Source: Candidatus Methylomirabilota bacterium
Lineage (GTDB): Bacteria > Methylomirabilota > Methylomirabilia > Rokubacteriales > CSP1-6
Assembly (NCBI GenBank): GCA_035709005.1
Contig: DASTFB010000071.1
Location: forward strand, 1-64,000
Direction of reading: 5' to 3'
DNA length: 64,000 nt
Shown here: piece by piece, positions 1 through 64,000 of the stretch
How the letters are laid out: the number at the start of each line of letters is the position of its first letter
How positions within the stretch are numbered: position 1 is the first letter of the stretch
Made by a program: the position numbers and the translations under genes
Notes under the pieces: model-generated
Database searches by the model: none
What the model saw: only the letters and a program-made list of their open reading frames with translations
What the model was told of the DNA's origin: nothing

Positions 1-1344
1 AATCATGTCCGGGTGCAAGAGCCCGACGCAGGGCAAGCCCAGCGCGGTCGCCCCGGGGACCGGCAAGCCCCCGTCGGCCTGCATCCGCGGCGCCAGGTGG
101 GGCATGAGCCGGCAGGCGAAGACCAGGACGGGTTTCTGGACGGCGTCGGCGCGCGTCTTGACCAGGCGACCCGTGACCGCGCCGGTGAGCACCCGCACGG
201 ATTCGCCGCCGAGGAGGATCCCGCCCGTGTCACAGGCGCCGACACAGATCCCGCACCCCACGCAGCGCCCCGGGTCGACGACGGCCTGGGTCTTGTACCG
301 CACGCCGTCACGGCGGGGGACCATCATGATCGCGTCGTACGGGCAGTCCTTGTAGCAGCGGGTGCACCCGGTGCAGGCCGACGTCTCCACGCGAGCCACG
401 GCCCGGCGGCGGCCGCCCAGGAGCCAGGGGAGCGAGAAGGCGAGGACTCCGGCGCCGGTCACGATCGCCCACCCGGCGCGCGCATCCATGCGGGTGAGCG
501 GGAAGTAGGCGAAGTAGAACCAGTCCACGGGAATCGTGCCGGGCAGGAGCGCGGGGTCGGCCGGTGGTCCGGAGAGCGCGGGGCGCAGAAGGCTCGCCAG
601 GAGCAGCGCTACGCCGGTCACGGCCAACACGACCCGCGGGGGGAGGAAGCGCGCGCGGCTCAGCCGCATCACGTGCAACCAGAAGAAGGCGCCGATCAGG
701 AGCGGTACCGTGATGTGCAGGAACAGGACGATGAAGAACAAGAAGCTCTGGATCCGGTCGTTACTGAGGAACGTCTGGACGATGGGCTCGGCGAAGAACG
801 GCAGCACGTCGAGAAAGCGGGCCGTCGTCATCGACAGCACGAGCGCCTGCACGTCCCACACGAGCCAGTAGCCCGTGGCGCCGGTGAACCACACGAGCGC
901 CATCAACGCCAGCCCGGTGACCCACCCGATCCAGCGGGCGCCGCCGAACCGGTCGTTGAGCAGCATCTTGAGCCCGTGCAGCGCGGCGGCGAGGAGGGCG
1001 GCGTCCGAGCTGTAGCGGTGGAGCGAGCGTATCAGCGCACCGATGCCCAGCGGCTGGGCGACGATGGCTTCCACCGAGGCGTGAGCCGCGCCGGTGCCGA
1101 CCCGGTAGAAGACGAAGAGGTAGATCCCCGTGACGGTCGCCACGGCCAGCGAGAACACGGCGATCGTCCCCGTGTGGTAGAGCGGATTGAGCGGCGCCGA
1201 GACGATCCGGTCCACCGTGGCTTCGAGGTGCTGGTAGAGGCTGCCGGCCTGGAACAGCGCCCGGCGCGGCCAGGGCTCGGGCGGCCGGGGCGCCAGCATC
1301 GAGGGGGCTCTGGGGAGTACCGGCACCTGGCCGGGCTGAAACAC
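1..1344 (-). CDS. Cytochrome b / 2x[4Fe-4S] / MvhD-like fusion protein, 3' end outside the window
   Basis: The 448 residues in the window hold three modules. Residues 35-310 are a membrane cytochrome b with two bis-His heme pairs at the canonical 14-residue spacing (H109/H123 and H210/H224). Residues 324-371 are a two-cluster ferredoxin (CTGCTRCYKDCP and CVGCGICVGACD). From about residue 405 a domain resembling the MvhD/FlpD hydrogenase iron-sulfur subunit begins (VLVFACRLM, then LPCVGLLHPDMI) and is cut by the window edge. I chose the GTG at 1344, two bases after the SCO stop; an in-frame ATG at 1299 is possible. It is the last visible gene of the heme-copper operon. The likely role is electron transfer between the quinone pool and a soluble or membrane partner. 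Domain identities come from motifs; the electron route is inferred. Confidence 0.8.
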   Translation of the reverse strand, partial: MFQPGQVPVLPRAPSMLAPRPPEPWPRRALFQAGSLYQHLEATVDRIVSAPLNPLYHTGTIAVFSLAVATVTGIYLFVFYRVGTGAAHASVEAIVAQPLGIGALIRSLHRYSSDAALLAAALHGLKMLLNDRFGGARWIGWVTGLALMALVWFTGATGYWLVWDVQALVLSMTTARFLDVLPFFAEPIVQTFLSNDRIQSFLFFIVLFLHITVPLLIGAFFWLHVMRLSRARFLPPRVVLAVTGVALLLASLLRPALSGPPADPALLPGTIPVDWFYFAYFPLTRMDARAGWAIVTGAGVLAFSLPWLLGGRRRAVARVETSACTGCTRCYKDCPYDAIMMVPRRDGVRYKTQAVVDPGRCVGCGICVGACDTGGILLGGESVRVLTGAVTGRLVKTRADAVQKPVLVFACRLMPHLAPRMQADGGLPVPGATALGLPCVGLLHPDMI

Positions 1345-1346
1345 GA

Positions 1347-2213
1347 TCAGCTCCGCTCGGCGACCAGGCGTTCGAGGGCCTGCGCCAGCTCGGCGGGCGG
1401 GTAGCTCAGGCCGCGGTACGTGAAGGCCACACGACCGGCGCGGTCGATGAGGACGACGACGTTCTCGTGTGCGATGCTCCCACCGGCCAGTCGCTCGGCG
1501 CCGACGCGGTGAGCGGCGAGGAGGCGGTCGATGGCGGTCCGATCGCCAGTGAGCAGGCGCCAGGCGTCCCCCAGCGCCCACCGGGCGGCGGTGTCGGCGA
1601 GCGCGGAGACGGTGTCGCGCTCGGGGTCCAGCGTGACGGCGGTGAACAGAGCGCGCCCGGCAACCCGGGCCTCGACCGCCTTCAGCCTCGCGATGAGGGC
1701 CGGGCACGAGGCGTGGCAGTCCGCGTACACGAACGTCAGCGCCACGGGCCGGCCCAGCGGGGCACCAAGCTCGAAGCGCTCGCCCCGGTGATCGGTCAGC
1801 ACGGCCCGGGGCGCGGGCCGGCCCTCCCTGACGGGAACCCGACCCGCCGCCGCCACTCCGCCCGCCACGCCGCCGCCGAGCAGGAGGGCCACGACTGCGA
1901 TCAGGAAGCCGAGCGCGGCCACACTGCTCACCGCGCGGCCGCCCGGGCGGCGCGCGAAGGCGCGGAGCTCCTCGCTGTAGAAGGCGGCGACGACGAGGGC
2001 GAACAGCGGAGGCTCCAGCGTTGTCAACAGTATTGCGTCCATCCGGTAGGCGCGCGTGCTCGCATTCCAGCCGAAGCAGGTGGTCAGCACCGTGTGGGCC
2101 CAGCCACCCATGTCCGGGCCGATGAGAAGGAAGACGATGACGCCGGTGCCCCACGCCAGCGCGGCCAGCGCGAGGACGGGCGCGAACAGGGGATGGCGCA
2201 ACCAGCGGGTCAC
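1347..2213 (-). CDS. SCO1/SenC-family copper chaperone with extra N-terminal membrane segments
   Basis: SCO/PrrC proteins deliver copper to the CuA centre of oxidase subunit II. This one has the thioredoxin-fold copper site CxxxC (C166 and C170, CHASC) and the distal histidine H249 in GSIAHENVV. About 120 residues of N-terminal membrane helices precede the SCO domain, more than the usual single anchor. The start at 2213 is a GTG overlapping the ctaB stop as GTGA; a GTG at 2225 is also in frame. It lies between ctaB and the cytochrome b fusion, which fits maturation of the CuA subunit encoded upstream. Confidence 0.85.
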   Translation of the reverse strand: MTRWLRHPLFAPVLALAALAWGTGVIVFLLIGPDMGGWAHTVLTTCFGWNASTRAYRMDAILLTTLEPPLFALVVAAFYSEELRAFARRPGGRAVSSVAALGFLIAVVALLLGGGVAGGVAAAGRVPVREGRPAPRAVLTDHRGERFELGAPLGRPVALTFVYADCHASCPALIARLKAVEARVAGRALFTAVTLDPERDTVSALADTAARWALGDAWRLLTGDRTAIDRLLAAHRVGAERLAGGSIAHENVVVLIDRAGRVAFTYRGLSYPPAELAQALERLVAERS

Positions 2214-3076
2214 GCCAACCGCCACCAGGTGTCGGCGACGACACCCGCGAAGAGCAGCACCAGCCAGAGATTGGCCGCGTGAAAGGCGTGCAGCGCGAGC
2301 CGCCGGTCGGCGGGCGACTTCAACAGTTGGACGTTACGTCCGAGGAGGTAGACGCTGCCCAGCGCCGTCGGCACGACATACGCGGCGCCGGCGAGGCCGA
2401 GCACGGGCGGCAGGGCGGCGAGCCCGACGAGGCCGAGCGTGTTGACGAGAATCGACCGGGCCGTCCGCGCTTCCCCTTTGACCGCCGGCAGCATCGGGAT
2501 TCGAGCTCCCGCGTACTCGTTCTTGTACGCGATGGCCAGACTCCAGAAGTGCGACGGGCTCCAGAAGAACAGGACGCCGGCGAAAATCACCGGGGGCAGG
2601 CAGAGCTCGGGCCGGGCCAGGGAGCCGCCGCCCAGGACGGCGAAGCTGCCAGCCAGCCCGCCGATGACGACGTTGAGCCAGGACCGGCGCTTCAACCAGA
2701 CGGTGTAGATCACGACGTAGGTGAAGGCGCCCAGGAAGACGTGCAGGGCGACCAGCGGATGCAGGGCCCACGCCGCGGCAGCCACGGCCATCACGACCAG
2801 CCCCAGGCCGAGCGCCACCACGTGCCAGGGGTGAGCGATCCGCCCCGAGGGCAATGGCCGCCGGGCGGTGCGGCGCATCAGGGCATCGATATCGCGGTCC
2901 AGGTAGTGGTTCAGGGCCCCGGCGCCGGCGGCGGCGGCGACGGTGATCACGAAGAGCAGCCCGAGAGCACCGGGCGCCGGCGTGCCGGGGACCGTGCCCA
3001 GATAGCCCAGCACCGCGGCCATCCCGATGAAGACGCCGATCCGAAGCTTCAGCGACTCGACGTAAGCGGCGATCAT
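2210..3076 (-). CDS. ctaB: Protoheme IX farnesyltransferase (heme O synthase)
   Basis: This UbiA-superfamily enzyme converts heme B to heme O with farnesyl diphosphate at the inner membrane. The 288-residue protein has multiple hydrophobic helices and the polyprenyl-diphosphate binding motif NHYLDRDID near residue 61, followed by MRRTARRPLPSG, which are typical of CtaB/CyoE. The start overlaps the stop of the upstream subunit I-like gene as ATGA, so the two are probably translationally coupled. Its presence implies that the heme-copper enzyme of this operon carries heme O or heme A; no ctaA is visible in the window. Confidence 0.93.
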   Translation of the reverse strand: MIAAYVESLKLRIGVFIGMAAVLGYLGTVPGTPAPGALGLLFVITVAAAAGAGALNHYLDRDIDALMRRTARRPLPSGRIAHPWHVVALGLGLVVMAVAAAAWALHPLVALHVFLGAFTYVVIYTVWLKRRSWLNVVIGGLAGSFAVLGGGSLARPELCLPPVIFAGVLFFWSPSHFWSLAIAYKNEYAGARIPMLPAVKGEARTARSILVNTLGLVGLAALPPVLGLAGAAYVVPTALGSVYLLGRNVQLLKSPADRRLALHAFHAANLWLVLLFAGVVADTWWRLA

Positions 3077-4503
3077 CGCGTGCCGGCCCGGGCCGGGACA
3101 GGCGGCCTGCGGAGTAGCGGCAAGCCGATGTTGAGGACGAAGGCGAGGCCCCCCAGGATGGCCAGCGCGGAGCCTAGCCCCATGAGGTTCATGGCGACGA
3201 GGGCCTGGGCGTCGGCCCAGGAAAACCCCACGCTCTTGCGGGGAGCGCCGCGCGCGCCCGCCCAGTGCAGACCGATCATGATCCCGAGCAGGCCGAGGCC
3301 GTAGAGGTAGGGCTGCAGCTTCGTGAGCCATGGCTTCCACGGTTGCCGGCCCGTCAGCGCGAGCAGGGCCGGCGCGAGCCCCATGTAGGCGAGGGTCACG
3401 GCGCCCACCATCCCGTGGTAGTGGGCGGGCACGCGCGTGTCCTGGCTGAACCCGATCACGCCCATCACGCCCCCCACGGCGAAGAGCGCGAAACAGAGCA
3501 GGGTACCCGAGAAAAGCGGGCTGGCCCACGGCAGCGGCCGGGGCGCGCGGGCCATCGCCACTGCGACGGCGAGGGCCAGGGGAAGCGTGGGCCCGCCCAG
3601 GCCGGAGAACGTCACCCACGTGACCACGCGATTGGTGAGTAGCGCCTCCGGAGACCAGACGAGGTACGCGCCGGCGACGGCGAGGATGAAGGGCGCGTAG
3701 GCCCACAGGGCCCCGCGGGCGCGGGCCGGCCCCTGCGGAGCGCCCAGGGCGATCGACGTCGCGATGCCCCAGGCCGCGATCATCCCGGCCGTGTGCGTGA
3801 ACTGGAAGAGGTGGCCGGCGCCCCAGAACAGCGCGCGGAGCTGGAGCATCCGGGGCTGGGCAAAGTCGAGCCGGATCCAGGTAACCCCGAGCATCACCGT
3901 GGCAACGATCACGGCGATCGCGGCGATGGCCAGCGCCGTGGCCTCCAGCGGCTCGACGGTGGCGGCGCGACGGCGCCCGCGCCGCCAGGCGGCGAGATAC
4001 GCGCCTGCCTGGAGCGCGGCGCCGGCGAAGGCCGCCCACAGCCCGGTCCAGAAGAGAGGGTGGTCGATCACGGGGATGTAATCGTTCAGATAAGGGGCGC
4101 CCATCGCCATGGCCGCGGGCACGGCGATGAGCGCCGCCCCGCCGGCCGCGGCGCCCCAGCCCGCCCACGACAGCGCGCCCGACAGCTCGTAGTTGGAGCG
4201 CCAGGCGGCGTAGACCCACAGCACGCCGGCGAAGGCGACGAACCAGATGGTGAGCGCGAAGGTCACGTGCGCGACCAGGGCCAGGTGGAACAGGCCCGCC
4301 GACGAGCCGAGCAGCTGCACGGCCGGAGTGCGCGCGAAGGCGACGAGGATGGCGAAGATCCCTGCCGCCACCAGGGAGCCCAGGGCCAGGCTGAGCCAGG
4401 CCGTGAGGAGCCGTCGCGTAGCGGCCGGAACGGCGCGCGGCAGTTGGCCAGCCGCCGAGCGCGAGGGCTTCTCGAGCTCGATCGCCGCGAGCCGGGGCGC
4501 CAT
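3073..4503 (-). CDS. Heme-copper subunit I-like paralog lacking the CuB histidine pair
   Basis: This 476-residue polytopic protein aligns by eye with the neighbouring subunit I. It keeps the low-spin heme histidine of helix II (H79), the HxH pair of helix X (H361/H363 in VPAHYHGMVGAVTLAYMG) and one helix VI histidine (H231 in GAGHLFQFTHTAGM). The adjacent His-His pair that completes CuB in subunit I is absent; the matching stretch reads LVWSPEALLTNRVV. It therefore looks able to bind heme but not a normal binuclear centre. The gene starts one base inside the stop of subunit I (TGATG) and overlaps ctaB, so it is an integral member of the operon. It could be a structural or electron-transfer subunit; its function is unknown. 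Confidence 0.75.
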   Translation of the reverse strand: MAPRLAAIELEKPSRSAAGQLPRAVPAATRRLLTAWLSLALGSLVAAGIFAILVAFARTPAVQLLGSSAGLFHLALVAHVTFALTIWFVAFAGVLWVYAAWRSNYELSGALSWAGWGAAAGGAALIAVPAAMAMGAPYLNDYIPVIDHPLFWTGLWAAFAGAALQAGAYLAAWRRGRRRAATVEPLEATALAIAAIAVIVATVMLGVTWIRLDFAQPRMLQLRALFWGAGHLFQFTHTAGMIAAWGIATSIALGAPQGPARARGALWAYAPFILAVAGAYLVWSPEALLTNRVVTWVTFSGLGGPTLPLALAVAVAMARAPRPLPWASPLFSGTLLCFALFAVGGVMGVIGFSQDTRVPAHYHGMVGAVTLAYMGLAPALLALTGRQPWKPWLTKLQPYLYGLGLLGIMIGLHWAGARGAPRKSVGFSWADAQALVAMNLMGLGSALAILGGLAFVLNIGLPLLRRPPVPARAGTR

Positions 4504-6170
4504 CACTGCACCATCCAGATGGCAGCCAGCCACTTCCAGTTGAGGAAGTAGTAGATGACGAACGCGGCCAGGAAGACGAGGACGAGCACCATCGTGCCCG
4601 ACATGGGCGTGTGGCGCATGGAAGAGGGGATCGCGGCCAGGGGCACCTGCCCGGCCTGGTCGGGGATGCGGCGGCCGAAGAAGACAGAGGCCACGGTGAG
4701 GCCGACGTAGAGAGCCCCGCCCAGCGCGGCCAGGAGCCCACCCAGCCCCATGATCCCGAGGAAGACAAAGGCGGCGGCCTCGACGGGTGGCTGGAACATC
4801 GCGCCGGTGAACTGCACGTCCCAGTGGCGCCGGGGCACGGCGTACGATCCGGCCGTCGTCATGCCCGCGGAGAAGACGGCCACCCCGAGCCCGAAGGCGT
4901 AGACCTGGAACGTGGCCAGCCGCGGAGCCACGATGCGCCGGCGCCAGATCAGCGGCACGACGTAGTAGGTGAGGCCCATGAAGGCCAGCGTGGTGCCGGC
5001 GACGACGGTGGCGTGGAAGTGGCCGGGAATGCGCAGCGTGTTGTGGGAGATGATGTTGACCTGCTCGGCCCCGAAGGTCACGCCGGTGATGCCGCCCATG
5101 AAGCCGAAGAGCACCAGCGACAGCATCAGGGCCGCAAACCCAGGGTTCCCCCATGGTGCCTTGGCCAGCCACTCGAAGAGTCCCTTCGACAGGCCGTGCC
5201 GCCGCTGGGCCACCTCGACGGACGCCGGGACCGTCATCCCGTGGATCATGCTGGCGAGGACGGCGAGGTACATGCCATAGGAGGTGTTCCAGATCTTCCA
5301 CGCCGGCGACACTTGCGGATCGACGAGCAGATGGTGGGCCGAGGCCAGGTTGATGAAGAGGATGTAGAGCACGAAGGCCCAGCGGCTGACCTTCTCGTTG
5401 ACGGGCGTGGCGCCCACCGTGAGGGTGGCCAGGAGGTACCAGACCGACACCATCGCCGCAACGTTGATCTGCTGCGAGGGATGGCCGAGTCCCCACCAGA
5501 GGAGGCGGTACATGCCCGCGTCGAGGTTCTGGACGATACCGAGCGACCACAGCCAGGTGGGGATGTAGATGATCGCGCCGTGGGCCAGCGTGACCACGGC
5601 GATGATGGCTGCCGTGAGGGCCCCGAACGTCACCAGCGGGATCGAGCCCTGATAGGTCCGCTCGGCCCGAGCCACCACCAGGGTGGCGAAGAAGTTCAGC
5701 ACGCCGACGAGGGCGCCGACGGCGAACAGGATCCAGCCCAGGTAGAAGTAGTGCACGGCTTGCATCGGCACGTAGGAGGTGAACATGACGTCGGCACCGC
5801 CCCGCAGCACGGCCACGTCGATGAGCAGCGAGCCCGCCACCATCAGCCCGAACCCCACCCAGCCCACCCGCGGCCAGGCCACGCGGCTGCCCAGCACGAT
5901 GGGCGCGGCGAAGTAGAGGATGGCGATCTCGAAGAAGATGATCCAGAAGATCAGCATGTTGATGCCGTGGAAGGTGAGGGCGCGGTAATACATCGTCGGA
6001 TCGAGCAGGTGAACGGCCGGCCACCGCGTGAGCAGGACCAGCAGCGCGGCGATCCCGCCGAAGAGGATGGCCAGCACGCCGGCCACGGCGTGGACCTTGA
6101 TGAGGCGCTCGGCGGTCAGGTGGACCCGGAAGCCGGTGTGGGCACAGGTGCGGAAGGCCGACGCGTCCAT
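4503..6170 (-). CDS. B-type heme-copper subunit I without the active-site tyrosine; probable NO reductase
   Basis: This 555-residue polytopic protein is the catalytic subunit. Heme and CuB ligands are present: H68 for low-spin heme, H230 plus H279/H280 for CuB, and H384/H386 in IPGHFHATVV. The overall pattern resembles ba3-type (B family) oxidases, for example AHHLLVDPQVSPAWK. However, the helix VI motif that reads HPxVY in O2 reductases reads HPSQQ here, so the cross-linked tyrosine is replaced by Q234. Loss of that tyrosine is characteristic of the nitric oxide reductases of this superfamily, including the CuA-containing eNOR-type families. I chose the ATG at 6170 because GGAGG precedes it and overlaps the subunit II stop. 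The NO reductase assignment is inference from one key residue and the operon context. Confidence 0.78.
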   Translation of the reverse strand: MDASAFRTCAHTGFRVHLTAERLIKVHAVAGVLAILFGGIAALLVLLTRWPAVHLLDPTMYYRALTFHGINMLIFWIIFFEIAILYFAAPIVLGSRVAWPRVGWVGFGLMVAGSLLIDVAVLRGGADVMFTSYVPMQAVHYFYLGWILFAVGALVGVLNFFATLVVARAERTYQGSIPLVTFGALTAAIIAVVTLAHGAIIYIPTWLWSLGIVQNLDAGMYRLLWWGLGHPSQQINVAAMVSVWYLLATLTVGATPVNEKVSRWAFVLYILFINLASAHHLLVDPQVSPAWKIWNTSYGMYLAVLASMIHGMTVPASVEVAQRRHGLSKGLFEWLAKAPWGNPGFAALMLSLVLFGFMGGITGVTFGAEQVNIISHNTLRIPGHFHATVVAGTTLAFMGLTYYVVPLIWRRRIVAPRLATFQVYAFGLGVAVFSAGMTTAGSYAVPRRHWDVQFTGAMFQPPVEAAAFVFLGIMGLGGLLAALGGALYVGLTVASVFFGRRIPDQAGQVPLAAIPSSMRHTPMSGTMVLVLVFLAAFVIYYFLNWKWLAAIWMVQ

Positions 6171-6180
6171 GCTGGTCCTC

Positions 6181-6705
6181 CTACTCCACGATGATCTTGC
6201 CGACCATGGTGTGGTGCCCGATGCCACAGAACTCGTTGCAGACGGCGTAGACGTCGCCCGCTTCGGTCGGCGTCACCGTCAGCACGTATTCGTAACCGGG
6301 CAGGACCATGAAGTTCAGGTTGAGCGGGAAGAGGGAAAAGCCGTGCACGAGATCCGTCGATGACAGGTGCAGCCGGTAGGTCTCGCCCTTCTTGAACTTG
6401 AGCACGGGGTACCAGGCCCACATCCGGCCCAGCATGTACACGTCCTCGCCGGGCGGCGCGGCCACGACGGGCACGCCGCTGTCCTCGCCCACCTTGTGCT
6501 TCGCCACGAAGGCCTCGACCTTGTCCTGGAAGCCGGCGGCGGTGATGCGGTAGGTCTCGAACGACGGGTTCTGCTTTCCGGTGAGGTGCCACAGCGGCAT
6601 CATCGCGAAGAGCACGAGACACCAGACGAGCGCGATGCCGATCCACACTTTCTCGGAGGGATCGACTTTCTTCCACCACACACCCTGCAGCGTCTGGAGA
6701 CTCAT
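6181..6705 (-). CDS. Heme-copper enzyme subunit II with intact CuA site
   Basis: This 174-residue membrane-anchored cupredoxin has one N-terminal helix (about residues 20-40) and a complete CuA site: H121, C156, E158, C160, H164 and M167 in VCNEFCGIGHHTM. The single-anchor, short form is typical of B-type subunit II. An intact CuA means that the enzyme takes electrons from a soluble or membrane cytochrome c or cupredoxin, unlike cNOR and qNOR, which lack CuA. It is cotranscribed ahead of subunit I with a 10-base gap. Confidence 0.9.
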   Translation of the reverse strand: MSLQTLQGVWWKKVDPSEKVWIGIALVWCLVLFAMMPLWHLTGKQNPSFETYRITAAGFQDKVEAFVAKHKVGEDSGVPVVAAPPGEDVYMLGRMWAWYPVLKFKKGETYRLHLSSTDLVHGFSLFPLNLNFMVLPGYEYVLTVTPTEAGDVYAVCNEFCGIGHHTMVGKIIVE

Positions 6706-6715
6706 GGCGCGCTCC

Positions 6716-6874
6716 TCAGCGGGCCAGCGGGATGCTGGCGATCTCGAGCAGTCCCCAGATGGTGTAGAAGACGATGGGAACGGCCAGGCCGATCACGAGC
6801 AGGATGAACGGATTGTCGAAGACGGCCTGCATGAGCGGCGGGCGCGACTGCGGCTCTCGATCCTCAGTGGCCAT
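6716..6874 (-). CDS. Small single-helix subunit of the heme-copper enzyme
   Basis: A 52-residue protein with a polar N-terminus (about 18 residues) and one transmembrane helix (FILLVIGLAVPIVFYTIWGL). It is the first gene of the operon, starts at an ATG preceded by GGAGGGAG, and ends 10 bases before subunit II. Size, topology and position match the IIa-type small subunit of ba3-like enzymes. I see no other motif. Confidence 0.75.
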   Translation of the reverse strand: MATEDREPQSRPPLMQAVFDNPFILLVIGLAVPIVFYTIWGLLEIASIPLAR

Positions 6875-6925
6875 GACTCCCTCCTTCACCACGCTGCCAG
6901 CGTAACGAGAACCGCGGCGGCGGCT

Positions 6926-6941
6926 TATGACACAGGTCATA
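6926..6941. promoter_or_regulatory. CRP/FNR-superfamily palindrome upstream of the NO reductase-like operon
   Basis: TATGAC-ACAG-GTCATA is a perfect 16-bp inverted repeat, 52-67 bases upstream of the first operon gene. It resembles the published HcpR motif (TTGAC, four bases, GTCAA), which belongs to a CRP/FNR-family regulator of nitrosative stress. No CRP/FNR gene is visible in the window, so the cognate regulator is unknown. Confidence 0.6.
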
Positions 6942-6998
6942 GGCCGTGCGGGATTCGGCGGGGGGCGCGGCCGGGAGGTGGCGGTGGGGGCGGTCGGG

Positions 6999-7646
6999 TC
7001 AGAGCAGGCGGTGGCGGTTCGCATACGCGACCGCCTCCAGCCGGCTGTGGAGACCGAGCTTGGCCAGGATGTGCTGCACGTGGTTCTTCACGGTGGCCCG
7101 GCTCACGTGCAGCCGCTCGGCGATGTCGGCGGTTCGCACGCCGCGGGCGAGGAGCTGCAATATTTCGACCTCCCGCCGGGTCAGCGTCTCGGCCGCCGGG
7201 TCCTGGGGCTCGGCCGCCGCGGTCAGGCGCTCGTGAACCAGGCGGACCAGCTCTCGGGTTGCCGTTACGTCGCGAAACAAGTGTACGCTGACGGCCCCCG
7301 AGCCCGGACCGGGCGCGGTCAGCACGCTGATGTTGAGCCAGACCGGGCGGCCAGCCTTCGTCGTCGTACGCATGTCGAAGGCCTGCACCGACTCGCCGAG
7401 GCCCAGCAGCGTCGTGACCTGACAGCCCGGGTAGCAGACGCGGTTGGCGTGCTCGTCGTAGCCGCGCAAGACCTCACAACAGGCTCGTCCGATGACCTCT
7501 CGAGCTGGATAGCCGAGGATCTTCTCGGCCGCCCGGTTCCAGAGACGGAGGCGGCCGTCGGCGCCGACGACGAAGGCGCCGTCGCCCGCCCGCTCCAGGG
7601 CTCGGGCGAGCCAGGTGTCCCCGCTGGCAGGTATCGGCCCGGGCAT
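6999..7646 (-). CDS. PAS-LuxR transcriptional regulator with a cysteine-rich PAS domain
   Basis: This 215-residue protein has an N-terminal PAS domain (about 12-125) and a C-terminal LuxR/GerE helix-turn-helix (about 150-215; LTRREVEILQLLARG and SRATVKNHVQHILAKL). The PAS domain carries four closely spaced cysteines (CC, then VCYPGC, about residues 51-73) that could bind metal or sense redox state. There is no receiver domain. It sits between the nine-heme cytochrome and the heme-copper operon on the same strand, so it is a candidate local regulator. Start is the first ATG after an in-frame stop near 7770. The signal sensed is unknown. Confidence 0.85.
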   Translation of the reverse strand: MPGPIPASGDTWLARALERAGDGAFVVGADGRLRLWNRAAEKILGYPAREVIGRACCEVLRGYDEHANRVCYPGCQVTTLLGLGESVQAFDMRTTTKAGRPVWLNISVLTAPGPGSGAVSVHLFRDVTATRELVRLVHERLTAAAEPQDPAAETLTRREVEILQLLARGVRTADIAERLHVSRATVKNHVQHILAKLGLHSRLEAVAYANRHRLL

Positions 7647-7836
7647 CGCCGACCAGCTGGTGCAAGGCGGGGACCATTCCGGGCTGCCGGTAATCGGCGC
7701 TCCAGGCTGGCTTTTTCCCGCGCGGCAGGATGGACGCCTGGGGCGCCGCTACCACGGCGCTGCGACACGGCCGCCCCAGGCAGGCCGCGCGGCGGACGGT
7801 CGAGCGGGGATGGAGGGTGCGCGAGAGCGGAGGCGG

Positions 7837-9510
7837 TCAGGCCGGACGCCGGCGGTGCCAGAGCCGCCAGACGCCGTAGACGGCACCCAGCACGGCCAGC
7901 ACCATCAGCGGGCCGGTGAAGATCATGAAGAGCGTTTGCTTGCGCACCGTTTCCGCCGAGCGGAGCCGTTCGGCCTCGTCGCGGATCGAGGCGAGGTGGC
8001 CCAGCACGTCGGCGTAGCCGTACCACCACGCGTAGTCCGGGCTCATGTGGAAGGCGCCCTTGTAGCTCTTGAGCGCCGAGAAGAAGAACATGTCGAAGTA
8101 GTCGCGCTCGATGGGCGTGACGTCGTAGTAGAGGCTGGCCGGCGAGTGGAAGGCCAGCCCGCCTGGCAGCTCGACGGCAGTGAAGCGCGGTCCGGACAGG
8201 AGCCCGGCCGACACCTGGGCGTGACTGGGCCGGATGAGGCCGTCGCGATAGAGCCCGCTCAGGATGTCGCGGGCCTCGACGACGAGGGCGTCACCGGCCA
8301 GCTTGTGGGCGTCCGCCGACTCCAGATACCCACGGGCCTTGTCCTCGGAGTGGCAGGTGAGGCACACCTTGATCATCTCGTTCCGCTTGGCCAAATTCTC
8401 GGGTTCGATCGTGATGTCCTTGAGCTCCCCCAGGGCCGCCTGCGTCCCCATGCCCCAGATGATCTTCCGCGTCATGTTGTGGCTGACCGTGCGAGTCCCG
8501 TCGTCGCCGACGTAGAGCATGTGGCAGTAGGCGCAGGTCGGCGCGTCCCAGCGGGCCTGCGTCATCGAGGTGTTCCAGTTCCAGTCCTTGCCGCGGGCCA
8601 CGTAGATCGACCCGTGCTTCGACGACATGTAGGCCTCGTAGTTCGGGTGGTCGGGGCCCATGTGACAGGTGTAGCAGGCCTCCGGCTTGCGGGCTTCTTC
8701 CAGGTGGAAGGCGTGCCGGGTGTGGCAGGCGATACAGCCGTTGCGGATGGTCAGGCTCGAGGTGTCGACGTACTTCTTCTCCTCCTCGCTCCAGTACTTG
8801 GCGTCGGTGGCGCCGGCCTGAGCGTGGCAGGGATCGCACCCCATCTCCATGACCTTACGCGGCATGTGCTTGTAGTGCGGCACGCCGATGTTGCGTTCCC
8901 AGTTGATGCCCAGGTCGCCGGGCCCCGGCCCGTAGGAGTGGCCGGCGTCGAGCACGTGCTCCTTGTAGATCTGCTGGTGACAGGCCCCGCACGTCGTCTC
9001 CGGCACCCGGCCTTTGGTCGCCATGATCTCGTCGTGGTCGGTGCCGTGGCAGCCGGCGCAGGTCATCTGCGCCTGCGGGAACGTCACGCGGCGATTCTGC
9101 ACGCCAGGGCGTCCCATCGCGCTCGTCTCGAACTGCCGGACGATCTCCGGGTTGGTCTTGCGATGGCATTCGGCGCAGGTCTTCTGGTCCAGGACGCCGC
9201 GCGGGACGTCCGCGCGGATCTTGGCCGGCGGCGGCGGCACGGCCTGCAGGTACGCGTGAATGTCGCGCACCTCGGCGTCGCTGACCACCTGGGCGGGAAA
9301 GGGCGGCATGATCCCCCGCGGCTTCCGGACCTGCTGGATGAAGACGTCGACGCTGAGTTTGCTATTGGCCAGGGTGGGACCGACTCCTCCGCGTCCGCTG
9401 GCGCCGTGGCAGCCGAGGCAGCCCCGGCGGATATAAAGATCGGCTCCGGGCTCGGCTGGAGTCTGGGCGAGCGCAGCAGCCGGCCACGCAGCCACCCAGA
9501 CGACGAACAC
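7837..9510 (-). CDS. Nine-heme, membrane-anchored HAO-family cytochrome c
   Basis: This 557-residue protein has nine CxxCH motifs. The first (CLGCH) lies in a small cytochrome c domain with a likely Met ligand (IMPPFP). The other eight (CAECH, CAGCH, CGACH, CDPCH, CIACH, CYTCH, CAYCH, CLTCH) and the motif MGPDHPNYEAYMSSKHG match the octaheme hydroxylamine oxidoreductase family. A C-terminal helix (TLFMIFTGPLMVLAVLGAV) anchors it. The N-terminus is a signal peptide ending near ALAQ; the GTG at 9510 gives a short one, and in-frame codons upstream (RRRLLRVFL) suggest that the true start may be a CTG farther up. HAO-family enzymes oxidise hydroxylamine or reduce nitrite or hydroxylamine. Direction here depends on whether the P460 cross-link tyrosine is present; DYAWWYGY is a candidate region that needs alignment. 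Confidence 0.85.
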   Translation of the reverse strand: MFVVWVAAWPAAALAQTPAEPGADLYIRRGCLGCHGASGRGGVGPTLANSKLSVDVFIQQVRKPRGIMPPFPAQVVSDAEVRDIHAYLQAVPPPPAKIRADVPRGVLDQKTCAECHRKTNPEIVRQFETSAMGRPGVQNRRVTFPQAQMTCAGCHGTDHDEIMATKGRVPETTCGACHQQIYKEHVLDAGHSYGPGPGDLGINWERNIGVPHYKHMPRKVMEMGCDPCHAQAGATDAKYWSEEEKKYVDTSSLTIRNGCIACHTRHAFHLEEARKPEACYTCHMGPDHPNYEAYMSSKHGSIYVARGKDWNWNTSMTQARWDAPTCAYCHMLYVGDDGTRTVSHNMTRKIIWGMGTQAALGELKDITIEPENLAKRNEMIKVCLTCHSEDKARGYLESADAHKLAGDALVVEARDILSGLYRDGLIRPSHAQVSAGLLSGPRFTAVELPGGLAFHSPASLYYDVTPIERDYFDMFFFSALKSYKGAFHMSPDYAWWYGYADVLGHLASIRDEAERLRSAETVRKQTLFMIFTGPLMVLAVLGAVYGVWRLWHRRRPA

Positions 9511-9604
9511 AAGGAAGACCCTCAGCAGTCTCCTCCGGCGCTGCTTTGAGCCACCTTATCGCACGGGCGGGGGTTTGTCGGCAAGCCCGTTGGGACGGGA
9601 CGCT

Positions 9605-10003
9605 CTACTGGCGATGGTTGCCGCGTCCGAGCACGCTCTCCACGGTGGCGATCAGCTGGGAGATGGAGAACGGCTTGGCCAGATAGGCGGCGGCTCCCGC
9701 AGCGAGGGCGTCGCGGCGGCCGGCCTTCGACGCGTAGCCGGTGACGACGATGGCCGGCACAGACAGCCGGCTGTCACGGGCTGCCCGGACCAGATCCAGA
9801 CCGTCGCCGTCGGGCAGCCGGACATCGGCGACCACCAGTCCCACCGACGCCGCCTCCAGCGCCGCCAGCCCGGCCGCGCGGGTCCCCGCCGTGATGACGG
9901 CATAGCCGATGCGGTGCAGAATCCGCTCGTAGGTGCCGAGCAGGTCCGCTTCGTCGTCGACGACGAGAACGGCGGGCGCCGTGGCCGGGTTGTCGGCGGT
10001 CAC
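9605..10003 (-). CDS. Single-domain response regulator
   Basis: A stand-alone receiver domain of 132 residues with the acidic pocket (VVDDEAD), the phosphoacceptor aspartate in VVADVRLPDGDG, the Thr in VVTGY and the Lys in YLAKPF. It has no output domain. Its start overlaps the stop of the kinase-like gene (ATGA), so the pair is coupled. No histidine kinase is visible nearby. Confidence 0.9.
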   Translation of the reverse strand: MTADNPATAPAVLVVDDEADLLGTYERILHRIGYAVITAGTRAAGLAALEAASVGLVVADVRLPDGDGLDLVRAARDSRLSVPAIVVTGYASKAGRRDALAAGAAAYLAKPFSISQLIATVESVLGRGNHRQ

Positions 10004-11124
10004 AGCTTCGGCCGGGAGGCGGCGCGATCCAGGCGCCGAGCCAGCGCGACGACCTCGGCCACGGCGGTCCAGACCGCCTGCTCATCGGTGTGTAGCGTCA
10101 GCTCGGCCTCGGGCGTCGGCTCGTAGACCAGGACGACCTCGGGGGCCGTCCGGACCCGGCCCTGCGCGTGCCGGCTCGACGCGGACAGCGCTGGACACCA
10201 GCGCGCCACCCGCTCGCGCGCCATGCAGACGTCCGGGGGACAGAGCAACTGGATTTCCGCGAAGTGATGGATCAACTCCCGGGCGAGCCGGCGCCACTCG
10301 CGACGCGGGGCCGTGGCGTCGATGATGACGGGGATGCCGCGGTCGGTGAGGAGCCTGGCGGCCAGGGCCAGCGCGCGGTGGACGATATCTTCCTCCCACG
10401 GCAGGCCGGTGCGATCGCCCAGCAGGACCTCATGGACCGACACCGGTTCCAGGACGGCGACGGGAACGTCCAGCGCCGACACCCTTTCGGCCGCGGCGGA
10501 GGCCAGCGTCGTCTTGCCGCTGCCGGGCAGCCCTGTGATCCAGATCGCCCACGCCGCCTGGGAATAGCGGCGGCGCGCGGTGATCTCGGGCCCGGTGAGG
10601 TTGAGCACGACGGGGACGATCCTGCCGACGGCCGTCGCCACGTCGTCCCGGGCGGTATCGACTACCACCTCGGGGTGGAACGTCGGCTCGTAGGGGACGT
10701 CGACGGTGGTCCCGGTGCTTCCGGGTCGTCCTGCGGCTGGGTGGATGTGAGGGGGCACGGCGGCGACCACGGGTCGAGTGCCACGGGCGCGACACACGTC
10801 CACCGGGCAGCGCAGCTGCACCTCGGCGAAGTACGGGATGGTCGCCCGGGCCAGGTCCCGCCACGCCCGCCGGTGGGCCGTGGCATCGATGATGACGCCG
10901 ACACCGGCATTCGTCAGCACCGTGGCCATATACACGAGCGCCCGGTGGACGAGGTCGCGTTCCAGGTCGGTATGAGCCGGGGCCGGCGTCAGGATGGTCT
11001 GGACCTCGTCCAGCTCGAGCACCGCCACCGGGCGGCTCCGGGTGGCCAGATGGGCCGCCAGGGCTCGGGCCACGACCGACTTGCCGCTGCCCGGCACGCC
11101 GGTGATCCAGATCGCCCAGCTCAC
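10000..11124 (-). CDS. Tandem APS-kinase-like P-loop protein
   Basis: This 374-residue protein is an internal duplication. Each half starts with WAIWITGxPGSGK (Walker A at residues 9-16 and 198-205) and continues with closely matching blocks such as DLVHRAL/DIVHRAL, VIIDATA, W(R)RLAR and FAE(V/I)QL.CP.DVC. The motifs resemble adenylylsulfate kinase (CysC) and related zeta-toxin-like kinases. A normal CysC is one domain of about 200 residues, so the fused pair is unusual. Coupling to a receiver-only regulator suggests signalling or nucleotide-derivative metabolism rather than sulfate assimilation; no sulfate genes are adjacent. Exact substrate is unknown. Confidence 0.75.
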   Translation of the reverse strand: MSWAIWITGVPGSGKSVVARALAAHLATRSRPVAVLELDEVQTILTPAPAHTDLERDLVHRALVYMATVLTNAGVGVIIDATAHRRAWRDLARATIPYFAEVQLRCPVDVCRARGTRPVVAAVPPHIHPAAGRPGSTGTTVDVPYEPTFHPEVVVDTARDDVATAVGRIVPVVLNLTGPEITARRRYSQAAWAIWITGLPGSGKTTLASAAAERVSALDVPVAVLEPVSVHEVLLGDRTGLPWEEDIVHRALALAARLLTDRGIPVIIDATAPRREWRRLARELIHHFAEIQLLCPPDVCMARERVARWCPALSASSRHAQGRVRTAPEVVLVYEPTPEAELTLHTDEQAVWTAVAEVVALARRLDRAASRPKL

Positions 11125-11228
11125 GGCCGCGTCACCCGCGGTGGGCCGGTGACGACATCAGCTGCCCGGCTTGGGAGCCGGAACCGACGACGCGGGGCAC
11201 CATCCGGCCCATGCACTCCTGAACCTCC

Positions 11229-11678
11229 TCAGCGCCCACGGACGGTGAGGACCGGACAGGATGCAGTCGCCACCACCCGTCCGGCCACGCTGCCCAGGAA
11301 GAACTTGGCGAGGGCGCCGCGACCGTGCGTGCCCATCACGATCATGTCGGCGCGCCGGCTCTTGGCGGCGCGCACGATGCGCTCCGCGGGCATGCCTTCC
11401 AGGATGAGGCCGGTGGCCCGCACCCCGGCCTGCCGGGCCTTGGCCACCAGCTTGGTCATCTCCTTGTCGGCGTAGGCGCGCTGACGCCGTGTCACGTCGT
11501 CCAGCACCTGGGGCGAGACATAGCCGTCGCCGATCATCGGCACGAACGGCACCATGACGTGAAGGATCGTCAGTTGCCCCCGGGCGCTCTTGGCCAGCGC
11601 AACCGCCCGCTCGAAAGCCGCTCGCGAAGCGCGCGAAAAATCCGAAGGGTGCAGGATACGGCGGATCGGCTTCACCAT
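11229..11678 (-). CDS. Universal stress protein (UspA family)
   Basis: A 149-residue single Usp domain: N-terminal strand RRILHPSDFS, and the ATP-binding signature GTHGRG followed by GSVAGRVV near residues 118-135. It lies 24 bases after birA on the same strand, so it probably belongs to the usp-usp-birA transcript that begins at the sigma-54 promoter near 13520. Usp proteins bind ATP and protect against starvation, respiratory arrest or oxidative stress; the specific role is unknown. Confidence 0.92.
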   Translation of the reverse strand: MVKPIRRILHPSDFSRASRAAFERAVALAKSARGQLTILHVMVPFVPMIGDGYVSPQVLDDVTRRQRAYADKEMTKLVAKARQAGVRATGLILEGMPAERIVRAAKSRRADMIVMGTHGRGALAKFFLGSVAGRVVATASCPVLTVRGR

Positions 11679-11702
11679 GGCTCCTCCTGTGGCGAGTGCG
11701 GG

Positions 11703-12524
11703 TCAATCACTGATGTGGACCTCTTCGCCCGTCAGGGCGTGTTGGTGGCCCATGGTGTCCTCGATCCACAGCCGGCCGTGATCGTCGATACCGAGCACCC
11801 GGCCTTCCCAGGCGGCCTCGGGGCCCTGGACCTGGACGCGCCGACCGCCGAGTATCTCGCGGCGCCGCCACGCGGTCAGGATGGCCTCGGACCCCTGCTC
11901 GTCCCACTCGGATACCCAGCGCTCGAGGGCATTGAGATAGGCCGCGGCGAAGGCATTACGGTCGATCGCATGCCCCGTGGCCGCGGCCAGGGTGGTGGCG
12001 GAGTCGCCCGCCGGGCCCAGCGCGGCGCGCAGGACGGACAGCTCGACGTTGAGGTTGACGCCGACGCCGAAGATCACGTACTCGACCGCGTCGCGGTCCG
12101 TCACGCATTCCAGCAGGGTCGCGCCCACCTTCTTGTCGGCGATGAGCACGTCGTTGGGCCACTTGATACTGGGAGTGGCGCCGAACTGCTTGATGGCGTC
12201 GTAGAGGGCCAGGCCGGCGATGAGGGAGTAAGCGCCGAGGTCGCCCGCCCTCAGCTCCGGCCGCACCAGGACGGAGGCATAGAGGTTCACCCCGCTCGGC
12301 GAGAACCACACGTTCCCGTGGCGGCCCCGACCGGCCGTCTGGCCTTCCGCCAGCACCACCGTACCGGCGCACGCCCCGCCCTGGGCCAGGTTCCTGAGCC
12401 TGGCGTTGGTGGAGTCGACTTCCCCGAACAGATAGATGTGGCGCCCCACGGTCGTCGTGGTGCGGCTTCGCCGGATGTCGGCGATGCTGAGCCGGTCGGC
12501 GGCGAGGGCAACGGCCCGGCTCAC
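11703..12524 (-). CDS. birA: Biotin--[acetyl-CoA-carboxylase] ligase without HTH domain
   Basis: The 273-residue enzyme attaches biotin to biotin carboxyl carrier protein. It shows the biotinyl-AMP signature GRGRHG near residue 67, KWPNDVL near residue 123, and the C-terminal small domain (GRVLGIDDHGRLWIED). The N-terminal DNA-binding domain of bifunctional BirA is absent, so it is a group I (catalytic only) ligase. It overlaps the upstream usp by four bases. A biotin ligase inside a stress-protein cluster is unexpected. Confidence 0.93.
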   Translation of the reverse strand: MSRAVALAADRLSIADIRRSRTTTTVGRHIYLFGEVDSTNARLRNLAQGGACAGTVVLAEGQTAGRGRHGNVWFSPSGVNLYASVLVRPELRAGDLGAYSLIAGLALYDAIKQFGATPSIKWPNDVLIADKKVGATLLECVTDRDAVEYVIFGVGVNLNVELSVLRAALGPAGDSATTLAAATGHAIDRNAFAAAYLNALERWVSEWDEQGSEAILTAWRRREILGGRRVQVQGPEAAWEGRVLGIDDHGRLWIEDTMGHQHALTGEEVHISD

Positions 12525-12997
12525 CGATTCGCCTCCTGCGCCGCCTGTGAGCGCACCTGGCTCTCCGTGAGCCGCATGAGGAAGACGGGGATCTGGGCGT
12601 GCCGGAGCACCGACTCGGCCACCGACCCGAAGAGCAGCCGACCCAGTCCGCTGCGCCCATGAGTGGTCATCGCGATGAGGTCCGCGTCCACGGCCTGGGC
12701 GCAGGCGACGATCTCGGTGACGGGATTGCCGTGGCGCACCTCCAGGCGGGTGCGAACGCCCTTGGCGGCGAGGTCGCCCACGATGGGCTTCAGGTACGCC
12801 CGGGCCTCCGCCAGGCGCCCCTCGACGTCCTCGATCTCGACGTAGCGCGAGCTCTCGATCACCTGCGGGGGAACGGGCTCGACGACCCGGAGAAGGACCA
12901 CTTCCATGTCCAGCGGCCCGGCGATCCGGGTGATGAACGGCAGGATCGCCGCCGACAGGTCGGAGCCGTCGAGCGGTACCAGCGCGCGCTTATACAT
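12521..12997 (-). CDS. Universal stress protein (UspA family)
   Basis: A 158-residue Usp domain: RALVPLDGSDLS at the N-terminus, and TTHGRSGLGRLLFGSVAESVL as the nucleotide-binding loop. It overlaps the upstream usp by 8 bases and birA by 4 bases, so all three are translationally linked. It is closely similar in layout to its upstream neighbour and may form a hetero-oligomer with it (inference). Confidence 0.93.
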   Translation of the reverse strand: MYKRALVPLDGSDLSAAILPFITRIAGPLDMEVVLLRVVEPVPPQVIESSRYVEIEDVEGRLAEARAYLKPIVGDLAAKGVRTRLEVRHGNPVTEIVACAQAVDADLIAMTTHGRSGLGRLLFGSVAESVLRHAQIPVFLMRLTESQVRSQAAQEANR

Positions 12998-13475
12998 GGC
13001 TCACCTCCCTCATGGCGGCATCGCTAGCCGGCATGTGCAGGGGGGCGGCGGCGTCGCGGATCAGCAGGATCGGCGTACGGGTGCCCCGCAACACCGCTTC
13101 GGCCACCGACCCGAAGACCAGCCGCCTGAGACCGCTGCGGCCGTGGGTGGTCATGACGATCATGTCGGCCTTGGCGACCTGGGCGGTCTCGATGATGAAC
13201 GATGCGGCCGGCCCGTAGCACACCGACGTCTTCACCTCGGCGACGCCCGATCCGGCCAGGCGCGCGCGCACGGCATCGAGATACTCCTCGGCCTCGCGCA
13301 CCACCTGCACCTGGGCCTCGATCGGGTCGCCGCCCAGGAACGCGAGAGCCTCGGCTGCGCGCAGGAGCAGTAGGGTCGAGTTCGGCGTGCCCGCCAGCAA
13401 GTCGACCGCGACGGGCAGGGCTGACTCGGCGAGCGAGGAGCCATCCAGTGGAACCAGGATTCGTTCGGGCTTCAT
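12990..13475 (-). CDS. Universal stress protein (UspA family), first gene of a sigma-54-type transcript
   Basis: A 161-residue Usp domain (ERILVPLDGSSLAESAL; TTHGRSGLRRLVFGSVAEAVL). I chose the ATG at 13475 because GGAGG precedes it directly and because the longer in-frame start at 13538 lies upstream of a strong sigma-54 promoter match (13516-13531), which would place that start outside the transcript. Regulation by the adjacent NtrC-type activator is therefore likely. Confidence 0.92.
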   Translation of the reverse strand: MKPERILVPLDGSSLAESALPVAVDLLAGTPNSTLLLLRAAEALAFLGGDPIEAQVQVVREAEEYLDAVRARLAGSGVAEVKTSVCYGPAASFIIETAQVAKADMIVMTTHGRSGLRRLVFGSVAEAVLRGTRTPILLIRDAAAPLHMPASDAAMREVSHV

Positions 13476-13515
13476 GCCACCTCCCCGGTGCACGTCGGCA
13501 CCTGCTGCCTGGATG

Positions 13516-13531
13516 AGCAACGGGGCTGCCA
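13516..13531 (-). promoter_or_regulatory. Sigma-54 (-24/-12) promoter for the usp-usp-birA cluster
   Basis: On the minus strand the sequence is TGGCAGCCCCGTTGCT, which matches TGGCA, six bases, TTGCW with exact spacing. The predicted start of transcription is near 13505, about 30 bases before the usp ATG at 13475, leaving room for its GGAGG. The gene just upstream encodes a sigma-54 activator. Confidence 0.7.
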
Positions 13532-13656
13532 TCGCCAAAGGGTCGTAAATTCACGATGTTCGCATTTATCGTCGACGGGCCGACTGGGGTGGTCACGTCC
13601 CTGTGGGGCGGCCGCGCCCCGCGCCCTGGGCGCGGTGGCGCTCGAAGATGGGCGGG

Positions 13657-15057
13657 CTAGCGGATGCCGTGCTTGCTGGCGAGGCGGTGAAAGGTCTTGC
13701 GATCGATGCCGGCCGCCTTGGCGGCCGACGAGACGTTGCCGCCATGACGGTCCAGGAGGTCGCGCAGGTAGGCGCCTTCCAGCGTGTGCAGCCATTCCTC
13801 CCGCGCCTCCTGCAGCGTACGGCCGGTCGCGGCGCCGGGGGCGACCGCTGGCATGGCTGAGGGCATCGGCATGCCCGCCTCGACGTGGCCGCTCTCCAGC
13901 ACGTAGCCGGGCAAGTCGCGACGGCGGACGATGGGCTCGTCGGCCAGCGCGCACGCGCGCTCGATGACGTTCTGCAGCTCGCGCACGTTACCGGGCCACG
14001 CGTAGGTCTCCAGCGCCGCCTGGGCGTCATCGGCCATGCCGGTGACACGCCCCTGACCGTAGCGCTTGAGGAAGGCGTGAGCCAGCAGGCGGATGTCGCC
14101 AGCCCGCTGGCGGAGGGGCGGCAGCTCGATGGCGATCACATTGACGCGGTAGTAGAGCTCCTCCCGGAACTGGCCGGCGGCCACGGCCTCCCGGAGATTG
14201 CGGTTGGTGGCTGAGACCACGCGCACGTCGACGTCGATCTGGGCGGTGCCGCCCACCCGCCGGATCTGGCGCTCCTGGACGGCCCGCAGGAGCTTGGACT
14301 GGAGCGGCAGCGGCAGGTCGCCGATCTCGTCCAGGAAGAGCGTGCCCCGGCTGGCAGTCTCCATGAGCCCCGGCTTGCTGCGGATGGCCCCGGTGAAGGC
14401 GCCCTTCTCGTGGCCGAACAACTCCGACTCCAGCAAGTTCTCGGGCAGCGAAGCGCAATCGACGGGGACGAAGGCCTGCGCCGCGCGCGGGCTGTTGGCG
14501 TGGATGGCCCGGGCGATCAGCTCCTTGCCGGTTCCCGACTCGCCGAGGATCAGGATGTTAGCCTCGGAGCGGGCCGCCTTCTTCACGAGCTCGAAGACCT
14601 GGGCCATGGCCGGGCTGCGGCCGATGATGTTCTCCAGCCCGAACGCCTCCTGGAGCTGCTCACGCAGGTTGCGATTCTCCACCTGCAGCCGCCGCTGCCG
14701 CAGGGCCCGCTCCACGGAGACCTGGAGCTGATCGACCGAGAAGTTCTTCGGCAGGTAATCGAAGGCGCCTTCCTTGATGGCCGCCACCGCGGACTCGATG
14801 GTAGCGAACGCCGTGATCACGATGACCGGGAGGGTCGAGTCGATCTCCCGAGCGCGGCGGAGGAGGTCCATGCCGTCCATGCCAGGCATCTTGAGGTCGG
14901 TCAACAGCAGATCGGGCCGCTCGGATTCCAGGAGCCCGACCGCCCGCTTGGTATCGGTCGCGGAGAGGCACCGGTAACCGGCGCGCCGCAGGATGCGCGT
15001 GCAGTTCTCGACCATGTCGGGTTCGTCATCGACGATCAGAACACGCTCGCCGTTCAT
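13657..15057 (-). CDS. NtrC-family sigma-54-dependent response regulator
   Basis: This 466-residue protein has a receiver domain (residues 1-120, phosphoacceptor D54 in LLTDLKMPG), an AAA+ domain (about 145-385: Walker A GESGTGKE, GAFTGA loop for sigma-54 contact, Walker B TLFLDEIGDL) and a Fis-type helix-turn-helix at the C-terminus (NVSSAAKAAGIDRKTFHRL). The usual Lys-Pro of the receiver reads K104-N105, a mild oddity. No partner histidine kinase is next to it. It is flanked by two sigma-54 promoter matches, each facing away toward usp genes, so those are its most likely targets. Start is the ATG at 15057; longer frames upstream are non-coding. Confidence 0.95.
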   Translation of the reverse strand: MNGERVLIVDDEPDMVENCTRILRRAGYRCLSATDTKRAVGLLESERPDLLLTDLKMPGMDGMDLLRRAREIDSTLPVIVITAFATIESAVAAIKEGAFDYLPKNFSVDQLQVSVERALRQRRLQVENRNLREQLQEAFGLENIIGRSPAMAQVFELVKKAARSEANILILGESGTGKELIARAIHANSPRAAQAFVPVDCASLPENLLESELFGHEKGAFTGAIRSKPGLMETASRGTLFLDEIGDLPLPLQSKLLRAVQERQIRRVGGTAQIDVDVRVVSATNRNLREAVAAGQFREELYYRVNVIAIELPPLRQRAGDIRLLAHAFLKRYGQGRVTGMADDAQAALETYAWPGNVRELQNVIERACALADEPIVRRRDLPGYVLESGHVEAGMPMPSAMPAVAPGAATGRTLQEAREEWLHTLEGAYLRDLLDRHGGNVSSAAKAAGIDRKTFHRLASKHGIR

Positions 15058-15389
15058 GCTCGATTCCCCCGGGGGCTGCTGAGCTCGGGTCCCCGATAGT
15101 GTAATCAAAACTCCGCCACGCGCTCGTTGCGATGCTGAGCAGGCTATGAGCGTCCTCCCATCGCCTCGGCGCGTGCTCGGCGTCGGGAGAGTGTCGCTTG
15201 CCGGCGGCCGTTCAGGGCGACGGCGATCCTCGGGATGTCCCGTTCGCGCCTCAGGTGAGGCGGCCCGGTCGGCTCCCGCGGCGTCCGATTGGGTCACCTG
15301 CGCCCCAGCGATCGAGAGCGACGTGTCGTGCAATGACGCGAATTCGTGGGCCTGAGGTCGTGGCACCCGGCTTGCTGACTTTCACACCC
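15058..15389. other. Intergenic region between the divergent regulator and usp genes
   Basis: These 332 bases separate the NtrC-type gene (minus) from the plus-strand usp. The only strong signal I see is the sigma-54 promoter match at 15361-15376. A less GC-rich patch near 15098-15110 could hold the promoter of the regulator. In-frame extensions of the usp upstream to an ATG at 15333 have no Usp homology or ribosome binding site. Confidence 0.5.
15361..15376 (+). promoter_or_regulatory. Sigma-54 (-24/-12) promoter match facing the plus-strand usp-sulfur cluster
   Basis: TGGCACCCGGCTTGCT matches the sigma-54 consensus at TGGCAC and TTGCT with exact six-base spacing after TGGCA. The predicted transcription start is near 15387, only about three bases before the GTG at 15390. 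Either the transcript is nearly leaderless or the start of the first gene is misjudged. Confidence 0.6.
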
Positions 15390-15827
15390 GTGCCGAAACG
15401 CATCCTCGTCCCGCTGGATCTGAGCCCCGAAGCCGAGAGCGTGCTCCCCGTGGTGGCGGACGCCGCCCGCGGCTCAGGCGCCACGGTGCGATTCGTCCAC
15501 GTCGCTCCGGTTCCCGAGAGCGTCGAGGGCGTCGACGGTCGCGTCATCGCGTTCGCCGACCAGGAGACGGCGCGCCTGGAGGCCGAGGGGACCGACTATC
15601 TGCGCACGGCGGCCCGCCTGGCCGGCATCGCCGCTGACGCCGTCGTCCGGTTCGGGGAGCCCGCCAGGGAGATCGTGCGGGAGGCGGAGACGTTCGGCGC
15701 CGATCTCATCGTCCTGGCGACGCGGCACGGCGGGCCCCTGAGCCGGCTCATCCTGGGCAGCACCTCCGAGCAGATCTGTCGCCGGACCCATGTGCCGGTC
15801 CTGGTATATCGGCCGGGGGGGCAGTGA
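15390..15827 (+). CDS. Universal stress protein (UspA family)
   Basis: A 145-residue Usp domain ([17 protein letters not shown] at the start; [19 protein letters not shown] as the nucleotide loop). The GTG at 15390 is chosen because conserved Usp sequence begins immediately after it; TTG at 15372 and ATG at 15333 are in frame but add non-homologous residues. No Shine-Dalgarno sequence is visible. It is the first gene of a plus-strand run and overlaps the next usp by four bases (GTGA). Confidence 0.85.
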
Positions 15828-16366
15828 AACAGATCCTCTTCGCGACGGATTTTTCGCCCGGGTCGGAGCAGGCCGCTCGTACGGCGCGCGACTACGCGCG
15901 GCAGTTCGGAGGGAGGCTTCACCTGCTGCATGTCGTCTGGCCCGGCGCCGACCCGACGCCTCAGCCCCGGCTGCAGGCGCTGGCGGCGGAACTGGGAGCC
16001 GACGTGCCCGTGGTGACCGCGATCGAGTCCGGCATCCCCGTCGCCGACCGCATCGTCGACTACGCCGAGCGCCACGCGATCGACCTGATCGTCGTGGGGA
16101 CGCACGGGCGCACGGGTTTCAGCCGGGCCCTGATCGGGAGCGTGGCCGAGCGCGTGGTGCGCACCGCGTCCTGCCCGGTGCTGACCGTGCCGTCGCGCTC
16201 CCGGCGTGAACCGGCCGAGGCCCAGGCTGCGGCTGCGGAGGCCGTCAGCCCGCAGCACTGTGCCGTGTGCGCCCGGCCGTCCGAGGACCTGATCTGCGAG
16301 CCATGCCGAGCCCGCATCCGCGGCGAGGCGCTCGAGCACAAACAGCGGGAGGAGCGGGGGCGATGA
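15824..16366 (+). CDS. Universal stress protein with C-terminal zinc-ribbon-like tail
   Basis: Residues 1-125 are a Usp domain ([37 protein letters not shown]). A linker rich in alanine and glutamate leads to a C-terminal pair of CxxC knuckles (CAVC, about 15 residues, CEPC) resembling a small zinc ribbon, and a charged end. The tail is not part of ordinary UspA. It overlaps the upstream usp (GTGA) and the downstream MBL gene (ATGA). The tail may bind metal or a partner; this is inference. Confidence 0.85.
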
Positions 16367-17775
16367 TCCTCGAGCAGTACTATCTCGGCTGTCTGGCGCA
16401 CGCGTCCTACCTGATCGCCGACGTAGGGACGAAGACGGCGGCGGTGGTCGATCCGCAGCGCGACGTGGATCAGTACGTGAACGACGCGGCGGCGCGGGGA
16501 CTGCGCATCCGCCACGTGTTTCTGACGCACTTTCACGCCGACTTTCTGGCCGGGCACCTGGAGCTTCGCGACCGGGTCGGCGCCCGGATCTATCTGGGAG
16601 CCCGGGCCCAGGCCGAGTACCCGTTCACTCCGGTCAAGGACGGCGACAGCCTCGAGTTCGGCTCCGTCCGCCTGGAATTCCTGGAAACGCCCGGACACAC
16701 GCCCGAGGGCGTGTCCATCGTGGTGTACGACCTGGCCAAGGACCGCCAGACTCCCCACGCCGTCCTGACCGGCGACACGCTCTTCATCGGGGACGTCGGC
16801 CGGCCCGACCTCATGGCCTCGATGGGTGTGACGGCCGAGGAGCTCGCGAGCATGCTGTACGACTCCCTGCGGAACAAATTGCTCGCGCTCCCGGACACCA
16901 CGCTGATCTACCCGGCCCACGGGGCGGGGTCGATGTGCGGCAAGAACCTGAGCACCGAGCGGGTGTCGACCATCGGCGTCCAGCGACAGTACAATTACGC
17001 CCTCCGCCCGATGAGCCGGGAAGAGTTCATCCGTCTCGTCACCGCGGATCAACCGGAAGCTCCGCAGTATTTTTCGTACGACGCGATTCTCAACCGGAAA
17101 GAGCGGCCGACGCTGCAGCGCAGTCTCGAGCGCGCACTGGTGCCGATCAGCCTGGACGAGGTGTTGCGGCGACAGGCCATGGGAAGCCAGATCGTGGACG
17201 CCCGCGATCCGGCGGATTTCGCCGGGGCCCATCTGGCCGGGGCCCTGAACATCGGCCTCGGCGGCCGGTATGCCAGCTGGGCGGGGACACTCCTCGACCG
17301 GGAGCGCCCCATCGTGATCATCGCGGAGCCCGGACGCGAGCTGGAGGCGGCCCTCCGCCTGGGGCGGATCGGCTTCGATCACGTCGCCGGGTACCTCGAG
17401 GGCGGGATGCAGGCCCTCGACGGGCGCCCGGATCTGCTACGTCGAACGGAGCGGGTCACCGCCCTCACGCTGGCCGAGCAGCTGGTGTCCGCCGATCCCC
17501 CGGCGGTGGTGGACGTTCGCACCGACGCCGAGTGGCAGGCCAAGCGCATCGCCGGGAGCCGCAACGTCCCTCTGAACCATCTGCGAGCCCGCGCAAGCGA
17601 GCTGCCACGAGACCACGCGGTCGTGGTCTATTGTCAAACGGGGTACCGGTCGTCGATCGCCGCGAGTATCCTCGAACAGGAGGGGTTGGCGCGGGTGGTG
17701 GACCTGGTCGGCGGATTCACCGCCTGGGACCAGCAGGCGATCTCGACCGAGAAAAGGAGCCCTGCCCATGTATGA
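16363..17775 (+). CDS. MBL-fold hydrolase with two rhodanese domains (persulfide dioxygenase-type)
   Basis: This 470-residue protein has an N-terminal metallo-beta-lactamase domain (residues 1-240; THFHADF at 55-61, GHTPEG, TGDTLF, YPAHGAG) of the persulfide dioxygenase/CstB-like group, then two rhodanese domains. In the first rhodanese the active cysteine is missing ([10 protein letters not shown]); in the second it is present ([11 protein letters not shown]). Such proteins oxidise or relay persulfide sulfur. The two sulfur-transport-like YeeE genes that follow support a role in sulfide or thiosulfate handling. It overlaps its neighbours on both sides by 4 and 8 bases. Confidence 0.9.
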
Positions 17776-18265
17776 CGCGATCTTCGTCGCGCCGTGGCCC
17801 TGGTGGGTCGCGGGCCCGGCCATCGGCCTCGTGGTGATCCTGCTCGCCTGGACCACCGGCAAGCCCCTGGGCGTGTCCACCGGCTACGGGGCCGTCTGCG
17901 CGCTCACGTCGCGGCTGCCCTTCTTCCAGCAGGCCGAGTACGCGGCGCGCTGGCGGATCGCCTTCATCCTGGGCCTGCCCATCGGTGGGCTGCTAGCCGC
18001 GGCGCTGGCCGGCGGCTTCGCCCCGACGCTGGGCTTCGGCGCCCTCGACGAGCTGACCCGCGGCTCCCTGGCCCTCAAGGCAGGCGTGCTCTTCGTGGGC
18101 GGCCTCCTCATCGGCGCCGGCGCGCGCTGGGCCGGAGGCTGCCCCAGCGGGCACAGCATCGTGGGCATCGCCCAGGGCGCCGTGTCCAGCCTCGTCGCCA
18201 CCGTGGCGTTCGTGATGAGTGGCGTGGTGGTCTATAACCTGCTGGTCGCACTTCTGGGGGACTGA
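17768..18265 (+). CDS. YeeE/YedE-family sulfur transport protein, first half
   Basis: A 165-residue membrane protein with about four helices and the conserved cysteine motif GGCPSGHS used by TsuA/YeeE-type thiosulfate channels. It overlaps the MBL-rhodanese gene by 8 bases and precedes a second YeeE-like gene, so the two small proteins probably form one split transporter. Predicted role: uptake or release of thiosulfate or a related sulfur anion, feeding the rhodanese. Confidence 0.87.
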   Translation: MYDAIFVAPWPWWVAGPAIGLVVILLAWTTGKPLGVSTGYGAVCALTSRLPFFQQAEYAARWRIAFILGLPIGGLLAAALAGGFAPTLGFGALDELTRGSLALKAGVLFVGGLLIGAGARWAGGCPSGHSIVGIAQGAVSSLVATVAFVMSGVVVYNLLVALLGD

Positions 18266-18268
18266 GCG

Positions 18269-18715
18269 ATGCCGGGCCCCGTGTTCGCCCTCTTCGGTGT
18301 CCTCTTCGGATTCGTCCTGTCGCGGGCGCGCGTGACCGACTACGACGTGATCGCCGGAATGTTCCGCCTCGCCGAGTTCCACCTGTACGGCGTCATCGGC
18401 TCGGCCATCGCCACGGCGGCCCTGGGCTTCTGGCTGTTGCGTCGCGGCGGCAACCGGACTATCGGGGGCGCCCCCCTTGAGCTGCGCCGCAAGCCATGGC
18501 AACGCGGGGCGGTCTGGGGCGGTCTCGTGCTCGGTGCCGGCTGGGCCCTCAGCGGGGCCTGTCCCGGCACGTCGCTCGTGCAGATCGGCGAAGGCAAGAT
18601 CGTCGCGCTCTTCACCGTCGCCGGCATTTTGCTCGGCACCTACGTGTACGGATGGGTCCGGTCGACGCTGAGAGAGCCGCCGGTGGTCCGACGGGCGCCA
18701 CTGACGGCGCGGTAG
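18269..18715 (+). CDS. YeeE/YedE-family sulfur transport protein, second half
   Basis: A 148-residue membrane protein with about four helices and the second conserved cysteine motif, SGACPGTS. It follows the first half after three bases. In larger YeeE proteins both cysteine motifs are in one chain; here they are split across two genes, as in the paired DUF395 arrangement. Confidence 0.87.
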   Translation: MPGPVFALFGVLFGFVLSRARVTDYDVIAGMFRLAEFHLYGVIGSAIATAALGFWLLRRGGNRTIGGAPLELRRKPWQRGAVWGGLVLGAGWALSGACPGTSLVQIGEGKIVALFTVAGILLGTYVYGWVRSTLREPPVVRRAPLTAR

Positions 18716-18753
18716 GTGACAGGACGACGCGCAGATGAAGGAGGCGTGAGCTT

Positions 18754-19155
18754 ATGCGTACGGCGACGTTCTATCGGGCCGTCATGGCGGCCAGCGCCGA
18801 CCGCCGTCCGGCCGAGGTCAAGCGTGTGACGGCGGCGGTCTTCCACGCCCTCAGAGACCGGCTAACCCCGGAGGAGGCCGACCAGCTGGTCGCCCAGCTG
18901 CCGCGTGAGCTGCAGGAGGTGTGGCGGGTGGGGGAGCGAGCCGGGAGGAAGCCCGAGAAGCTGCATCGCCCGGCGTTCTATCAGCGGGTGATGAAAGAGG
19001 CCCAGCTGGGCTCGATCCGACAAGCGCGGTGGATGACCCTGGCCGTGCTCGGGGCGCTCAAGGAGTCGCTGTCTCCCGGCGAGGCTGAAGACGTTCTCGC
19101 CCAGCTCCCCAAGGACCTGAAGGAGCTATGGATCGAGGCCCAGGTCCCGGCGTGA
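18754..19155 (+). CDS. DUF2267 protein
   Basis: A 133-residue helical protein of the DUF2267 family. It has an internal repeat: FYRAVM...LTPEEADQLVAQLPRELQEVW in the first half and FYQRVM...LSPGEAEDVLAQLPKDLKELW in the second. An AAGGAGGCG ribosome binding site precedes the ATG. DUF2267 proteins often sit with CBS and stress genes, as here, but no biochemical role is established. Confidence 0.88.
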   Translation: MRTATFYRAVMAASADRRPAEVKRVTAAVFHALRDRLTPEEADQLVAQLPRELQEVWRVGERAGRKPEKLHRPAFYQRVMKEAQLGSIRQARWMTLAVLGALKESLSPGEAEDVLAQLPKDLKELWIEAQVPA

Positions 19156-19162
19156 GGCGCTG

Positions 19163-19807
19163 ATGCTCATCAGGGACGTCATGCAGCCCAGGCTCGTCAC
19201 GGTGACGCCGCAGGCCACGCTGGCCGAGGCCATGCGCCTGGTCGGTGAGCGGGGCATCCGCCACCTCCCCGTGGTCGCCGGGGACGAGCTCGTCGGGATC
19301 GTGTCGGACCGCGACCTCAAGCGGGCCATGGCGTCGCCGGCCACCAGCCTGGTGCGGAACGAGCTCGCGTACCTGCTGGCCAGGGTGACAGTGGACGAGA
19401 TCATGACGCGGGCGGTGATCACGATCAGCCCCAGCTTCGCGGTGGAGGACGCCGCCCGGCTCATGGTCACCGAGAAGATCAGTGCGTTGCCGGTCACGGA
19501 GTCGGGGCGCCTCATCGGCATCGTCACCGAGACCGACATTCTGGAGCTCTTCGTACGGGCGCTGGGCGCCAGCGAGCCGTCCAGCCGCGTGGACGTGATG
19601 CTGGCGGACGAGCGGTCTGGGCTAGGCGGGATCGTGGACGCCGTGGAGAAGGCGGGGGCCGCGATCTCGAGCATCGTGACCCTGCGTGACCCTAGCGGGC
19701 GTCGAGAGGCGATCCTACGCGTCGCCACCATCGATCCCGGCCGCGTGGTCGGCGCGCTGACCGCGGCCGGGCATTCCGTCCGCGACGGTTACCGCCGTCC
19801 GAGCTGA
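19163..19807 (+). CDS. Two-CBS-domain protein with C-terminal ACT-like domain (AcuB type)
   Basis: This 214-residue protein has two CBS domains (about 1-60 and 72-135), which bind adenine nucleotides, followed by a domain resembling ACT (about 140-210). Motifs include VMQPRLVTVTPQATLAEAM, IVSDRDLKRA and IVTETDILELF. It follows the DUF2267 gene by seven bases. The downstream ADP-forming acyl-CoA synthetase makes an energy-sensing role in acetate metabolism plausible (inference). Confidence 0.9.
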   Translation: MLIRDVMQPRLVTVTPQATLAEAMRLVGERGIRHLPVVAGDELVGIVSDRDLKRAMASPATSLVRNELAYLLARVTVDEIMTRAVITISPSFAVEDAARLMVTEKISALPVTESGRLIGIVTETDILELFVRALGASEPSSRVDVMLADERSGLGGIVDAVEKAGAAISSIVTLRDPSGRREAILRVATIDPGRVVGALTAAGHSVRDGYRRPS

Positions 19808-19834
19808 CCCCGTGAGGCGAGCACGTTCACGGGG
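19808..19834. terminator. Hairpin between convergent genes
   Basis: CCCCGTGA and TCACGGGG form a perfect 8-bp stem with an 11-base loop, starting immediately after the CBS gene stop and covering the last bases of the GNAT gene. There is no T-tract, so it may act as a bidirectional, Rho-assisted terminator. Confidence 0.4.
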
Positions 19835-20414
19835 TGCCCGTCCGCGGGCGGCCGGCGGCATCCTGTGCCGGAGGCGTGAACACGATCTCGACCACGCCCT
19901 GTTCGAGCCGGCTCTGCTCGACGTCGGCGAAACGCCGGATGAGGTCGAGCATGCGCGGGTTGTCGGCCAGCACGTAGGCGACGAAGCGCCGGATCCCTCG
20001 GGCGCCGGCCGCCTGGAGCACGGCCTTGAACAGGATGGTTCCCAGTCCTCGATTCTGCCAGCCATCCTGCACGACGAACGCCACCTCGGCGGTATCCTCA
20101 CGGTCGGTCGGCTCGTAGCGGCCTACGGCCACCAGCTCGGGGCCATGCGGCCCGTCGTGCTCGGCGACGAGCGCCAGGCGACGGCGGTAATCCACGGTGG
20201 CCAGGAGCTTCGCCCAGTCGGGCGGCAGGCGCCGCATCACCGTGAAGAAGCGCTGGTACGCCGTGTGCCGGCTGAGGCGGTCGTAGAGCTCGATGAGGCG
20301 CGATTGGTCATCGCCGCGGATCGGCCGGAGGCCGACCGGCGTGCCGTCGCGGAGCGTGACGAGACGCTCGAGCTCGCGTGGATAGCCGGCGAGACCCGCC
20401 GTGGTCGGAACCAT
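19827..20414 (-). CDS. GNAT-family N-acetyltransferase
   Basis: A 195-residue single GNAT domain with acetyl-CoA binding motif A as FVVQDGWQNRGLGTILFKAVL (Q/RxxGxG/A). The N-terminus (GTPVGLRPIRGDDQSRL) resembles the GNAT part of Pat-type protein acetyltransferases that modify acyl-CoA synthetases. It faces away from the cytochrome c and ADP-forming synthetase genes, with overlap-free divergent starts. The target is unknown; the synthetase is the obvious candidate. Confidence 0.85.
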   Translation of the reverse strand: MVPTTAGLAGYPRELERLVTLRDGTPVGLRPIRGDDQSRLIELYDRLSRHTAYQRFFTVMRRLPPDWAKLLATVDYRRRLALVAEHDGPHGPELVAVGRYEPTDREDTAEVAFVVQDGWQNRGLGTILFKAVLQAAGARGIRRFVAYVLADNPRMLDLIRRFADVEQSRLEQGVVEIVFTPPAQDAAGRPRTGTP

Positions 20415-20488
20415 GGCGCGCCCGATTGTCGCAGGGTTTCCGACCCCGCGCCAACCCGAAGGAGGTCGACGACGATGGAGGCGAGCCG

Positions 20489-20812
20489 GTGACGTGGCGG
20501 GCCGGCGCGGCCGCGCTCTGGTTCGTGCTGCTGGCAGCGTCGCGGCCAGCGGCTCAGGACCAGCCGGCGGTCGTGGCCGAAGGCGAGCGGCTGTTCCGCG
20601 TCCAGGGCTGCTACGGCTGCCACACCGTGGGCCGGTTCGGCACGCCGATCGGGCCCGATCTCTCCCGCGTCGGCGTCAAATACTCGAAAGACTACCTGGC
20701 GCGCTGGCTCACCGATCCCGAAGCCCAGCGTCCCCACGCTCATATGCCGAAGCTCGAGCTCGATCCGGCGGAGGTCGAGGCCCTCGCCGCCTACCTGGCG
20801 ACGCGACGGTGA
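20489..20812 (+). CDS. Small secreted mono-heme cytochrome c
   Basis: A 107-residue protein with a signal peptide (AALWFVLLAASRPAAA type, cleaved near AAQ) and one heme c site (CYGCH). A distal Met is available in HAHMPKLELDP, a class I arrangement. I chose the GTG at 20489 because GGAGG precedes it; the longer ATG start would destroy the signal peptide. It overlaps the next gene by four bases (GTGA). It could be an electron donor for the CuA enzyme in this window, but this is speculation. Confidence 0.85.
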   Translation: MTWRAGAAALWFVLLAASRPAAQDQPAVVAEGERLFRVQGCYGCHTVGRFGTPIGPDLSRVGVKYSKDYLARWLTDPEAQRPHAHMPKLELDPAEVEALAAYLATRR

Positions 20813-22974
20813 CGGATCGGGCCCCAGGCAAGGGCTCTCTGGCTGCGTTCTTCGAGCCGCGGAGCGTCGCCGTCGTCGGGGCGTCTCGAAACCCGGCCAA
20901 GGTCGGCGGCAGCGTTCTGGCGAATCTGGTGTCGGGACGGTTCGACGGACGCATCATCCCCGTCAACGCGCGGTCCGAGACGGTGCAGGGCCTGCGCGCC
21001 GTGCCCTCCATCCTGGACGCCGAGGAGCCGGTCGATCTGGCCGTCATCACGGTGCCGGGCCCCCAGGTGTTGCCGGTCCTGAAGGAGTGCGCGCGGAAGG
21101 GCGTCGCCGGGGCCATCGTCATCTCGGCCGGGTTCCGGGAGACGGCCGGGGAGGGGCAAGCGCGAGAAGCGGAGCTGCGCGCCTGGCTTCGGGATCAGCC
21201 GATGCGTATCCTCGGCCCGAACTCGCTCGGGTGGATCCGGCCGGCTCGCCGGCTCAACGCGACCTTCGCGCCGGGCATGCCGCCGGCCGGGCGCATCGGC
21301 TTCATCTCGCATTCCGGTGCGCTCGCCGTGGCCATCCTCGACTGGTCCCGCGGACGCCGGATGGGATTCTCGCTCTTCGCCAGTCTCGGCAACCAGGCTG
21401 ACCTGACCGAGACCGACGTGTTGCGCGAAGCCGCCTCGGATGGCGAGACGGGGGTCATCGCCGCGTACCTGGAGGGCGTCGCCGACGGCCGGGCGTTTTT
21501 CGAGGCCCTGCGCGAGGCGGCGACGGTGAAGCCGGTGGTGGTGCTCAAGGCCGGTCGGTCGGCCGAGGGGGCGCGCGCCGTGTCGTCCCACACCGGCGCC
21601 CTGGCCGGTTCCGACCGGGCCTTCGAGGCGGCGGTGAGGCAGGCGGGTGCCCTGCGGGTGACGCGCATCGAAGAGCTCTTCGACGTGGCCCGGGCGTTGG
21701 AGAGCCAACCGCTGCCGCGCGGGCGTCGCCTGCTCATCATGACCAACGGGGGCGGCCTCGGCATCGTGGCCGCGGACGCCGCCCGCGACGTCCGCCTCAC
21801 CATACCGACGCTGGGGGAAGAGACGCGGCGACGGTTGCGAGCGGTGTTGCCTGCGACGGCCGGGCTGACCAACCCGGTCGATCTGATCGGCGACGCCGAC
21901 GCCGCCCGCTTCAGCGACGCCCTGCACGCCGTGGGGTCGGCCGATGTCGCCGACACGGCGCTCGTGCTCCTCACGGCCCAGGCCGGAACCGACTCCAGCC
22001 AGGTGGCCCGGGCCATCATCGGGGCGACGCGAGGGTGGACGATTCCCGTGGTGGCGGCGTTCGTGGGAGGCGGCAGGGTCGCGCCCGGTGCGGCCGCCCT
22101 CGAAGAGGCCGGCATTCCCTGCTACCCGTTTCCCGAGCGGGCAGTCACCGCGCTGGCGGGAATGGCAACGGTGGCCGAGGGCCGGCTGCTCCGTCGCGCC
22201 GCCGCGCCCCGGCTGGCTCCGGACCGGGGCGCCGAAGCCCGGCAGGCGCTCCGTCGCGCCGCGGCAGGTGGCCTCGGCCTCCTCGAGCTCACGCCTCTTC
22301 TCGAGGGCTACGGTCTTCGTGTCGCGGCCGGGCGAATGGCGACGACCCCGCAGCAGGCGGCGGGGGTGGCGCAGGCCATCGGCTTTCCCGTGGCCGTCAA
22401 GATCGTGTCGCCGGATATCGTCCACAAGACCGACGCCGGCGGGATCAGCCTCGATCTCGATTCCGCCGAGAGCGTCGTGCAGGCGACGAGCGCCATGCTG
22501 GCCCGCGTCGCCCAGCGCCGGCCCGAGGCCCGCGTGAGCGGCGTTCTGGTCCAGCCCATGGTGCCGGTGGGGCAGGAGCTCCTCGTGGGCGCGGTCCGGG
22601 ACCCGCAGTTCGGCCCCGTCGTCGTGGTCGGCTTCGGCGGGGTCTACGTGGAAGTGCTGGGCGACACCGCCGCCCGGCTGGCACCGGTGACAGTGGACGA
22701 GGCTCGTGGGATGCTTGGCGAGCTCAAGATGGCGCCTGTGCTTGCCGGCGCTCGCGGAAGAGCGCCGGTCGATCTCCCCATGCTCGCGGACGCGATCAGC
22801 CGCTTTTCCATGCTGGCGGCGGAGACGCCGGAGCTGTCGGAGGTCGAGATCAACCCGCTCGTGGTTGACGCTCGCGGAGCGGTCGTCGTCGACGCCCGGG
22901 CCACGCTGGTCGCCACAACCAGCCCGGCGACGCTGCCCGGCGGCCCCCCGGCGGCGGTGGCGAGGAGAGACTGA
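20809..22974 (+). CDS. ADP-forming acyl-CoA synthetase (acetate-CoA ligase type), alpha-beta fusion
   Basis: The 721-residue protein contains a CoA-binding domain (about 12-140), the succinyl-CoA-ligase-like flavodoxin domains (about 150-455) with the phosphohistidine H261 in SSHTGALAGSD, and a C-terminal ATP-grasp domain (about 490-705; IVSPDIVHKTDAGG, QELLVGAVRDPQFGP, EINPLVV). It makes ATP from acyl-CoA or the reverse. The GTG start overlaps the cytochrome c stop. A divergent GNAT gene and a downstream double Usp are the neighbours. The acyl substrate is not predictable. Confidence 0.93.
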   Translation: MTDRAPGKGSLAAFFEPRSVAVVGASRNPAKVGGSVLANLVSGRFDGRIIPVNARSETVQGLRAVPSILDAEEPVDLAVITVPGPQVLPVLKECARKGVAGAIVISAGFRETAGEGQAREAELRAWLRDQPMRILGPNSLGWIRPARRLNATFAPGMPPAGRIGFISHSGALAVAILDWSRGRRMGFSLFASLGNQADLTETDVLREAASDGETGVIAAYLEGVADGRAFFEALREAATVKPVVVLKAGRSAEGARAVSSHTGALAGSDRAFEAAVRQAGALRVTRIEELFDVARALESQPLPRGRRLLIMTNGGGLGIVAADAARDVRLTIPTLGEETRRRLRAVLPATAGLTNPVDLIGDADAARFSDALHAVGSADVADTALVLLTAQAGTDSSQVARAIIGATRGWTIPVVAAFVGGGRVAPGAAALEEAGIPCYPFPERAVTALAGMATVAEGRLLRRAAAPRLAPDRGAEARQALRRAAAGGLGLLELTPLLEGYGLRVAAGRMATTPQQAAGVAQAIGFPVAVKIVSPDIVHKTDAGGISLDLDSAESVVQATSAMLARVAQRRPEARVSGVLVQPMVPVGQELLVGAVRDPQFGPVVVVGFGGVYVEVLGDTAARLAPVTVDEARGMLGELKMAPVLAGARGRAPVDLPMLADAISRFSMLAAETPELSEVEINPLVVDARGAVVVDARATLVATTSPATLPGGPPAAVARRD

Positions 22975-23855
22975 TGGCGCGAGCGAAGGAATTTCGCGTC
23001 GTGGTGGCGACGGACGGGTCGGCGGGCGGACGGGCCGCGGTGGCCGTGGCCGCCACGTTTCCCTGGCCCGCCCGGGCTCGGGTGCTGGGGGTGGTGGCGC
23101 GGTCGCGTCCGCCCCTGGCCGCCGAGTGGCCCGGACCGCTGTGGGCCGCGGTCGATGAAAGCCTCGATCGTGTGGCGGTGGCCGCCCGCCGGGTGCTGCG
23201 GGGCCGGTGGCCGACCGCCGAGGTCGTCGTGCTCGACAAGCCGCCGGTGGAAGCGATCCTGGCCGAAGCCCGCGGTGCCGCCGTCATCGTGGTCGGCTCC
23301 CGCGGCCACGGAGCGCTGGGCCGGCTGGTGCTGGGCAGCGTCTCGCGGGACGTCGTGCGCAAGGCCGCCTGCTCCACGCTCGTCGTCAAGGGACAGCCGG
23401 AAGTCGTGCGCCGCATGGTCGTGGGCATCGATGGTTCGGCCAACGCGCGGAGAGCGGTCGACTTCGTGGCCAGGCTGCCGGCGCCCCGCGGCGGTCAGGT
23501 GATGCTCGTGCGCGCGTTGGAACCCCTGCGCATCGGCTCCCTCGGACTGATGCCGGCGGGTGTGCGAAGTGTCCTGGCCGGCCAGCTGGCGGCCGACCGC
23601 GAGGCCCAGACGCGGACGGCCCGCCGGGAGCTCGCGGCCGCCAGCGCCGTGCTCAAGCGAGCGGGCTGGAGCGTCCGCAGCGCGATTCGATGGGGAATTC
23701 CGATCGACGAGTTGCTGGCGGCCTGCCGCACCGGCGATGCCCACGTCCTCGTGGTGGGGGCCCGGGGCACCGGCGGCGTCGCCCGTATGCTGCTGGGCAG
23801 CGCCGCCGAGGGCGCGCTCTCTCGTTCGCGCATTCCCGTGCTGATCGTGCGCTAG
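22974..23855 (+). CDS. Tandem universal stress protein (two Usp domains)
   Basis: A 293-residue protein with two Usp domains (about 5-138 and 143-293). Nucleotide loops are GSRGHGALGRLVLGSVSRDVV and GARGTGGVARMLLGSAAEGAL. Its ATG shares one base with the synthetase stop (TGATG), so they are coupled. Double Usp proteins usually form a pseudo-dimer. Confidence 0.93.
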   Translation: MARAKEFRVVVATDGSAGGRAAVAVAATFPWPARARVLGVVARSRPPLAAEWPGPLWAAVDESLDRVAVAARRVLRGRWPTAEVVVLDKPPVEAILAEARGAAVIVVGSRGHGALGRLVLGSVSRDVVRKAACSTLVVKGQPEVVRRMVVGIDGSANARRAVDFVARLPAPRGGQVMLVRALEPLRIGSLGLMPAGVRSVLAGQLAADREAQTRTARRELAAASAVLKRAGWSVRSAIRWGIPIDELLAACRTGDAHVLVVGARGTGGVARMLLGSAAEGALSRSRIPVLIVR

Positions 23856-23859
23856 GCGC

Positions 23860-24531
23860 TCACCAGGCGTGGCGGGCGGGCTCGGGCCCGTCCGCCGTGG
23901 GGGCCAGGGCCGTGTCCGGCCCGATGAAGGCGAGGCTGTCCCAGTGGGGCATCTCGCGCACGACCGCCGCATAGGACGAGGTCCGGATCTTCTGGTCGAA
24001 CTCCTGACGGCCCGCCGCGATGAAGCTCTGGCCATCGAGCACGACGTCGAAGATTCTCCAGCGGCCGTCCTGCAGGCGAAGCCGGAACTCGATGGCGGCG
24101 GTCATGCGCAGAGTGCCGATCTTCCATTTGACCGTGGCGTGATTGCCGTCGATCACGTCGGTCGAACGCAGGACGCTGACCCACCGACTGTGACGCACGT
24201 GCGGGACGTACAGGCGCTCGAGCAGATCGGTGAAGTGGCGAACGAACTCCGCGCGTTCAGCGGGCGTCCGGGCCGCCCAGTGGCACCACAGCACGCCTCG
24301 CGCCATGTGCTCGACGTCGAAGACGCCGGTGGAGAGATTGCGAAGCTCGTAGCGGACAACTCCGGGTATCGTGCTCGACGAACCGGAGACGGACTCGGCG
24401 GTGATCAGCAACGCGTTGACGCGATTGAGCGCCGTGCGAACCACTTCACCGGGCGCCTGCGGTGCGGCGATGAGCGCGGAGCTGACCGCTCGCCATGCCC
24501 CTCGTGCTTTCGTGCGCAGGTTGGTCATCAT
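23860..24531 (-). CDS. MlaC/Ttg2D-family lipid transport protein
   Basis: A 223-residue protein that resembles the MlaC phospholipid carrier (Tol_Tol_Ttg2): EFVRHFTDLLERLY, WKIGTLRMTAAIEFRLRLQDGRWRIFDVVLDGQS and the C-terminal GRQEFDQKIRTSSY. The N-terminus (MMTNLRTKARGAWRAV) is only weakly signal-peptide-like. I chose the ATG ATG pair at 24531/24528. It stands alone, without the MlaFEDB partners, and converges with the double Usp gene. Role in lipid trafficking is inferred from the family. Confidence 0.8.
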   Translation of the reverse strand: MMTNLRTKARGAWRAVSSALIAAPQAPGEVVRTALNRVNALLITAESVSGSSSTIPGVVRYELRNLSTGVFDVEHMARGVLWCHWAARTPAERAEFVRHFTDLLERLYVPHVRHSRWVSVLRSTDVIDGNHATVKWKIGTLRMTAAIEFRLRLQDGRWRIFDVVLDGQSFIAAGRQEFDQKIRTSSYAAVVREMPHWDSLAFIGPDTALAPTADGPEPARHAW

Positions 24532-24714
24532 GCTCGGACCCGGGTGCCAGCAACGTGCCAAGGATGGCGGGGCGAGGAGAACTAATACCTTGTGGTGGGC
24601 GCGCCCGTACGACGCTGTCCCGGCGCTGACACCTGGGCTGCCACGGTGACATCCCTGACGGCGGCTGATTATTGTCCAGTCTCGCGGGACGCGCCGCCGC
24701 CGTCGCCGGCGTCC

Positions 24715-25149
24715 TCAGTGCGGCAGCACAGGCACCGAGGAGGTGAACACCAGGTACGCGCGGGCCACCAGGCCCAGGAAATAGAGAGAATCGGGAAGCC
24801 AGGCCTCGCGGATCGCGTAGGTGCCGACCACGAGCACGCCCATGACGACCGGCAGCGAGATGAATTCCGGCAAGCGCAGCTGATAGAGGAATCCGCCGAC
24901 GACTTTGATCATGAAGGTCAGCAGCAATGCCGCCACGATGAGGACCACCGGCGTGACGATGACGAAGGAGATCAGAACGATGAGCGCCTCGGCGCCACCG
25001 CCCTCGTCGTCGAAGGCGGCCCGCACCCCGGGCTGGCCGGCCAGCCACCAGATCTGATCCCGCACCGTCTGGCTGGTGTGGGCCCACCAGCCGGCGACCA
25101 TGACGAGGACGAGCACGGACAGCAGCCAGAGCTTGCCACGCCTGCGCAT
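24715..25149 (-). CDS. Hypothetical membrane protein
   Basis: A 144-residue protein with an N-terminal helix (LWLLSVLVLVMVAGWWA), a short periplasmic-type loop, and three further hydrophobic helices (about 55-80, 95-115, 120-140). I recognise no family motif. CAGGGAG precedes the ATG at 25147-25149; a longer start about 18 codons upstream is possible. It is divergent from rlpA. Confidence 0.6.
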   Translation of the reverse strand: MRRRGKLWLLSVLVLVMVAGWWAHTSQTVRDQIWWLAGQPGVRAAFDDEGGGAEALIVLISFVIVTPVVLIVAALLLTFMIKVVGGFLYQLRLPEFISLPVVMGVLVVGTYAIREAWLPDSLYFLGLVARAYLVFTSSVPVLPH

Positions 25150-25275
25150 GACGACTCCCTGAGCAAAGCCGATACCATGCGCGGACCCGCGGGGATAACT
25201 CATTGCCAGCAAAGGCCTCGTGGATCGCGCGGTCGCGCGATGCGGCCGAATGGACTCAGCCCAGTTGGGCACGGT

Positions 25276-25292
25276 GTGACGTAAATCGTCAC
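25276..25292. promoter_or_regulatory. 17-bp palindrome in a divergent promoter region
   Basis: GTGACG-TAAAT-CGTCAC is a perfect 6-bp dyad with an AT-rich 5-base spacer, lying between the divergent membrane protein and rlpA genes. It has the form of a dimeric regulator operator; the regulator is unknown. Confidence 0.35.
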
Positions 25293-25365
25293 CGGCGGCC
25301 CGCGGGCGAGCAGGATCGCGCCGCGATTTCTTGCGGCGGCGGCGAAGCCTTTCGAGAATGGCGAC

Positions 25366-25797
25366 ATGCCGACAGCGCGAATGCTGGCGCGACGCCGCCT
25401 CGGGCCGCTGTGCCTGGTGGCCGCGCTCGCTGCGTGCGCCACGCCGGTGCGCACGCGTCCCGTCCCCGTTGCCGTCGGCAACGAGGAGTCCGGGCTGGCG
25501 TCCTGGTATGGCCATCCCTTCCACGGCCGGCGGACGGCGAGCGGGGAGGTCTACGACATGCGTCGCATGACCGCCGCGCACCGCACCATGCCGTTCGGGA
25601 CCTGGGTGCGCGTGACCAACCTCGACACGGGGCGATCGGTCGACGTCCGCATCAACGACCGGGGGCCGTTCAAGAGGGGACGCATCATCGATGTGTCCTA
25701 CGCGGCCGCGCGCGTCCTGGGGGCGGTAAGTCGGGGAGTCATTCCCGTGCGCGTGCGGGTGATCGCGCTTTCCGACGAACGGGTGGGGGAGCGCTAG
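25366..25797 (+). CDS. rlpA: RlpA-like septal ring lipoprotein
   Basis: A 143-residue lipoprotein: signal peptide with lipobox LAAC (Cys near residue 25), then a double-psi beta-barrel (about 42-137; GLASWYGHPFHGRRTASGE, VRVTNLDTGRSVDVRINDRGPF, IDVSYAAARVLG). RlpA proteins cleave naked glycan or bind denuded septal peptidoglycan. The SPOR domain is absent. The stop codon lies within the 4-bp target duplication CTAG of the adjacent insertion sequence. Confidence 0.9.
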   Translation: MPTARMLARRRLGPLCLVAALAACATPVRTRPVPVAVGNEESGLASWYGHPFHGRRTASGEVYDMRRMTAAHRTMPFGTWVRVTNLDTGRSVDVRINDRGPFKRGRIIDVSYAAARVLGAVSRGVIPVRVRVIALSDERVGER

Positions 25798-27486
25798 CCT
25801 GGAAAATTCGCGAAAGATGAAAGAGAAGAGCCACCGAGCCCCTCGAAGGTGCTATAGAAGCGGTGTTCAGGCGTTTCTATGCACAAGTGCGAGGAGGCTC
25901 GATGGCCACACCCTGTATAGCGCAAGTCACCTTCCAGGGCGAGGGATTCGTAAGGCCGGTCGTCGCCCGCTTCGACACGCCTCACGCCAGTTCCGATGGC
26001 GGCGCCATCCTGCTCAAGAGCGTCGATACCCACCTGGGCCTGACCAAGCGGTTGGCTGGCTGTCTGGTCGACGAGCGCCAGCCCGGCAAGATCCGGCATC
26101 AGACTATCGAGCTGATTCGCCAGCGCGTGTTCGGGCTGGCCTGTGGCTACGCCGACTGCAACGACGCCGCCCGGCGGGCCGACGACGCCATCCACAAACT
26201 GCTGGTCGAGCGCGATCCCCTCGCCGGGCTCGCGCTGGCCTCGCAGCCGACGCTGTCGCGGTTCGAGAACGCCGTCGGGTGGCCGGAATTGCGCGACATG
26301 GCGCACGCGCTGGCCGACACCGTGATCGCGCAGCAGCAGCGGCGGCTCAAGGGGCGCGCCGCCCGGATCACGATCGACCTCGATCCCACCGACGACCCGA
26401 CCCACGGCCAGCAGGAGTTCACCTTCTTCAATGGCCACTACGACACCTGGTGCTACCTGCCCGTGGTGGCCACCGTGACCTTCAACGAGGAGGCCGAGCA
26501 GTTCGCGGTGGCGGCGGTGCTGCGGCCGGGCAATGCGCCCGCCGGGCGTGGCGCCCGCGGGATCTTGCGCCGCTTGCTGGCCAAGTTGCGGACGGCCTTT
26601 CCGACGGCCACGTTCCGGGTGCGCTTGGACGGCGGCTTTGCCAGCCCCAAACTGTTCGCGTTCCTGGAGCGCGAGCAGGTCGAGTACGTCGTGGCGATGG
26701 CCAGCAATCCTCGGCTCGCGACGCGCGCCCGCCGGCTGATGGGCAAGGCCCGCGTGCGCTCGCGCCAGACGGGCCAGACCGCCCATCTGTACGGCGAGAC
26801 GCGGTACGCCGCGGAGAAATGGACCCACAAGCGGCGCGTGATTATCAAGGCCGAGGTCGTCCGCCATCCGGGCCGCGCCCCCAAGAACAACCCGCGCTTC
26901 GTCGTTACCAACCTCGCCGACCCCCCTCAGGCGGTTTACGAGTTCTACTGCGGACGGGGCGACGTGGAGAACCGGCTCAAGGAGCTGCATCACGGGCTGG
27001 AGATGGACCGAACCAGTTGCTCGCGCTTTCTGGCCAACCAGTTCCGCGTGCTGCTCACGCTGGCCGCCTACATCTTGCTCCAGGACCTGCGCCGTCGGGC
27101 GGCCACGACCACCTGTGCCGACGCCCAGGTCACCACGCTGCGCGAGCGGCTGATCAAACTGGCGGTGTGGGTCGAGCGTTCGGTGCGGCGGATCGTGCTG
27201 CACCTGCCCACGACGTTTCCCTGGCTCTCGACGTGGCGCCAGATCGCCCGCGCCGTCGGCGCGACCTTGTAGCGAGCGCCCGCCAGTACCCGACACGCCC
27301 GACCCCGACCGGTGCCTCTCCGGCCACCTCTCTGCAGCGTCTCGCACAAGGCCGCGCGGTGGCACTGCGCTTCGCGGTGGCCGAATCGTCGCTCCGAAAT
27401 CATCTCTCGGCCCCAGAAGCTGGTCACTACGGCCGCTCTTGGGCCCGGCGAACATCATTGCGGTGCACCTTCATGCATAGGTCAGG
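25798..27486 (+). mobile_element. IS1380-family insertion sequence
   Basis: This 1689-bp element is bounded by imperfect inverted repeats that begin CCTG (left CCTGGAAAATTCGCGAAAG; right, read inward, CCTGACCTATGCATGAAGG; 11 of 19 match) and flanked by a 4-bp direct repeat CTAG (25794-25797 and 27487-27490). It carries one intact transposase gene. The last 214 bases after the transposase hold no gene. The duplicated CTAG supplies the stop codon of rlpA on the left and, on the minus strand, the stop of the response regulator on the right. Confidence 0.8.
25902..27272 (+). CDS. IS1380-family transposase
   Basis: A full-length 456-residue DDE transposase. Catalytic residues can be placed at ITIDLDPTDD (first Asp), FRVRLDGGFASP (second Asp) and CGRGDVENRLKEL (Glu), the IS1380 pattern. 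The ATG at 25902 is preceded by GAGGAGG; an in-frame ATG at 25863 has no such site. No frameshift is seen, so the element may be active. Confidence 0.93.
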   Translation: MATPCIAQVTFQGEGFVRPVVARFDTPHASSDGGAILLKSVDTHLGLTKRLAGCLVDERQPGKIRHQTIELIRQRVFGLACGYADCNDAARRADDAIHKLLVERDPLAGLALASQPTLSRFENAVGWPELRDMAHALADTVIAQQQRRLKGRAARITIDLDPTDDPTHGQQEFTFFNGHYDTWCYLPVVATVTFNEEAEQFAVAAVLRPGNAPAGRGARGILRRLLAKLRTAFPTATFRVRLDGGFASPKLFAFLEREQVEYVVAMASNPRLATRARRLMGKARVRSRQTGQTAHLYGETRYAAEKWTHKRRVIIKAEVVRHPGRAPKNNPRFVVTNLADPPQAVYEFYCGRGDVENRLKELHHGLEMDRTSCSRFLANQFRVLLTLAAYILLQDLRRRAATTTCADAQVTTLRERLIKLAVWVERSVRRIVLHLPTTFPWLSTWRQIARAVGATL

Positions 27487-27861
27487 CTAGGGCTGGCCGA
27501 GCAGCGTGTCGATCTGCGCCAGTAGCTCTCGCGTCTCGAACGGCTTGAGGTGCAGGCCTCGCACGCCCAGGTGCTTCGCGGTGTGCGGGTTGATGACGTT
27601 GGCCAGCCCGGAGACCACGATCACCGGAATTTCGGCGGCCGCCGGCTTCTTGCGGAGATTGAAGAGGAACTGGATGCCGTCGAGCTCCTTGGGCGGCATG
27701 ACGACGTCGAGCACGATGAGGGCCGGGTGCAGCCGGTCCACGACGTCGAGCGCCTGAGATGCCCGCGGTACCCCGGTCACCTCGTAACCGTGGCTCTCGA
27801 TCGCGAGCACCAGCAGCTCGAGAAGTGTGGGCTCATCCTCGATGACCAGGACGTGTGGCAT
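27487..27861 (-). CDS. Single-domain response regulator
   Basis: A 124-residue receiver with acidic residues in VIEDEPTLLE, phosphoacceptor Asp in LIVLDVVMPP and Lys in HLKPFETREL. There is no output domain. The start at 27861 is where receiver homology begins. The stop codon lies in the CTAG target duplication of the IS, so the reading frame survived the insertion unchanged. Confidence 0.88.
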   Translation of the reverse strand: MPHVLVIEDEPTLLELLVLAIESHGYEVTGVPRASQALDVVDRLHPALIVLDVVMPPKELDGIQFLFNLRKKPAAAEIPVIVVSGLANVINPHTAKHLGVRGLHLKPFETRELLAQIDTLLGQP

Positions 27862-28032
27862 CACAGAGGCCAGGCAAGCAACAGGCTTGCCGGGCCAGCG
27901 TCGGTAGACAAAACGCGCAGTTATGGCCCTCGAGGGTCGAGGGCGAAAGGGAGCTTCTCCCACTCTGGCGCGCCAGATTGGCTGGAGTATCCTACCCGCC
28001 GCCGGCCACTCCGGCGAAGGGGGTCACGAGTC

Positions 28033-28479
28033 ATGGCGGTCACACGGAGCTACATCGATCTCGCCAGGGACCGATCACGCGGCATCGACGCCTTGCGGGG
28101 GAGCAGCGTGCCGGCGGTCTTCTCGGACGCCGTGCGGGTGGAGCTGCCCGGCTGCTCGCTGATCTTCATTTCCGGCAAGGTGGCCACCGACGCGGAGGGC
28201 CGCGTGGTCGGCCGGACCATGAAGGAGCAGACACGTCAGGTTCTCGACAACATCAAGGCCGTGCTGGAGCAGGAGGGCGGTAGCTTCGACGACGTGGTGC
28301 GTGTTCGCGTCTACGTGACGCAGCTCGACCAGCAGTCCCTGCGCGACATCCACGAGGTCCGCGCCGGCTATTTCCGTGAGGGGCGTTACCCGGCCAGCAC
28401 CCTGGTACGCGTCGATCAGCTCGTGCGCGACGGCGCCCTCATCGAGATCGACGCCGACGCCGTGCTGGCGAGCCGCTGA
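28033..28479 (+). CDS. Rid-family (RidA/YjgF) protein, atypical active site
   Basis: A 148-residue YjgF/YER057c/UK114 fold protein (LIFISGKVATDAEGRVV, TRQVLDNIKAVLEQEGGSFDDVVRV, YPASTLVRVDQL). In archetypal RidA the segment YPARS carries the arginine needed for 2-aminoacrylate deamination; here it reads YPAST, so the arginine is absent. It may therefore belong to a Rid subgroup without that activity. It stands alone. Confidence 0.85.
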   Translation: MAVTRSYIDLARDRSRGIDALRGSSVPAVFSDAVRVELPGCSLIFISGKVATDAEGRVVGRTMKEQTRQVLDNIKAVLEQEGGSFDDVVRVRVYVTQLDQQSLRDIHEVRAGYFREGRYPASTLVRVDQLVRDGALIEIDADAVLASR

Positions 28480-28649
28480 CCTGCTCGGGCGTCCCGCCTG
28501 GGGTCCGGCCAGGACATATTCGGGCAAGACTGCCCGCACCGGGGTTACCCTATAGCCGTAACACTATGAAAATCCAGCGCAGCGCTCTGGCATGGATGTT
28601 GCGGTCCCCAAAGGGCCGGGAGGGACGTTCTCCCGGAAAGAGGATCGCG

Positions 28650-29045
28650 ATGCGCTGGGGGATTGCCGCCGTGGTGGTGGGCTTCGGTGTGATGGCTCTG
28701 CCGGGCTTGGCGTCCGCGCAAGGGGTCGAGATCAAGGCGCCGGCGCCCACGCAGCGGGCCCCCGAGCCGATCGTGATCCCGCCGGGCGATCACGGTGAGG
28801 TGACCCGTCCCAGCGATGCCGATTACTACCCGAATCCCCCGAAAGTCCGGCACGAGCCGGCCTTCATCGGGCCGCTGTCGGTGAAGAGCCCCGAGACCTC
28901 GCGCCGGGCCGGCCTGGCCGGTTGGACCGCCCCCAGCGCGCCGGTGGGGCCCGCGCAGATCAGCCGCGAGGTCAGCGGCTGGTTCGCCTTCGGCTTGGCG
29001 TTCGAGCTGGGCGGTCCCCCTGGCGAGACCGAGGAGCGTCCCTGA
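28650..29045 (+). CDS. Hypothetical secreted protein
   Basis: A 131-residue protein with a clear signal peptide (WGIAAVVVGFGVMALPGLASA, cleaved before QGVE) and a proline-rich mature part (about 20 prolines). No recognised domain. I chose the ATG at 28650, preceded by AGAGGA; a start at 28566 would place about 28 charged residues ahead of the signal peptide. Confidence 0.6.
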   Translation: MRWGIAAVVVGFGVMALPGLASAQGVEIKAPAPTQRAPEPIVIPPGDHGEVTRPSDADYYPNPPKVRHEPAFIGPLSVKSPETSRRAGLAGWTAPSAPVGPAQISREVSGWFAFGLAFELGGPPGETEERP

Positions 29046-29061
29046 GGATGACGCGCCCCTG

Positions 29062-29631
29062 ATGCCGCTCCTCAAGGGCAATCTGCACGCCCATACCACC
29101 TTCTCGGACGGTCTGCTGTCGCCGCACCACCTGGTAGAGGAATACGAGCGGCTGGGCTACGACTTTCTCGCCATCACCGACCACGACGACCTGATCGGTG
29201 CAGCGTACTGGCAGGCGCTCGAGCGGCTGGCGCCCGGGCTGCTGCTCTTTCACGGCGTGGAGCTCAGCTACACCGCCTTCCCGCAGCACGTGGGGAAGGT
29301 TCTGGGCGATCGCGAGACGCTCTACGTGCTGAATCATCCGGCGCGCTACAAGCTATCGCTGGAGGAGACGCTCCGGCGGATGGAGGTCATCCGGGCCGAC
29401 GGCCTGCACCTCGAGGCCATCGAGGTCACCGACACCGGGCTCTATCGGCCCGTCTACCACACGGATGAGATCCCGCTGGTCAAGCTCGCCACCGACGACG
29501 CTCATAAGCCCGTGCACTTCGGACGGGCCTGGATCGAAGTCGAAGCCATTCGAGAGCGCGACGCGATCATCCGGGCCATCCGGGCTGGCGACTTCCAGCT
29601 GGGCTTCCGGCAGGCCGAGCTCCCGAGCTAG
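29062..29631 (+). CDS. PHP-domain phosphoesterase
   Basis: A 189-residue PHP domain protein. Metal-binding motifs are NLHAHTTFSDG (1), ITDHDD (2), FHGVELSY (3) and ATDDAHKPVHFG (4). Standalone PHP proteins hydrolyse phosphoesters such as 3',5'-bisphosphates or histidinol phosphate; the substrate here is unknown. It lies between a secreted protein and mqnD. Confidence 0.9.
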   Translation: MPLLKGNLHAHTTFSDGLLSPHHLVEEYERLGYDFLAITDHDDLIGAAYWQALERLAPGLLLFHGVELSYTAFPQHVGKVLGDRETLYVLNHPARYKLSLEETLRRMEVIRADGLHLEAIEVTDTGLYRPVYHTDEIPLVKLATDDAHKPVHFGRAWIEVEAIRERDAIIRAIRAGDFQLGFRQAELPS

Positions 29632-29695
29632 CCCGAGCGCGCGCCGGCCGGGGCGCCTGTGATAGCCTTGGCCCGCCAACAGGCGGGAGCCACGG

Positions 29696-30526
29696 ATGCG
29701 GACGATCCAGATCGGTCACAGCCCGGACGCCGATGACGCCTTCATGTTCTATGGCCTCACCGCCGGGAAGGTGGCGATCCCCGGCGTTCAGATCGAGCAC
29801 GTGCTGGCGGACATCGAGTCGCTGAACCGGCGCGCTCGCTCCTCCGAGCTGGAGGTCACCGCGATCTCCGCCGCCGCCTACACCCTCGTCGCCGATCGCT
29901 ACCGACTCATGGAGGCCGGCGCCTCCATGGGCAAAGGGTACGGGCCGATCCTGGTCGCGCGCGAACCGGTCGCGCGCGAACGCCTCGCCGACCGCGTCGT
30001 GGCCATTCCCGGCAGCCACACCACGGCTTCCTTGCTGCTCCGACTCTACCTGCCCGAGGAGCCGCCTCTCATCGAAGTGGCCTTCGACAAGATCCCCGAC
30101 GCCGTGCTGGAAGGGCAGGCCGACCTCGGGCTGCTCATCCACGAGGGGCAGATCACCCATGAGACGATGGGGCTGGTGAAGGTCATGGACTTCGGCGAGG
30201 CCTGGCAGCGGGACACCGGGCTGCCGTTGCCGCTGGGCGTGAACGTGATGCGACGCGATCTCGGGGAGGCGCTGCACCAGGCCATCTCGCGTGGGCTGCG
30301 CGAATCCATCGCCTGGGCACACGCCAACGTCGACGAGGCGCTGGCCTACGCCATGCGTTACGCGCGCGGCATCGACAAGGAGACCTGCAGGCGCTTCGTG
30401 CTGATGTACGTCAACGACTACACGGTCACGCTGGGCGCCGAGGGCCGGGCCGCCCTGGAGCGGCTGTACGTGATGGCGCATCAACGGGGCTTGATCCCCG
30501 CCGTGCCCCCGCTGGATCCCGTCTAG
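29696..30526 (+). CDS. mqnD: 1,4-dihydroxy-6-naphthoate synthase (futalosine pathway)
   Basis: A 276-residue periplasmic-binding-fold enzyme that cleaves cyclic dehypoxanthinyl futalosine to 1,4-dihydroxy-6-naphthoate. The N-terminal IGHSPDADDAFMFYGL corresponds to the MqnD SPxPxD motif, and ADLGLLIHEGQIT is characteristic. It converges on mqnC with an 18-base gap. Together with mqnC and mqnE it shows that menaquinone is made by the futalosine route. Confidence 0.92.
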   Translation: MRTIQIGHSPDADDAFMFYGLTAGKVAIPGVQIEHVLADIESLNRRARSSELEVTAISAAAYTLVADRYRLMEAGASMGKGYGPILVAREPVARERLADRVVAIPGSHTTASLLLRLYLPEEPPLIEVAFDKIPDAVLEGQADLGLLIHEGQITHETMGLVKVMDFGEAWQRDTGLPLPLGVNVMRRDLGEALHQAISRGLRESIAWAHANVDEALAYAMRYARGIDKETCRRFVLMYVNDYTVTLGAEGRAALERLYVMAHQRGLIPAVPPLDPV

Positions 30527-30544
30527 CCACCTCGACCAGCCTGC

Positions 30545-31627
30545 CTACCAGGCCCGGACGACGTCGTAGGTCGTGGTGCGCTGGACGGGGGTGAATCCGG
30601 CCTCCCGGATCAGCGTGGTGATCTCCTCGACGGTGATCGTGTTCACGTAGTCGGCGGCCTTGTGGACGTTCTCCTCGAACAGCGTGCCCCCCCAGTCGTC
30701 GGCGCCGAAATGCAGCGCGATCTGGCCCGTCCGCTTGCCCTCGGAGAACCACGAGGCCTGGATGTGGTCGACGTTGTCCAGGTAGAGCCGGGACACGGCC
30801 AGCATCCTCAGGTAGGCGTTGGGGCCCTGGTACTGCTTGATCCACTTCTCCAGCAGCGTGTTCCCCGGCTTGAACGACCACGGTACGAAGGCGGTGAAGC
30901 CTCGGTGCCGATCTTGAAGATCGCGAATGGCGTCGAGGTGATCCAGGATGTCGTCCGGCTCCTCGACGTGGCCGTACATCATGGTGGCCGTGGACCTGAA
31001 GCCGCGCCGGTGCGCTTGTCGGTGCACGTCGAGCCAGGCGCCCGGACCGCCCTTCTTGGGCGCGATGCGGCGGCGGACCCGTTCGGAGAGCACCTCGGCG
31101 CCGCCGCCCGGAATCGTCCGCTGGCCCGCGGCCCACAGCCGATCCAGGACGTCCTCGATCGAGAGCCCGGCGACCTGGGCCATGGTCTGGATCTCGGAGG
31201 CGGTGAAGAAGTGCGGGGTGATGTCGGGAAAGCGGCGCCGGGTTTCTCGCACGAGGGTCAGGTAGTACTCGAGCGTCAGGGCCGGGTTGTGCCCTCCCTG
31301 CAGCAGCACCGTGGTGGCGCCCCGGGCCGCCGCCGCCTCGATCTTGCCGAGCACCTCGTCCACCGACAGCGTGTAGGCCTCGGGATCGCCGGGCTTCCGG
31401 TAGAATGCGCAGAACTGGCAGTCGGTGACGCACACGTTGGTGTAGTTGGGGTTGGAGTCGATCACGAAGGTGACGGCCCGCTCGGGCAGGCGGGCCCGCC
31501 GGACCTCGTCGGCCAGCTCCCCGGCCTCGAGTAGCGGCGCCCGGGTGAGCAGCCAGCGGCCCTCCTCCCGATCCAGACGCTTTCCCTGGAGCGCCTTGTC
31601 GCGAATCCGTTCGGGCGTCGGCTCCAC
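30545..31627 (-). CDS. mqnC: Cyclic dehypoxanthinyl futalosine synthase
   Basis: A 360-residue radical SAM enzyme with the cluster motif CVTDCQFCAF (CxxxCxxC) near residue 66 and the family signature GGHNPALTLEYY, SIPGGGAEVL-type (TIPGGGAEVL) and ATMMYGHVE. It cyclises dehypoxanthinyl futalosine. It is downstream of mqnE, 78 bases apart. Confidence 0.95.
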   Translation of the reverse strand: MEPTPERIRDKALQGKRLDREEGRWLLTRAPLLEAGELADEVRRARLPERAVTFVIDSNPNYTNVCVTDCQFCAFYRKPGDPEAYTLSVDEVLGKIEAAAARGATTVLLQGGHNPALTLEYYLTLVRETRRRFPDITPHFFTASEIQTMAQVAGLSIEDVLDRLWAAGQRTIPGGGAEVLSERVRRRIAPKKGGPGAWLDVHRQAHRRGFRSTATMMYGHVEEPDDILDHLDAIRDLQDRHRGFTAFVPWSFKPGNTLLEKWIKQYQGPNAYLRMLAVSRLYLDNVDHIQASWFSEGKRTGQIALHFGADDWGGTLFEENVHKAADYVNTITVEEITTLIREAGFTPVQRTTTYDVVRAW

Positions 31628-31705
31628 GCGTCGTCTCCGTTCAGCGTGCCGGCGTCCGGGCCCCGGCGTGATCCCGCGCGGCCTGGTGGTCGGGGAACGT
31701 GCGGC

Positions 31706-32785
31706 TCAATTCCAGATCTGGACGACGTTGTAGAGCGCGTCGCGCTCGACCGCGGTCTTGCCGGCGTCGTGGATCATCCGCAGCAGGTGCTCGCGGGCCA
31801 GTCCGGCCGGGGTCTGGGCCCCGGCCATGTGCTGGATACGCTCGTCTTCCAGCGTGCCGTTGACATCGTCGGCCCCGAAATGCAGCGCGACCGACGTGGT
31901 GTCTTCGCCGAGGACGACCCAGTAGGCCTCGACGTGCGGGAAGTTGTCCAGCAGCAGCCGGGCGGCGGCGATGGTGCGCAGGCTGTCCGTGGGCGGCGTC
32001 TGCCGCGGCCGCAGCCGGGTCGTCCCGACCTGGTAGGCGAGGGGAACGAAGGTGAGGAAGCCGCCCGAGGCGTCCTGCTGCTCGCGGAGCCGGAGCAGAT
32101 GGTCCACGCGCTCGGCCATCGTCTCCACGTGGCCGTAGAGCATAGTGGCGTTGGTGGGGATGCCCAGCGCGTGGGCGATGCCGTGGATCTCGCACCACCG
32201 GTCGGCGTCGGCCTTGCCGGTGTAGCGAAGCGCGCGGGCCAGGCGTGGTGAGAAGATCTCGGCGCCGCCGCCAGGCATGGACATGAGCCCTGCCGCCTTG
32301 AGCCGAGTCAGCGTCTCCTTGGGCTCGAGCTTCCAGCGCCGCCAGAAGTAGTCGATCTCGGCGGCCGTGAAGGCCTTGATCTGCACGCCGGGATGGGCCG
32401 CGTGGATGCCGCCGATCATGCGCTCGTAGTACTCGAAGGGCCAGTCCGGGTGATGGCCGCCCACGATGTGCACCTCGCGGACTCCTTCGCGGACCATGGC
32501 CACCATGTCCTCGATGGTGTGCTCGTAGGCGCCGGCCGCGCCTTTCTTGCGGGCGAAGTCACAGAAGGCGCAGGACAGCACGCACACGTTGGTCGGGGTG
32601 ATGTGGCGGTTGATGACGAAGTAAACGCGATCGCCCTCGCGCTGGGCTTTGGCCCAATCGGCGAGGCGCCCCACCCCGAGCAGGTCGTCCGTCTCGAACA
32701 GCGTCAGGCCGTCCTCACGGCCCAGACGCTCGCCGCGGCTGAGCTTCTCCCACAGCGGCTGCAGGCGCGGATCCGCGAAGCGCAC
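31706..32785 (-). CDS. mqnE: Aminofutalosine synthase
   Basis: A 359-residue radical SAM enzyme with CVLSCAFCDF (CxxxCxxC) near residue 65 and GGHHPDWPFEYY, MPGGGAEIF and ATMLYGHVETM. It joins SAM and 3-[(1-carboxyvinyl)oxy]benzoate. The GTG at 32785 is chosen because GAGGAGG precedes it. A paralog of mqnC, it is the first gene of the mqnE-mqnC pair. Confidence 0.94.
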   Translation of the reverse strand: MRFADPRLQPLWEKLSRGERLGREDGLTLFETDDLLGVGRLADWAKAQREGDRVYFVINRHITPTNVCVLSCAFCDFARKKGAAGAYEHTIEDMVAMVREGVREVHIVGGHHPDWPFEYYERMIGGIHAAHPGVQIKAFTAAEIDYFWRRWKLEPKETLTRLKAAGLMSMPGGGAEIFSPRLARALRYTGKADADRWCEIHGIAHALGIPTNATMLYGHVETMAERVDHLLRLREQQDASGGFLTFVPLAYQVGTTRLRPRQTPPTDSLRTIAAARLLLDNFPHVEAYWVVLGEDTTSVALHFGADDVNGTLEDERIQHMAGAQTPAGLAREHLLRMIHDAGKTAVERDALYNVVQIWN

Positions 32786-32889
32786 GCCACGCTCCTCCTC
32801 TCGAGCGGTCGGTCGCTGTGACTCTAGCGAGCGGGCTCCCCGAGTGTCAAGGAATGCCCCGGTGAACGTCGGCGCGGCGGCTGCCGGCG

Positions 32890-34209
32890 TCAATCGCCGA
32901 ACAACCACTGGGGAAACCAGAGCGCGATCTGGGGGAACAGGATGACGAGCGCCAGGGCGATGAGCTGGATGACCATGAAGTCGGCCATGCCCCGATAGAT
33001 CAGGCGCAGGTCCCACTGGGGCACGACTTGCTTGAGGTAGTAGGCCGACATCGCCACCGGGGGCGACAGGTACGCGGTCTGTAGATTCACGGCGAGCAGC
33101 GCGCCGAACCAGACGGGGTCGTACTTCAGCCCCTGGATCACCGGGTAGAAGATGGGCAGGAAGACCAGGATGATGGCCGGCCACTCGAAGGGCCAGCCCA
33201 GGACGAAGATCAGCCCCATGACGATGAGGAGCATGGCGAACGGCGGGACGGGCATGCCGATCAGGGTTTTGGTGATGACGCCGGCCGAGCCGAGGCGGGC
33301 GAACACCGCGCCGAAGACATTGGAGGCGACGGCCAGCAGCAGGACCATGCTCGACGTGGCGAGCGTGTTGAAGGCCGCGGTCCTGAGCCCGGGCAGGGTG
33401 AGGCGGCGGTAGAGCGCGGCCAGGATGAGGGCGCCGGTGGCGCCGACCGAGGCCGCCTCGGTCGGGGTGGCCAGGCCGCCGAGGATGCTGCCCAGGGTGG
33501 CCGCGATGAGCAGGGCCAGCGGCAGGGTGCCGATGACCACCTCGCGGATAATCTCGACGGTCGAGACTCGCTCGTTCAAAGGCACGGGCGGCCCCACGCG
33601 CGTGTCCGTGTAACTGCGGACGAGACAGTAAGCGATGTACAACGAGGCCAGCAGGAGCCCCGGCCCGAGAGCGGCGGCATAGAGCTTGGCCACGGAGACG
33701 CCCATGACGGGCCCCATGACGATCAGCATGACGCTGGGCGGGACGAGGATGCCCAGAGTGCCGCCGGCGGCGATGGCGCCGGCCGACAGCCGCGGGCTGT
33801 AGCCGCTCTTCATCATGACCGGCGCCGCCATGATCCCGAGCACGGTCACTGCGGCTCCCACGATGCCGGTGGCCATGGCGAACACCGTCGCGGTAAGGAT
33901 CACGCCCAGGTAAAGCGAACCGCGGAGCGGGGCGAAGGCCAGGCGGAAGGCCCGGAACAGGCGCTCCATCAGGCCGGCTTGCTCGGTGACGTAGCCCATG
34001 AAGATGAAGAGCGGGACGGCGGCCAGCACCTCCTCCTTCATGAGCCCGATGGTCTGGAAGTAGCTGAGGTCGAACACCCGGGCGCCCAGGCCGATCCAGC
34101 CGAAGGTCAAGGCCAGGAACAGCAGCGTGAAGGCGATGGGGAAGCCGATGAAGATCACGAGGATCATCACGGCCAGCATGACCAGGCCGAGGATCTCGTG
34201 GCCGGTCAA
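32890..34209 (-). CDS. dctM: TRAP transporter large permease (DctM)
   Basis: A polytopic protein of about 439 residues (12 helices) that carries out sodium-coupled uptake in TRAP transporters. Typical motifs: VPLFIFMGYVTEQAG, ILVPPSVMLIVMG, TPTEAASVGATGALI and YLSPPVAMSAYYL. The TTG at 34209 overlaps the dctQ stop; an ATG at 34179 would start inside the first helix. Confidence 0.92.
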   Translation of the reverse strand: MTGHEILGLVMLAVMILVIFIGFPIAFTLLFLALTFGWIGLGARVFDLSYFQTIGLMKEEVLAAVPLFIFMGYVTEQAGLMERLFRAFRLAFAPLRGSLYLGVILTATVFAMATGIVGAAVTVLGIMAAPVMMKSGYSPRLSAGAIAAGGTLGILVPPSVMLIVMGPVMGVSVAKLYAAALGPGLLLASLYIAYCLVRSYTDTRVGPPVPLNERVSTVEIIREVVIGTLPLALLIAATLGSILGGLATPTEAASVGATGALILAALYRRLTLPGLRTAAFNTLATSSMVLLLAVASNVFGAVFARLGSAGVITKTLIGMPVPPFAMLLIVMGLIFVLGWPFEWPAIILVFLPIFYPVIQGLKYDPVWFGALLAVNLQTAYLSPPVAMSAYYLKQVVPQWDLRLIYRGMADFMVIQLIALALVILFPQIALWFPQWLFGD

Positions 34210-34757
34210 ACCTGGATGGCCTCGGTCTTGACCAGGACCCGGCCGGTCAGAGCGGCGTAGAGGCTCTTGAGGAATTCCGAGACCCCCTGGATCATCAGGA
34301 GCAGTGCCGCCAGCGGCACGGAGGCTTTGAATGGCCACAGGATGGGCCGCCACGCCGTCTGCTCCGAAAGCTCGCCGATCTCCCACGAATAGATGGCGTC
34401 GTCGATGCTGGAGGCGAAGTACATCACCATCGCCGGGAAGAAGAAGACCAGATAGGCGGTGGCGTCGATGACGCCTTTCTTGCGAGTCGAGTACTTCTCG
34501 TAGAAGAAATCGGTGCGGACGTGCGCGCCCTTGACCAGGGCGTAGGCGGCCCCGAGCATGAAGTGGCTGCCGTACAGCATGTAGGAGAGGTCGTAGGCCC
34601 AGAGGGTGGGGGCGTTGAACCCGTACCGGGCGACGACTTCGTAGGCGAGCCCGAAGGCCAGGGGCAGGATCATCCACGCGAAGAGCTTGCCACTCCACTC
34701 GCTGAAGGCGTCGATGGTCCGGATGACCCGGACGAATCCGGGGGGCCCCTGTCTCAT
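34206..34757 (-). CDS. dctQ: TRAP transporter small permease (DctQ)
   Basis: A 183-residue protein with four helices, typical of DctQ (WMILPLAFGLAYEVVARYGFN, GAHVRTDFFYEKYS). It overlaps dctM and is separated from dctP by a strong hairpin terminator, which probably lowers permease expression relative to the binding protein. Confidence 0.92.
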   Translation of the reverse strand: MRQGPPGFVRVIRTIDAFSEWSGKLFAWMILPLAFGLAYEVVARYGFNAPTLWAYDLSYMLYGSHFMLGAAYALVKGAHVRTDFFYEKYSTRKKGVIDATAYLVFFFPAMVMYFASSIDDAIYSWEIGELSEQTAWRPILWPFKASVPLAALLLMIQGVSEFLKSLYAALTGRVLVKTEAIQV

Positions 34758-34801
34758 GGGCCGGGCGGCCTCCTGACGACTCCTGGCTCGAGCCGAGAAA
34801 A

Positions 34802-34832
34802 GCGAGGGGCTAGCGGCCGGCTAGCCCCTCGC
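34802..34832 (-). terminator. Intra-operon rho-independent terminator between dctP and dctQM
   Basis: A perfect 13-bp stem (GCGAGGGGCTAGC and its complement) with a 5-base loop, followed on the minus strand by TTTTCTC. It lies between the dctP stop and the dctQ start in the direction of transcription. Confidence 0.8.
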
Positions 34833-34854
34833 ACGCGATGGCGCCCGCCCGTTG

Positions 34855-36030
34855 CTACTTCTTGCCGACCGGCTTGGCCGCCGGCGCGGCGGCCTTCTTG
34901 ACCGGCCAGTAGTGATTGGCGGCAAAGTCGTAGGGCGGGAACAGGAACCGCTTGGCGGGGACGACCACTCCCGCGTACTGGCGCTGAGATTCCAGGACCT
35001 TCTTGAAGAACGGGTCTTTTTCCGCCTCCCGCGCCGCGATCCTGTCCCAGGTCTTGAGGAACTCGACCAGGATGTCGGGGGGAGTCTTCAACACCTGTAC
35101 CTTGTGCTTTTCCACGAATTCCTTGAGGGCGTCGGCGTTCTGCCGTTGCCACTTCGCGTACCAGAGGATGAGGGCCTCTGTCGTCGCCGACTTGATGATC
35201 TCCTGGTGTTGCGGCGACAGGCTCTTCCAGATGTCGCCGTTGATCAGGATCTCGCCCACCGTCACCGGCTCGTGCATTCCGGGGGTGTAGTGGTATTTCC
35301 AGATGTTGTGGAACCCCAGGCGGAGATCCTCGATGCCGCCCACCCACTCCGCGCAGTCGATGACGCCCCGCTCGGCCGCGGGCAGGATCTCGCCTCCGGG
35401 CAGGTTCACCACGCGCATGCCCATCTCCGTGTAGATCTCGGCCGAGATGCCGGTCTGGCGGCACTTCATGCCCTTGAAGTCGGCAAAGTTCTTGATGGGC
35501 CGCTTGAACCAGCCGAGTGCCTGGGGGCCGGTGGGAAACGCCGGCAGCGGGATCACGTTGAGCTTGAGCACGTCCCGATAGAACTGCTGGTACAGCTCCA
35601 GGCCGCCCCCCTGGTACATCCAGCCGAGGTAGTCGACGACGTCCATCCCGAAGTTGCCGCCGGGGCCGCCGGTGAACAGCACCGCCGTCTTGTTCTTGCC
35701 GACCCAGTAGTACGCCACCGTGTGGGCCCCGTCGATGACCTTCTTGCTGGTGGCGTCGAGGACCTCGAAGGCGGGGACGACCGTTCCCGCGGGCATGGGC
35801 TCGATCTTGAGCTGCCCGTTGGAGAGCTTCGCCACCCGCTCGGCGAAGAACTGGAGGTGCTCGTAGATCGTCAGCGAGGCCGGCCAGCTGGCCTGGATCT
35901 TCAGCACGGTGGGAGCCTGGGCGGTAGCCGGCGGGGGCGCCGGTCCGTCGGCGACCAGGCCGGCGATCGCCGCCAGGACCGTCAAGACTACGAAAACCGC
36001 CGGGCGGGGAATCGACAGGCGTTGCCTCAT
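34855..36030 (-). CDS. dctP: TRAP transporter substrate-binding protein (DctP)
   Basis: A 391-residue periplasmic protein with a signal peptide (FVVLTVLAAIAGLVA region, cleaved near ATAQA). Family motifs include LKIQASWP, FAERVAKLSNGQLKIEPMPAGTVVPAFEVLDA, and ECAEWVGG-type (DCAEWVGGIEDLRLGF). The last residues are Ala/Lys/Pro rich. The ATG at 36030 is preceded by GGAGGTG. The pattern GGPGGNFGMD and YQFYRDVL-like segments match binding proteins annotated for mannitol/chloroaromatic or keto acids; the ligand is not known. Confidence 0.92.
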   Translation of the reverse strand: MRQRLSIPRPAVFVVLTVLAAIAGLVADGPAPPPATAQAPTVLKIQASWPASLTIYEHLQFFAERVAKLSNGQLKIEPMPAGTVVPAFEVLDATSKKVIDGAHTVAYYWVGKNKTAVLFTGGPGGNFGMDVVDYLGWMYQGGGLELYQQFYRDVLKLNVIPLPAFPTGPQALGWFKRPIKNFADFKGMKCRQTGISAEIYTEMGMRVVNLPGGEILPAAERGVIDCAEWVGGIEDLRLGFHNIWKYHYTPGMHEPVTVGEILINGDIWKSLSPQHQEIIKSATTEALILWYAKWQRQNADALKEFVEKHKVQVLKTPPDILVEFLKTWDRIAAREAEKDPFFKKVLESQRQYAGVVVPAKRFLFPPYDFAANHYWPVKKAAAPAAKPVGKK

Positions 36031-36175
36031 GGGAGCACCTCCACGGAGTGTCGGAGCGATCATGCGCCGAGTCGGCAGGCTCGCCGCCGACGCGGCGGAG
36101 TGTAGGCGACCGCTCGAAGCAAAGTCAAGGCGGCCGGGCGATCCGGCTCGCTGCGCTGTGGTATCCTACGCCGGC

Positions 36176-36634
36176 ATGGCGGCGGCCCGCAGGTACTTCG
36201 ACGACATCGCGGTCGGCGAGGCGTACGAGTCGCCGGGACGGACCGTCACCGAGACCGACATCGTTCTCTTCGCCGGGCTGTCGGGCGATTACAACATCCT
36301 CCACACCGATGCCGAATTCATGAAGCAATCCATCTTCGGTGAGCGCATCGCCCACGGGCTGCTGGGGCTGGCCATCCAGGCCGGGCTCTTCACCCGCGCC
36401 ACCCCCGCCTACGCCACGCTGGCCTTCGTGGGATTGCGCTGGAAGTTCAAGAACCCCATCAAGATCGGCGACACGATTCGTGTCGTCGCCAGAGTCGTCG
36501 CCAAGAAGGAGACGTCCAAGCCCGACCGGGGCCTCGTCACGCTGGAGCGCAGGGTCCTGAATCAGCGGGGCGAGGTGGTGCAAGAGGGCGAGACGGACCT
36601 CATGGTCGAACGCCGGTCCTCGCCCAAGTCCTGA
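36176..36634 (+). CDS. MaoC-family hotdog dehydratase
   Basis: A 152-residue (R)-specific enoyl-CoA hydratase-type hotdog protein. The catalytic loop LSGDYNILHTDAEFM holds the Asp and His of the family, followed by RIAHGLLGLAIQAGL. It converts 2-enoyl-CoA and 3-hydroxyacyl-CoA. It is followed 11 bases later by a related protein lacking the catalytic pair. Confidence 0.9.
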   Translation: MAAARRYFDDIAVGEAYESPGRTVTETDIVLFAGLSGDYNILHTDAEFMKQSIFGERIAHGLLGLAIQAGLFTRATPAYATLAFVGLRWKFKNPIKIGDTIRVVARVVAKKETSKPDRGLVTLERRVLNQRGEVVQEGETDLMVERRSSPKS

Positions 36635-36645
36635 CGGCCCGCCCG

Positions 36646-37059
36646 ATGACGGGGCCGGCCCGCTGGTACTTCGAGGACGTGAAGGTGCACGACATCCAGG
36701 AGACTCCGGCCATGACCCTCACCGAGGCTCACGTGGCGCTCTACGCCGGCGTCGCTCAAGAACCCGTCACCGATCCGCACACGGTGCCGGCCTTCCTCCC
36801 CTTGTGCCTGACGACCGGGCTGGGCTGGCGCTTGACCCAGCCGCCCCTGGCGGTGCTCGCGTTCCTCAGCGTCGAGTGGGAAATCGTCGCGCCGCTGCAG
36901 GTGGGCGACACCATCCACAGCCGAGCGAAGACGGCCCTCAAGCGCTCGATGCGCGAGGGCGGCGTGGTGGTGGAAGACCGCGAGGTGATCAATCAGCGCG
37001 GAGAGGTCGTCCAGAAAGGGCGCTTCACGTTCCTGGTAGCCAAGCGGCCCGCGACCTGA
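36646..37059 (+). CDS. Hotdog-fold protein related to MaoC, catalytic residues missing
   Basis: A 137-residue protein similar to its upstream neighbour at both ends (YFEDVKVHD; VEWEIVAPLQVGDTI; VINQRGEVVQKG). The catalytic GDxNxLHxD segment is replaced by AQEPVTDPHTVPAF, so activity is doubtful. It may be a non-catalytic partner in a heterodimer, as known for some acyl-CoA hotdog enzymes. Confidence 0.75.
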   Translation: MTGPARWYFEDVKVHDIQETPAMTLTEAHVALYAGVAQEPVTDPHTVPAFLPLCLTTGLGWRLTQPPLAVLAFLSVEWEIVAPLQVGDTIHSRAKTALKRSMREGGVVVEDREVINQRGEVVQKGRFTFLVAKRPAT

Positions 37060-37113
37060 CGCGCGCCGTGCTAGACTGACCGCCGCCAACACCGCCGAGG
37101 GAGGCCCGTCGTG

Positions 37114-38787
37114 ATGACCTTCGATCCGCGCCACAACAGCCGCACGCTCCTGGACGGCGCTGACCGCGCCGCCGCCCGCTCGTACTTCAAGGCCATCGGC
37201 TTCACCGACGAGGACCTGACCCGGCCGCTGGTGGGCGTGGCCCACTGCTGGATCGAGATCACGCCGTGCAACTGGAACCACCGGAAGCTCGCCGAGAAGG
37301 TGAAGGAAGGGATCCGGGCGGCGGGCGGGACTCCCATCGAGTTCAACACCATCTCCGTCACCGACGGCATCTCGATGGGGACCGAGGGCATGAAGGCGTC
37401 GCTCATCAGCCGCGACATCATCGCCGACTCCGTCGAGCTGGTCGTGCGCGGCCACCTCCTGGACGCGTTCGTGGGGATTTCGGGCTGCGACAAGACCATC
37501 CCCGCCATGGTGATGGCGATGGCCCGCCTGAACCTGCCCAGCGTGATGCTGTACGGAGGATCGATCCTCTACGGCGAGTACAAGGGCAAGCGGCTGACGG
37601 TGCAGGACGTGTTCGAGGCGATCGGGGCCCACAACGCGGGCCGCATCGATGCCCGCGAGCTGCGCGAGATCGAAAGCCGGGCCTGCCCGGGCGCCGGGGC
37701 CTGCGGCGGACAGTTCACCGCGAACACCATGGCCACCGCCTTCGAGATGCTCGGCGTGTCGCCCATGGGCTTCAACGACGTGCCCGCCGTGGATCCGCAG
37801 AAGGACGAGGTCGCCTTCCAGACGGGGCGGCTGGTCATGGATCTGCTCCGGCAGGGGCCGCTGCCCAGGCAGATCATCACCCGCAAGGCCCTGCACAACG
37901 CCATCGCCGGCGTCATGGCGACCGGCGGCTCCACCAACGCCGTGCTCCACCTGTTGGCCATCGCCCGCGAGGCCGGCGTCAAGCTCACGATCGACGAGTT
38001 CGATCAGGTGTCCCGCAAGACCCCGCTGCTGGCCGACATGAAGCCCTGGGGCGCCTACACGGCGCCCGAGATGCACGCGGCGGGCGGCATGGCGGTGGTG
38101 GCCAAGCGGCTGCTGGAGGCCGGCCTCCTGCACGACAAGGAGATGACTGTCACCGGCAAGACTATCGGCGACGAAGCGCGGGCGGCGCGCGAGACGCCCG
38201 GCCAGAAGGTGATCCACCCCTTGCGCGATCCACTCAAGGGCTACGGCGGCCTGGCCATCCTGCGCGGTAACCTGGCCCCGGCGGGCTGCGTGGCCAAGGT
38301 CTCGGGTCAGACACGCGAGCTGCACCGCGGTCCGGCCCGGGTCTTCGATCGCGAAGAGGATGCGTTCGCGGCAGTGAAGGCCGGAAAGATCAAGGCCAAC
38401 GACGTGGTGGTCATCCGCTATGAGGGACCCCGCGGCGGGCCGGGGATGCGGGAGATGCTGCACGTCACCGGGGCCATCCAGGGGGCCGGGCTCGGGCAGA
38501 CGGTGGCCTTGATGACGGACGGCCGCTTCTCCGGTGCCACTCACGGCTTCATGATCGGCCACGTCGCCCCCGAAGCCGCCGAAGGCGGGCCCATCGCCGC
38601 CCTCCGCAATGGCGACATCGTCGTGATCGACATCAAGAAGCGTCGTCTGGACGTGGAGCTGTCCGCGGCCGAGCTCAAGCGCCGGCTCAAGACGGTCAAG
38701 CCGCCCAAGCCACGGTATCGGTGGGGCGTGATGGCCAAGTACGCCCGGCTGGTCTCCAGCGCCTCGGAGGGCGCAGTCACCGGATAG
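37114..38787 (+). CDS. ilvD: Dihydroxy-acid dehydratase
   Basis: The 557-residue enzyme of branched-chain amino acid synthesis removes water from 2,3-dihydroxy acids. Iron-sulfur and metal motifs are visible: [25 protein letters not shown], and [21 protein letters not shown]. The ATG at 37114 follows AGGGAGG by nine bases; GTG at 37111 is equally possible. No other ilv gene is adjacent. Confidence 0.95.
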
Positions 38788-38790
38788 TCG

Positions 38791-38870
38791 TCGGAGGGGG
38801 CCTCGAACGGCCCCCTCCGAGGCCTCCCCCAGGAAGGATTGCGCGGGCGAAGCCCGCGCCCGGACGCGGT
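38791..38870. repeat. Two-hairpin intergenic repeat, copy A
   Basis: Directly after the ilvD stop. Hairpin 1: CGGAGGGGGC pairs with GCCCCCTCCG. A constant linker follows (GAGGCCTCCCCCAGGAA). Hairpin 2: GCGCGGGC-GAA-GCCCGCGC. Copy B at 43526 has the same plan. Confidence 0.8.
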
Positions 38871-38881
38871 AGCATAGCCGG

Positions 38882-39537
38882 GTGGGGCCGATGCTTGCCG
38901 CTGAAGGAATCAGCCCAATCTTTCTGGGGCTGCTGGACGTCGAGCCGGTGGCGAGGATGAACGTGCTCGACGTGGGCACGGGGCAGGGGCGGCTGGCCCT
39001 GGCGCTGGCGCCCCGGTGCCGGCGGGTGATCGGCATCGATCGCGATGCCGGCCTCATCGACGAGGCGCGGCGCCGCGCTCGTGCCGCCGGTCTGGGCAAT
39101 GCTGAATTCCTCGTGGCCGACGCCGACCAGGTGGAGTTCACGGCGATCGCTGCCGATCGACTCGACCTCGTCACCGCCCATCTCTTCCTGTCCGACCCGC
39201 TGGTGGAGAAGGCCAGCCGGGCGCTGAGCGCGGGCGGCGTGCTGGCCGTGGTGGGCTTTCACACGGACCAGTGGCGCGAGACGGGGCGCCCCTCCCGCTT
39301 CGCCTACGATGAAGAACGGGTGCGCCGGCTGCTGACCGCCTGGGGCTTCGCGGTGGAGCATCTGGAGGTCGAGCGCGAGGTGCGGACGTTCGACTCGCTG
39401 GAGTCGGCGCTGGCCGCCGTCGTGGCGTTCGAGGACCGCTGGCGGGCCGACGGCCGCTGGTTCCGCTACATCGGCTACCTGGAAGACGGCGGACGCCAGT
39501 TGACCCGCGCCTGGCTCATTGTGAAGGCCCGACGGCG

Positions 39538-39541
<4 letters not shown>
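38882..39541 (+). CDS. Class I SAM-dependent methyltransferase
   Basis: A 219-residue methyltransferase with motif I as VLDVGTGQGRLALALA and the acidic motif II in IGIDRDAG. It resembles generic Methyltransf_11/25 enzymes; the substrate is unknown. GTG at 38882 or ATG at 38891 could be the start. It overlaps queG by four bases. Confidence 0.85.
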
Positions 39542-40563
<1,022 letters not shown>

Positions 40564-40578
40564 TCGCCGGGGCGCGGT

Positions 40579-40965
40579 ATGTCCGGCCCCCTTCGCCTCC
40601 AGCACCTCGATCATTTCGGCGTCGATGTCGCCGATCTCGAGAGAGCGGAGCGGTTCTATACCGAGATCCTGGGCATGACCGTGCAGATGCGGCTGCCCGA
40701 CCAGGTGCTCCTGCGCTATGCCGACGGGGCCTGCGCCCTGTTCCTCAAGCCGGACCGCCGGCCGGGCGGCCGCGAGCTGATCGAGCATCCCCTCGGCGAG
40801 TCGCATCATGCCTTTCGGGTGGCGCCGACCGACCTGGCCCGCGCCCGCGTGCTCTTCGGGGAGCGCGGGGTGCCCCATCACGCGCCCATCGACTGGGGCG
40901 ACCACGACTGCCTCTATTTCCTGGATCCCGACGGCAACCTGCTGGAGCTCGTCGCCTACCGGTAA
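40579..40965 (+). CDS. VOC (glyoxalase) superfamily protein
   Basis: A 128-residue protein with two beta-alpha-beta-beta-beta units. Likely metal ligands are the His in LQHLDHFGVDV, the His in ESHHAFRV and the Glu in GNLLELVAYR. It may be a dioxygenase or a lyase. The substrate is unknown. Confidence 0.85.
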   Translation: MSGPLRLQHLDHFGVDVADLERAERFYTEILGMTVQMRLPDQVLLRYADGACALFLKPDRRPGGRELIEHPLGESHHAFRVAPTDLARARVLFGERGVPHHAPIDWGDHDCLYFLDPDGNLLELVAYR

Positions 40966-41017
40966 CGGTCGACCCGCCCGTGACCTGGCCGGCCTGCGTG
41001 CTACAATTTCTTGCGTC

Positions 41018-41566
41018 ATGGCCGTTCTCAAGGTCGCCCGCTTGGGTCACCCCGTGCTCCGACGGCGTGCCGAGCCCGTCTCCCTCGAGGCGCTACGCTC
41101 GCCCGAGGTCCAACGCTTCATCGACGACATGATCGAGACCATGCGGGAATACGACGGGGCCGGGCTGGCCGCCCCCCAGGTCCATACGCTCAAGCAGATC
41201 GCCGTGATCGAGGTGCAGGCCAACCCTCGCTACCCCCAGGCGCCCCACATCCCGCTCACGGTGATCGTCAATCCGGTGGTTACCCCGCTCACCGACGAGA
41301 CCGAGGAAGACTGGGAAGGCTGCCTGAGCGTGCCGGACATGCGGGGCGTGGTGCCGCGGTACACGGCCGTGCGCCTGGAGTGCCTCGATCGGTCGGGTCA
41401 GCCGATGGACGTCGTCGCCAAGGACTTCTTCGCTCGCGTCATCCAGCACGAGACCGACCACCTCAACGGCATCGTTTATCTCGACCGGATGCGCGATCTG
41501 GCCACCCTGAGCCACATCGCCGAGTGGCAGAAGCACTGGCTTGGAATCCGAGAACAAGCCGATTAG
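41018..41566 (+). CDS. def: Peptide deformylase
   Basis: This 182-residue metalloenzyme removes the N-formyl group from nascent proteins. All three motifs are present: GAGLAAPQV, EGCLSVP and QHETDHLNG. It stands apart from fmt, which is not in the window. Confidence 0.96.
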   Translation: MAVLKVARLGHPVLRRRAEPVSLEALRSPEVQRFIDDMIETMREYDGAGLAAPQVHTLKQIAVIEVQANPRYPQAPHIPLTVIVNPVVTPLTDETEEDWEGCLSVPDMRGVVPRYTAVRLECLDRSGQPMDVVAKDFFARVIQHETDHLNGIVYLDRMRDLATLSHIAEWQKHWLGIREQAD

Positions 41567-41570
41567 TGAC

Positions 41571-41696
41571 ATGGGGGGCCCCGAGATGGCCCCCCATACC
41601 CCCCCGCGCTCGGCGCGCCCCGGCCAAGCCGGGGCGCCCCTCGAGATGACGTTGGCGGACACGGGGGGCCCCGAGATGGCCCCCCATGCCCCCCCG
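41571..41696. repeat. Direct pair of a 36-bp GC-rich palindromic repeat
   Basis: Units at 41571-41606 and 41661-41696 match at 34 of 36 positions (GGGGGGCCCCGAGATGG core). Each contains the inverted pair GGGGGGCC / GGCCCCCC around GAGAT. Between them is a GGGGCGCCCC-type hairpin. The array lies between def and the next gene. Confidence 0.75.
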
Positions 41697-42050
41697 ATGG
41701 CGGGCCCCGGGGCCGTGCTCGCGGTCGTGAAGGACCTGTTCTTCGTCGCCCGGATCCGGGAGACGGCACGCCTGGTCGGGGTGCCGCTCACCTTCGCCCG
41801 CACGGTCGAGGAGGTGGGGGAGGCCCTGTCGGGGCGTCCGCGGTTCGCCCTGCTGGATCTCACGGCGGGGTTCGACTACGACCGGATGTTCTCGACCCTG
41901 GCGGGTAGCGCGGTGCCCGTGCTGGCCTTCACCACCCACGCTCTGGCTCGCCAGACGCAACCCTGGCACGCTCGCTGCGCCCGCGTGGTGACCAAGGAGA
42001 CGCTGACGGCGCAGCTTCCCAGCCTGCTTCGCGAGGGGGTGGCGGCATGA
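41697..42050 (+). CDS. Receiver-like (pseudo-response regulator) protein
   Basis: A 117-residue protein whose layout resembles a receiver domain: VLAVVKDLFF at the start, a buried Asp in FALLDLTAG, a Thr in LAFTTHA and a Lys in RVVTKETL. The acidic pair near the N-terminus is missing, so phosphorylation is doubtful. The start is uncertain: the frame stays open through the upstream repeats to a TTG at 41541, which would add a repeated GGPEMAPH peptide. It overlaps the next gene (ATGA). Confidence 0.6.
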   Translation: MAGPGAVLAVVKDLFFVARIRETARLVGVPLTFARTVEEVGEALSGRPRFALLDLTAGFDYDRMFSTLAGSAVPVLAFTTHALARQTQPWHARCARVVTKETLTAQLPSLLREGVAA

Positions 42051-42706
42051 CGGCCGAGGAGTTCGTGGCGAGGCTCGACGCCCAGAACCGGGCGCTGCTG
42101 GAGCGGCTGGCGCCCGATGACACGCTCAAGCCCGAGGTCGAGGGCGAGCTCACCGTGGCGAACCTGCTCAAGGTCGCCCTCAAGAACGAGCTGGAGGCGA
42201 CCGAGATCGCCGCGCGCTGGCTCGTCGCCACCGAGGACGTCGACGTGAAGCTGGCTCTGGCCCGCCAGGTCGGCGACGAGGCCAAGCACTACCGGATGAT
42301 CGCCGACCGGCTTCGCGCCCTCGGCGTCGACCTCGCCGGCTTCGATCCGCTGGCCAAGGGATGGGGCCCGCTGTTCTCGTACCTGGACACGCTCCAGACG
42401 ACGGTCGAACGGGTCGCGGCCGGCCAGTTCACTCGCGAAGCGATCGCCGTCGTCAAGAACCGCCAGTTCATCGAGTTCTGCGAGCGGGCCGGGGACCGAG
42501 AGACGGCCGGCCTGTACCGCGAGGTCATCGAGCCCGACGAGGGCTACCACCACGAGCTCGGGCGCCGGCTGCTGAGCCGCTTGGCCGTCACTGCCCAGGC
42601 TCAGACCGCGGCGGCGCGCGCGGCGCGGCGGACGCTCGAGTTGGCCGAGGAGCTGCAGCACAAGGTCCTGCTCAGCGCGGGAATCCACCACGCGCCGGGC
42701 TGCTGA
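42047..42706 (+). CDS. Ferritin-like diiron protein
   Basis: A 219-residue four-helix-bundle protein with two Glu plus ExxH-type pairs: NELEATEIAARWL, DEAKHYRMI, then FIEFCERAGD and EVIEPDEGYHHEL. This is the pattern of a carboxylate-bridged diiron site. The function (iron storage, oxidase or hydroxylase) is not clear. Its stop overlaps the start of the next gene by one base. Confidence 0.75.
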   Translation: MTAEEFVARLDAQNRALLERLAPDDTLKPEVEGELTVANLLKVALKNELEATEIAARWLVATEDVDVKLALARQVGDEAKHYRMIADRLRALGVDLAGFDPLAKGWGPLFSYLDTLQTTVERVAAGQFTREAIAVVKNRQFIEFCERAGDRETAGLYREVIEPDEGYHHELGRRLLSRLAVTAQAQTAAARAARRTLELAEELQHKVLLSAGIHHAPGC

Positions 42707-43524
42707 TGCCAGAGCGGCTATTCGCTGACCTGGTCCGGCTCCCCCACCAGGCTCTGGACCTCGGGCTGGGCGCCCTGCTCATCGCGCAGATCGAGCATCC
42801 CGGCCTGTCACTCGCCCACTCGCTCATACGCCTGGACGAGCTGGCGGCGGCGTCGGGCGCGGCCCGCGTCGGCGATCCACTGAAGGCGCTGCATCGGCTC
42901 CGGGAGTTCCTCTTCGAGGAGGAGGGCTTCACAGGGAACGTCGACGACTACTACGACCCTCGCAACAGCTGTCTCAACGACGTCCTGGAGCGGCGGATGG
43001 GTATTCCCATCACGCTGTCCGTGGTGCTGATGGAGGTGGGCCGACGGGTTGGCCTCAACATCGTGGGAGTGGGGTTGCCCGGCCATTTCGTCGTCCGCGC
43101 CGAGGTGGGCTCGGAGCCGGTATTGCTGGATCCCTTCGACGGCGGAGCGCTCCTCACTCCCGAGCGGGCCGCCGACCTGGTGGCGCGGGCCGTCGGACGG
43201 CGCATCCCGCTGACCGACGCGCATTTCGCCCCGGCCAGCAAGCGGCAGATCCTCAGCCGGATGCTGATGAACCTGCGCGGCATCTACTGCCGTCGCGAGG
43301 CATGGGACAAGGCGCTGGCGGTCTTCGATCGGCTCCTGGCTGCGGACGAGCGCTCGGTCGTCCACCGGCGCGATCGCGGGACGGTCCTGCTGAAGCTGGG
43401 CCAGCCGCACCAGGCGGCGGCCGACTGGGGACACTATCTGCGCGAGTGCCCGAACGCCGAGGACGCCGAACTCGTCCGCCGCGACCTCCGGCGACTTCGG
43501 ACCCGTCTGGCGGCGCTGAATTGA
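42706..43524 (+). CDS. SirB1/transglutaminase-like protein with TPR end
   Basis: A 272-residue protein. Residues 30-180 are the SirB1-type transglutaminase-like domain (DPRNSCLNDVLERRMGIPITLSVVLMEVGRRVGL, LPGHFVVRAE with the Cys and His), and residues 190-260 hold tetratricopeptide-like helices. Role unknown in most bacteria. ATG at 42706 overlaps the previous stop (TGATG). Confidence 0.88.
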   Translation: MPERLFADLVRLPHQALDLGLGALLIAQIEHPGLSLAHSLIRLDELAAASGAARVGDPLKALHRLREFLFEEEGFTGNVDDYYDPRNSCLNDVLERRMGIPITLSVVLMEVGRRVGLNIVGVGLPGHFVVRAEVGSEPVLLDPFDGGALLTPERAADLVARAVGRRIPLTDAHFAPASKRQILSRMLMNLRGIYCRREAWDKALAVFDRLLAADERSVVHRRDRGTVLLKLGQPHQAAADWGHYLRECPNAEDAELVRRDLRRLRTRLAALN

Positions 43525-43525
43525 A

Positions 43526-43605
43526 TCGGAGGGGGCCTCGGCCGCCCCCTCCGAGGCCTCCCCCAGGAAACTGCTGCGCCGGCAAAGCCGGCGCTCGGAT
43601 CGCGT
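43526..43605. repeat. Two-hairpin intergenic repeat, copy B
   Basis: Begins two bases after the SirB1-like stop. Hairpin 1 (CGGAGGGGGC / GCCCCCTCCG) and the linker match copy A at 38791. Hairpin 2 reads GCGCCGGC-AAA-GCCGGCGC: relative to copy A one stem base is changed on each side so that pairing is kept. Confidence 0.8.
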
Positions 43606-43626
43606 GACCGAGGGTAGACTGGCGGG

Positions 43627-44916
43627 GTGAGGTTTCGGGCGCGGTGGGCGGTGGCGTGGGTCGTGATCGCCGTGCTCGTCGTGTCCGGCTGCGCGTCGCG
43701 GCAGGTGGCCCCCATCGGCGCCGGCGGACAACCGTTCCGTCCCGAGGCCGACGAGCGCGCGCTCTGGAGCCGGGCCGAGAAAGAAGAGCAGGCCCTGCTC
43801 AAGCGCGCCGAAATGTACGACGACCCCCTGCTCGAGGAGTACCTGAGCAGCATCGCCGATAGGCTCGTGCCCGACGAGGTTCGCGCTGCCGGCGGCCCGG
43901 GGATCAAGGTCGGTGTCATCCGCGATCCGACGCTCAACGCGTTCGCGATGCCCAACGGGAAAGTCTACGTCCACACGGGCCTGCTCAGCCGTCTGGAGAA
44001 CGAAGCCCAGTTGGCGACGATCCTCGGCCACGAACTGACCCACGTCACTCACCGTCACGCGCTCCGGTTCGCCCGGGACGCGCGCACCAAGCAGACGCTC
44101 TACACGGTGGGGGCCATCGCCGCCAGCATCGGCGTGGCCGTGGCCGCGGGCTCGGCGATGCAATCGGGCGATCACGTCGGCACGGCCGTCCTGAGCCAGA
44201 CCGCCAATGCCGTGCTGGGGCTCGGGCTGGCGCTGGCCACCGTGGCTGCCATCCAGGGCTACGGTCGCGACCTCGAGCGCGAGGCCGACCGCGCGGGCCT
44301 GGAGCAGCTCGTCCGTGCCGGCTACGACCCCAACGAAGCTCCCAGGGTCTTCGCCCTGCTGCTCGCCGAGGCAGGTGATCGGGGTCCCGTGGAGACATTC
44401 TTCTTCGGCAGCCACCCCCGGCTACAGGAGCGGATCGAGACGACCACGGCCCTGGTGAACGCGAAGCACGCGGGGGCAGCGGGCCAGGCCGAGCGGATCC
44501 GGCAGACGGCGGCGTTCGAGCTCAGGACGCGCACCGTCGTGCGCGAAAACGCGTACGAGGACATCCGGATGGGGCGCTTCGCGCTCGCCCAACGCCAGCT
44601 GGACCGGGTCCTGGCGGTGACGCCTCGTGATCCGATCGCCCACATCTATTATGGCGACCTCCACCGTCTGCGCTCCCAGCGGGCCCGGAGCCTGGACGAC
44701 AAGAAGCTCGAGGCGCGGCAGTCCCTGGCGCGCTACGAGCAGGCGGCCGCTCTCGACCCCGCCTTGCCGGATCCCTGGCGGCAGCTCGGCTTCCTGTACT
44801 ACCAGGAGAAGGACCAGGAACGGGCCAGGCGCGCGTTCGAGCAGTACCTCGCTCTCAAGCCCGACGCCGCCGACGCCGGCCGCATCAAGGAGTACCTGCT
44901 CGAACTGGACCGCTGA
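43627..44916 (+). CDS. M48-family metalloprotease lipoprotein with TPR tail
   Basis: A 429-residue BepA-like protein: signal peptide with lipobox VSGC, M48 domain with HELTH zinc motif and downstream Glu in DLEREADRAGL, a hydrophobic stretch (about 160-215), and C-terminal TPR repeats (about 330-429). BepA proteases act in the periplasm on misassembled outer-membrane proteins. GTG start at 43627. Confidence 0.92.
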   Translation: MRFRARWAVAWVVIAVLVVSGCASRQVAPIGAGGQPFRPEADERALWSRAEKEEQALLKRAEMYDDPLLEEYLSSIADRLVPDEVRAAGGPGIKVGVIRDPTLNAFAMPNGKVYVHTGLLSRLENEAQLATILGHELTHVTHRHALRFARDARTKQTLYTVGAIAASIGVAVAAGSAMQSGDHVGTAVLSQTANAVLGLGLALATVAAIQGYGRDLEREADRAGLEQLVRAGYDPNEAPRVFALLLAEAGDRGPVETFFFGSHPRLQERIETTTALVNAKHAGAAGQAERIRQTAAFELRTRTVVRENAYEDIRMGRFALAQRQLDRVLAVTPRDPIAHIYYGDLHRLRSQRARSLDDKKLEARQSLARYEQAAALDPALPDPWRQLGFLYYQEKDQERARRAFEQYLALKPDAADAGRIKEYLLELDR

Positions 44917-44959
44917 TCTGAGCAAGACAGGCGCCGCAGCGGCACGCATCGTCGGGCTG

Positions 44960-45505
44960 GTGGTCATGCTGTTCCTGGGCTGGCAGGTCGCGGCACGCGG
45001 CCTGAGCTACCAGGCCCCCGGCCTGCTCCTCGGCATTCTGGATGGTGCCAACTTCATCTTTCACGAGGCCGGGCACATGTTGTTCGTCTTCTTCGGACCG
45101 GTGCTGCAGGCGCTCGGCGGCTCGCTGACGCAGATCGCGATCCCACTGGCCTGCACGCTGTCGTTCTGGCGGCGGCGCCGACACGCGGCCGCGGCGGCCA
45201 CGCTGTTCTGGGCGGGTGAGAGTCTGACCCACGTGGCGATCTACATCGCCGACGCCCGCGCCATGGTCCTGCCGCTTCACGGCGGGCCAGCGGTCATCCA
45301 CGACTGGCGCTACCTGCTCGCCCGCGCGGGTCTCGTCGACGCGGCACCGGGCCTGGGCCAGGCCGTGGGGGGCCTGGGGCTGCTGGTGATCCTCGCGGCC
45401 CTTGGCGTCCTGGCCGTCGATCTCCTCCGGATTCTCGGCGCGCCCGACCCTGCGGAGCCGGACCCGCGGAGCCCGACGCCCGAGGCCGGGCCGACCGGTC
45501 AGTGA
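44960..45505 (+). CDS. Membrane protein with HEAGH zinc-metalloprotease-like motif
   Basis: A protein of about 181 residues with several helices and an HEAGH motif at the end of the first (ANFIFHEAGHMLF), as in M50-type or minor-protease-like membrane proteins. A second conserved-looking segment is WAGESLTHVAIYIADARA. The start is uncertain: GTG at 44960 or ATG at 44966; an upstream CTG at 44919 would add 13 residues. It converges with mutT, overlapping by seven bases. Confidence 0.65.
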   Translation: MVMLFLGWQVAARGLSYQAPGLLLGILDGANFIFHEAGHMLFVFFGPVLQALGGSLTQIAIPLACTLSFWRRRRHAAAAATLFWAGESLTHVAIYIADARAMVLPLHGGPAVIHDWRYLLARAGLVDAAPGLGQAVGGLGLLVILAALGVLAVDLLRILGAPDPAEPDPRSPTPEAGPTGQ

Positions 45506-45891
45506 CCGCGCAGGCGCTCGATGAGGGTGCGGTCCGCGGGCGGGAACCGGTAGGCCGGCAGGGCGTCGGCGTCGACCCATTCCATCCGCTGGGCCTCCCG
45601 GGCAACGATGGCCCCGGACTCCAGCCGGCAGTCGTGGAAGTGGATCACCACGGTGCGGTCGGGATACTCCCACCGCACGGTGTCGACGAGAGGGCCGACG
45701 CTGAAGGTCGCCGACAGCTCCTCCGTCAGTTCACGGCGCAGACACGTGGCCGGCGTCTCGCCCTGCTCGAGCTTGCCGCCGGGGAACTCCCACAAGCCGG
45801 CAAGGTGTGACCCGCGCCGCCGCTGCGTGATGAGGTAGCGTCCCCGGGCGTCCCGAATCAGGGCGGCGGCGACCTCGATCTCCAGCGGCAT
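45499..45891 (-). CDS. mutT: MutT-type Nudix hydrolase (8-oxo-dGTP diphosphatase)
   Basis: A 130-residue Nudix protein with a perfect box GGKLEQGETPATCLRRELTEEL near residue 37. It sanitises oxidised nucleotides. It starts two bases after the short mutY, whose own C-terminal Nudix-like domain is missing. Start ATG at 45891 matches the beginning of Nudix homology. Confidence 0.93.
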   Translation of the reverse strand: MPLEIEVAAALIRDARGRYLITQRRRGSHLAGLWEFPGGKLEQGETPATCLRRELTEELSATFSVGPLVDTVRWEYPDRTVVIHFHDCRLESGAIVAREAQRMEWVDADALPAYRFPPADRTLIERLRGH

Positions 45892-45893
45892 CG

Positions 45894-46568
45894 TCAGCGG
45901 AGGGCGGCGCCGTGTAGGGGATAGCTCACGCAAAGCCCCCGGAGGGGACATGTTCGGCACGCTGGTTTCCTGGCCGTACAGTGGGTTGCGCCGAAGTCCA
46001 TAAGGGCCTGGTTGAAATCGTACCCGCGCCCGTTCGGCACCAGCCTGGCCGCCAGGTCCCAGTACGGCCCGTCTCCCCGCAGGTGCCGGGCTCGTCGACG
46101 TCCGACGAACACCCGGCCCAGAACCCGGCGCACGTTGGTGTCCAGCACCGCGGTGTCGGCATCATATGCGAAGGCTCGGATGGCACCGGCGGTGTAGCGC
46201 CCGATACCCGGCAGGGTGCGAAGCCGCTCATCGCTGTCGGGAAGACGCCCACCGTACCGGGCAAGCGTTTCCCTGGCAATCTGTCGGAGCCGGATCGGCC
46301 GAGCGTTGTACCCCAGCGGATACCAGAGGCGACGCACCTCGTCGACGCGGGCCCCGGCCAGAGCCCGCATCGTGGGGTAGCGGCGCAGGAACTCGTGGTA
46401 CTTGGGAATGACGCGGTCCACCTGCGTCTGCTGCAGCATGATCTCGGAGACGAGGACGCGGTAGGGGTTACGGGTGCGTCGCCACGGCAGGTCGCGTCCG
46501 TGCCGGGCGTACCATGCGAGCAGCCGGCGCCGGAAGGCGCGCACGGTGGCGGCAGGCAGTTTCAGCAC
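45894..46568 (-). CDS. mutY: MutY-type A/G-specific adenine glycosylase, short form
   Basis: A 224-residue HhH-GPD glycosylase: LPWRRTRNPYRVLVSEIMLQQTQV (catalytic Glu), LPGIGRYTAGAI (helix-hairpin-helix), VLDTNVRRV (Asp), and a [4Fe-4S] loop C-x6-C-x2-C-x5-C near the C-terminus. Normal MutY is about 350 residues with a C-terminal 8-oxoG-recognition Nudix-like domain; that domain is absent. It overlaps neither neighbour and is divergent from ygfZ. Confidence 0.92.
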   Translation of the reverse strand: MLKLPAATVRAFRRRLLAWYARHGRDLPWRRTRNPYRVLVSEIMLQQTQVDRVIPKYHEFLRRYPTMRALAGARVDEVRRLWYPLGYNARPIRLRQIARETLARYGGRLPDSDERLRTLPGIGRYTAGAIRAFAYDADTAVLDTNVRRVLGRVFVGRRRARHLRGDGPYWDLAARLVPNGRGYDFNQALMDFGATHCTARKPACRTCPLRGLCVSYPLHGAALR

Positions 46569-46605
46569 GGCGCGCAGTCTAGCACGACGGCGTAGAATGG
46601 AGCCG

Positions 46606-47679
46606 ATGACGGCGCATCGCTTGCCGCTCCACGATCAGCATGCGGCGGCCGGGGCGCGGTTCGCCGAGCCCTGCGGGCTCGAGCTGCCGCTGGACTACGG
46701 CGATGCGGCCGGGGAATACGCGGCGGTGCGCACCGCGGCCGGTCTGATGGATGCGAGCGATGTCGGCGTGGTCGAGGCGACCGGCCGCGACCGCGCCGCC
46801 TTCCTGCAGGGCATGCTGAGCAACGACGTCAAGGCGCTGATGCCCGGCCACGGCTGCCGGGCCGCGTTTCTCGACGTCCACGGCAAGATCCGGACATTGC
46901 TCCTGGTGTGGGTCCTGGAGGATCGCATCCTGCTCGTGACGCCTCACGGCATGGCGGCCAAGACGGTTCAGGACCTCGATCAGTTTCTGTTCTCGGAGAA
47001 GGTCGCCCTCCGCGACGCCACGGGCGAATCGACGCTGCTGCTGCTGGCCGGCCCGGACGCCCCCGCGCTGGCCGGGCGCGTGACCGGCACGGCTGTCCCC
47101 GAAGCCCCCTGGGCGCACGCCACGGCAACGGCGCAGGGCAGCGACGTCCGGCTGGTACGCGGGACGGGGGAGACCGGAGAGCCGGAGGTGTGGATCGTCG
47201 CTGCCGCGGACGCCGGGGCGGCCCTGTGGCCGGCGCTGCAGCGAGCCGGCGCCCGGCCGGTGGGCCTCACCGCGCGGGAATCGCTGCGCATCGAGACGGG
47301 CATCCCGCGCGTCGGCCACGACGTCGACCAGTCGGTTCTGCTGCCCGAGATCGACCTTCACGATCTCGTCTCCTACACGAAGGGCTGTTACCTGGGCCAG
47401 GAGGTCATCGTGAGGATCCGCGATCGCGGGCACGTGAACCGGCATCTGCGCGGTTTGCAGATCGAGGGCCGGGCGGTTCCCTCTCCGGGAGCTGCCATCG
47501 TCGCGGCCGGCCAGGAGGTTGGCCGGGTGACCAGCGCGACGTGGTCCTTCGGATTCGGGCGCCCCCTCGCCCTCGGCTTGATCCGGCGGCGGTACGCCGA
47601 AGCGGGCAGCCCGGTCACCGTCCACACGCCGACCGGCGAGCTCGCGGCCAAGGTGTCCGCGCTGCCCTTCACGCGCTGA
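46606..47679 (+). CDS. ygfZ: Folate-binding iron-sulfur repair protein YgfZ
   Basis: A 357-residue GcvT-like protein with the YgfZ signature [17 protein letters not shown] near residue 262. YgfZ uses tetrahydrofolate to support Fe-S enzymes such as MiaB. ATG at 46606; an ATG three codons upstream (46597) is equivalent. It is the first gene of a short plus-strand pair with the DUF255 gene. Confidence 0.9.
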
Positions 47680-47692
47680 GGCCATACCCGAC

Positions 47693-49699
47693 GTGACGAA
47701 CCGGCTGGCGAACGAGACGAGCCCCTACCTGTTCCAGCACGCCCACAATCCGGTGGACTGGTATCCCTGGGGTGAGGAGGCGTTCACCAAGGCCCGCGCC
47801 GAAGACAAACCGGTGCTGCTCTCCGTGGGCTACTCGGCCTGCCACTGGTGTCACGTCATGGAGCGGGAGTCCTTCGAGGACCGCGACATCGCCCGACTCA
47901 TGAACGAGCACTTCGTCAACGTCAAGGTGGATCGGGAGGAGCGGCCCGACGTGGACCAGATCTACATGCAGGCCGTGCAGGCGATGACCGGGCACGGCGG
48001 CTGGCCCATGACGGTGTTTCTCACCCCCGACGGCGTACCTTTCTACGGGGGCACGTATTTCCCGCCGGTTCCCCGCCACGGCATGCCGGCCTTTCCCCAG
48101 CTCCTCGAGGCGCTCGCCGAGGCCTGGCGCACCCGGCGGGGCGAGGTGCTGGAGTCGTCGGGCCGGCTCGCCGCCGAGCTGAACCGCACCGAGCGCCTGC
48201 GCAACGCCGCCCAGCTCTTGACCGACGAGGTGCTCTTCAGCGCGTTCGCCGGTGTGTCGGCGCAGTTCGACGAGCGGCAGGGCGGCCTGGGCGGGGCGCC
48301 GAAGTTCCCGCAGCCCATGCTCTGGGAGTTCGTGCTGCGCTTCTGGAAGCGGACCGGCAACCCCACGGCCGGCGCGATGACGCGGACCACGCTCACCCGG
48401 ATGGCCCGCGGCGGGATCTACGACCAGCTCGGGGGCGGCTTCCACCGCTACTCGGTGGACGCGCAGTGGCTGGTGCCCCACTTCGAGAAGATGCTCTACG
48501 ACAACGCACAGCTCGCCTCGCTCTACCTCGCCGCCTGGCAGGCCTTCAGTGACGACGAGTACCGGCGGGTGGCCGAGGAGACGCTGGACTACATCCTGCG
48601 CGAGATGACGGACCCGCTGGGCGGCTTCTACTCCTCGCAGGACGCGGACTCGGAGGGCGAGGAAGGCAAGTTCTTCGTCTGGACGGGCGACGAGATCGAG
48701 AGCGCGCTGGGCCCGGACAGCGAGGCGGCTCTGCGGTACTGGGGGGTCGACCGCGGCTCGAACTTCGAGGGCCGCAACGTTCTGTGGGTTCCCGGTGCGC
48801 CCGACCCCGCGGCCATCGCCGGCGCGCGGCAACGCCTCCGGGAGGTCCGGGAGCGGCGGGTGCGTCCGGCACGCGACGACAAAGTGCTGGTGGCGTGGAA
48901 CGGTCTCGCCTGCCGGGCGTTCGCCGAGGCCGGGCTCGCGCTGCGGCGGCCCGACTACGTGGCGGCAGCCGTCCGCAACGCGGAGTTCGTGCTCGGCGCC
49001 ATGCAGGCCGACGGCCGGCTGCTCCGCACCTGGAAGAGCGGCGAGGCCAGGCTCAAAGGCTACCTCGAGGACTACGCGATGATGGCGGCGGCGCTCCTGG
49101 AGGTGTACCAGGCGACGCTCGATGGCCACTGGCTCGACGAGGCCCGCCAGCTCGCGGACCAGATGCTGGCGCTGTTCTGGGACGAGGCCGTGGCCGGCTT
49201 CTACGACACCGGCAGCGACCACGAGCGCCTCATCGTGCGCCCGCGCAACCTCTTCGACAACGCCGTGCCCTGCGGCAGCTCGGTCGCCATCGAGACCCTG
49301 CTGCGGTTGCGCGTGCTCACGGGCGAGACCGCGTACGAGAAGAAGGCGTTGGCGGCCCTGCGACCAATGGCCGATCTGCTGTCGCGCCATCCCGCAGGCT
49401 TCGGGCGCTTCCTGTGCGCGCTGGATTTCAACCTGGGCCCTGTCGTGGAGGTCGCGCTGGTCGACGGCCCCCGCGGCGGCCTGGAGCCGCTGCTCGCCGA
49501 GGTCTATTCGCGCTACCTGCCCAACCGGGTCGTCGCCGGCGTCCGGGACGGTGACGGCGCGCCCTCGGCCACCATCCCTCTGCTCGAGGGCCGCGTCGCG
49601 GTGGACGGCCGGGCCACGGCGTACGTCTGCCGCAACTATGTCTGCGATCTGCCGGTGACGGAGCCGGCGGCGCTCGGCCGCCAGCTCGACGGCGTCTGA
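47693..49699 (+). CDS. DUF255 thioredoxin-domain protein (YyaL/SSP411 family)
   Basis: A 668-residue protein: N-terminal thioredoxin-like domain with [15 protein letters not shown] (CxxC near residue 48) and an alpha/alpha six-barrel resembling N-acylglucosamine epimerases (about 190-600). It starts with [21 protein letters not shown], highly typical. Function unknown despite wide conservation. GTG start at 47693. Confidence 0.93.
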
Positions 49700-49792
49700 T
49701 CCCGCCGCGATCACACGAGCGTCTGGCGGAGGCGTGGAACTGTAAGCGCCCTTGACGGGGAGGGCGCGGCCCGGCCAGAATGCTGCAATCCG

Positions 49793-50083
49793 ATGGGCGG
49801 CGCCGTGCGCGTGTCGAGGCCCCCGCGGGTGAGCGCGTCCCTGGCGCTCGCGCGTTACCGCGTCAGCTGCGAGGCCGTCGAGCCCCGCGACCTGCCCGCC
49901 TACCCGGGCTCGACCCTGCACCTGATCTTCGAGACCGCGCCCCCTCCGGGGGCGGAGGCGTTGAGCACCCACGAGGAGATCCCGCGGCCATTCGTCATCG
50001 CCCCGCCGCCTCTGGGCTCGAGCGACTATCTCCCGGGTAGCGTCGTGAGCTTCGGGCTTGGCGGCGACCGGATCGAGCCATGA
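49793..50083 (+). pseudogene. Decayed Cas6-like RAMP gene remnant
   Basis: The 96-residue frame reads like the N-terminal part of a Cas6-type CRISPR RNA endonuclease: ARYRVSCEAVEPRDLPAYPGSTLHLIFE, then PPPGAEALSTHEEIPRPFVIAPPP and YLPGSVVSFGL. Intact relatives have a Cys-rich insert between the first two blocks and a long C-terminal half after the last one; both are missing. A promoter-like TTGACG-18-CAGAAT lies at 49752-49781. The end overlaps the SEC-C gene by four bases. There is no CRISPR array or other cas gene in the window. Confidence 0.6.
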
Positions 50084-51513
50084 GCGCGCTCGGCCGGAAC
50101 GACCCCTGTTCGTGCGGGAGCGGCAAGAAATACAAGAAGTGCTGTTTGGCGAAAGACGCCCCGGCGCCGGGCGCGTTCACGGCGGCGGAGCGCAAGAGCG
50201 CGCTGGAGGGACTGTTCCGCTTCTCGCGACGCGCGGAGCTCGACGAGACGCACGCAGTGGGTAGCGCGGCCTTCTGGGTCGACTGGATGGTGGACCGCAC
50301 GGAGGACGAGCTTCGTGAGGCGATGCGGCTGGGCGAGAGCGAGACCGCCTACCTCGAATGGTTCGTGTTTGACTTCCGCCTTGCCAGCGGCCGGACGCTC
50401 GCCGAGGAGTTCCTCGCGCGCGAGCGGCGCAGCCTGCGCTCGGGCGAGGCGCGCTATCTGGAGCGCATGCGTCTGTCCCACCTGCGGCCGTACGAGATCG
50501 CGCGGGTGAGGCCGGAGGAGGGGCTCGACTTGACCGACCTGTGGACGGGAGAGCGCCTCCGCGTGCAGGAGCGCCTCGGCACGCGCCAGCTCATCCAGTG
50601 GGATCTCCTCGGCGCCCGCGTGATGCTGGGGCCGGCCGGCGTCCCCGTGCTCGACGGCCTGCCCTATCTCTACCCGGCGCTGGCCAAGGAGGACATCCTC
50701 AAGCGCCTCCGGCGGGCTCAGCGGGACTTCAAGCGCAAGGTTCCAGGCGGTGACCTCACCACCTTCTTCAAGAGGCACGGCATGCTCTTCCATCATCTGT
50801 GGCTGGACCACGTCGCGCTCCTCCCGGTGCCCCGGGTGGTGACCGCCGAAGGCGACGAGGTCGTGCTGGCGCGGGTGGTGTTCGACGTGAAGGACCAGGG
50901 TGCGGTTGCGGCGGCCCTTGCTCGCCACCCCGATCTGCGCCAGCAGGACGACGGCAGCTACGTGTGGCTGGAGGCCGAGCAAGCGGCCGACCGGCCGCCC
51001 ACCAGGCGCGCGGCCAAGGGAATCCAGGTGACCTCAATGCGCCTCGGGGGCGGTGAAGAGCCCCGCCGGAGCCTGGGGACCGTCGTGCCCAAGGGCCGGC
51101 GCCTCGTCTTCGAGACGACCTCACGCCCGTGGGCCGAGCGGGGGCGGGCGATGATCGCAGCGCTCGCGGGCAGCGCCGTCGCGTATCGCGCCACCAGGTA
51201 CCAGGACGTCGGCCAGGCGGCGGGGGGTTCCCCGAGCCCGGCTGCCAGGCCGTCGGAGATCCCGCCGGAAGTGGAGGCCAAGCTCCTGGGCCAGTTCTAC
51301 GAGCAGCACTACCGGGGATGGCTCGATGAGCGGCTGCCGGCGCTTGGCGGGCGCACCCCGCGCCAGGCCAGCGTCCTCAAGTCCGGGCGGGGGAAGGTGA
51401 TTTCGCTCCTCAAGGCCATGGAGAACATGGCCGAGCGGCAGCGGCGCGACGGCCGCCCCGCCTACGACTTCGGCTGGATGTGGGCCGCGCTGGGGCTCGA
51501 GCGGCCAGGGTAG
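50080..51513 (+). CDS. SEC-C-motif zinc-binding protein
   Basis: A 477-residue protein with an N-terminal SEC-C zinc motif (GRNDPCSCGSGKKYKKCC, residues 5-22), the same type found at the SecA C-terminus. The rest has no recognised enzyme motif; a segment near 205-225 is basic (KRLRRAQRDFKRKV). SEC-C proteins may contact ribosomes or SecB. It lies between the Cas6 remnant and the nucleotidyltransferase pair. Confidence 0.75.
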   Translation: MSALGRNDPCSCGSGKKYKKCCLAKDAPAPGAFTAAERKSALEGLFRFSRRAELDETHAVGSAAFWVDWMVDRTEDELREAMRLGESETAYLEWFVFDFRLASGRTLAEEFLARERRSLRSGEARYLERMRLSHLRPYEIARVRPEEGLDLTDLWTGERLRVQERLGTRQLIQWDLLGARVMLGPAGVPVLDGLPYLYPALAKEDILKRLRRAQRDFKRKVPGGDLTTFFKRHGMLFHHLWLDHVALLPVPRVVTAEGDEVVLARVVFDVKDQGAVAAALARHPDLRQQDDGSYVWLEAEQAADRPPTRRAAKGIQVTSMRLGGGEEPRRSLGTVVPKGRRLVFETTSRPWAERGRAMIAALAGSAVAYRATRYQDVGQAAGGSPSPAARPSEIPPEVEAKLLGQFYEQHYRGWLDERLPALGGRTPRQASVLKSGRGKVISLLKAMENMAERQRRDGRPAYDFGWMWAALGLERPG

Positions 51514-51591
51514 CGCCATCCCAGGCTCGTGTCCGGTCGCGCCACGTGTGACCTTGGCTGTCACAGATCGATGGCGTAAGCGACTGGCGCC

Positions 51592-52137
51592 TTGAGCGAG
51601 GAGCTGGAGGTCTTGAAGATCGTGGCGGGGCGACTGGCCCGGGCGGGTATCTCCTACATGGTGACGGGGTCGATCGCGATGAGCCACTATGCCGTGCCAC
51701 GCATGACGCGCGACGTCGACCTCGTCGTGGATCTGTCCACGGCCGACGTCGATCGTATGTGTGACCTGTTCGAGGACGACTTCTATATCGACAGGGACGC
51801 GGTGGGCCAGGCCGTCGAGACCAAGGCGGTGTTCAACATGATCCACACGGCGCTGGTCGTGAAGGTGGACGTCGTCGTGCGGAGGGAGACCGAATATCGT
51901 CGGACGGAGTTCACCCGGCGCCGGCGCGTCGCCATCGAAGGGCAGGAGCTGTTGGTAGTCGCGCCCGAAGACCTGATCCTGTCCAAGCTCGAGTGGGCGC
52001 GCGAGAGCCGATCCGCGATTCAACTCGCCGACGTCCGCAATCTCGTCGAGTCGGTGATGAATCTGGATCGCGCGTACCTCGCCGAATGGATGAGGCGGCT
52101 CGGGCTGGACGCTCTGTACCGGGAGGCGATGCAATGA
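51592..52137 (+). CDS. Minimal nucleotidyltransferase (MNT/AbiEii-like)
   Basis: A 181-residue protein with the nucleotidyltransferase signature: GS in MVTGSIAMSHYAV, catalytic DxD in RMTRDVDLVVD, and a third Asp in VVKVDVVVRR. Conserved VVAPEDLILSKLEWARES completes the family pattern. It begins with a TTG at 51592. The next gene overlaps by four bases (ATGA), which is typical of a toxin-antitoxin or modifying-enzyme pair. Confidence 0.8.
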   Translation: MSEELEVLKIVAGRLARAGISYMVTGSIAMSHYAVPRMTRDVDLVVDLSTADVDRMCDLFEDDFYIDRDAVGQAVETKAVFNMIHTALVVKVDVVVRRETEYRRTEFTRRRRVAIEGQELLVVAPEDLILSKLEWARESRSAIQLADVRNLVESVMNLDRAYLAEWMRRLGLDALYREAMQ

Positions 52138-52850
52138 CGGATACGCCGGCCGGCGTGGAAGCGCGGTACCGGCGGATGCTGCTCGCCCGTTCGGGGGAGG
52201 ACCGGCTCCGGATGGGATTCTCGATGTATTCGACCGCCCGCGCTTTCGTCGTGGCGTCGCTCCTCGAGAGAGAGCCGCAGGCGTCGCCGGAGCGGATCCG
52301 CGAGGCGGTCTTCCTCCGCTTCTACGGTCGCGATTTCGACGACGCCACCCGCGAGAAGATCCTGGCGAGGCTGGCGGGCGAACGGCCGACGCGAAGGCGC
52401 GTGCCGATCGACTGGGGCGACCTGGAGATGGCGCTGACGTGGCGATCGGATGAGTATGACTACTACCTCGATCTCCGCACCGGCAAGGTGTTGGCACACG
52501 CCATCTGGGGCGACGGGGAGACCGCCGACCTCTCGGAAGAGCAGGTGGACGAAGGGCTGGCGGAGGGGCGGCTCGTGGAGGTGGAGCGGCTGCCGTCTTC
52601 GGCGGAGTACGGCTGGATGGTCGAGTTCGCCGCGTCGGTGCAGAACCCGCACCTGCGCGAGCTTCTCGACGTCGCGCTGCGCGGTCGTGGCGCCTTCCGC
52701 CGGTTCAAGGACGCGCTGGCCGGCTATCCGCGTGAGCACGAGCGGTGGTTCGCGTTCCACGACGCGCGCGTGCGAGGGGCGATGCTCGAATGGCTCGCCG
52801 ACCGGGACATCGAGGCGACGACTGTGCCGCCAGGGTCCAACGGGTGTTGA
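52134..52850 (+). CDS. UPF0158 protein with N-terminal nucleotidyltransferase-partner module
   Basis: A 238-residue fusion. Residues 10-80 resemble the small helical protein often encoded next to nucleotidyltransferases (RYRRMLLARSGEDRLRMGFSMYSTARAFVVASLL, LRFYGRDFDD). Residues 85-230 are a UPF0158 domain (VPIDWGDLEMAL, EYGWMVEFAASVQNPHLRELLDVALRGRGAFRRFKDAL, ERWFAFHDARVRGAMLEWL). Coupling to the upstream gene suggests a joint role. Function unknown. Confidence 0.75.
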   Translation: MTDTPAGVEARYRRMLLARSGEDRLRMGFSMYSTARAFVVASLLEREPQASPERIREAVFLRFYGRDFDDATREKILARLAGERPTRRRVPIDWGDLEMALTWRSDEYDYYLDLRTGKVLAHAIWGDGETADLSEEQVDEGLAEGRLVEVERLPSSAEYGWMVEFAASVQNPHLRELLDVALRGRGAFRRFKDALAGYPREHERWFAFHDARVRGAMLEWLADRDIEATTVPPGSNGC

Positions 52851-52931
52851 GCGATGGCGATTGATAGTGAGGCTACCGGGTGTTCTTCCAACACCTGACC
52901 CGGCGGACCGCATGTCCGTCGCCGGATCGTT

Positions 52932-53205
52932 TCACAGCCCGGGAAAATCCTCCGCCAGCTGGAGCAGCGTGGCCCGGTCGGGCGGGGTGTGGCGCTCGGC
53001 CGTTGCCGTGAGCCAGTCGGCCCTCCAGCCCCTGCACGCCGGCCAGCGCGGCGCTCCAGCTCGCTTCCAGCGTCGCCGCACCAGCCGATTCTCGGGCTCG
53101 ACGGCGCCGTACTGGCGCCGCGCCCGCTCCGCGTCGTAGGTGGCGGTCCCGCCAGGCGAGATTCGCCCTGCGATCGCGGGGATGATACGCGAACTCCGCG
53201 ACCCG
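52932..53205 (-). pseudogene. Frameshifted C-terminal remnant of a serine recombinase
   Basis: On the minus strand one frame gives DAERARRQYGAVEPENRLV; a shifted frame continues ATLEASWSAALAGVQGLEGRL; a third switch gives ERHTPPDRATLLQLAEDFPGL and a stop. Together these match the coiled-coil and adjacent part of large zinc-ribbon serine recombinases. Two frame changes and no N-terminal catalytic domain show that it is dead. It marks past integration next to the accessory genes. Confidence 0.6.
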
Positions 53206-53261
53206 GTCCGACACTGAACGGAGACGGAGCGGGCACGCGGGCGCGACGCATGCCCCGGTGG

Positions 53262-53267
53262 TATACT
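53262..53267 (+). promoter_or_regulatory. Possible -10 box (TATACT) for the thi operon
   Basis: TATACT lies 9 bases ahead of the first paired bases of the TPP riboswitch, a fitting distance for the transcription start. I see no clear -35 box. Confidence 0.4.
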
Positions 53268-53275
53268 CCATTCGT

Positions 53276-53363
53276 CGCCGTGGGGGGAGGATTCCTGAGA
53301 ACCGGGTGCGGCCCGGGACCCCTCGAACCTGATCTGGATCATGCCAGCGTAGGGAACACGGCG
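53276..53363 (+). promoter_or_regulatory. TPP riboswitch (THI element)
   Basis: The conserved aptamer blocks are present: CTGAGA, GACCCCTCGAACCTGATCTGG and ATGCCAGCGTAGGGAA. The closing stem P1 is CGCCGTG (53276-53282) with CACGGCG (53357-53363). It precedes thiS and binds thiamine pyrophosphate. Confidence 0.95.
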
Positions 53364-53375
53364 AGACCGTTGAGA

Positions 53376-53416
53376 GCACGGCCGCACCCGGTTCCGGGGA
53401 GCGGCCGTTGTGCTTT
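53376..53416 (+). terminator. Probable expression-platform terminator of the TPP riboswitch
   Basis: GCACGGCCGC (53376-53385) pairs with GCGGCCGTTGTGC (53401-53413) with a small bulge, followed by TTTCC. It starts 13 bases after P1, as expected for a ligand-controlled terminator. Confidence 0.55.
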
Positions 53417-53489
53417 CCAGGGCCGAGCCGCGGGCGGGAGGTGCCGGCGCGGAGGCGCCGCGACAGCGCAAGAAGACGCCGAAACAACG

Positions 53490-53690
53490 ATGAAGATCAC
53501 GGTGAACGGGAAGGTCCTAGAGGTCGACGACGGCGTCAGCATCGAGGCGTTGCTGGCGCGGCTGGGCGTCCGCCGCGAATACACCGCCGTCGCGGTGAAT
53601 CGCGAGGTGACGCCGAAGAGCCACTACGCGGGCACCCGGCTCCGCGACGGCGACCGCGTGGAGATCGTCAGGCCGATGGGTGGGGGATAG
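53490..53690 (+). CDS. thiS: Sulfur carrier protein ThiS
   Basis: A 66-residue ubiquitin-like protein ending in Gly-Gly (RPMGGG), the site of thiocarboxylate formation for thiazole synthesis. First gene of the operon under the TPP riboswitch. Confidence 0.95.
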   Translation: MKITVNGKVLEVDDGVSIEALLARLGVRREYTAVAVNREVTPKSHYAGTRLRDGDRVEIVRPMGGG

Positions 53691-53693
53691 CAC

Positions 53694-54476
53694 ATGCACG
53701 ACACGCCGCTCGTTATCGGAGGCAAGGAGTTCAGCTCGCGCCTGATCGTCGGAACCGGAAAGTACGGATCCCTGGACGTCATGCGCCAGGCCCACGAGGA
53801 GTCCGGCGCCCAGATCGTCACCGTCGCCATCCGGCGGGTGAGCCTGCCCGGCAGCGGCGAGTCGATCCTCGACCACGTCGACACCACGCGGTTCACGCTG
53901 CTGCCCAACACGGCGGGCTGCTACACGGCCGACGAGGCCATCCGCACGGCCTACCTCGCCCGCGAGGCCGGGCTGGGAGAGATGGTCAAGCTGGAGGTCA
54001 TCGGCGATTCCCGGACGCTATTCCCCGACGTGCTGGGCCTGCTGGAGGCGACCAAGGTCCTGGCGCGCGAGGGCTTCGTCGTCATGCCCTACACGAACGA
54101 CGACCCCGTCGTGGCCAAGAGGCTCGAGGACGCCGGCGCGGCCGTCGTCATGCCCCTGGGCGCGCCCATCGGCTCGGGGCTCGGCATCCGCAACCCGTAC
54201 AACGTCAAGATCATCCTGGAATCGGTGACGGTGCCGGTCATCGTGGACGCTGGTGTCGGGACCGCCTCCGACGCCGCCATCGCCATGGAGCTCGGCTGCG
54301 ACGGCGTCCTCATGAACACGGCCATCGCCGGCGCCCGCGACCCCGTGGCCATGGCTCGGGCCATGCGACTGGCGGTGGAGGCCGGACGGCTCGCCTACAA
54401 GGCCGGCCGCATCGGCAAGAAGCTCTACGCCACGGCCTCCTCGCCGCTGGAGGGTGTGCCGGATTGGACCAGCTGA
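53694..54476 (+). CDS. thiG: Thiazole synthase ThiG
   Basis: A 260-residue TIM-barrel enzyme that builds the thiazole phosphate of thiamine. Typical blocks: [63 protein letters not shown] and [28 protein letters not shown]. It follows thiS by three bases. Confidence 0.97.
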
Positions 54477-55090
54477 GCCTGTGCCTGGTCACCGATCGCG
54501 CCCAGACCAGCGGCCGGGACCTCGTCGACGTCGTCCGTGAGTGCCTGGCCGCGGGCCTGCCCGCGCTGCAGCTGAGGGAGAAAGACCTGGGAGCTGCCGA
54601 GTTGGCCCGGCTGGGCCGGGCCCTTCGCGTGGCGACGACCGAGCACGGCGCGGCGCTGATCATCAACGATCGCGTCGACGTGGCGCTCGCCGTCGGCGCC
54701 GACGGCGTGCAGCGCACCTCCACGTCACTGGCCGTGGCCGATATCGTGACCATCGCCGACAAGCGCCTGCGGGTCGGCGCCTCCGTCCACGGCCTCGAGG
54801 AGGCCATGGAGGCCGCCGAGGCCGGGGCGGACTGGATCGTGTTCGGTCCCGTCTACGACACTCCGTCCAAGCGCGCCTACGGGCCGGCCCAGGGCCTGCA
54901 GGCATTGGAGCGGGTGAGCCGGGGCGTCAGAGTTCCGGTGATCGCCATCGGCGGCATCACGCCCGAGCGCGTGGGCGAGGTGCGTCGGGCCGGTGCTCGC
55001 GGCGTCGCCGCGATCTCGGCCATTCTGGCCGCCCCGTCGCCGGCCCGCGCCACTCGGCACTTTCTCGAGGCCCTCGATATGGCCAAGTGA
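54464..55090 (+). CDS. thiE: Thiamine-phosphate synthase ThiE
   Basis: A 208-residue TIM-barrel enzyme that joins the thiazole and pyrimidine moieties. Motifs: [42 protein letters not shown] and [10 protein letters not shown]. The TTG at 54464 overlaps thiG by 13 bases and has GGAGGG ahead of it. thiC and thiD are not in the window. Confidence 0.93.
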
Positions 55091-55214
55091 TGGCGACGCC
55101 TGACGTGATGGAACAGGATCCGACTCCAATAGATCCACGAGAGTCACGCAGCCACACGCACCCAGGGCAGGCCACCCACGGCCCGACCCGGGCTCGCGGC
55201 CCCCGCTACAACAG

Positions 55215-56327
55215 ATGAAGCTCATCGTCGTCGGCGGCGGAGTGATCGGCTGCGCCACGGCCTGGGAGCTGGCCAGGGCCGGCTGCGCGGTGACCCTCGT
55301 GGAGCGAGCCCTGCCCGGCGCCGAGGCATCCGGGGCCGCCGCGGGCATGGTGGCCCCGCTCGGCGAGTCGGCGCCGGCACCGTTCCGCGACCTCTCCATC
55401 GCGAGCTGGCGGCTCTTCCCCGAGGTCGCCCGTGCGCTCCATGAGAGTACCGGCATGGACGTGGAGCACATGACGCGGGGGACGATCTACCCGCTCTACT
55501 CCGCCCACGACGTGCGGGAGGCGCAGGCCCGCGCCGCCCAGGCGATCGGATCCGAGCTGGGCGTGGAAGCCTGGGACCGTACCGAGCTCCAGGCCCGCGA
55601 GCCGGCGCTCTCGGCCAAGGTGAACGGGGCGATGTTCGTGCGCGGCGATCACTGGGTCAACAACCAGCGGCTGGTCGTCGCCTACGCGCAGGCAGCGGCC
55701 GGCGCGGGCGTCGTCGTCCGCACCGGATGCGCCGTGTCTCAAGTCGTGATCGAGGGGGCTCGCGCCCGTGGCGTGATCGTCGAGGGCGAACGCCTGGATG
55801 CCGACGGGGTGCTCCTGGCCGCCGGAGCGTGGACGGCGGGCCTGACCGCGTCCTTCGGCCAGCGCTTGCCCGTGGAGCCGCGCCGCGGGCAGATGGTCGC
55901 CCTGGCCGCTGTGCCGCCGGTGGTACACCACTGTATCCACGCCGATGCCGTGTATCTGGTGCCCCGGCCGTCCGGCGAACTGCTCATCGGGGCGACGGTC
56001 GAGCGCGTGGGCTTTCGGCGGGCGGTGACGGCGGAGGGTATGGCTGGACTGCTCGGCGCGGCGATCGAGCTGGTGCCGGCGCTGGCCGCGCTGCCGATCG
56101 CCCGGACGTGGTGCGGATTCAGGCCGTGGGCCCCCGACAGCTTGCCCGTTCTGGGGCCGTGGCCTGATGTCGAGGGTTTGTGGGTGGCGACCGCCCACTT
56201 CCGCAACGGCATCCTCCTCGCCCCGATCACGGCCCGGATGATGACCGAGTGGATCGTGAAGGGGCGGCCGTCCATGTCCCTCGAGGCGTTTCTCCCCGAC
56301 CGACTTCTGAGAGGCCGCCAGCAATGA
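55215..56327 (+). CDS. thiO: Glycine oxidase ThiO
   Basis: A 370-residue FAD-dependent DAO-family protein (Rossmann motif VVGGGVIGCATAWELA) that supplies dehydroglycine for the thiazole. C-terminal WCGFRPWAPDSLPVLGP and HFRNGILLAPITA are typical of ThiO. An aerobic ThiO implies that oxygen-dependent thiazole synthesis is used rather than ThiH. It lies 124 bases after thiE. Confidence 0.93.
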   Translation: MKLIVVGGGVIGCATAWELARAGCAVTLVERALPGAEASGAAAGMVAPLGESAPAPFRDLSIASWRLFPEVARALHESTGMDVEHMTRGTIYPLYSAHDVREAQARAAQAIGSELGVEAWDRTELQAREPALSAKVNGAMFVRGDHWVNNQRLVVAYAQAAAGAGVVVRTGCAVSQVVIEGARARGVIVEGERLDADGVLLAAGAWTAGLTASFGQRLPVEPRRGQMVALAAVPPVVHHCIHADAVYLVPRPSGELLIGATVERVGFRRAVTAEGMAGLLGAAIELVPALAALPIARTWCGFRPWAPDSLPVLGPWPDVEGLWVATAHFRNGILLAPITARMMTEWIVKGRPSMSLEAFLPDRLLRGRQQ

Positions 56328-57652
56328 CGAAAGACGAGCTCAAGCAGCGGGTGTGGGAGGCCATCGACCGGCGAAGCGAAGACATCATCGGGCTCGGCGA
56401 GCGCATCCGGCGCCACCCCGAGCTGGGCTTCAAGGAATTCACGACCGCCCGGCTAGTGGAGGACACGCTGGCCAAGCTCGGTCTGTCCGCCCGGCCGGGG
56501 CTGGCCATCACGGGCGTTCGCGCCGATCTCGCAGGGCGGGGCGGCGCCGGTCCGACGCTGGCCCTTCTCGCCGAGCTGGACGCCCTCGTCGTGGCAGGCC
56601 ATCCCGAGGCCGATCCCCGGACGGGAGCGGCCCACGCCTGCGGTCACAACGCGCAGATCGCGGGGCTGCTCGGCTGCGCCATGGGACTGACCGACCCGCA
56701 GGTCAGCGAGCACTTGGCCGGCCGGGTCGTCTTCTTCGCGGTCCCCGCCGAGGAGTACGGCGACATCGAGTGGCGAGTAAGCCAGGCGCGGGAGGGCAAG
56801 CTGGAGTTCCTGGGCGGCAAGCCCGAGCTCCTTCGCCTCGGTCACTTCGATGACGTCGACCTCGCCATGATGATCCACACGACCTCCCGCGCCGAGGACG
56901 GCAAGGCCGGCGTCCCCGCCTCCAACAACGGCTGCATCGTGAAGACGGTCCGCTATCTGGGACGGGCCGCCCACGCCGGCGGCGCGCCCCACCGGGGGAT
57001 CAATGCCCTCTACGCGGCCCAGATCGGTCTGATGGCCATCAACGCCATCCGTGAGACGTTCCGTGACGAAGACACCATCCGGGTGCATCCCATCATCACC
57101 CATGGCGGCTCGCAGGTGAACGTCATCCCCAGTGAGGTGCGGATCGAGACCTACGTGCGCGGGCGTAGCGTGGAGGCCATCGGCGACGCCAACGTGAAGG
57201 TCGATCGCGCCTTGCGAGCGGGCGCCCTGGCTCTGGGCGCCCGAGTGGAGATCGAGACGCTGCCCGGCTACATGCCCATGCGCTGCGATCCTGTGATGGC
57301 GCACCAGTTTCGCGTCGACGCCGTGCGCCTGGTCGGTGAAGGGCACTACCGGGAGATCGGCCACCGTACCGGCTCCACCGACATGGGCGACCTCAGCCAG
57401 GTCATGCCGGTGCTGCATCCCTACATCGGTGGCGCGCGCGGCACCGGCCACGGCCCGGACTTCGAGATCGTCGACAAGCCGCTCGCCTACGTGACGCCGG
57501 CCAAGGCCCTGGCGGCCATGGCCATCGACATGCTGGCGCAGGGCGCTGCCGGCGCCCGCGCGGTGCTCGGCCAGGCGAAGCCCCCGATGACGCGCGAGCA
57601 GTACCTGGCCTTCCAGCGCGGGACCGCGACCCGGGAGCTCTTCGAGGGCTGA
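56324..57652 (+). CDS. M20-family amidohydrolase
   Basis: A 442-residue metallopeptidase of the IAA-amino-acid hydrolase/HipO group. Metal-site motifs are LLAELDAL, ACGHNAQIAGLLG, VPAEEYGD and AHAGGAPHRGINAL. It probably cleaves an N-acyl or aminoacyl amide. It overlaps thiO by four bases, but a role in thiamine salvage is not established. Confidence 0.92.
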   Translation: MTKDELKQRVWEAIDRRSEDIIGLGERIRRHPELGFKEFTTARLVEDTLAKLGLSARPGLAITGVRADLAGRGGAGPTLALLAELDALVVAGHPEADPRTGAAHACGHNAQIAGLLGCAMGLTDPQVSEHLAGRVVFFAVPAEEYGDIEWRVSQAREGKLEFLGGKPELLRLGHFDDVDLAMMIHTTSRAEDGKAGVPASNNGCIVKTVRYLGRAAHAGGAPHRGINALYAAQIGLMAINAIRETFRDEDTIRVHPIITHGGSQVNVIPSEVRIETYVRGRSVEAIGDANVKVDRALRAGALALGARVEIETLPGYMPMRCDPVMAHQFRVDAVRLVGEGHYREIGHRTGSTDMGDLSQVMPVLHPYIGGARGTGHGPDFEIVDKPLAYVTPAKALAAMAIDMLAQGAAGARAVLGQAKPPMTREQYLAFQRGTATRELFEG

Positions 57653-57657
57653 GCCCG

Positions 57658-58461
57658 GTGTACGGCAAGAGCGCCAGCGACTTCCCCCAGCGCGTGGTCT
57701 GTCTGACCGCGGAGACTGCCGAGATCGCGTTCCTCGTCGGAGCCGGCGACCGGGTCGTCGGCGTGCCGGGGACGGCTCGACGCCCGGAGGCCGCACGGGA
57801 GCGGGCCCGGATCGGCGGCTTCACCAGCTTCCGGCTCGACCGGATCCTCGAGCTCGAGCCCGATCTGGTCCTGGCCTTCTCCGATTTACAAGCGGACGTG
57901 GTGGGCGAGCTGGTGACGGCCGGCGTCACCGTCCTGTGTACGAACCAGCGGTCGGTCGACGAGGTGCTGCGGACCATCCTGTTGATCGGCGGTGTGCTGG
58001 GCTGCGAGCCGGCCGCGCGCGAGATCGTCCAGGACATCCGCGACGAGATGAAGCAGATCCGGGAGTACTCCGCGGTGTGGCCGGACCACCCTCGCGTGTA
58101 CTTCGAGGAGTGGCCGGAGCCGCTCATCACCGGCATCCGGTGGGTCTCGGAGCTGATCGAGATCGCCGGGGGCCGTGACATCTTCGCCGAGCTTCGCGCC
58201 GAGGGCCGCGCCTCGGGACGCATCGTGCCGCCCGCGGAAGTCGTGCGGCGCGATCCCGAGATCATCCTGGCGTCCTGGTGCGGCAAGCCCGTGGAGCGCG
58301 CGACCATCGCGAGCCGCCCGGGCTGGCAATCGATCTCGGCCGTCAAGCAGGGCCAGATCCACGAGCTGTCGGGCAACGATATCCTGGCTCCGGGACCGTC
58401 GTTGATGGTGGGGCTGCGGCGCATTCACGAGATCGTCCAGGCCTTCCAGGCGTCCGGCTAG
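57658..58461 (+). CDS. BtuF-like cobalamin/metal-chelate binding protein without signal peptide
   Basis: A 267-residue periplasmic-binding-protein type III fold: RVVCLTAETAEIAFLVGAGDRVVGV, RLDRILELEPDLVLAF, VTVLCTNQRSVDEVLRTILLIGG and IIL. There is no signal peptide or lipobox at the GTG 57658 start, unlike normal BtuF. No ABC permease or ATPase gene is adjacent. It may act in the cytoplasm. Confidence 0.85.
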   Translation: MYGKSASDFPQRVVCLTAETAEIAFLVGAGDRVVGVPGTARRPEAARERARIGGFTSFRLDRILELEPDLVLAFSDLQADVVGELVTAGVTVLCTNQRSVDEVLRTILLIGGVLGCEPAAREIVQDIRDEMKQIREYSAVWPDHPRVYFEEWPEPLITGIRWVSELIEIAGGRDIFAELRAEGRASGRIVPPAEVVRRDPEIILASWCGKPVERATIASRPGWQSISAVKQGQIHELSGNDILAPGPSLMVGLRRIHEIVQAFQASG

Positions 58462-58568
58462 AAGCGTAAGCTTGGAGCAGGGTTCCGGAGCACCCTGAAA
58501 AATGTTGGGGGGCCGGCCGCGTCGGGCTAGGATTGGCCCTCCGTGACCGATCCCCGAGGAGTCGATCG

Positions 58569-60014
58569 ATGACCGACCTCTCGCGCGCTCACCCCGAGCG
58601 CTTCTTCGCCGATCGCTTTGCCCTTACCCCGGGGTTGATGGAACGCCTGATCGGCTCGGCTCTGGTCGGCCGGGTGGACGATGCCGACGTGTACCTCGAG
58701 TATCGCGTGAGCGAGGAGTTGGTCCTCGAGGAGAACGTGGTGCGGAAGGCTGCCCGCCACGTCAGCCAAGGGGCGGGAATACGAGCCCAGGCGGGCGTCC
58801 GGACCGGCTACGCCCACACCGACGACATCTCGATGCGCAACCTGGAGGAGGCGGCGCGCCAGGCCCGCGCCATCGCCGCCGAGTCTCACTCTTCCGGGGT
58901 GGTGGCCGTCGCCGGCGGGAGGCCACACGATCTGTACGCGTTGGCCGAGTCGCCCGTGGCCACCCGGCTCGAGCGCAAGCTGGAGCTCCTGCGATCGATC
59001 GATGGGGCGGCGCGCGCGGCCGACCCGCGGGTGCGCCAGGTCATCGTCACCCTGGCCAGCGAGGACGTGGTCATGTTAGTCGTCACCGCCGCCGGCTGGA
59101 GCGTGGGCGACGTCCGGCCGCTCACCCGGCTCAATGTCACCGTGATCGCCGAAGAAGGCGCCAGGCGCGAGGTCGGCACCTACGGCGGTGGCGGTCGCGT
59201 GACCTTCGACTTCTACCTCGAGGACGAGCGCTGGCGGCGCTTCGCGATAGAAGCGGCGCGCCAGGCCACGCTCAAGCTCACCGCCGTGGAGACGCCGGCC
59301 GGGACGATGACCGTGGTCCTCGCCCCCGGCTGGCCGGGGATCCTGCTGCACGAGGCGGTCGGCCACGGGCTCGAGGGAGATTTCAACCGCAAAGGCGTCT
59401 CGGCGTTCGCCGGGCGGCTGGGTCAGAAGGTGGCCTCGGAGCTGGTGACGGTCGTCGACGACGGCACGCTGCCCAACCGGCGAGGATCGTTGAACGTCGA
59501 CGACGAGGGCACGCCGACTTCGCGGACCCTGCTGATCGAGAACGGCGTGCTGCGAGGCTACATGCAGGACAAGCTCAATGCCCGGTTGATGGGAATGCGA
59601 CCCACCGGCAACGGCCGGCGCGAGTCCTACGCGCATCCGCCGCTGCCCCGCATGACGAACACCTTCATGCTGGCCGGCGAGGACTCCGCCGAGGACATCA
59701 TCGGCTCGGTGGCGCACGGCCTCTACGCCGTGTCCTTCGGCGGCGGGCAGGTCGACATCACGAGCGGCAAGTTCGTCTTCTCGGCCAGCGAGGCGTACCT
59801 CATCGAGAGCGGCCGAGTCACCGCTCCCGTCAAGGGAGCCACGCTGATCGGCAACGGTCCGGATGCCCTGACCCGGGTGAGCCGGGTCGGGGCCGACTTG
59901 CGCCTGGACGAGGGGATCGGCACCTGCGGCAAGGACGGGCAATCTGTCCCCGTGGGTGTCGGCTTGCCCACGATCCGGATCGACGGCATGACGGTGGGTG
60001 GCACACAGGTATGA
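58569..60014 (+). CDS. tldD: TldD metalloprotease subunit
   Basis: A 481-residue subunit of the TldD/TldE complex. It has the zinc motif HEAVGHGLEGDF (HExxxH) near residue 261 and the conserved C-terminal GGGQVDITSGKFVFSASEAY. The complex processes peptides, including RiPP leaders and CcdA. It overlaps tldE by four bases. Confidence 0.95.
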   Translation: MTDLSRAHPERFFADRFALTPGLMERLIGSALVGRVDDADVYLEYRVSEELVLEENVVRKAARHVSQGAGIRAQAGVRTGYAHTDDISMRNLEEAARQARAIAAESHSSGVVAVAGGRPHDLYALAESPVATRLERKLELLRSIDGAARAADPRVRQVIVTLASEDVVMLVVTAAGWSVGDVRPLTRLNVTVIAEEGARREVGTYGGGGRVTFDFYLEDERWRRFAIEAARQATLKLTAVETPAGTMTVVLAPGWPGILLHEAVGHGLEGDFNRKGVSAFAGRLGQKVASELVTVVDDGTLPNRRGSLNVDDEGTPTSRTLLIENGVLRGYMQDKLNARLMGMRPTGNGRRESYAHPPLPRMTNTFMLAGEDSAEDIIGSVAHGLYAVSFGGGQVDITSGKFVFSASEAYLIESGRVTAPVKGATLIGNGPDALTRVSRVGADLRLDEGIGTCGKDGQSVPVGVGLPTIRIDGMTVGGTQV

Positions 60015-61357
60015 GCACGGCGGCCACCGACGTGCTCCGCGCCCTGCTCGAGCGCGCCACGGCTCGCGGCGCCACCGCGGCCGACGCGCTGCTCGTCGAG
60101 GACCGGCACTTCAGCGCCACCGTGCGCCTGGGCGAGGTGGACACCGTGGCGCACGCCCGGGACCAGCGCCTGTCCCTGCGCGTCTTCTCCGGTCGGGCGT
60201 CGGCGGCGGCCTCTACGTCCGATCTCTCGGCGGCGGCGCTGGAACAGGTCGTCGACGAGGCGACGAGGCTCGCCAGGGTCACCGCCGAAGACCCCTGCGC
60301 CGGCCTGCCCGATCCCGGCGAGCTCGCCGGTGCGCCGCCCGATCTGGACCTGCACGACCGGGACGGACACGACTCGGGGCCGGAAGCGAAGATCGAGATC
60401 GCCCGGCGGGCCGAGGCTGCCGCCCTCGGGCTCGACACCCGGCTGACGAACTCCGACGGGGCCGAATGCTGGGACCGCCAGGCGCGCTACGCCTACGCGA
60501 CGTCCGCCGGCTTCGCGGCCACGTATCTGACCTCCGGCTTCGGACTGAGCGTCGCCCCGATCGCCTCCAGCAACGGCGAGATGCAGCGCGACGGCTGGTA
60601 CTCGATGGCCCGGAAGCGAGCCCGGTTGGACGCGCCGGAGGCGGTGGGACGAGTGGCCGCCGAGCGGGCGCTGCGACGTCTGGGCGCCCGCAAGGCCCGG
60701 ACGGCCGAGGTGCCGGTGGTCTTCGATACGGAGACCGCGGCCAGCCTGGTCCGCAGCGTCGCCGCCGCCGCCGCCGGGCCCAGCCTCTATCGCCGCGCGT
60801 CGTTCTTGTGCGATCGTCTCGGCTCGCGGATCGCCGCCCCCGTGGTGACGATCGTCGATGACGGGACGATCCTCGGCGCGCTCGGCTCGCGGCCGTTCGA
60901 CGGCGAAGGGCTGCCCACCCGGCGCACCGTCATCGTCCGAGACGGGGTGCTGGAATCGTATCTGCTGGACAGCTACAGCGCGCGCAAGCTGGGACTGAGC
61001 TCCACGCACCACGCCGGACGCGACGGCAGCGGGATGACGGTGGTCCCCACCAACCTCATGCTGCTGCCGGGCCCGGCCGCACCCGAGGAACTGATCGCGT
61101 CGGTGCCCAATGGCCTCTACGTCACCGAGCTCATCGGCTTCGGGGTGAACGGGGTCACCGGCGACTATTCGCGGGGGGCGGCGGGACTGTGGATCGAGAA
61201 CGGCCGGCTGGCCTATCCGGTCGAGGAGATCACGATCGCCGGCAACCTGCTCGAGATGCTGATGGCGATCGACGGTGTCGGGAACGATCTCGTGCTGCGC
61301 GACCGCACGGCGTCGCCGACGGTGAAGATCGCTCGCATGGTGGTCGCCGGGAACTGA
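60011..61357 (+). CDS. tldE: TldE/PmbA subunit
   Basis: A 448-residue partner of TldD without the zinc motif, as expected for TldE/PmbA. Conserved features: TSAGFAATYLTSGFGLSVAPIASSNGEMQRDGWYS and FGVNGVTGDYSRGAAGLWIENG. ATG overlaps the tldD stop (ATGA). Confidence 0.95.
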   Translation: MSTAATDVLRALLERATARGATAADALLVEDRHFSATVRLGEVDTVAHARDQRLSLRVFSGRASAAASTSDLSAAALEQVVDEATRLARVTAEDPCAGLPDPGELAGAPPDLDLHDRDGHDSGPEAKIEIARRAEAAALGLDTRLTNSDGAECWDRQARYAYATSAGFAATYLTSGFGLSVAPIASSNGEMQRDGWYSMARKRARLDAPEAVGRVAAERALRRLGARKARTAEVPVVFDTETAASLVRSVAAAAAGPSLYRRASFLCDRLGSRIAAPVVTIVDDGTILGALGSRPFDGEGLPTRRTVIVRDGVLESYLLDSYSARKLGLSSTHHAGRDGSGMTVVPTNLMLLPGPAAPEELIASVPNGLYVTELIGFGVNGVTGDYSRGAAGLWIENGRLAYPVEEITIAGNLLEMLMAIDGVGNDLVLRDRTASPTVKIARMVVAGN

Positions 61358-61365
61358 GCACGGCG

Positions 61366-62151
61366 ATGATCATCGACAGCCACTGCCATCTTCACGACAC
61401 GGCCTTCGCCGACGTGCGGGAGACGCTGAAGAAGGCCCTGGTGCAGGACGTCTGGGGTGTCGTGGCGGTGGGCTGCGATCCCGATAGCAACCGGCGAACG
61501 CTGGCCGTCGCGGCGGCCCTGCCCAAAGGGGTCTGGCCGGCGCTGGGTTTCCATCCCGACCGGCCGGACCTCACCGACGCCGACCTGGACGTGCTGGAAG
61601 ACCAGCTGCGAGACCACCATTCGCAGATCGTGGCGCTCGGCGAGGTGGGGTTGCCCTGGTATTGCCTGCCCAGCGCGGCTGACCCGCTGGCCGCGATGGA
61701 GCAGGGACGTCGGCGCCTCGACCGATTGCTCGAGCTCGCGGTCAGATATGACCTCCCCGTCGTCCTGCACGCGCCCCACGGGGCAGCGGCGCCGGCGCTC
61801 GAGGCGCTCAGGCGCCACGGCATCGAGCGGGCCGTCTTCCACTGGCACAAGGCGACGCCCGATGTGACGAAGGCCATCGTGGACGCCGGCTACTTCGTGT
61901 CGGCGGGGCCCGAGGTCGTCTATCGGGATCGGGACCGCGAGCTGGTGGCCGCCGTGCCCCTGGAGGCTCTGCTCGTGGAGAGCGACGCGCCCTGGCAATA
62001 CCAGGGCGAGTTCGAAGGCCTGCCCTCGGGTCCCTGGTTCGCCGGCCGGGTGGCCGAAGAAGTGGCCAAGATCAAGCAACTACCGGTGGACGATGTCGTG
62101 TTCCGGCTGTCCAGCAACACCTGCGAGCTGTTCCACCTGCCCTGGAGTTGA
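61366..62151 (+). CDS. TatD-family hydrolase
   Basis: A 261-residue TIM-barrel metal-dependent hydrolase: IIDSHCHLHD at the start (HxH), ALGFHPD, ALGEVGLPWY, LPVVLHAPHG, FHWHKA and VESDAPW. TatD proteins are metal-dependent DNases or related phosphoesterases. It follows tldE by eight bases. Confidence 0.88.
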   Translation: MIIDSHCHLHDTAFADVRETLKKALVQDVWGVVAVGCDPDSNRRTLAVAAALPKGVWPALGFHPDRPDLTDADLDVLEDQLRDHHSQIVALGEVGLPWYCLPSAADPLAAMEQGRRRLDRLLELAVRYDLPVVLHAPHGAAAPALEALRRHGIERAVFHWHKATPDVTKAIVDAGYFVSAGPEVVYRDRDRELVAAVPLEALLVESDAPWQYQGEFEGLPSGPWFAGRVAEEVAKIKQLPVDDVVFRLSSNTCELFHLPWS

Positions 62152-62374
62152 TCCTTCCTCGGCGGCTCAGACGGTGAACGGCGACAACCGTCGTTCCGCG
62201 GCCTCCGGACAATAGTCGTAGCGCTCCGGCTCGGCGGCGAGCCAGGGGCGGATCTCGGGCAAGAGGGCATCGAACGCTGAAGGGAGTGAGACGCGCCGCC
62301 GCCGGGACGGCGTCGGAGTGTCGCGGGGTGTCAGCGGGATGACAACTTTGTAAGGCTGTGCTAGGACTGATGGG

Positions 62375-63649
62375 ATGCGCCGCCGGTCCCTCATTGTCGT
62401 TTCAGTTCTCTTGATTCTCGCCGGCCTCAGCTGGGCCGGATGGGCCTGGCACCGTTCCCGATGGACCGTCTTCACCGACGACGCTTACGTCGAGGGCACG
62501 GTATCTCCGGTCAGCGCGAAGGTTCCCGGGCAGGTCAACGAGGTTCTCGTGGAGGAGCATCAGTCGGTGTCGGCCGGGCAGGTCCTGGTCCGGCTCGACG
62601 ATCGCGACTGGCGGGCCAAGGTCATGCAGGCCCGGGCGGCGGTGGCCATCGCCGAGCGGCGGTTCCAGGCCGCTAGCGCCCGGGTCGGACACGTACGCGA
62701 GATGGTCGCCAGCCAGCGCACGCAAGCGCGCGCTGCCACCATGCGGGCCGAGGCGGCTCGCGAGTCCGCCACCCGGATGGTGGAGGCCAGCCGCGCCATC
62801 GTCGAGGCGCGGCGCGCCGCCCTGGCCTCCGCCGTGGCCGAACGTGACCGGGCCCGGGCATTTCGTGACCGTGCCGTGCAGGACCTGGGCCGGGCCCGCG
62901 AGCTGTTCGCCCGAGAGCTGGTGGCCCGGCAGTTCGTCGATCACGCCGAAGCGGAGGCCCGGGGCGCCGAGGCCCAGCTCACAGCCGCCGACGAGCGCGT
63001 GGCCCAGGGGCAGCGGGATCTGGAGACGGCGCAGGCCGACTCGCGGATGCGCGAGGCAGGCTTCGAGCCGCAGCAGCTGGGCCTGCAGACGGCGCAGGCG
63101 CGTATCGTCGATGCCCGCGCCCAGCAGCAGCAGGCTGATGCCTTGGTGCAGGAGGTGCGCGTGCGCGAGGCCGAGCGCGATCTGGCCCAGGCGCAACTCA
63201 AGGAAGCGGAGGCGGACCTGGCCCTGTCCCTCTTGAACCTGGAGCACACGGCGATCGTCGCCCCGCTCAGCGGCGTCGTGGCGCGCAAGGCGGTCGAAGT
63301 CGGTCAGGTCGTTCAGGTCGGGCAACCGCTGCTGGCGGTGGTGGCGCTGCACGACGTCTGGGTGGTGGCGAACTTCAAAGAAACCCAGCTCCGGCGCATT
63401 CGTCCCGGCATGACGGCCGACGTCGTCGTCGATACGTTCCCGGATCGGATGTACCGGGGCACCGTGGACTCGATCAGCGCGGGAACTGGCTCGCGCTTCT
63501 CCATCCTGCCCCCTGAGAACGCCAGCGGTAACTGGGTGAAGGTCGTGCAGCGCGTGCCCGTCAAAATCCTCTTGTCGCCGTCCGAGACGACCAACCCGCA
63601 CACCTTGCGCGCCGGCATGTCGGTCGGCGTCACCGTTCGCCTCCGCTGA
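62375..63649 (+). CDS. HlyD/EmrA-type membrane fusion protein
   Basis: A 424-residue protein with one N-terminal helix (about 8-25), a lipoyl half (VSPVSAKVPGQVNEVLVEEHQSVSAGQVLVRLDDRD), a long coiled-coil hairpin (about 75-275, with many Ala/Arg/Glu/Gln), the second lipoyl half (TAIVAPLSGVVARKAVEVGQVVQVGQPLLAVVAL) and a beta-barrel end. It links an inner-membrane exporter to an outer-membrane channel. The permease is not in the window. Confidence 0.92.
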   Translation: MRRRSLIVVSVLLILAGLSWAGWAWHRSRWTVFTDDAYVEGTVSPVSAKVPGQVNEVLVEEHQSVSAGQVLVRLDDRDWRAKVMQARAAVAIAERRFQAASARVGHVREMVASQRTQARAATMRAEAARESATRMVEASRAIVEARRAALASAVAERDRARAFRDRAVQDLGRARELFARELVARQFVDHAEAEARGAEAQLTAADERVAQGQRDLETAQADSRMREAGFEPQQLGLQTAQARIVDARAQQQQADALVQEVRVREAERDLAQAQLKEAEADLALSLLNLEHTAIVAPLSGVVARKAVEVGQVVQVGQPLLAVVALHDVWVVANFKETQLRRIRPGMTADVVVDTFPDRMYRGTVDSISAGTGSRFSILPPENASGNWVKVVQRVPVKILLSPSETTNPHTLRAGMSVGVTVRLR

Positions 63650-63659
63650 GCGTCGCGCG

Positions 63660-63676
63660 GGTGTAACAACTACACC
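63660..63676. promoter_or_regulatory. 17-bp palindrome GGTGTA-ACAAC-TACACC
   Basis: A perfect 6-bp dyad with five-base spacer, ten bases after the HlyD-family stop and about 90 bases before the next ATG. It could be an operator of the next gene or part of a termination signal; the regulator is unknown. Confidence 0.3.
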
Positions 63677-63764
63677 GCTTCGGCAAAAATCTTCTCAGGG
63701 CTCGGGAGAATTCGATTTCTGGCGCTGTCCAGCCTGGCCGGACGGTGCTAGCATCGTGCGTCGC

Positions 63765-64000
63765 ATGCCGCCCTCGACGCTCGAGTTTTTCTATCGCCTC
63801 GCCAATATCCTGCTTGGCGTCGCCATGCTGATAGCGGCGGCATTCGTCGTCGCGGAGATCCGGCGCCGTCCGACGATGCGACGTGAGCCGCTGGGTCTGG
63901 TGCTGTGCCTCGTCCTGCTCACCGTGGCCATGCGCGGCACGATGCGCGCCGTGTTCGAGGACGTCATCGCCGTGCAGACGGAAGTGGCCTGGACCCTCAC
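63765..64000 (+). CDS. Membrane protein, partial (5' end only)
   Basis: The frame from the ATG at 63765 stays open to the end of the window (78 residues). It has two predicted helices (LANILLGVAMLIAAAFVVAEI and PLGLVLCLVLLTVAM) separated by a basic loop (RRRPTMRRE). This could be the membrane part of a sensor kinase, but no domain is visible yet. Confidence 0.6.
   Translation, partial: MPPSTLEFFYRLANILLGVAMLIAAAFVVAEIRRRPTMRREPLGLVLCLVLLTVAMRGTMRAVFEDVIAVQTEVAWTL

Follow-up and report, generated by a model that had tools for sequence, protein, structure and literature searches.

At the first base of the window, the whole stretch of 64,000 nucleotides that was analysed, lies the gene of an evolutionarily conserved membrane protein in which a complex-III-type cytochrome b is fused to an Hdr-type Fe–S arm. 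Since this fusion is found beside an unusual NO reductase in most of the genomes examined, it probably feeds electrons to NO reductase, and may link NADH to it. We put at roughly one half the probability that the fusion serves a terminal-reductase complex as its electron-transfer module in the membrane; it would then be a Rieske-free relative of complex III that works specifically with a heme-copper reductase of the CuA type (eNOR in most cases) and whose cytoplasmic Fe–S branch docks a flavoprotein. The fusion gene, its parts, and the genes of the surrounding cluster have the following window coordinates.

1–1344 (−), fusion protein gene, with a GTG start at 1344 and open at the left end
1–125 (−), N-terminal part of the FlpD/MvhD domain of the fusion, the first third of the domain, VLVFACRL...GLPCVGLLHPDMI
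217–399 (−), two [4Fe-4S] clusters of the fusion, CxxCxxCxxxC twice, residues ~316–376
415–1215 (−), cytochrome b part of the fusion with helices E–F, residues ~44–310, with the four heme-ligating His and, where PEWY has its Glu, an Asp (coordinates converted from residue numbers and rounded)
1347–2225 (−), SCO1/SenC copper chaperone
2213–3076 (−), UbiA-family prenyltransferase, CyoE-like heme O synthase
3076–4503 (−), HCO2, a second heme-copper-fold protein, with the heme His and one CuB His kept and no helix VII His pair
4503–6227 (−), heme-copper reductase subunit I of eNOR type, with GHPSQQ, the CuB His pair, and HFH present
6181–6705 (−), subunit II with an intact CuA site, CNEFCGIGHHTM plus an upstream His
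6999–7646 (−), PAS-LuxR regulator
7837–9510 (−), cytochrome c plus octaheme HAO-like protein, nine CxxCH, a possible NO source

The fusion gene is cut at its left end because the first base of the window is also the first base of its contig (C71 of genome G000). Its remaining 75 codons and stop are located in the same genome at bases 1–228 (+) of contig C87 (L084), where the frame from base 1 extends the protein without a lost residue, as judged by homologues (...GLLHPDMI on C71, followed by RQALDAGAAGVYVAACHPEDCQFREGS... on C87). The joined chain has 523 residues and is 73–77% identical to its relatives, with which it aligns gap-free over the border of the contigs; we infer this join from homology, no sequence spanning the border. 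Searches with Pfam profiles of the part inside the window gave Cytochrome_B (residues 44–229, E-value of 2.6e-18) and a two-cluster ferredoxin (Fer4 and others, residues 316–376, E-values of 1e-9 to 1e-10), and no match to FlpD, because just the first ~45 positions of that profile are present there. A search for FlpD in the same genome instead found it on C87, with bases 4–216 (+) matching profile positions 46–117 (E-value of 7.4e-9, 38 bits). Four genomes from the same family contain full-length, unbroken homologues of the fusion, and the three same-family homologues that were scanned with Pfam matched FlpD with E-values of 6e-13, 3e-14, and 4e-16; in the relatives, FlpD (PF02662) scored 49–60 bits, above the curated cut-off of 22.3 bits. 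Since the C87 piece completes the FlpD domain and unbroken homologues are found elsewhere, we take the three-part fusion as real. An assembly chimera was ruled out, with the same domain order being unbroken in other genomes and the C-terminal piece of the protein itself lying at the start of another contig. The original prediction, which had read a cytochrome b, a two-cluster ferredoxin, and an MvhD/FlpD-like domain in one chain and had hung this on the FlpD homology of the C-terminal part, is thus borne out, albeit that only the first two domains were recovered by Pfam from the window itself.

The domain order over the ~523 residues is cytochrome b (helices A–F, two b hemes), two [4Fe-4S] clusters, and FlpD. 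In fact, residues 49–310 of the predicted structure (pLDDT of 84.9) superpose on helices A–F of cytochrome b (Z-score of ~25, 2.3 Å for 253 residues), and the sequence profile of the fusion matches cytochrome b6 (1e-31), MvhD (5odc_D, E-value of 2e-17), and the ferredoxin region of HdrA (1e-13). Helices E–F also align to subunit IV of b6f, placing the invariant Asp on the PEWY Glu, with this match being a modest one (E-value of 3.5e-4). The heme ligands His105, His119, His206, and His220 are kept, which corresponds to bis-His coordination of two b hemes (bL and bH) in a four-helix bundle, as in the cytochrome bc1/b6f family. In an alignment of 18 homologues, one of which is N-terminally cut and is without the first two heme His, we noted the retention of the four heme His, eight ferredoxin Cys, four FlpD Cys, and Asp270 (L003 numbering). 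Within the region of the PEWY Qo motif, all homologues have Asp at the Glu position and most have the Trp, while all twelve Fe–S Cys of the arm are invariant across phyla. By homology to cytochrome b, helix F would end in the cytoplasm, and so the Fe–S arm is predicted to be cytoplasmic and beside heme bH, the topology and cofactor content of the fusion both being modelled on its homologues. Moreover, this arm matches the C-terminus of HdrA2 (E-value of 2e-29 in L018, NCBIfam) over the last ~200 of 777 positions, i.e., the C-terminal quarter; against the full-length HdrA2 model, the fusions score 74–102 bits, below an NCBIfam cut-off that for the full-length flavoprotein stands at 1100 bits.

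Given the cytochrome b fold and the Qo-like motif, we favour the fusion as a candidate for quinone exchange. The same conserved fold and motif would also suit a simple quinol:CuA oxidoreductase, where quinol electrons travel over the b hemes to the periplasm and the Fe–S/FlpD arm has a structural or regulatory role or acts in redox sensing, and here it is in keeping that no flavoprotein gene is seen beside the fusion of the window or in most of the other clusters. We nonetheless judge so simple an enzyme to be quite unlikely, as the twelve invariant Fe–S Cys fit an electron path better than a relic.

The cluster in the window runs in the order of CuA subunit II, eNOR-type subunit I, HCO2, CyoE, SCO, and fusion. 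When subunit I is aligned, its GHPSQQ falls on GHPxxY and thereby puts a Gln at the position of the cross-linked Tyr, which is the mark of eNOR (PMC8756737), and the CuA ligand positions in subunit II are kept with respect to ba3 subunit II. On these residues, we predict that the neighbouring reductase is of the eNOR type and reduces NO. The Gln-type subunit I agrees with the original placement of the fusion in a NO reductase-like operon, whereas its placement at the end needs a minor correction, as on C87 the fusion is followed by a short gene for a periplasmic domain, and then by a TetR-type regulator and unrelated catabolic genes. HCO2 matches no NCBIfam family; since the His pair of helix VII is missing, it is likely to bind heme and not CuB. 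As a separate observation, HCO2 is also located beside eNOR subunit I in Nitrospirota clusters, with the heme His of helices II and X and the His of helix VI kept. The PAS-LuxR regulator recurs near the fusion in L006/L014, L007/L010, and L011. Elsewhere in the window, there are two tandem APS-kinase-like domains in a single protein (10000–11124, −) and, as the sole Rfam match and far from the fusion, a TPP riboswitch (RF00059, 53273–53373, +, 66 bits).

As for the supply of NO, the HAO-type nine-heme protein upstream in the window has the HAO-like structure 6h5l as its best PDB match (E-value of 1.5e-40), and our guess is that this protein makes the NO. NirK has no match in the window genome; it is found near the cluster in G018, G098, and G155 (L008 and L009 being among the loci that show it), with a weaker NirK-like match in G009. 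The same cytochrome c–HAO-like fusion, again with nine CxxCH, is also seen in L011 (2404–4077, −).

Homologues of the fusion were found in 36 genomes from the Methylomirabilota, Nitrospirota, Myxococcota/Deltaproteobacteria, Pseudomonadota, Acidobacteriota, and Chloroflexota. A CuA-type heme-copper reductase is encoded within the retrieved flank in 26 of the 36; among the other 10, several are cut by contig ends, and L017, G132, and G347, in whose read flanks no CuA reductase was found, look truly separate. These counts cover mutually related organisms and so are not independent. The helix VI residue of subunit I could be read in 22, and is Gln in 19 and Tyr (oxygen-reductase type) in three Chloroflexota. 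In the fusion tree, these three form one Chloroflexota clade (100/100), a pattern that is consistent with a single swap of partner, though long branches meet there. With a Tyr-type reductase beside the Chloroflexota fusion, eNOR is not the sole partner. Within 95 Methylomirabilota genomes, eNOR subunit I occurs in 10 and the fusion in nine, all nine being shared, and the tenth eNOR genome, without the fusion, is G088, which is 77% complete. Separately, four loci from one Nitrospirota group (L097, L098, L099, and L100) have GHFK for GHFH in the eNOR-like subunit I, i.e., a Lys at the second His of the helix X motif, the expected low-spin heme ligand. Within the same Methylomirabilota family as the window, G083 and G090 carry a second, diverged cluster of fusion and eNOR (L101/L102 versus the window), with the periplasmic domain fused in G083, and this suggests lateral transfer of the whole cluster.

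Beyond the FlpD domain, an extra transmembrane helix and a periplasmic beta domain extend the chain in Thermodesulfovibrionia, Chloroflexota, and a second Methylomirabilota clade, while in the lineage of the window the periplasmic domain is encoded by the next, overlapping small gene (C87, 225–761). It has no Pfam or PDB sequence match and no recognisable cofactor motif. In L015, the chain is further extended by a cytochrome c domain, and a cytochrome c is encoded adjacent to the fusion in L018, L021, and L024. No Rieske protein was recognised in the clusters of the fusion itself; one was seen in L019 alone, with a separate cytochrome b and on the other strand. There, at 9501–14847 (−), the genes for a Rieske protein, a cytochrome b, a GltD-like FAD/Fe–S protein, and a six-CxxCH cytochrome c resemble the anammox Rieske/cytochrome b–NAD(P) oxidoreductase complexes.

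In the mechanism that we propose, the two b hemes would span the membrane. On the periplasmic side, there would be a Qo-like pocket, where the invariant Asp substitutes for the Glu of PEWY; the small periplasmic domain, be it fused or encoded by the next gene and sometimes accompanied by a fused or adjacent cytochrome c, would be turned toward the CuA subunit. In the cytoplasm, electrons would move between heme bH, the two [4Fe-4S] clusters, and the four-Cys [2Fe-2S] cluster of FlpD, with the latter docking a flavoprotein that would be NuoF-like in Nitrospirota. Our preference, a tentative one, is that quinol is oxidised periplasmically, whereupon one electron would pass to CuA and NO and the other via bL, bH, and the Fe–S arm to a cytoplasmic acceptor, partial versions of this scheme included. 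Bifurcation proper without a Rieske protein, with quinol giving one electron to NO (or O2) via the CuA reductase and the other to NAD+ or ferredoxin by way of bH, the two [4Fe-4S] clusters, and FlpD, strikes us as doubtful. Among the possible directions, we lean toward bifurcation from quinol on account of the acidic residue that is conserved at Qo and of the anammox precedent in the literature (PMC12954380); counting against it, the clusters have no Rieske protein, and so the usual first acceptor for bifurcation at Qo is missing.

A candidate cytoplasmic partner is encoded by a NuoF-like gene (FMN domain, SLBB, and N3 cluster) that adjoins the fusion in nine Nitrospirota genomes, this neighbour being confined to one Nitrospirota group. 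Fusion copies are visible on both sides in seven of the nine NuoF loci, the remaining two being cut off by the end of the contig. The NuoF-like protein scores 461 bits versus an equivalog cut-off of 559, and only L018 and L019 retain an intact FMN glycine loop (GRGGAGFPTG), which is altered in seven of the nine copies; NADH oxidation is hence plausible in these two and unsure in the other copies. The window genome also contains two NuoF genes, both far from the fusion (C37 and C87:323661). Such a neighbour would equally serve a downhill feed in the reverse sense, from NAD(P)H or ferredoxin through a flavoprotein into the FlpD/Fe–S arm and onward over heme bH and then heme bL, with quinone, cytochrome c, or CuA as the acceptor; the complex would be a rapid means of scavenging NO that sidesteps complexes I and III. 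A CuA acceptor in the cluster and a cytochrome c that is fused or adjacent fit this route as well, and it would make a Rieske protein unnecessary. However, outward electron movement would cost proton motive force and waste energy that complex I would save, and the invariant acidic residue at the Qo motif would be left unexplained, so that we regard a downhill feed as possible but would sooner expect it not to hold.

An Hdr-type link would have the FlpD domain hand electrons to an HdrA/HdrB complex. In methanogens, FlpD serves as the subunit that docks HdrA (5odc), and the arm resembles HdrA2. However, in the window genome (95% complete) the search for HdrA gave just a ~60-position ferredoxin-like match to the HdrA2 model, and no other FlpD protein besides the fusion was found there; G001, G013, and G018 likewise show nothing beyond short matches, while HdrA-like proteins are present in G009 and G087. 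No hdrA, for which the original prediction had suggested looking near the fusion, lies in the first 9 kb after it, nor was any hdr gene seen among those neighbours in the fusion clusters that were identified, with individual scans covering only part of the flanking genes. Because the window genome is without HdrA, an Hdr partner is unsupported, and we consider this link very improbable. Of the originally proposed connection of the quinone pool to a flavin or Hdr-like partner, the flavin half is supported, with a cytochrome b of quinone type at one end and the NuoF neighbours of nine Nitrospirota genomes at the other, and the Hdr half is not, a NuoF-type flavoprotein being the better candidate. 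Weighing on our reading of the fusion as a reductase module are the missing Rieske protein, the restriction of NuoF to one Nitrospirota group and its degenerate loops, the periplasmic domain without a recognisable cofactor motif, the at least three genomes in whose read flank no CuA reductase was found (L017, G132, and G347), and the Tyr-type reductase of Chloroflexota.

Open-licence papers say little about the physiological electron donor of eNOR or how the enzyme is wired, and the fusion offers a concrete candidate partner, which occurs in several phyla and whose gene neighbourhoods link it to NirK, HAO-like proteins, and NuoF. Were bifurcation to hold, electrons from quinone would be bifurcated to NAD(P)H in organisms other than anammox bacteria and with no Rieske protein involved, the N2O that soil and groundwater bacteria form would be tied to their NADH supply, and terminal respiration would directly yield low-potential reductant. 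Even the modest reading alone means that parts of complex III and Hdr can fuse in one chain.

Of the known systems, the nearest published parallel is found in the anammox bacterium Kuenenia, whose Kuste4569–4574 and Kustd1480–1485 are Rieske/cytochrome b complexes with a proposed NAD(P) oxidoreductase (PMC12954380). Common to these and the fusion are a complex-III-type cytochrome b and a predicted cytoplasmic Fe–S path to a proposed NAD(P) oxidoreductase, and in one anammox complex the positive side carries an octaheme protein that is HAO-like (PMC12954380), a kind of protein also encoded near the window gene. In contrast, the anammox complexes have a Rieske protein and separate subunits (PMC12954380), whereas the fusion has no Rieske protein, an HdrA2/MvhD-type arm fused to its cytochrome b, and a CuA heme-copper reductase as partner. 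For a cytoplasmic NAD(P) oxidoreductase encoded in the cluster, the NuoF-like gene is a candidate in the nine Nitrospirota clusters, and none is encoded beside the fusion of the window. With cytochrome b6 plus subunit IV of b6f and with cytochrome b of bc1, the fusion shares helices A–F, the four heme ligands, and an acidic residue at the PEWY Glu position, and it differs in being a single chain whose membrane part ends after helix F, in having Asp for Glu, in the absence of a Rieske protein and of any recognised cytochrome c1/f gene alongside, and in its C-terminal cytoplasmic Fe–S arm. As in the C-terminal region of HdrA2 (an HdrA–MvhD fusion), two [4Fe-4S] clusters are followed directly by FlpD/MvhD; unlike HdrA2, a cytochrome b takes the place of the FAD part and just four Cys are conserved in the FlpD domain. 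The likeness to subunits I and II of eNOR lies in the Gln at the Tyr position of the window subunit I and in the adjoining CuA-type subunit II. An Anaerolineae protein (RME88945.1) in Table A3 of PMC8756737 is listed with cytochrome b6, DMSOR_beta-like Fe–S, FlpD, and cytochrome c domains, the same as in L015, as an entry in a survey of a cytochrome c domain where we found its function and gene context undiscussed. Besides this entry (PMC8756737), the open-licence papers searched neither include a cytochrome b fusion among the named subunits of eNOR nor describe the fusion with eNOR, an earlier mention elsewhere being possible. Undescribed with eNOR in those papers, the fusion belongs with the complex-III-like cytochrome b systems that have a cytoplasmic redox arm.

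Follow-up and report, generated by a model that had tools for sequence, protein, structure and literature searches.

A predicted eNOR-type nitric oxide reductase gene cluster with a CuB-less subunit I paralogue in a Rokubacterium (Methylomirabilota)

The compact gene cluster that occupies the minus strand from ~6.9 kb down to base 1 of the window (the whole stretch of 64,000 nucleotides analysed here) very probably encodes an eNOR-type nitric oxide (NO) reductase of a Rokubacterium (Methylomirabilota), a reading drawn from sequence to which we assign a probability of about 0.9. Its catalytic haem-copper subunit I, a 555-aa protein encoded at 4503-6170 on the minus strand (Pfam COX1 3.3e-63), is predicted to reduce NO, and it is a fresh member of an already established family rather than a new family. 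The eNOR family reportedly goes back to Hemp and Gennis in 2008, and the enzyme is said to have been characterised by Murali et al. in PNAS in 2024. The closest named relatives of the window's eNOR come from Rokubacteria MAGs (80-90% identity), and literature searches for the operon of eNOR, as well as for eNOR in Rokubacteria, returned nothing specific.

All genes of this region lie on the minus strand. Subunit II (6181-6705; Pfam COX2) is encoded directly upstream of subunit I and is itself immediately preceded by a gene for a small single-TM protein (6716-6874) that is kept in most of 80 eNOR loci. Downstream of subunit I follow COX1b, a haem-copper subunit I paralogue without a full CuB site (3073-4503, 476 aa), haem o synthase CtaB/CyoE (2210-3076; TIGR01473 above cut-off), a SCO1/SenC copper chaperone associated with CuA assembly (1347-2225; Pfam SCO1-SenC 1.9e-16), and a gene, cut by the contig end, whose product has a cytochrome b N-terminal domain and two [4Fe-4S] motifs (1-1344; Pfam Cytochrome_B 2.6e-18, Fer4). 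Relatives of the latter protein carry a FlpD domain after the cytochrome b/[4Fe-4S] part, and one of them is encoded near eNOR in 61 of the 80 loci, a set that includes truncated ones. Upstream of the cluster, a PAS-LuxR-type transcription regulator (6999-7646; Pfam GerE and PAS) is a possible regulator of the eNOR genes; similar PAS proteins adjoin the clusters of two other genomes, G072 and G073.

The subunit I residues support the assignment of this protein to the eNOR family. Its N-terminus, MDASAFRTC, is a plausible start even though the frame is open up to a GTG at 6227, because R7 and C9 close to this start are 97% conserved. As the initial annotation had stated, all haem and CuB histidines are present, and H68, H230, H279, H280, H384 and H386 are each found in 81/81 rows of an alignment of near-full-length sequences. 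The same annotation correctly read HPSQQ in place of the helix VI motif HPxVY: these residues (230-234; window positions 5469-5483) align over GHPIxYFWL of Thermus ba3 in a comparison with PDB sequences, which places Q234 on the cross-linked Tyr237. Gln occupies the Tyr site in all 80 eNOR rows, and Q233 and Q234 are each present in 80 of the 81; in the single remaining row these two positions read V and Y and position 310 reads T, the motif of L004, a Tyr-bearing B-family oxidase (GHPIVYFW) that the host itself encodes and that had got past the score filter into the alignment. A cross-linkable Tyr facing CuB in helix VI or VII, which had been named as grounds for abandoning the NO reductase reading, was not found: Gln stands in helix VI and I273 occupies the cbb3-type position of helix VII, six residues before the HH pair; a conserved Y269 (80/81) lies ten residues before this pair, about one turn beyond the cbb3 cross-link position. 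The annotation had suggested looking for an extra acidic ligand; no acidic residue takes the Tyr site, which is occupied by Gln.

Comparison with Thermus thermophilus ba3 (1EHK) reveals both what has been retained and what has been remodelled. The window enzyme shares with ba3 the fold, the haem and CuB histidines, the CuA site and, by sequence alignment, the K-channel positions Y248, S309 and T315 (Y245 and S307, each 81/81, and T313, 77/81), and it differs in having Gln234 for Tyr237, an eNOR-specific His, H310 (conserved 80/81), for T312 and V241 for Tyr244, as well as in belonging to another clade. A single proton channel is predicted for the eNOR family. By alignment, Q234, H310 and Y269 are predicted to lie around CuB, and H310 may have a role near Gln234.

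The residue found at the active-site Tyr position distinguishes families of the superfamily: O2 reductases have Tyr there, eNOR has Gln, cNOR and qNOR have Glu, gNOR has Asp, and sNOR and bNOR (CuANOR) have Asn (PMC8756737 Table A4). Moreover, eNOR is one of four biochemically characterised NOR families and is related to the B-family oxidases (PMC11388526). Phylogenetic analysis places the window gene inside one eNOR clade (95 SH-aLRT in the first tree; 99/94, bootstrap 99, in the careful tree), whereas all 16 Tyr-bearing B-family controls, Thermus ba3 included, form a separate group (100/99). In this tree, the B-family group is represented by Thermus ba3, haloarchaeal and own-phylum sequences, with A-family sequences as the outgroup. 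Scores across the phylum also separate the two, with E values of ~1e-287 for eNOR and ~1e-70 for the B family and a wide gap between them. Thus, of the tree proposed in the initial annotation, the part that concerns ba3 and the B family bears out an eNOR clade apart from these enzymes, and the placement among proven O2 reductases that would have counted against this reading was not found; cNOR, qNOR, sNOR, gNOR and bNOR reference sequences were outside the tree, so that only the active-site residue and subunit II set these families apart.

On these two features, several identities were considered and rejected. The claim that the enzyme is neither cNOR nor qNOR stands: these families share with the window protein membership in the haem-copper superfamily, the absence of the active-site Tyr and the conversion of NO to N2O (predicted for the window enzyme), but they combine a Glu in that position with a haem c subunit or, in a quinol-only single chain, a quinol site, and lack CuA, whereas the window protein combines Gln with a CuA-bearing subunit II. 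The full CuA site of this subunit (H121, C156-x-E-x-C160-x3-H164-x2-M167), whose retention had been noted before, has each of its six ligands (H121, C156, E158, C160, H164 and M167) in 81/81 sequences, and a search of the subunit II sequence (6181-6705) for CXXCH found none, so it has no haem c motif. Similarly, sNOR, gNOR and bNOR (CuANOR) share a cupredoxin-type subunit II and B-family relatives with the window enzyme but carry Asn, Asp and Asn, respectively, instead of Gln, and a ba3-type B-family O2 reductase is rejected by Gln at the helix VI Tyr position and by the position of the gene outside the Tyr-bearing group. The window and the eNOR family have in common Gln at the Tyr site, a B-family origin, a CuA subunit II encoded directly upstream, and CtaB and SCO neighbours; they differ in the Rokubacterial host and possibly in the presence of the CuB-less COX1 paralogue in the operon. 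The proposal of a CuA-bearing, eNOR-type enzyme derived from B-type oxidases is therefore supported by the Gln residue, the clade, the CuA site and the NirS genes in related loci described below, from which NO reduction is predicted.

A working model for this enzyme can be outlined from these features. Electrons would enter at CuA of subunit II and pass to the low-spin haem (H68/H386) and then to the binuclear site formed by the high-spin haem (H384) and CuB (H230, H279 and H280), at which 2 NO + 2 e- + 2 H+ would yield N2O + H2O. When O2 is split, the cross-linked Tyr contributes one more electron and proton, which NO reduction does not require; Gln takes its place. Protons would probably come from the cytoplasm via a remodelled K-type channel, so the eNOR may conserve energy. 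In addition, CtaB would supply haem and SCO the CuA centre, and both COX1b and the cytochrome b/Fe-S protein probably act as partners in electron transfer, although the electron path, the proton path and the role of COX1b are all predictions of this model.

The COX1b gene lies directly downstream of subunit I and was unmentioned in the initial annotation. Its assignment to the haem-copper superfamily relies on Pfam COX1 (2e-12), on hhalign (E 1.6e-43 to eNOR subunit I), on an AF2 model (pLDDT 89.4) that has ba3 as its top fold match, and on its residues; a phmmer search of COX1b against the PDB gave no match, so it is placed by profile and fold comparison only. Across 41 COX1b sequences from several phyla, H79, H231 (helix VI), H361 and H363 are each invariant (41/41) and the helix VII HH pair of CuB is found in none (0/41), indicating that both haem sites are kept and two CuB histidines are lost. 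COX1b therefore lacks two of the three CuB histidines of an active haem-copper subunit I, but has its fold, with 12 long helices in the AF2 model and haem ligands in helices II and X. An identity as NnrS was rejected, since Pfam COX1 matches 31 of the 41 members and NnrS none, and NCBIfam gave nothing relevant. The COX1b proteins form one clade that joins eNOR and not the B family (98 SH-aLRT), on a long branch that makes the exact joining point less sure.

The distribution of COX1b follows that of eNOR in two phyla. Among Methylomirabilota, eNOR is present in 8 of 9 genomes with COX1b versus 2 of 86 without it (Fisher p 3e-9, genome relatedness ignored), and the Myxococcota have 33 full COX1b genes, of which 31 are separated from the gene for eNOR subunit I by 0.8-1.1 kb, both exceptions being ≤1.5 kb from a contig end (Fisher p 3e-31 over 284 genomes, relatedness again ignored). 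Of 33 eNOR genomes that have no full COX1b at the locus, 12 carry such a sequence at another place in the assembly and the other 21 have none, which indicates that eNOR can work without it; COX1b was also sought in plasmids and was not found there. Fodinibius halophilus (L088) has eNOR together with COX1b. A decaying duplicate without function would account for the loss of two CuB histidines, for the fast divergence seen as long branches and for the complete absence of COX1b from these 21 genomes, but it is improbable, because a decaying gene would be expected to lose the four invariant histidines, the confidently modelled fold and the tight linkage to eNOR in two phyla. We think instead that COX1b may be a diheme electron-transfer or assembly partner. 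A more specific proposal, which we advance tentatively, is that COX1b is a copper-free eNOR partner with two membrane haems that forms a heterodimer with eNOR and, together with the cytochrome b/Fe-S protein, delivers electrons from the quinol pool to the NO-reducing site. No description of COX1b was found in the literature searched, which did not include the main 2024 eNOR paper (PNAS), and this protein provides a clear, testable lead on the electron supply or assembly of eNOR.

Genes near related clusters support NO as the substrate of this enzyme. Within the family of genomes to which the window belongs, NirS (cytochrome cd1 nitrite reductase) is confined to two Rokubacteria, G073 and G089 (cd1 domain E 1e-134 and 1.6e-124). 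Both genomes encode it on the contig of their eNOR cluster and in the same orientation, G073 ~5 kb downstream of subunit I and beyond the cytochrome b gene, G089 2.4 kb downstream and beyond COX1b. A NirS relative is also found within ~3 kb of eNOR in two Myxococcota loci (L053 and L069), and none is found within 6 kb in most of the eNOR loci sampled. On a Thermus thermophilus plasmid, the genes that come after eNOR encode Rrf2 and ScdA_N proteins, types known from the NO response. The host assembly contains no NirS, NirK or NosZ above cut-off (for NirK, TIGR02376 found only a sub-threshold fragment), but the cytochrome b gene is cut off by the end of the contig, a little short of the place that NirS occupies in G073, so its absence from the host cannot be claimed.

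Another potential link to NO is a multihaem cytochrome of the HAO/HDH family encoded at 7837-9510 on the minus strand (PF13447 1.6e-45; nine CXXCH motifs), which has an N-terminal mono-haem domain and a C-terminal hydrophobic segment and matches the HAO family in the PDB at 1.5e-40. This HAO-like cytochrome (also L179:12669-14339) occurs in 11 genomes of Rokubacteriales, most of which have no eNOR, and its gene adjoins eNOR in the window and in G072. It is possible that it acts as an NO-producing neighbour whose link to eNOR is only partly conserved; as a fixed part of the module it was rejected, since it occurs in 3 of the 10 eNOR genomes of the phylum and is adjacent to eNOR in 2.

Other functions for the window enzyme have to be weighed against this evidence. 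A B-family O2 reductase that dispenses with the cross-linked Tyr, or uses a different one such as Y269 instead, could explain why the closest solved structures are ba3 oxidases (PDB alignment E ~1e-40; predicted structure match to ba3-type enzymes E 1.4e-17), why several K-channel positions are retained and why Y269 is so well conserved. However, Y269 is displaced from the position of the cbb3 Tyr, the sampled Tyr-bearing B-family proteins all fall in a separate group, NirS is linked to related clusters, and published work counts eNOR among the characterised NO reductases (PMC11388526). The host genome also contains separate A-, B- (Tyr-bearing) and C-type O2 reductases, so the window enzyme is not needed for O2, and we consider this function very unlikely. 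A different N-oxide reaction is more improbable still: Methylomirabilis, which belongs to this phylum, has been proposed to dismutate NO (treated in PMC3413370), but no sequence feature in its favour was found in the window protein. The proposed NO dismutases are qNOR relatives without CuA, unlike this B-family protein with CuA.

A further alternative concerns the role of the enzyme and not its reaction, namely that NO is reduced mainly as protection against NO that neighbouring organisms or the HAO-like cytochrome next to it release, rather than as part of denitrification by the host. The lack of NirK, NirS and NosZ hits above cut-off in the host, the position of the HAO-family gene just upstream, as in G072, and the presence of ScdA_N and hemerythrin genes elsewhere in the host are consistent with such a role. 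On the other hand, an operon with its own cytochrome b/Fe-S protein and CuA resembles that of a respiratory enzyme, and two near relatives carry NirS in the cluster, so protection is a possible function that we hold with some doubt.

The assignment of the window enzyme as an eNOR extends this family to Rokubacteria, two relatives of the window's genome encoding NirS within the cluster itself. Plasmid-borne eNORs of Thermus, Thermomicrobium and Defluviimonas bear the label 'cbb3-type' or 'b(o/a)3-type' cytochrome c oxidase subunit I, and subunit I is named 'cbb3-type' in the public plasmid records L090, L091 and L092. Such routine oxidase labels make this branch, which produces the greenhouse gas N2O by NO reduction, easy to overlook in genome surveys. 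Elsewhere in the host genome (contig C87, L178:4293-5582), a 430-aa protein with a weak COX1 match (E 1e-8) adjoins an ScdA_N/DUF542 gene, as also seen in L013, and may be one more degenerate haem-copper relative, here within a cluster for the NO response.

Follow-up and report, generated by a model that had tools for sequence, protein, structure and literature searches.

A perfect palindrome, TATGAC-N4-GTCATA (TATGACACAGGTCATA), at positions 6926 to 6941 of the 64,000-nucleotide stretch of DNA analysed here (the window) is a real gene switch conserved in related genomes; a sensor-type regulator not characterised before probably works through it to turn on genes for the respiration and detoxification of nitrogen oxides. 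The explanation that we favour, with high confidence, is that the palindrome, which has no strand, is the predicted class II site of an activator from an uncharacterised FNR-like clade recognising TATGAY-N4-RTCATA. A dimer of the CRP/FNR-family protein encoded in the same genome at G000:C31:68620-69318 (the C31 regulator) would bind the palindrome through this code, recruit RNA polymerase in class II fashion from about 41.5 bases upstream of the transcription start, and switch on an operon for an NO-reductase-like heme-copper enzyme in which the active-site tyrosine is replaced by glutamine. The same regulator would control DUF2249/ScdA_N/NnrS-like genes, genes for nitrate-reductase-like molybdenum enzymes and c-type cytochromes and, in some relatives, nirK. 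We infer that the C31 regulator is the protein that binds and that it activates rather than represses, its signal being presumably NO or another nitrogen oxide. What the analysis establishes is that the site exists, is conserved and is correctly spaced from a -10 element, which genes lie nearby, and that site and regulator gene co-occur.

The palindrome lies exactly where the initial annotation had placed it, 52-67 bases upstream of the A of the ATG at 6874 (minus strand), inside the 124-bp gap between the end of a LuxR-PAS gene at 6999 and the 52-amino-acid first gene of the operon. It is the single match in the window at two or fewer mismatches, a tolerance at which dinucleotide shuffles gave a mean of 0.27. 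Base composition predicts 0.00025 perfect matches per 64 kb and 0.018 per 4.59-Mb genome, and the 4.59-Mb genome that holds the window contains three, together with two one-mismatch sites. Among 57 genomes of the family, 42 perfect sites were found in 22 genomes versus 2 for the reversed pattern, and the relaxed form TATGAY-N4-RTCATA gave 62 sites versus 2 for its control. The three perfect sites against 0.018 expected, and the 42 against 2, rule out a chance palindrome.

The operon is read from the minus strand. Its open reading frames encode, in order, a small 52-amino-acid protein with one hydrophobic stretch (6716-6874; homologs of ∼51-62 amino acids occupy this place in the relatives), a CoxB-like subunit with a CuA-type motif identified by reading (6181-6705; PF00116), a COX1-family catalytic subunit, ba3-like by sequence (4503-6170; profile and PDB sequence search), a second COX1-family protein of 476 amino acids (3073-4503; PF00115, 47 bits), a UbiA-family, heme O synthase-like protein (2210-3076; PF01040) and a putative SCO-like protein named by reading (1347-2225). 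The catalytic subunit, present in 10 of the 57 family genomes, has a ba3 oxidase as its best PDB match by sequence (1.5e-40) and reads GHPSQQ, with glutamine at the tyrosine position. This glutamine (GHxSQQ) was found, with the HH and HFH motifs retained, at 10/10 family loci where the region aligned; the tyrosine is retained in the HPIVY oxidase of L131, L133 and L134. Loss of the active-site tyrosine with retention of the histidine ligands points, by sequence, to an NO reductase. We take bNOR to be the name given to such enzymes with a ba3-nearest (B-family) subunit I; a literature search for this name found no description. In the part of PMC8756737 available to us, glutamine is given as the mark of eNOR. 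A sequence search of the PDB at E 0.01 found no relative of the second COX1-family protein, which is without the His-His pair, GHLFQF and AHYHG replacing the usual motifs, and is kept beside NOR in several relatives. Upstream of the LuxR-PAS gene, domain matches identify a multiheme c-type cytochrome (7837-9510, minus strand), homologs of which occur in 4 of the 42 motif-site contexts, with transcription pointing away from the site. NirK is absent from the same genome, and cytochrome d1 gave a weak match only; both results, which leave it without an evident NO source of its own, count against the favoured explanation.

Twelve operon upstream regions could be compared (the window, L051-L058, L130, L132 and L138; the sequences of L050, L059 and L060 do not cover it), and the site precedes the first gene in all 12, nine times perfectly and three times with one mismatch. 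In these regions conservation reaches 98% in the arms, against 50-67% at the four central bases and 51-56% in the flanks. A -10-like hexamer, TACGCT (6899-6904, minus strand), begins 21 bases past the palindrome, which by arithmetic places the transcription start near 6892 and the operator near -41.5; a Shine-Dalgarno-like AAGGAGG was recognised by reading at 6880-6886 (minus strand). TA stands at offset 22 in 11 of the 12 upstream regions and at 21 in the window, as part of a full TAnnnT in 10/12. Among all 42 perfect sites, 23 have TAnnnT at offset 21/22 in one orientation, versus a mean of 0.14 for each other offset. CRP/FNR activators of class II bind near -41.5, overlapping the -35 region. 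The recurrent TA or TAnnnT at 21-22 bases therefore indicates the geometry of a class II CRP/FNR activator, the operator centre falling at -41.5/-42.5 by arithmetic from the -10 spacing.

The gene that adjoins the palindrome in the window encodes a rival regulator, a PAS-GerE (LuxR-type) protein (6999-7646, minus strand; domain matches), and L053 and L138 carry homologs close to their operons. NarL/FixJ-type proteins bind sites of 7-2-7 geometry, and the palindrome could be read as such a site belonging to this neighbour. We consider this highly improbable: the gene accompanies the operon at 3 of 13 loci and adjoins the site in the window only, it lies within 2 kb of one (L138) of the 41 other perfect sites, the site is conserved at sampled loci that have no LuxR-PAS gene, and the sites track the CRP/FNR gene instead. 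Its rarity at operon loci thus weakens its candidacy as owner of the site. The PAS domain of this protein carries a CC...C...C pattern, and its homologs close to the operons of G037 and G045 are ∼52% identical to it.

The genome-wide scan suggested in the initial annotation, which had named a lack of other occurrences before nitrogen or redox genes, or of a CRP/FNR regulator, as grounds for dropping the idea, recovered both such sites and such a regulator. Besides the window (C71), perfect sites are found at C31:69317 and C27:5120. The C31 site overlaps the end of the CRP/FNR gene 68620-69318, the stop codon following it, and stands upstream of a DUF2249 gene and of another that is small and COX1-like. 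The C27 site is upstream of genes for a c-type cytochrome/EB_dh protein and a molybdenum oxidoreductase homologous (44%) to a NarG/DMSO-reductase-II-like protein of L127; TAnnnT is missing from the expected offset at this site, which counts against the favoured explanation. One of the one-mismatch sites (C87; TATGATGCCGGTCATA) precedes genes for an HCO/NnrS-like membrane protein (PF00115, 35.1 bits for a cut-off of 34.8; NnrS-like by reading) and a radical SAM protein (TIGR04053). Two-mismatch sites, 15 of the 20 found at this tolerance, were excluded, the reversed control giving 13 at ≤2 mismatches; many of the 15 read GATGAC...GTCATC.

The other one-mismatch site (TATGACTTAGGTCACA) lies directly 3' of the CRP gene on C14, and the genome encodes three CRP/FNR proteins, on C14, C31 and C60, so that the C14 or the C60 protein might bind the palindrome instead. 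That location is what speaks for such a reading, which we regard as extremely improbable: the C14 helix VRELVAR is of the CRP-like Arg-Glu type, expected to prefer G, and C60 has no Glu at that helix position (TTRARVS). The C14 site (G000:C14:19235-19250; L025:14236) is itself a hybrid, TGTGAC-N4-GTCATA, located between the CRP gene with the Arg-Glu helix and the gene for a 217-amino-acid protein that gave no Pfam match.

Across the 57 family genomes, 41 of the 42 perfect sites fall outside called genes, the calls being those of a home-made gene caller that overlooked certain short genes or misplaced their starts (e.g., at L092 and L095). A tblastn search with 21 reference proteins found one of them downstream of 35/42 sites; as the reference proteins were themselves drawn from motif sites, this figure shows coherence, not enrichment. 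The downstream genes are the NOR operon (9 sites), DUF2249/DUF1858/ScdA_N/NnrS-like genes (15), c-type cytochrome, molybdenum-enzyme or multiheme genes (9, L123 being weak), hemerythrin (1) and an Fe-S protein (1), where DUF2249 is, we assume, the same as COG4309. The remaining 7/42 sites have no reference gene downstream and count against the favoured explanation. Evidence independent of that search comes first from G023, where a single palindrome is common to the NOR operon and a nirK gene transcribed divergently from it (TIGR02376, 364.7 bits, cut-off 296.3). ScdA_N, the domain at the N-terminus of the repair protein RIC, is a partial match at the targets, below the full-length cut-off. COG4309 was tied to NO reductase in the accessible text of Rodionov et al. 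(PMC1274295), and DUF2249 was linked to denitrification in haloarchaea in that of PMC11218638. Taken together, these gene contexts support, at the level of sequence, a CRP/FNR-type operator linked to N-oxide genes. The operator likewise lends the operon independent support for an NO-related function, short of proof of enzyme activity, as the initial annotation had proposed and as both the conservation of the site and its N-oxide and redox gene context bear out. The motif also recurs in two genomes next to a shared gene (MKTAVIYSDEW...; L142:3994 and L143:4069) that has no known N-oxide gene in its vicinity.

The C31 protein belongs to the CRP/FNR superfamily, with PF00027 (68.9 bits) and PF13545 (54.1 bits) both over cut-off; PF13545 has 7 matches in this genome, 4 of them over cut-off, and the C23 protein is GntR-like by reading. 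Orthologs occur in 20/57 family genomes. Of these 20 genomes, 17 contain the motif, versus 5 of the 37 without an ortholog (Fisher p 1.5e-7, the genomes being related and hence non-independent), and 34/42 perfect sites are in genomes carrying the regulator. In 15 of the 20, the CRP gene has a site with ≤1 mismatch no more than 3 kb away. Exceptions that count against the favoured explanation are three ortholog genomes without a perfect site (G024, G036 and G042, of which G024 and G042 have the Y/R form) and five genomes with a perfect site and no ortholog (G003, G030, G033, G040 and G041, three of them 71-77% complete). The recognition helix of the C31 regulator is TTVETTIR, and the orthologs inspected all read TTVET[TA]IR; the helix of FNR is VETISR. 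Cysteine is found in a single alignment column, present in 11/15 orthologs; a four-cysteine FNR arrangement is thus absent and, since this sole column is not invariant, an FNR-type cluster is unlikely in the C31 regulator. DNR and NnrR, which belong to the CRP/FNR family and regulate nir and nor genes, are likewise without the FNR-type cysteine cluster. His140 and His179 are retained in 15/15 aligned orthologs; His139 of DNR, in DNR's own numbering, is cited for heme coordination in the accessible part of PMC8510549. From the target genes, we infer NO as a candidate effector. A structure model (pLDDT 85) gave generic CRP-like matches and no ligand clue; Foldseek placed the HcpR of P. gingivalis (9day) at rank 30, and full-length rmsd values of 11-13 reflect a different domain arrangement.

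With a profile built from 15 orthologs (A1), 305 related stretches were found in named genomes and 80 were kept: 15 of Rokubacteria type, the rest mainly from Nitrospirae, Chloroflexi and deltaproteobacteria. At the 65 loci from other phyla, the strict C-form gave a weak signal, with 3 perfect sites versus 0 in five controls, and 8 versus 0-5 at ≤1 mismatch. TATGAY-N4-RTCATA (≤1 mismatch) near the CRP genes stood out, giving 14 versus 0-1 for four control patterns. This Y/R form was chosen after inspection of those loci, so that a count in 24 genomes is the fairer test: it yielded 76 sites versus 13 for the control, 4/24 genomes having none, in a non-random set picked from these loci. Among the 23/76 sites read in the DNA (every one of the 12 in G116, plus others picked by hand), 18 have TAnnnT at 21/22. 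G116, the genome of L213, titled Nitrospira sp., has one site upstream of norC-norB, and its NorB matches the cNOR 3o0r at 4e-117. According to the accessible text of PMC8510549, an NO reductase gene had not been identified in Nitrospira; these norCB genes (L273:3063-5252) come from a metagenome-assembled genome whose label or binning may be faulty. In five Chloroflexi regions the site is beside tRNA-Ser genes, not N-oxide genes, which counts against the favoured explanation. In these five, of 10 Chloroflexi regions read (L276:2973, L277:3049, L282:3022, L281:2993 and L283:3024), the motif and a correctly spaced -10 stand beside or between tRNA-Ser(CGA) and tRNA-Ser(GGA), pointing antisense; a GC-rich hairpin follows, possibly part of a small RNA of ∼100 nt or perhaps a tRNA terminator. 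The hairpin showed no covariation, and an Rfam search returned tRNA and SRP RNA only.

The palindrome had been described as HcpR-like, on account of its geometry, and a CRP/FNR gene with a matching recognition helix, together with hits at nitrogen genes, had been named as what would support this. The CRP/FNR type, the N4 geometry and the N-oxide and redox targets held; the attribution to HcpR was not supported. The hcp gene (PF03063) was found in 0/57 family genomes, the same search being positive in 5/14 control genomes, and the TTTGAC form characteristic of HcpR/FNR-like sites, searched as TTTGACNNNNGTCAAA, in 0/57. The conserved sites read TATGAY, where the known HcpR motifs are wyTTGACnnnnGTCAArw, wTGTGAnnnnnnTCACAw or GTAACnnnnGTTAC, the first being the delta-proteobacterial motif in the accessible text of Rodionov et al. 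2005 (PMC1274295), against which the A-for-T difference pointed out earlier is correct. HcpR1 has Ser/Pro or Arg at residue 180 followed by Glu 181; the helix here has Val-Glu, position 180 being assigned by eye against CRP/FNR helices. HcpR proper was therefore rejected on the absence of hcp and of TTTGAC, the A for T and the Val-Glu helix. A true HcpR with a half-site that had changed over time from TTGAC to TATGAC would share the N4 geometry and the TGAC core, and nar genes are within the HcpR regulons of Geobacter and Desulfuromonas in the accessible part of PMC1274295; given hcp in 0/57 genomes, no TTTGAC sites and Val at position 180, it is very improbable.

Returning to the favoured explanation, one wider reading, which we hold to be somewhat better than an even bet, joins these data: an orthologous group of cysteine-poor activators resembling FNR and spread over several phyla (Rokubacteria, Nitrospirae, Chloroflexi and some deltaproteobacteria), with its own code, TATGAY-N4-RTCATA, would serve as the N-oxide switch of lineages without an hcp-type HcpR. 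In the genome studied here it would drive the Tyr-less ba3-like NO reductase, in Nitrospirae cNOR, and among Anaerolineae perhaps a small RNA encoded between two tRNA-Ser genes. The operator ties a Tyr-less heme-copper enzyme, easily taken for a terminal oxidase, to N-oxide genes by its regulation, beyond the enzyme sequence. The site provides a searchable 16-base tag for N-oxide genes of uncultured soil and groundwater bacteria, and the change of specificity (A at position 3) is testable against the CRP/FNR recognition code. Literature searches for the motif string and related regulators, with most subscription papers outside their coverage, turned up no account of TATGAC.

Several known systems resemble this one. 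With FNR the C31 regulator shares the class II geometry and a helix, VET..R, resembling VETISR; it differs in the single, non-invariant cysteine column of its orthologs and in reading TATGAY, not TTGAT. The enzyme, like eNOR and other CuA NORs in the accessible part of PMC8756737, has glutamine replacing the cross-linked tyrosine and a cupredoxin subunit II, but its subunit I is nearest ba3 (B-family) by sequence. DNR and NnrR are also CRP/FNR regulators of nir/nor, with the COG4309-NO reductase tie, but have their own motifs, CTTGATnnnnATCAAG and ctTTGcgnnnncgCAAag (both from the accessible text of PMC1274295); DNR (3dkw) is outside the nearest solved structures of the C31 regulator by sequence, and NnrR was assigned to a Nitrospira metagenome-assembled genome via known NnrR motifs in the available part of PMC8510549. 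HcpR1, as far as described in the accessible text of PMC1274295, has in common with the C31 system the CRP/FNR family, the N4 palindrome, the TGAC core, an N-oxide regulon and Glu 181; in contrast, the C31 system has A rather than T as third base, Val rather than Ser/Pro at 180 and no hcp, and its core targets are alternative NO reductase, DUF2249 and molybdenum-enzyme genes.
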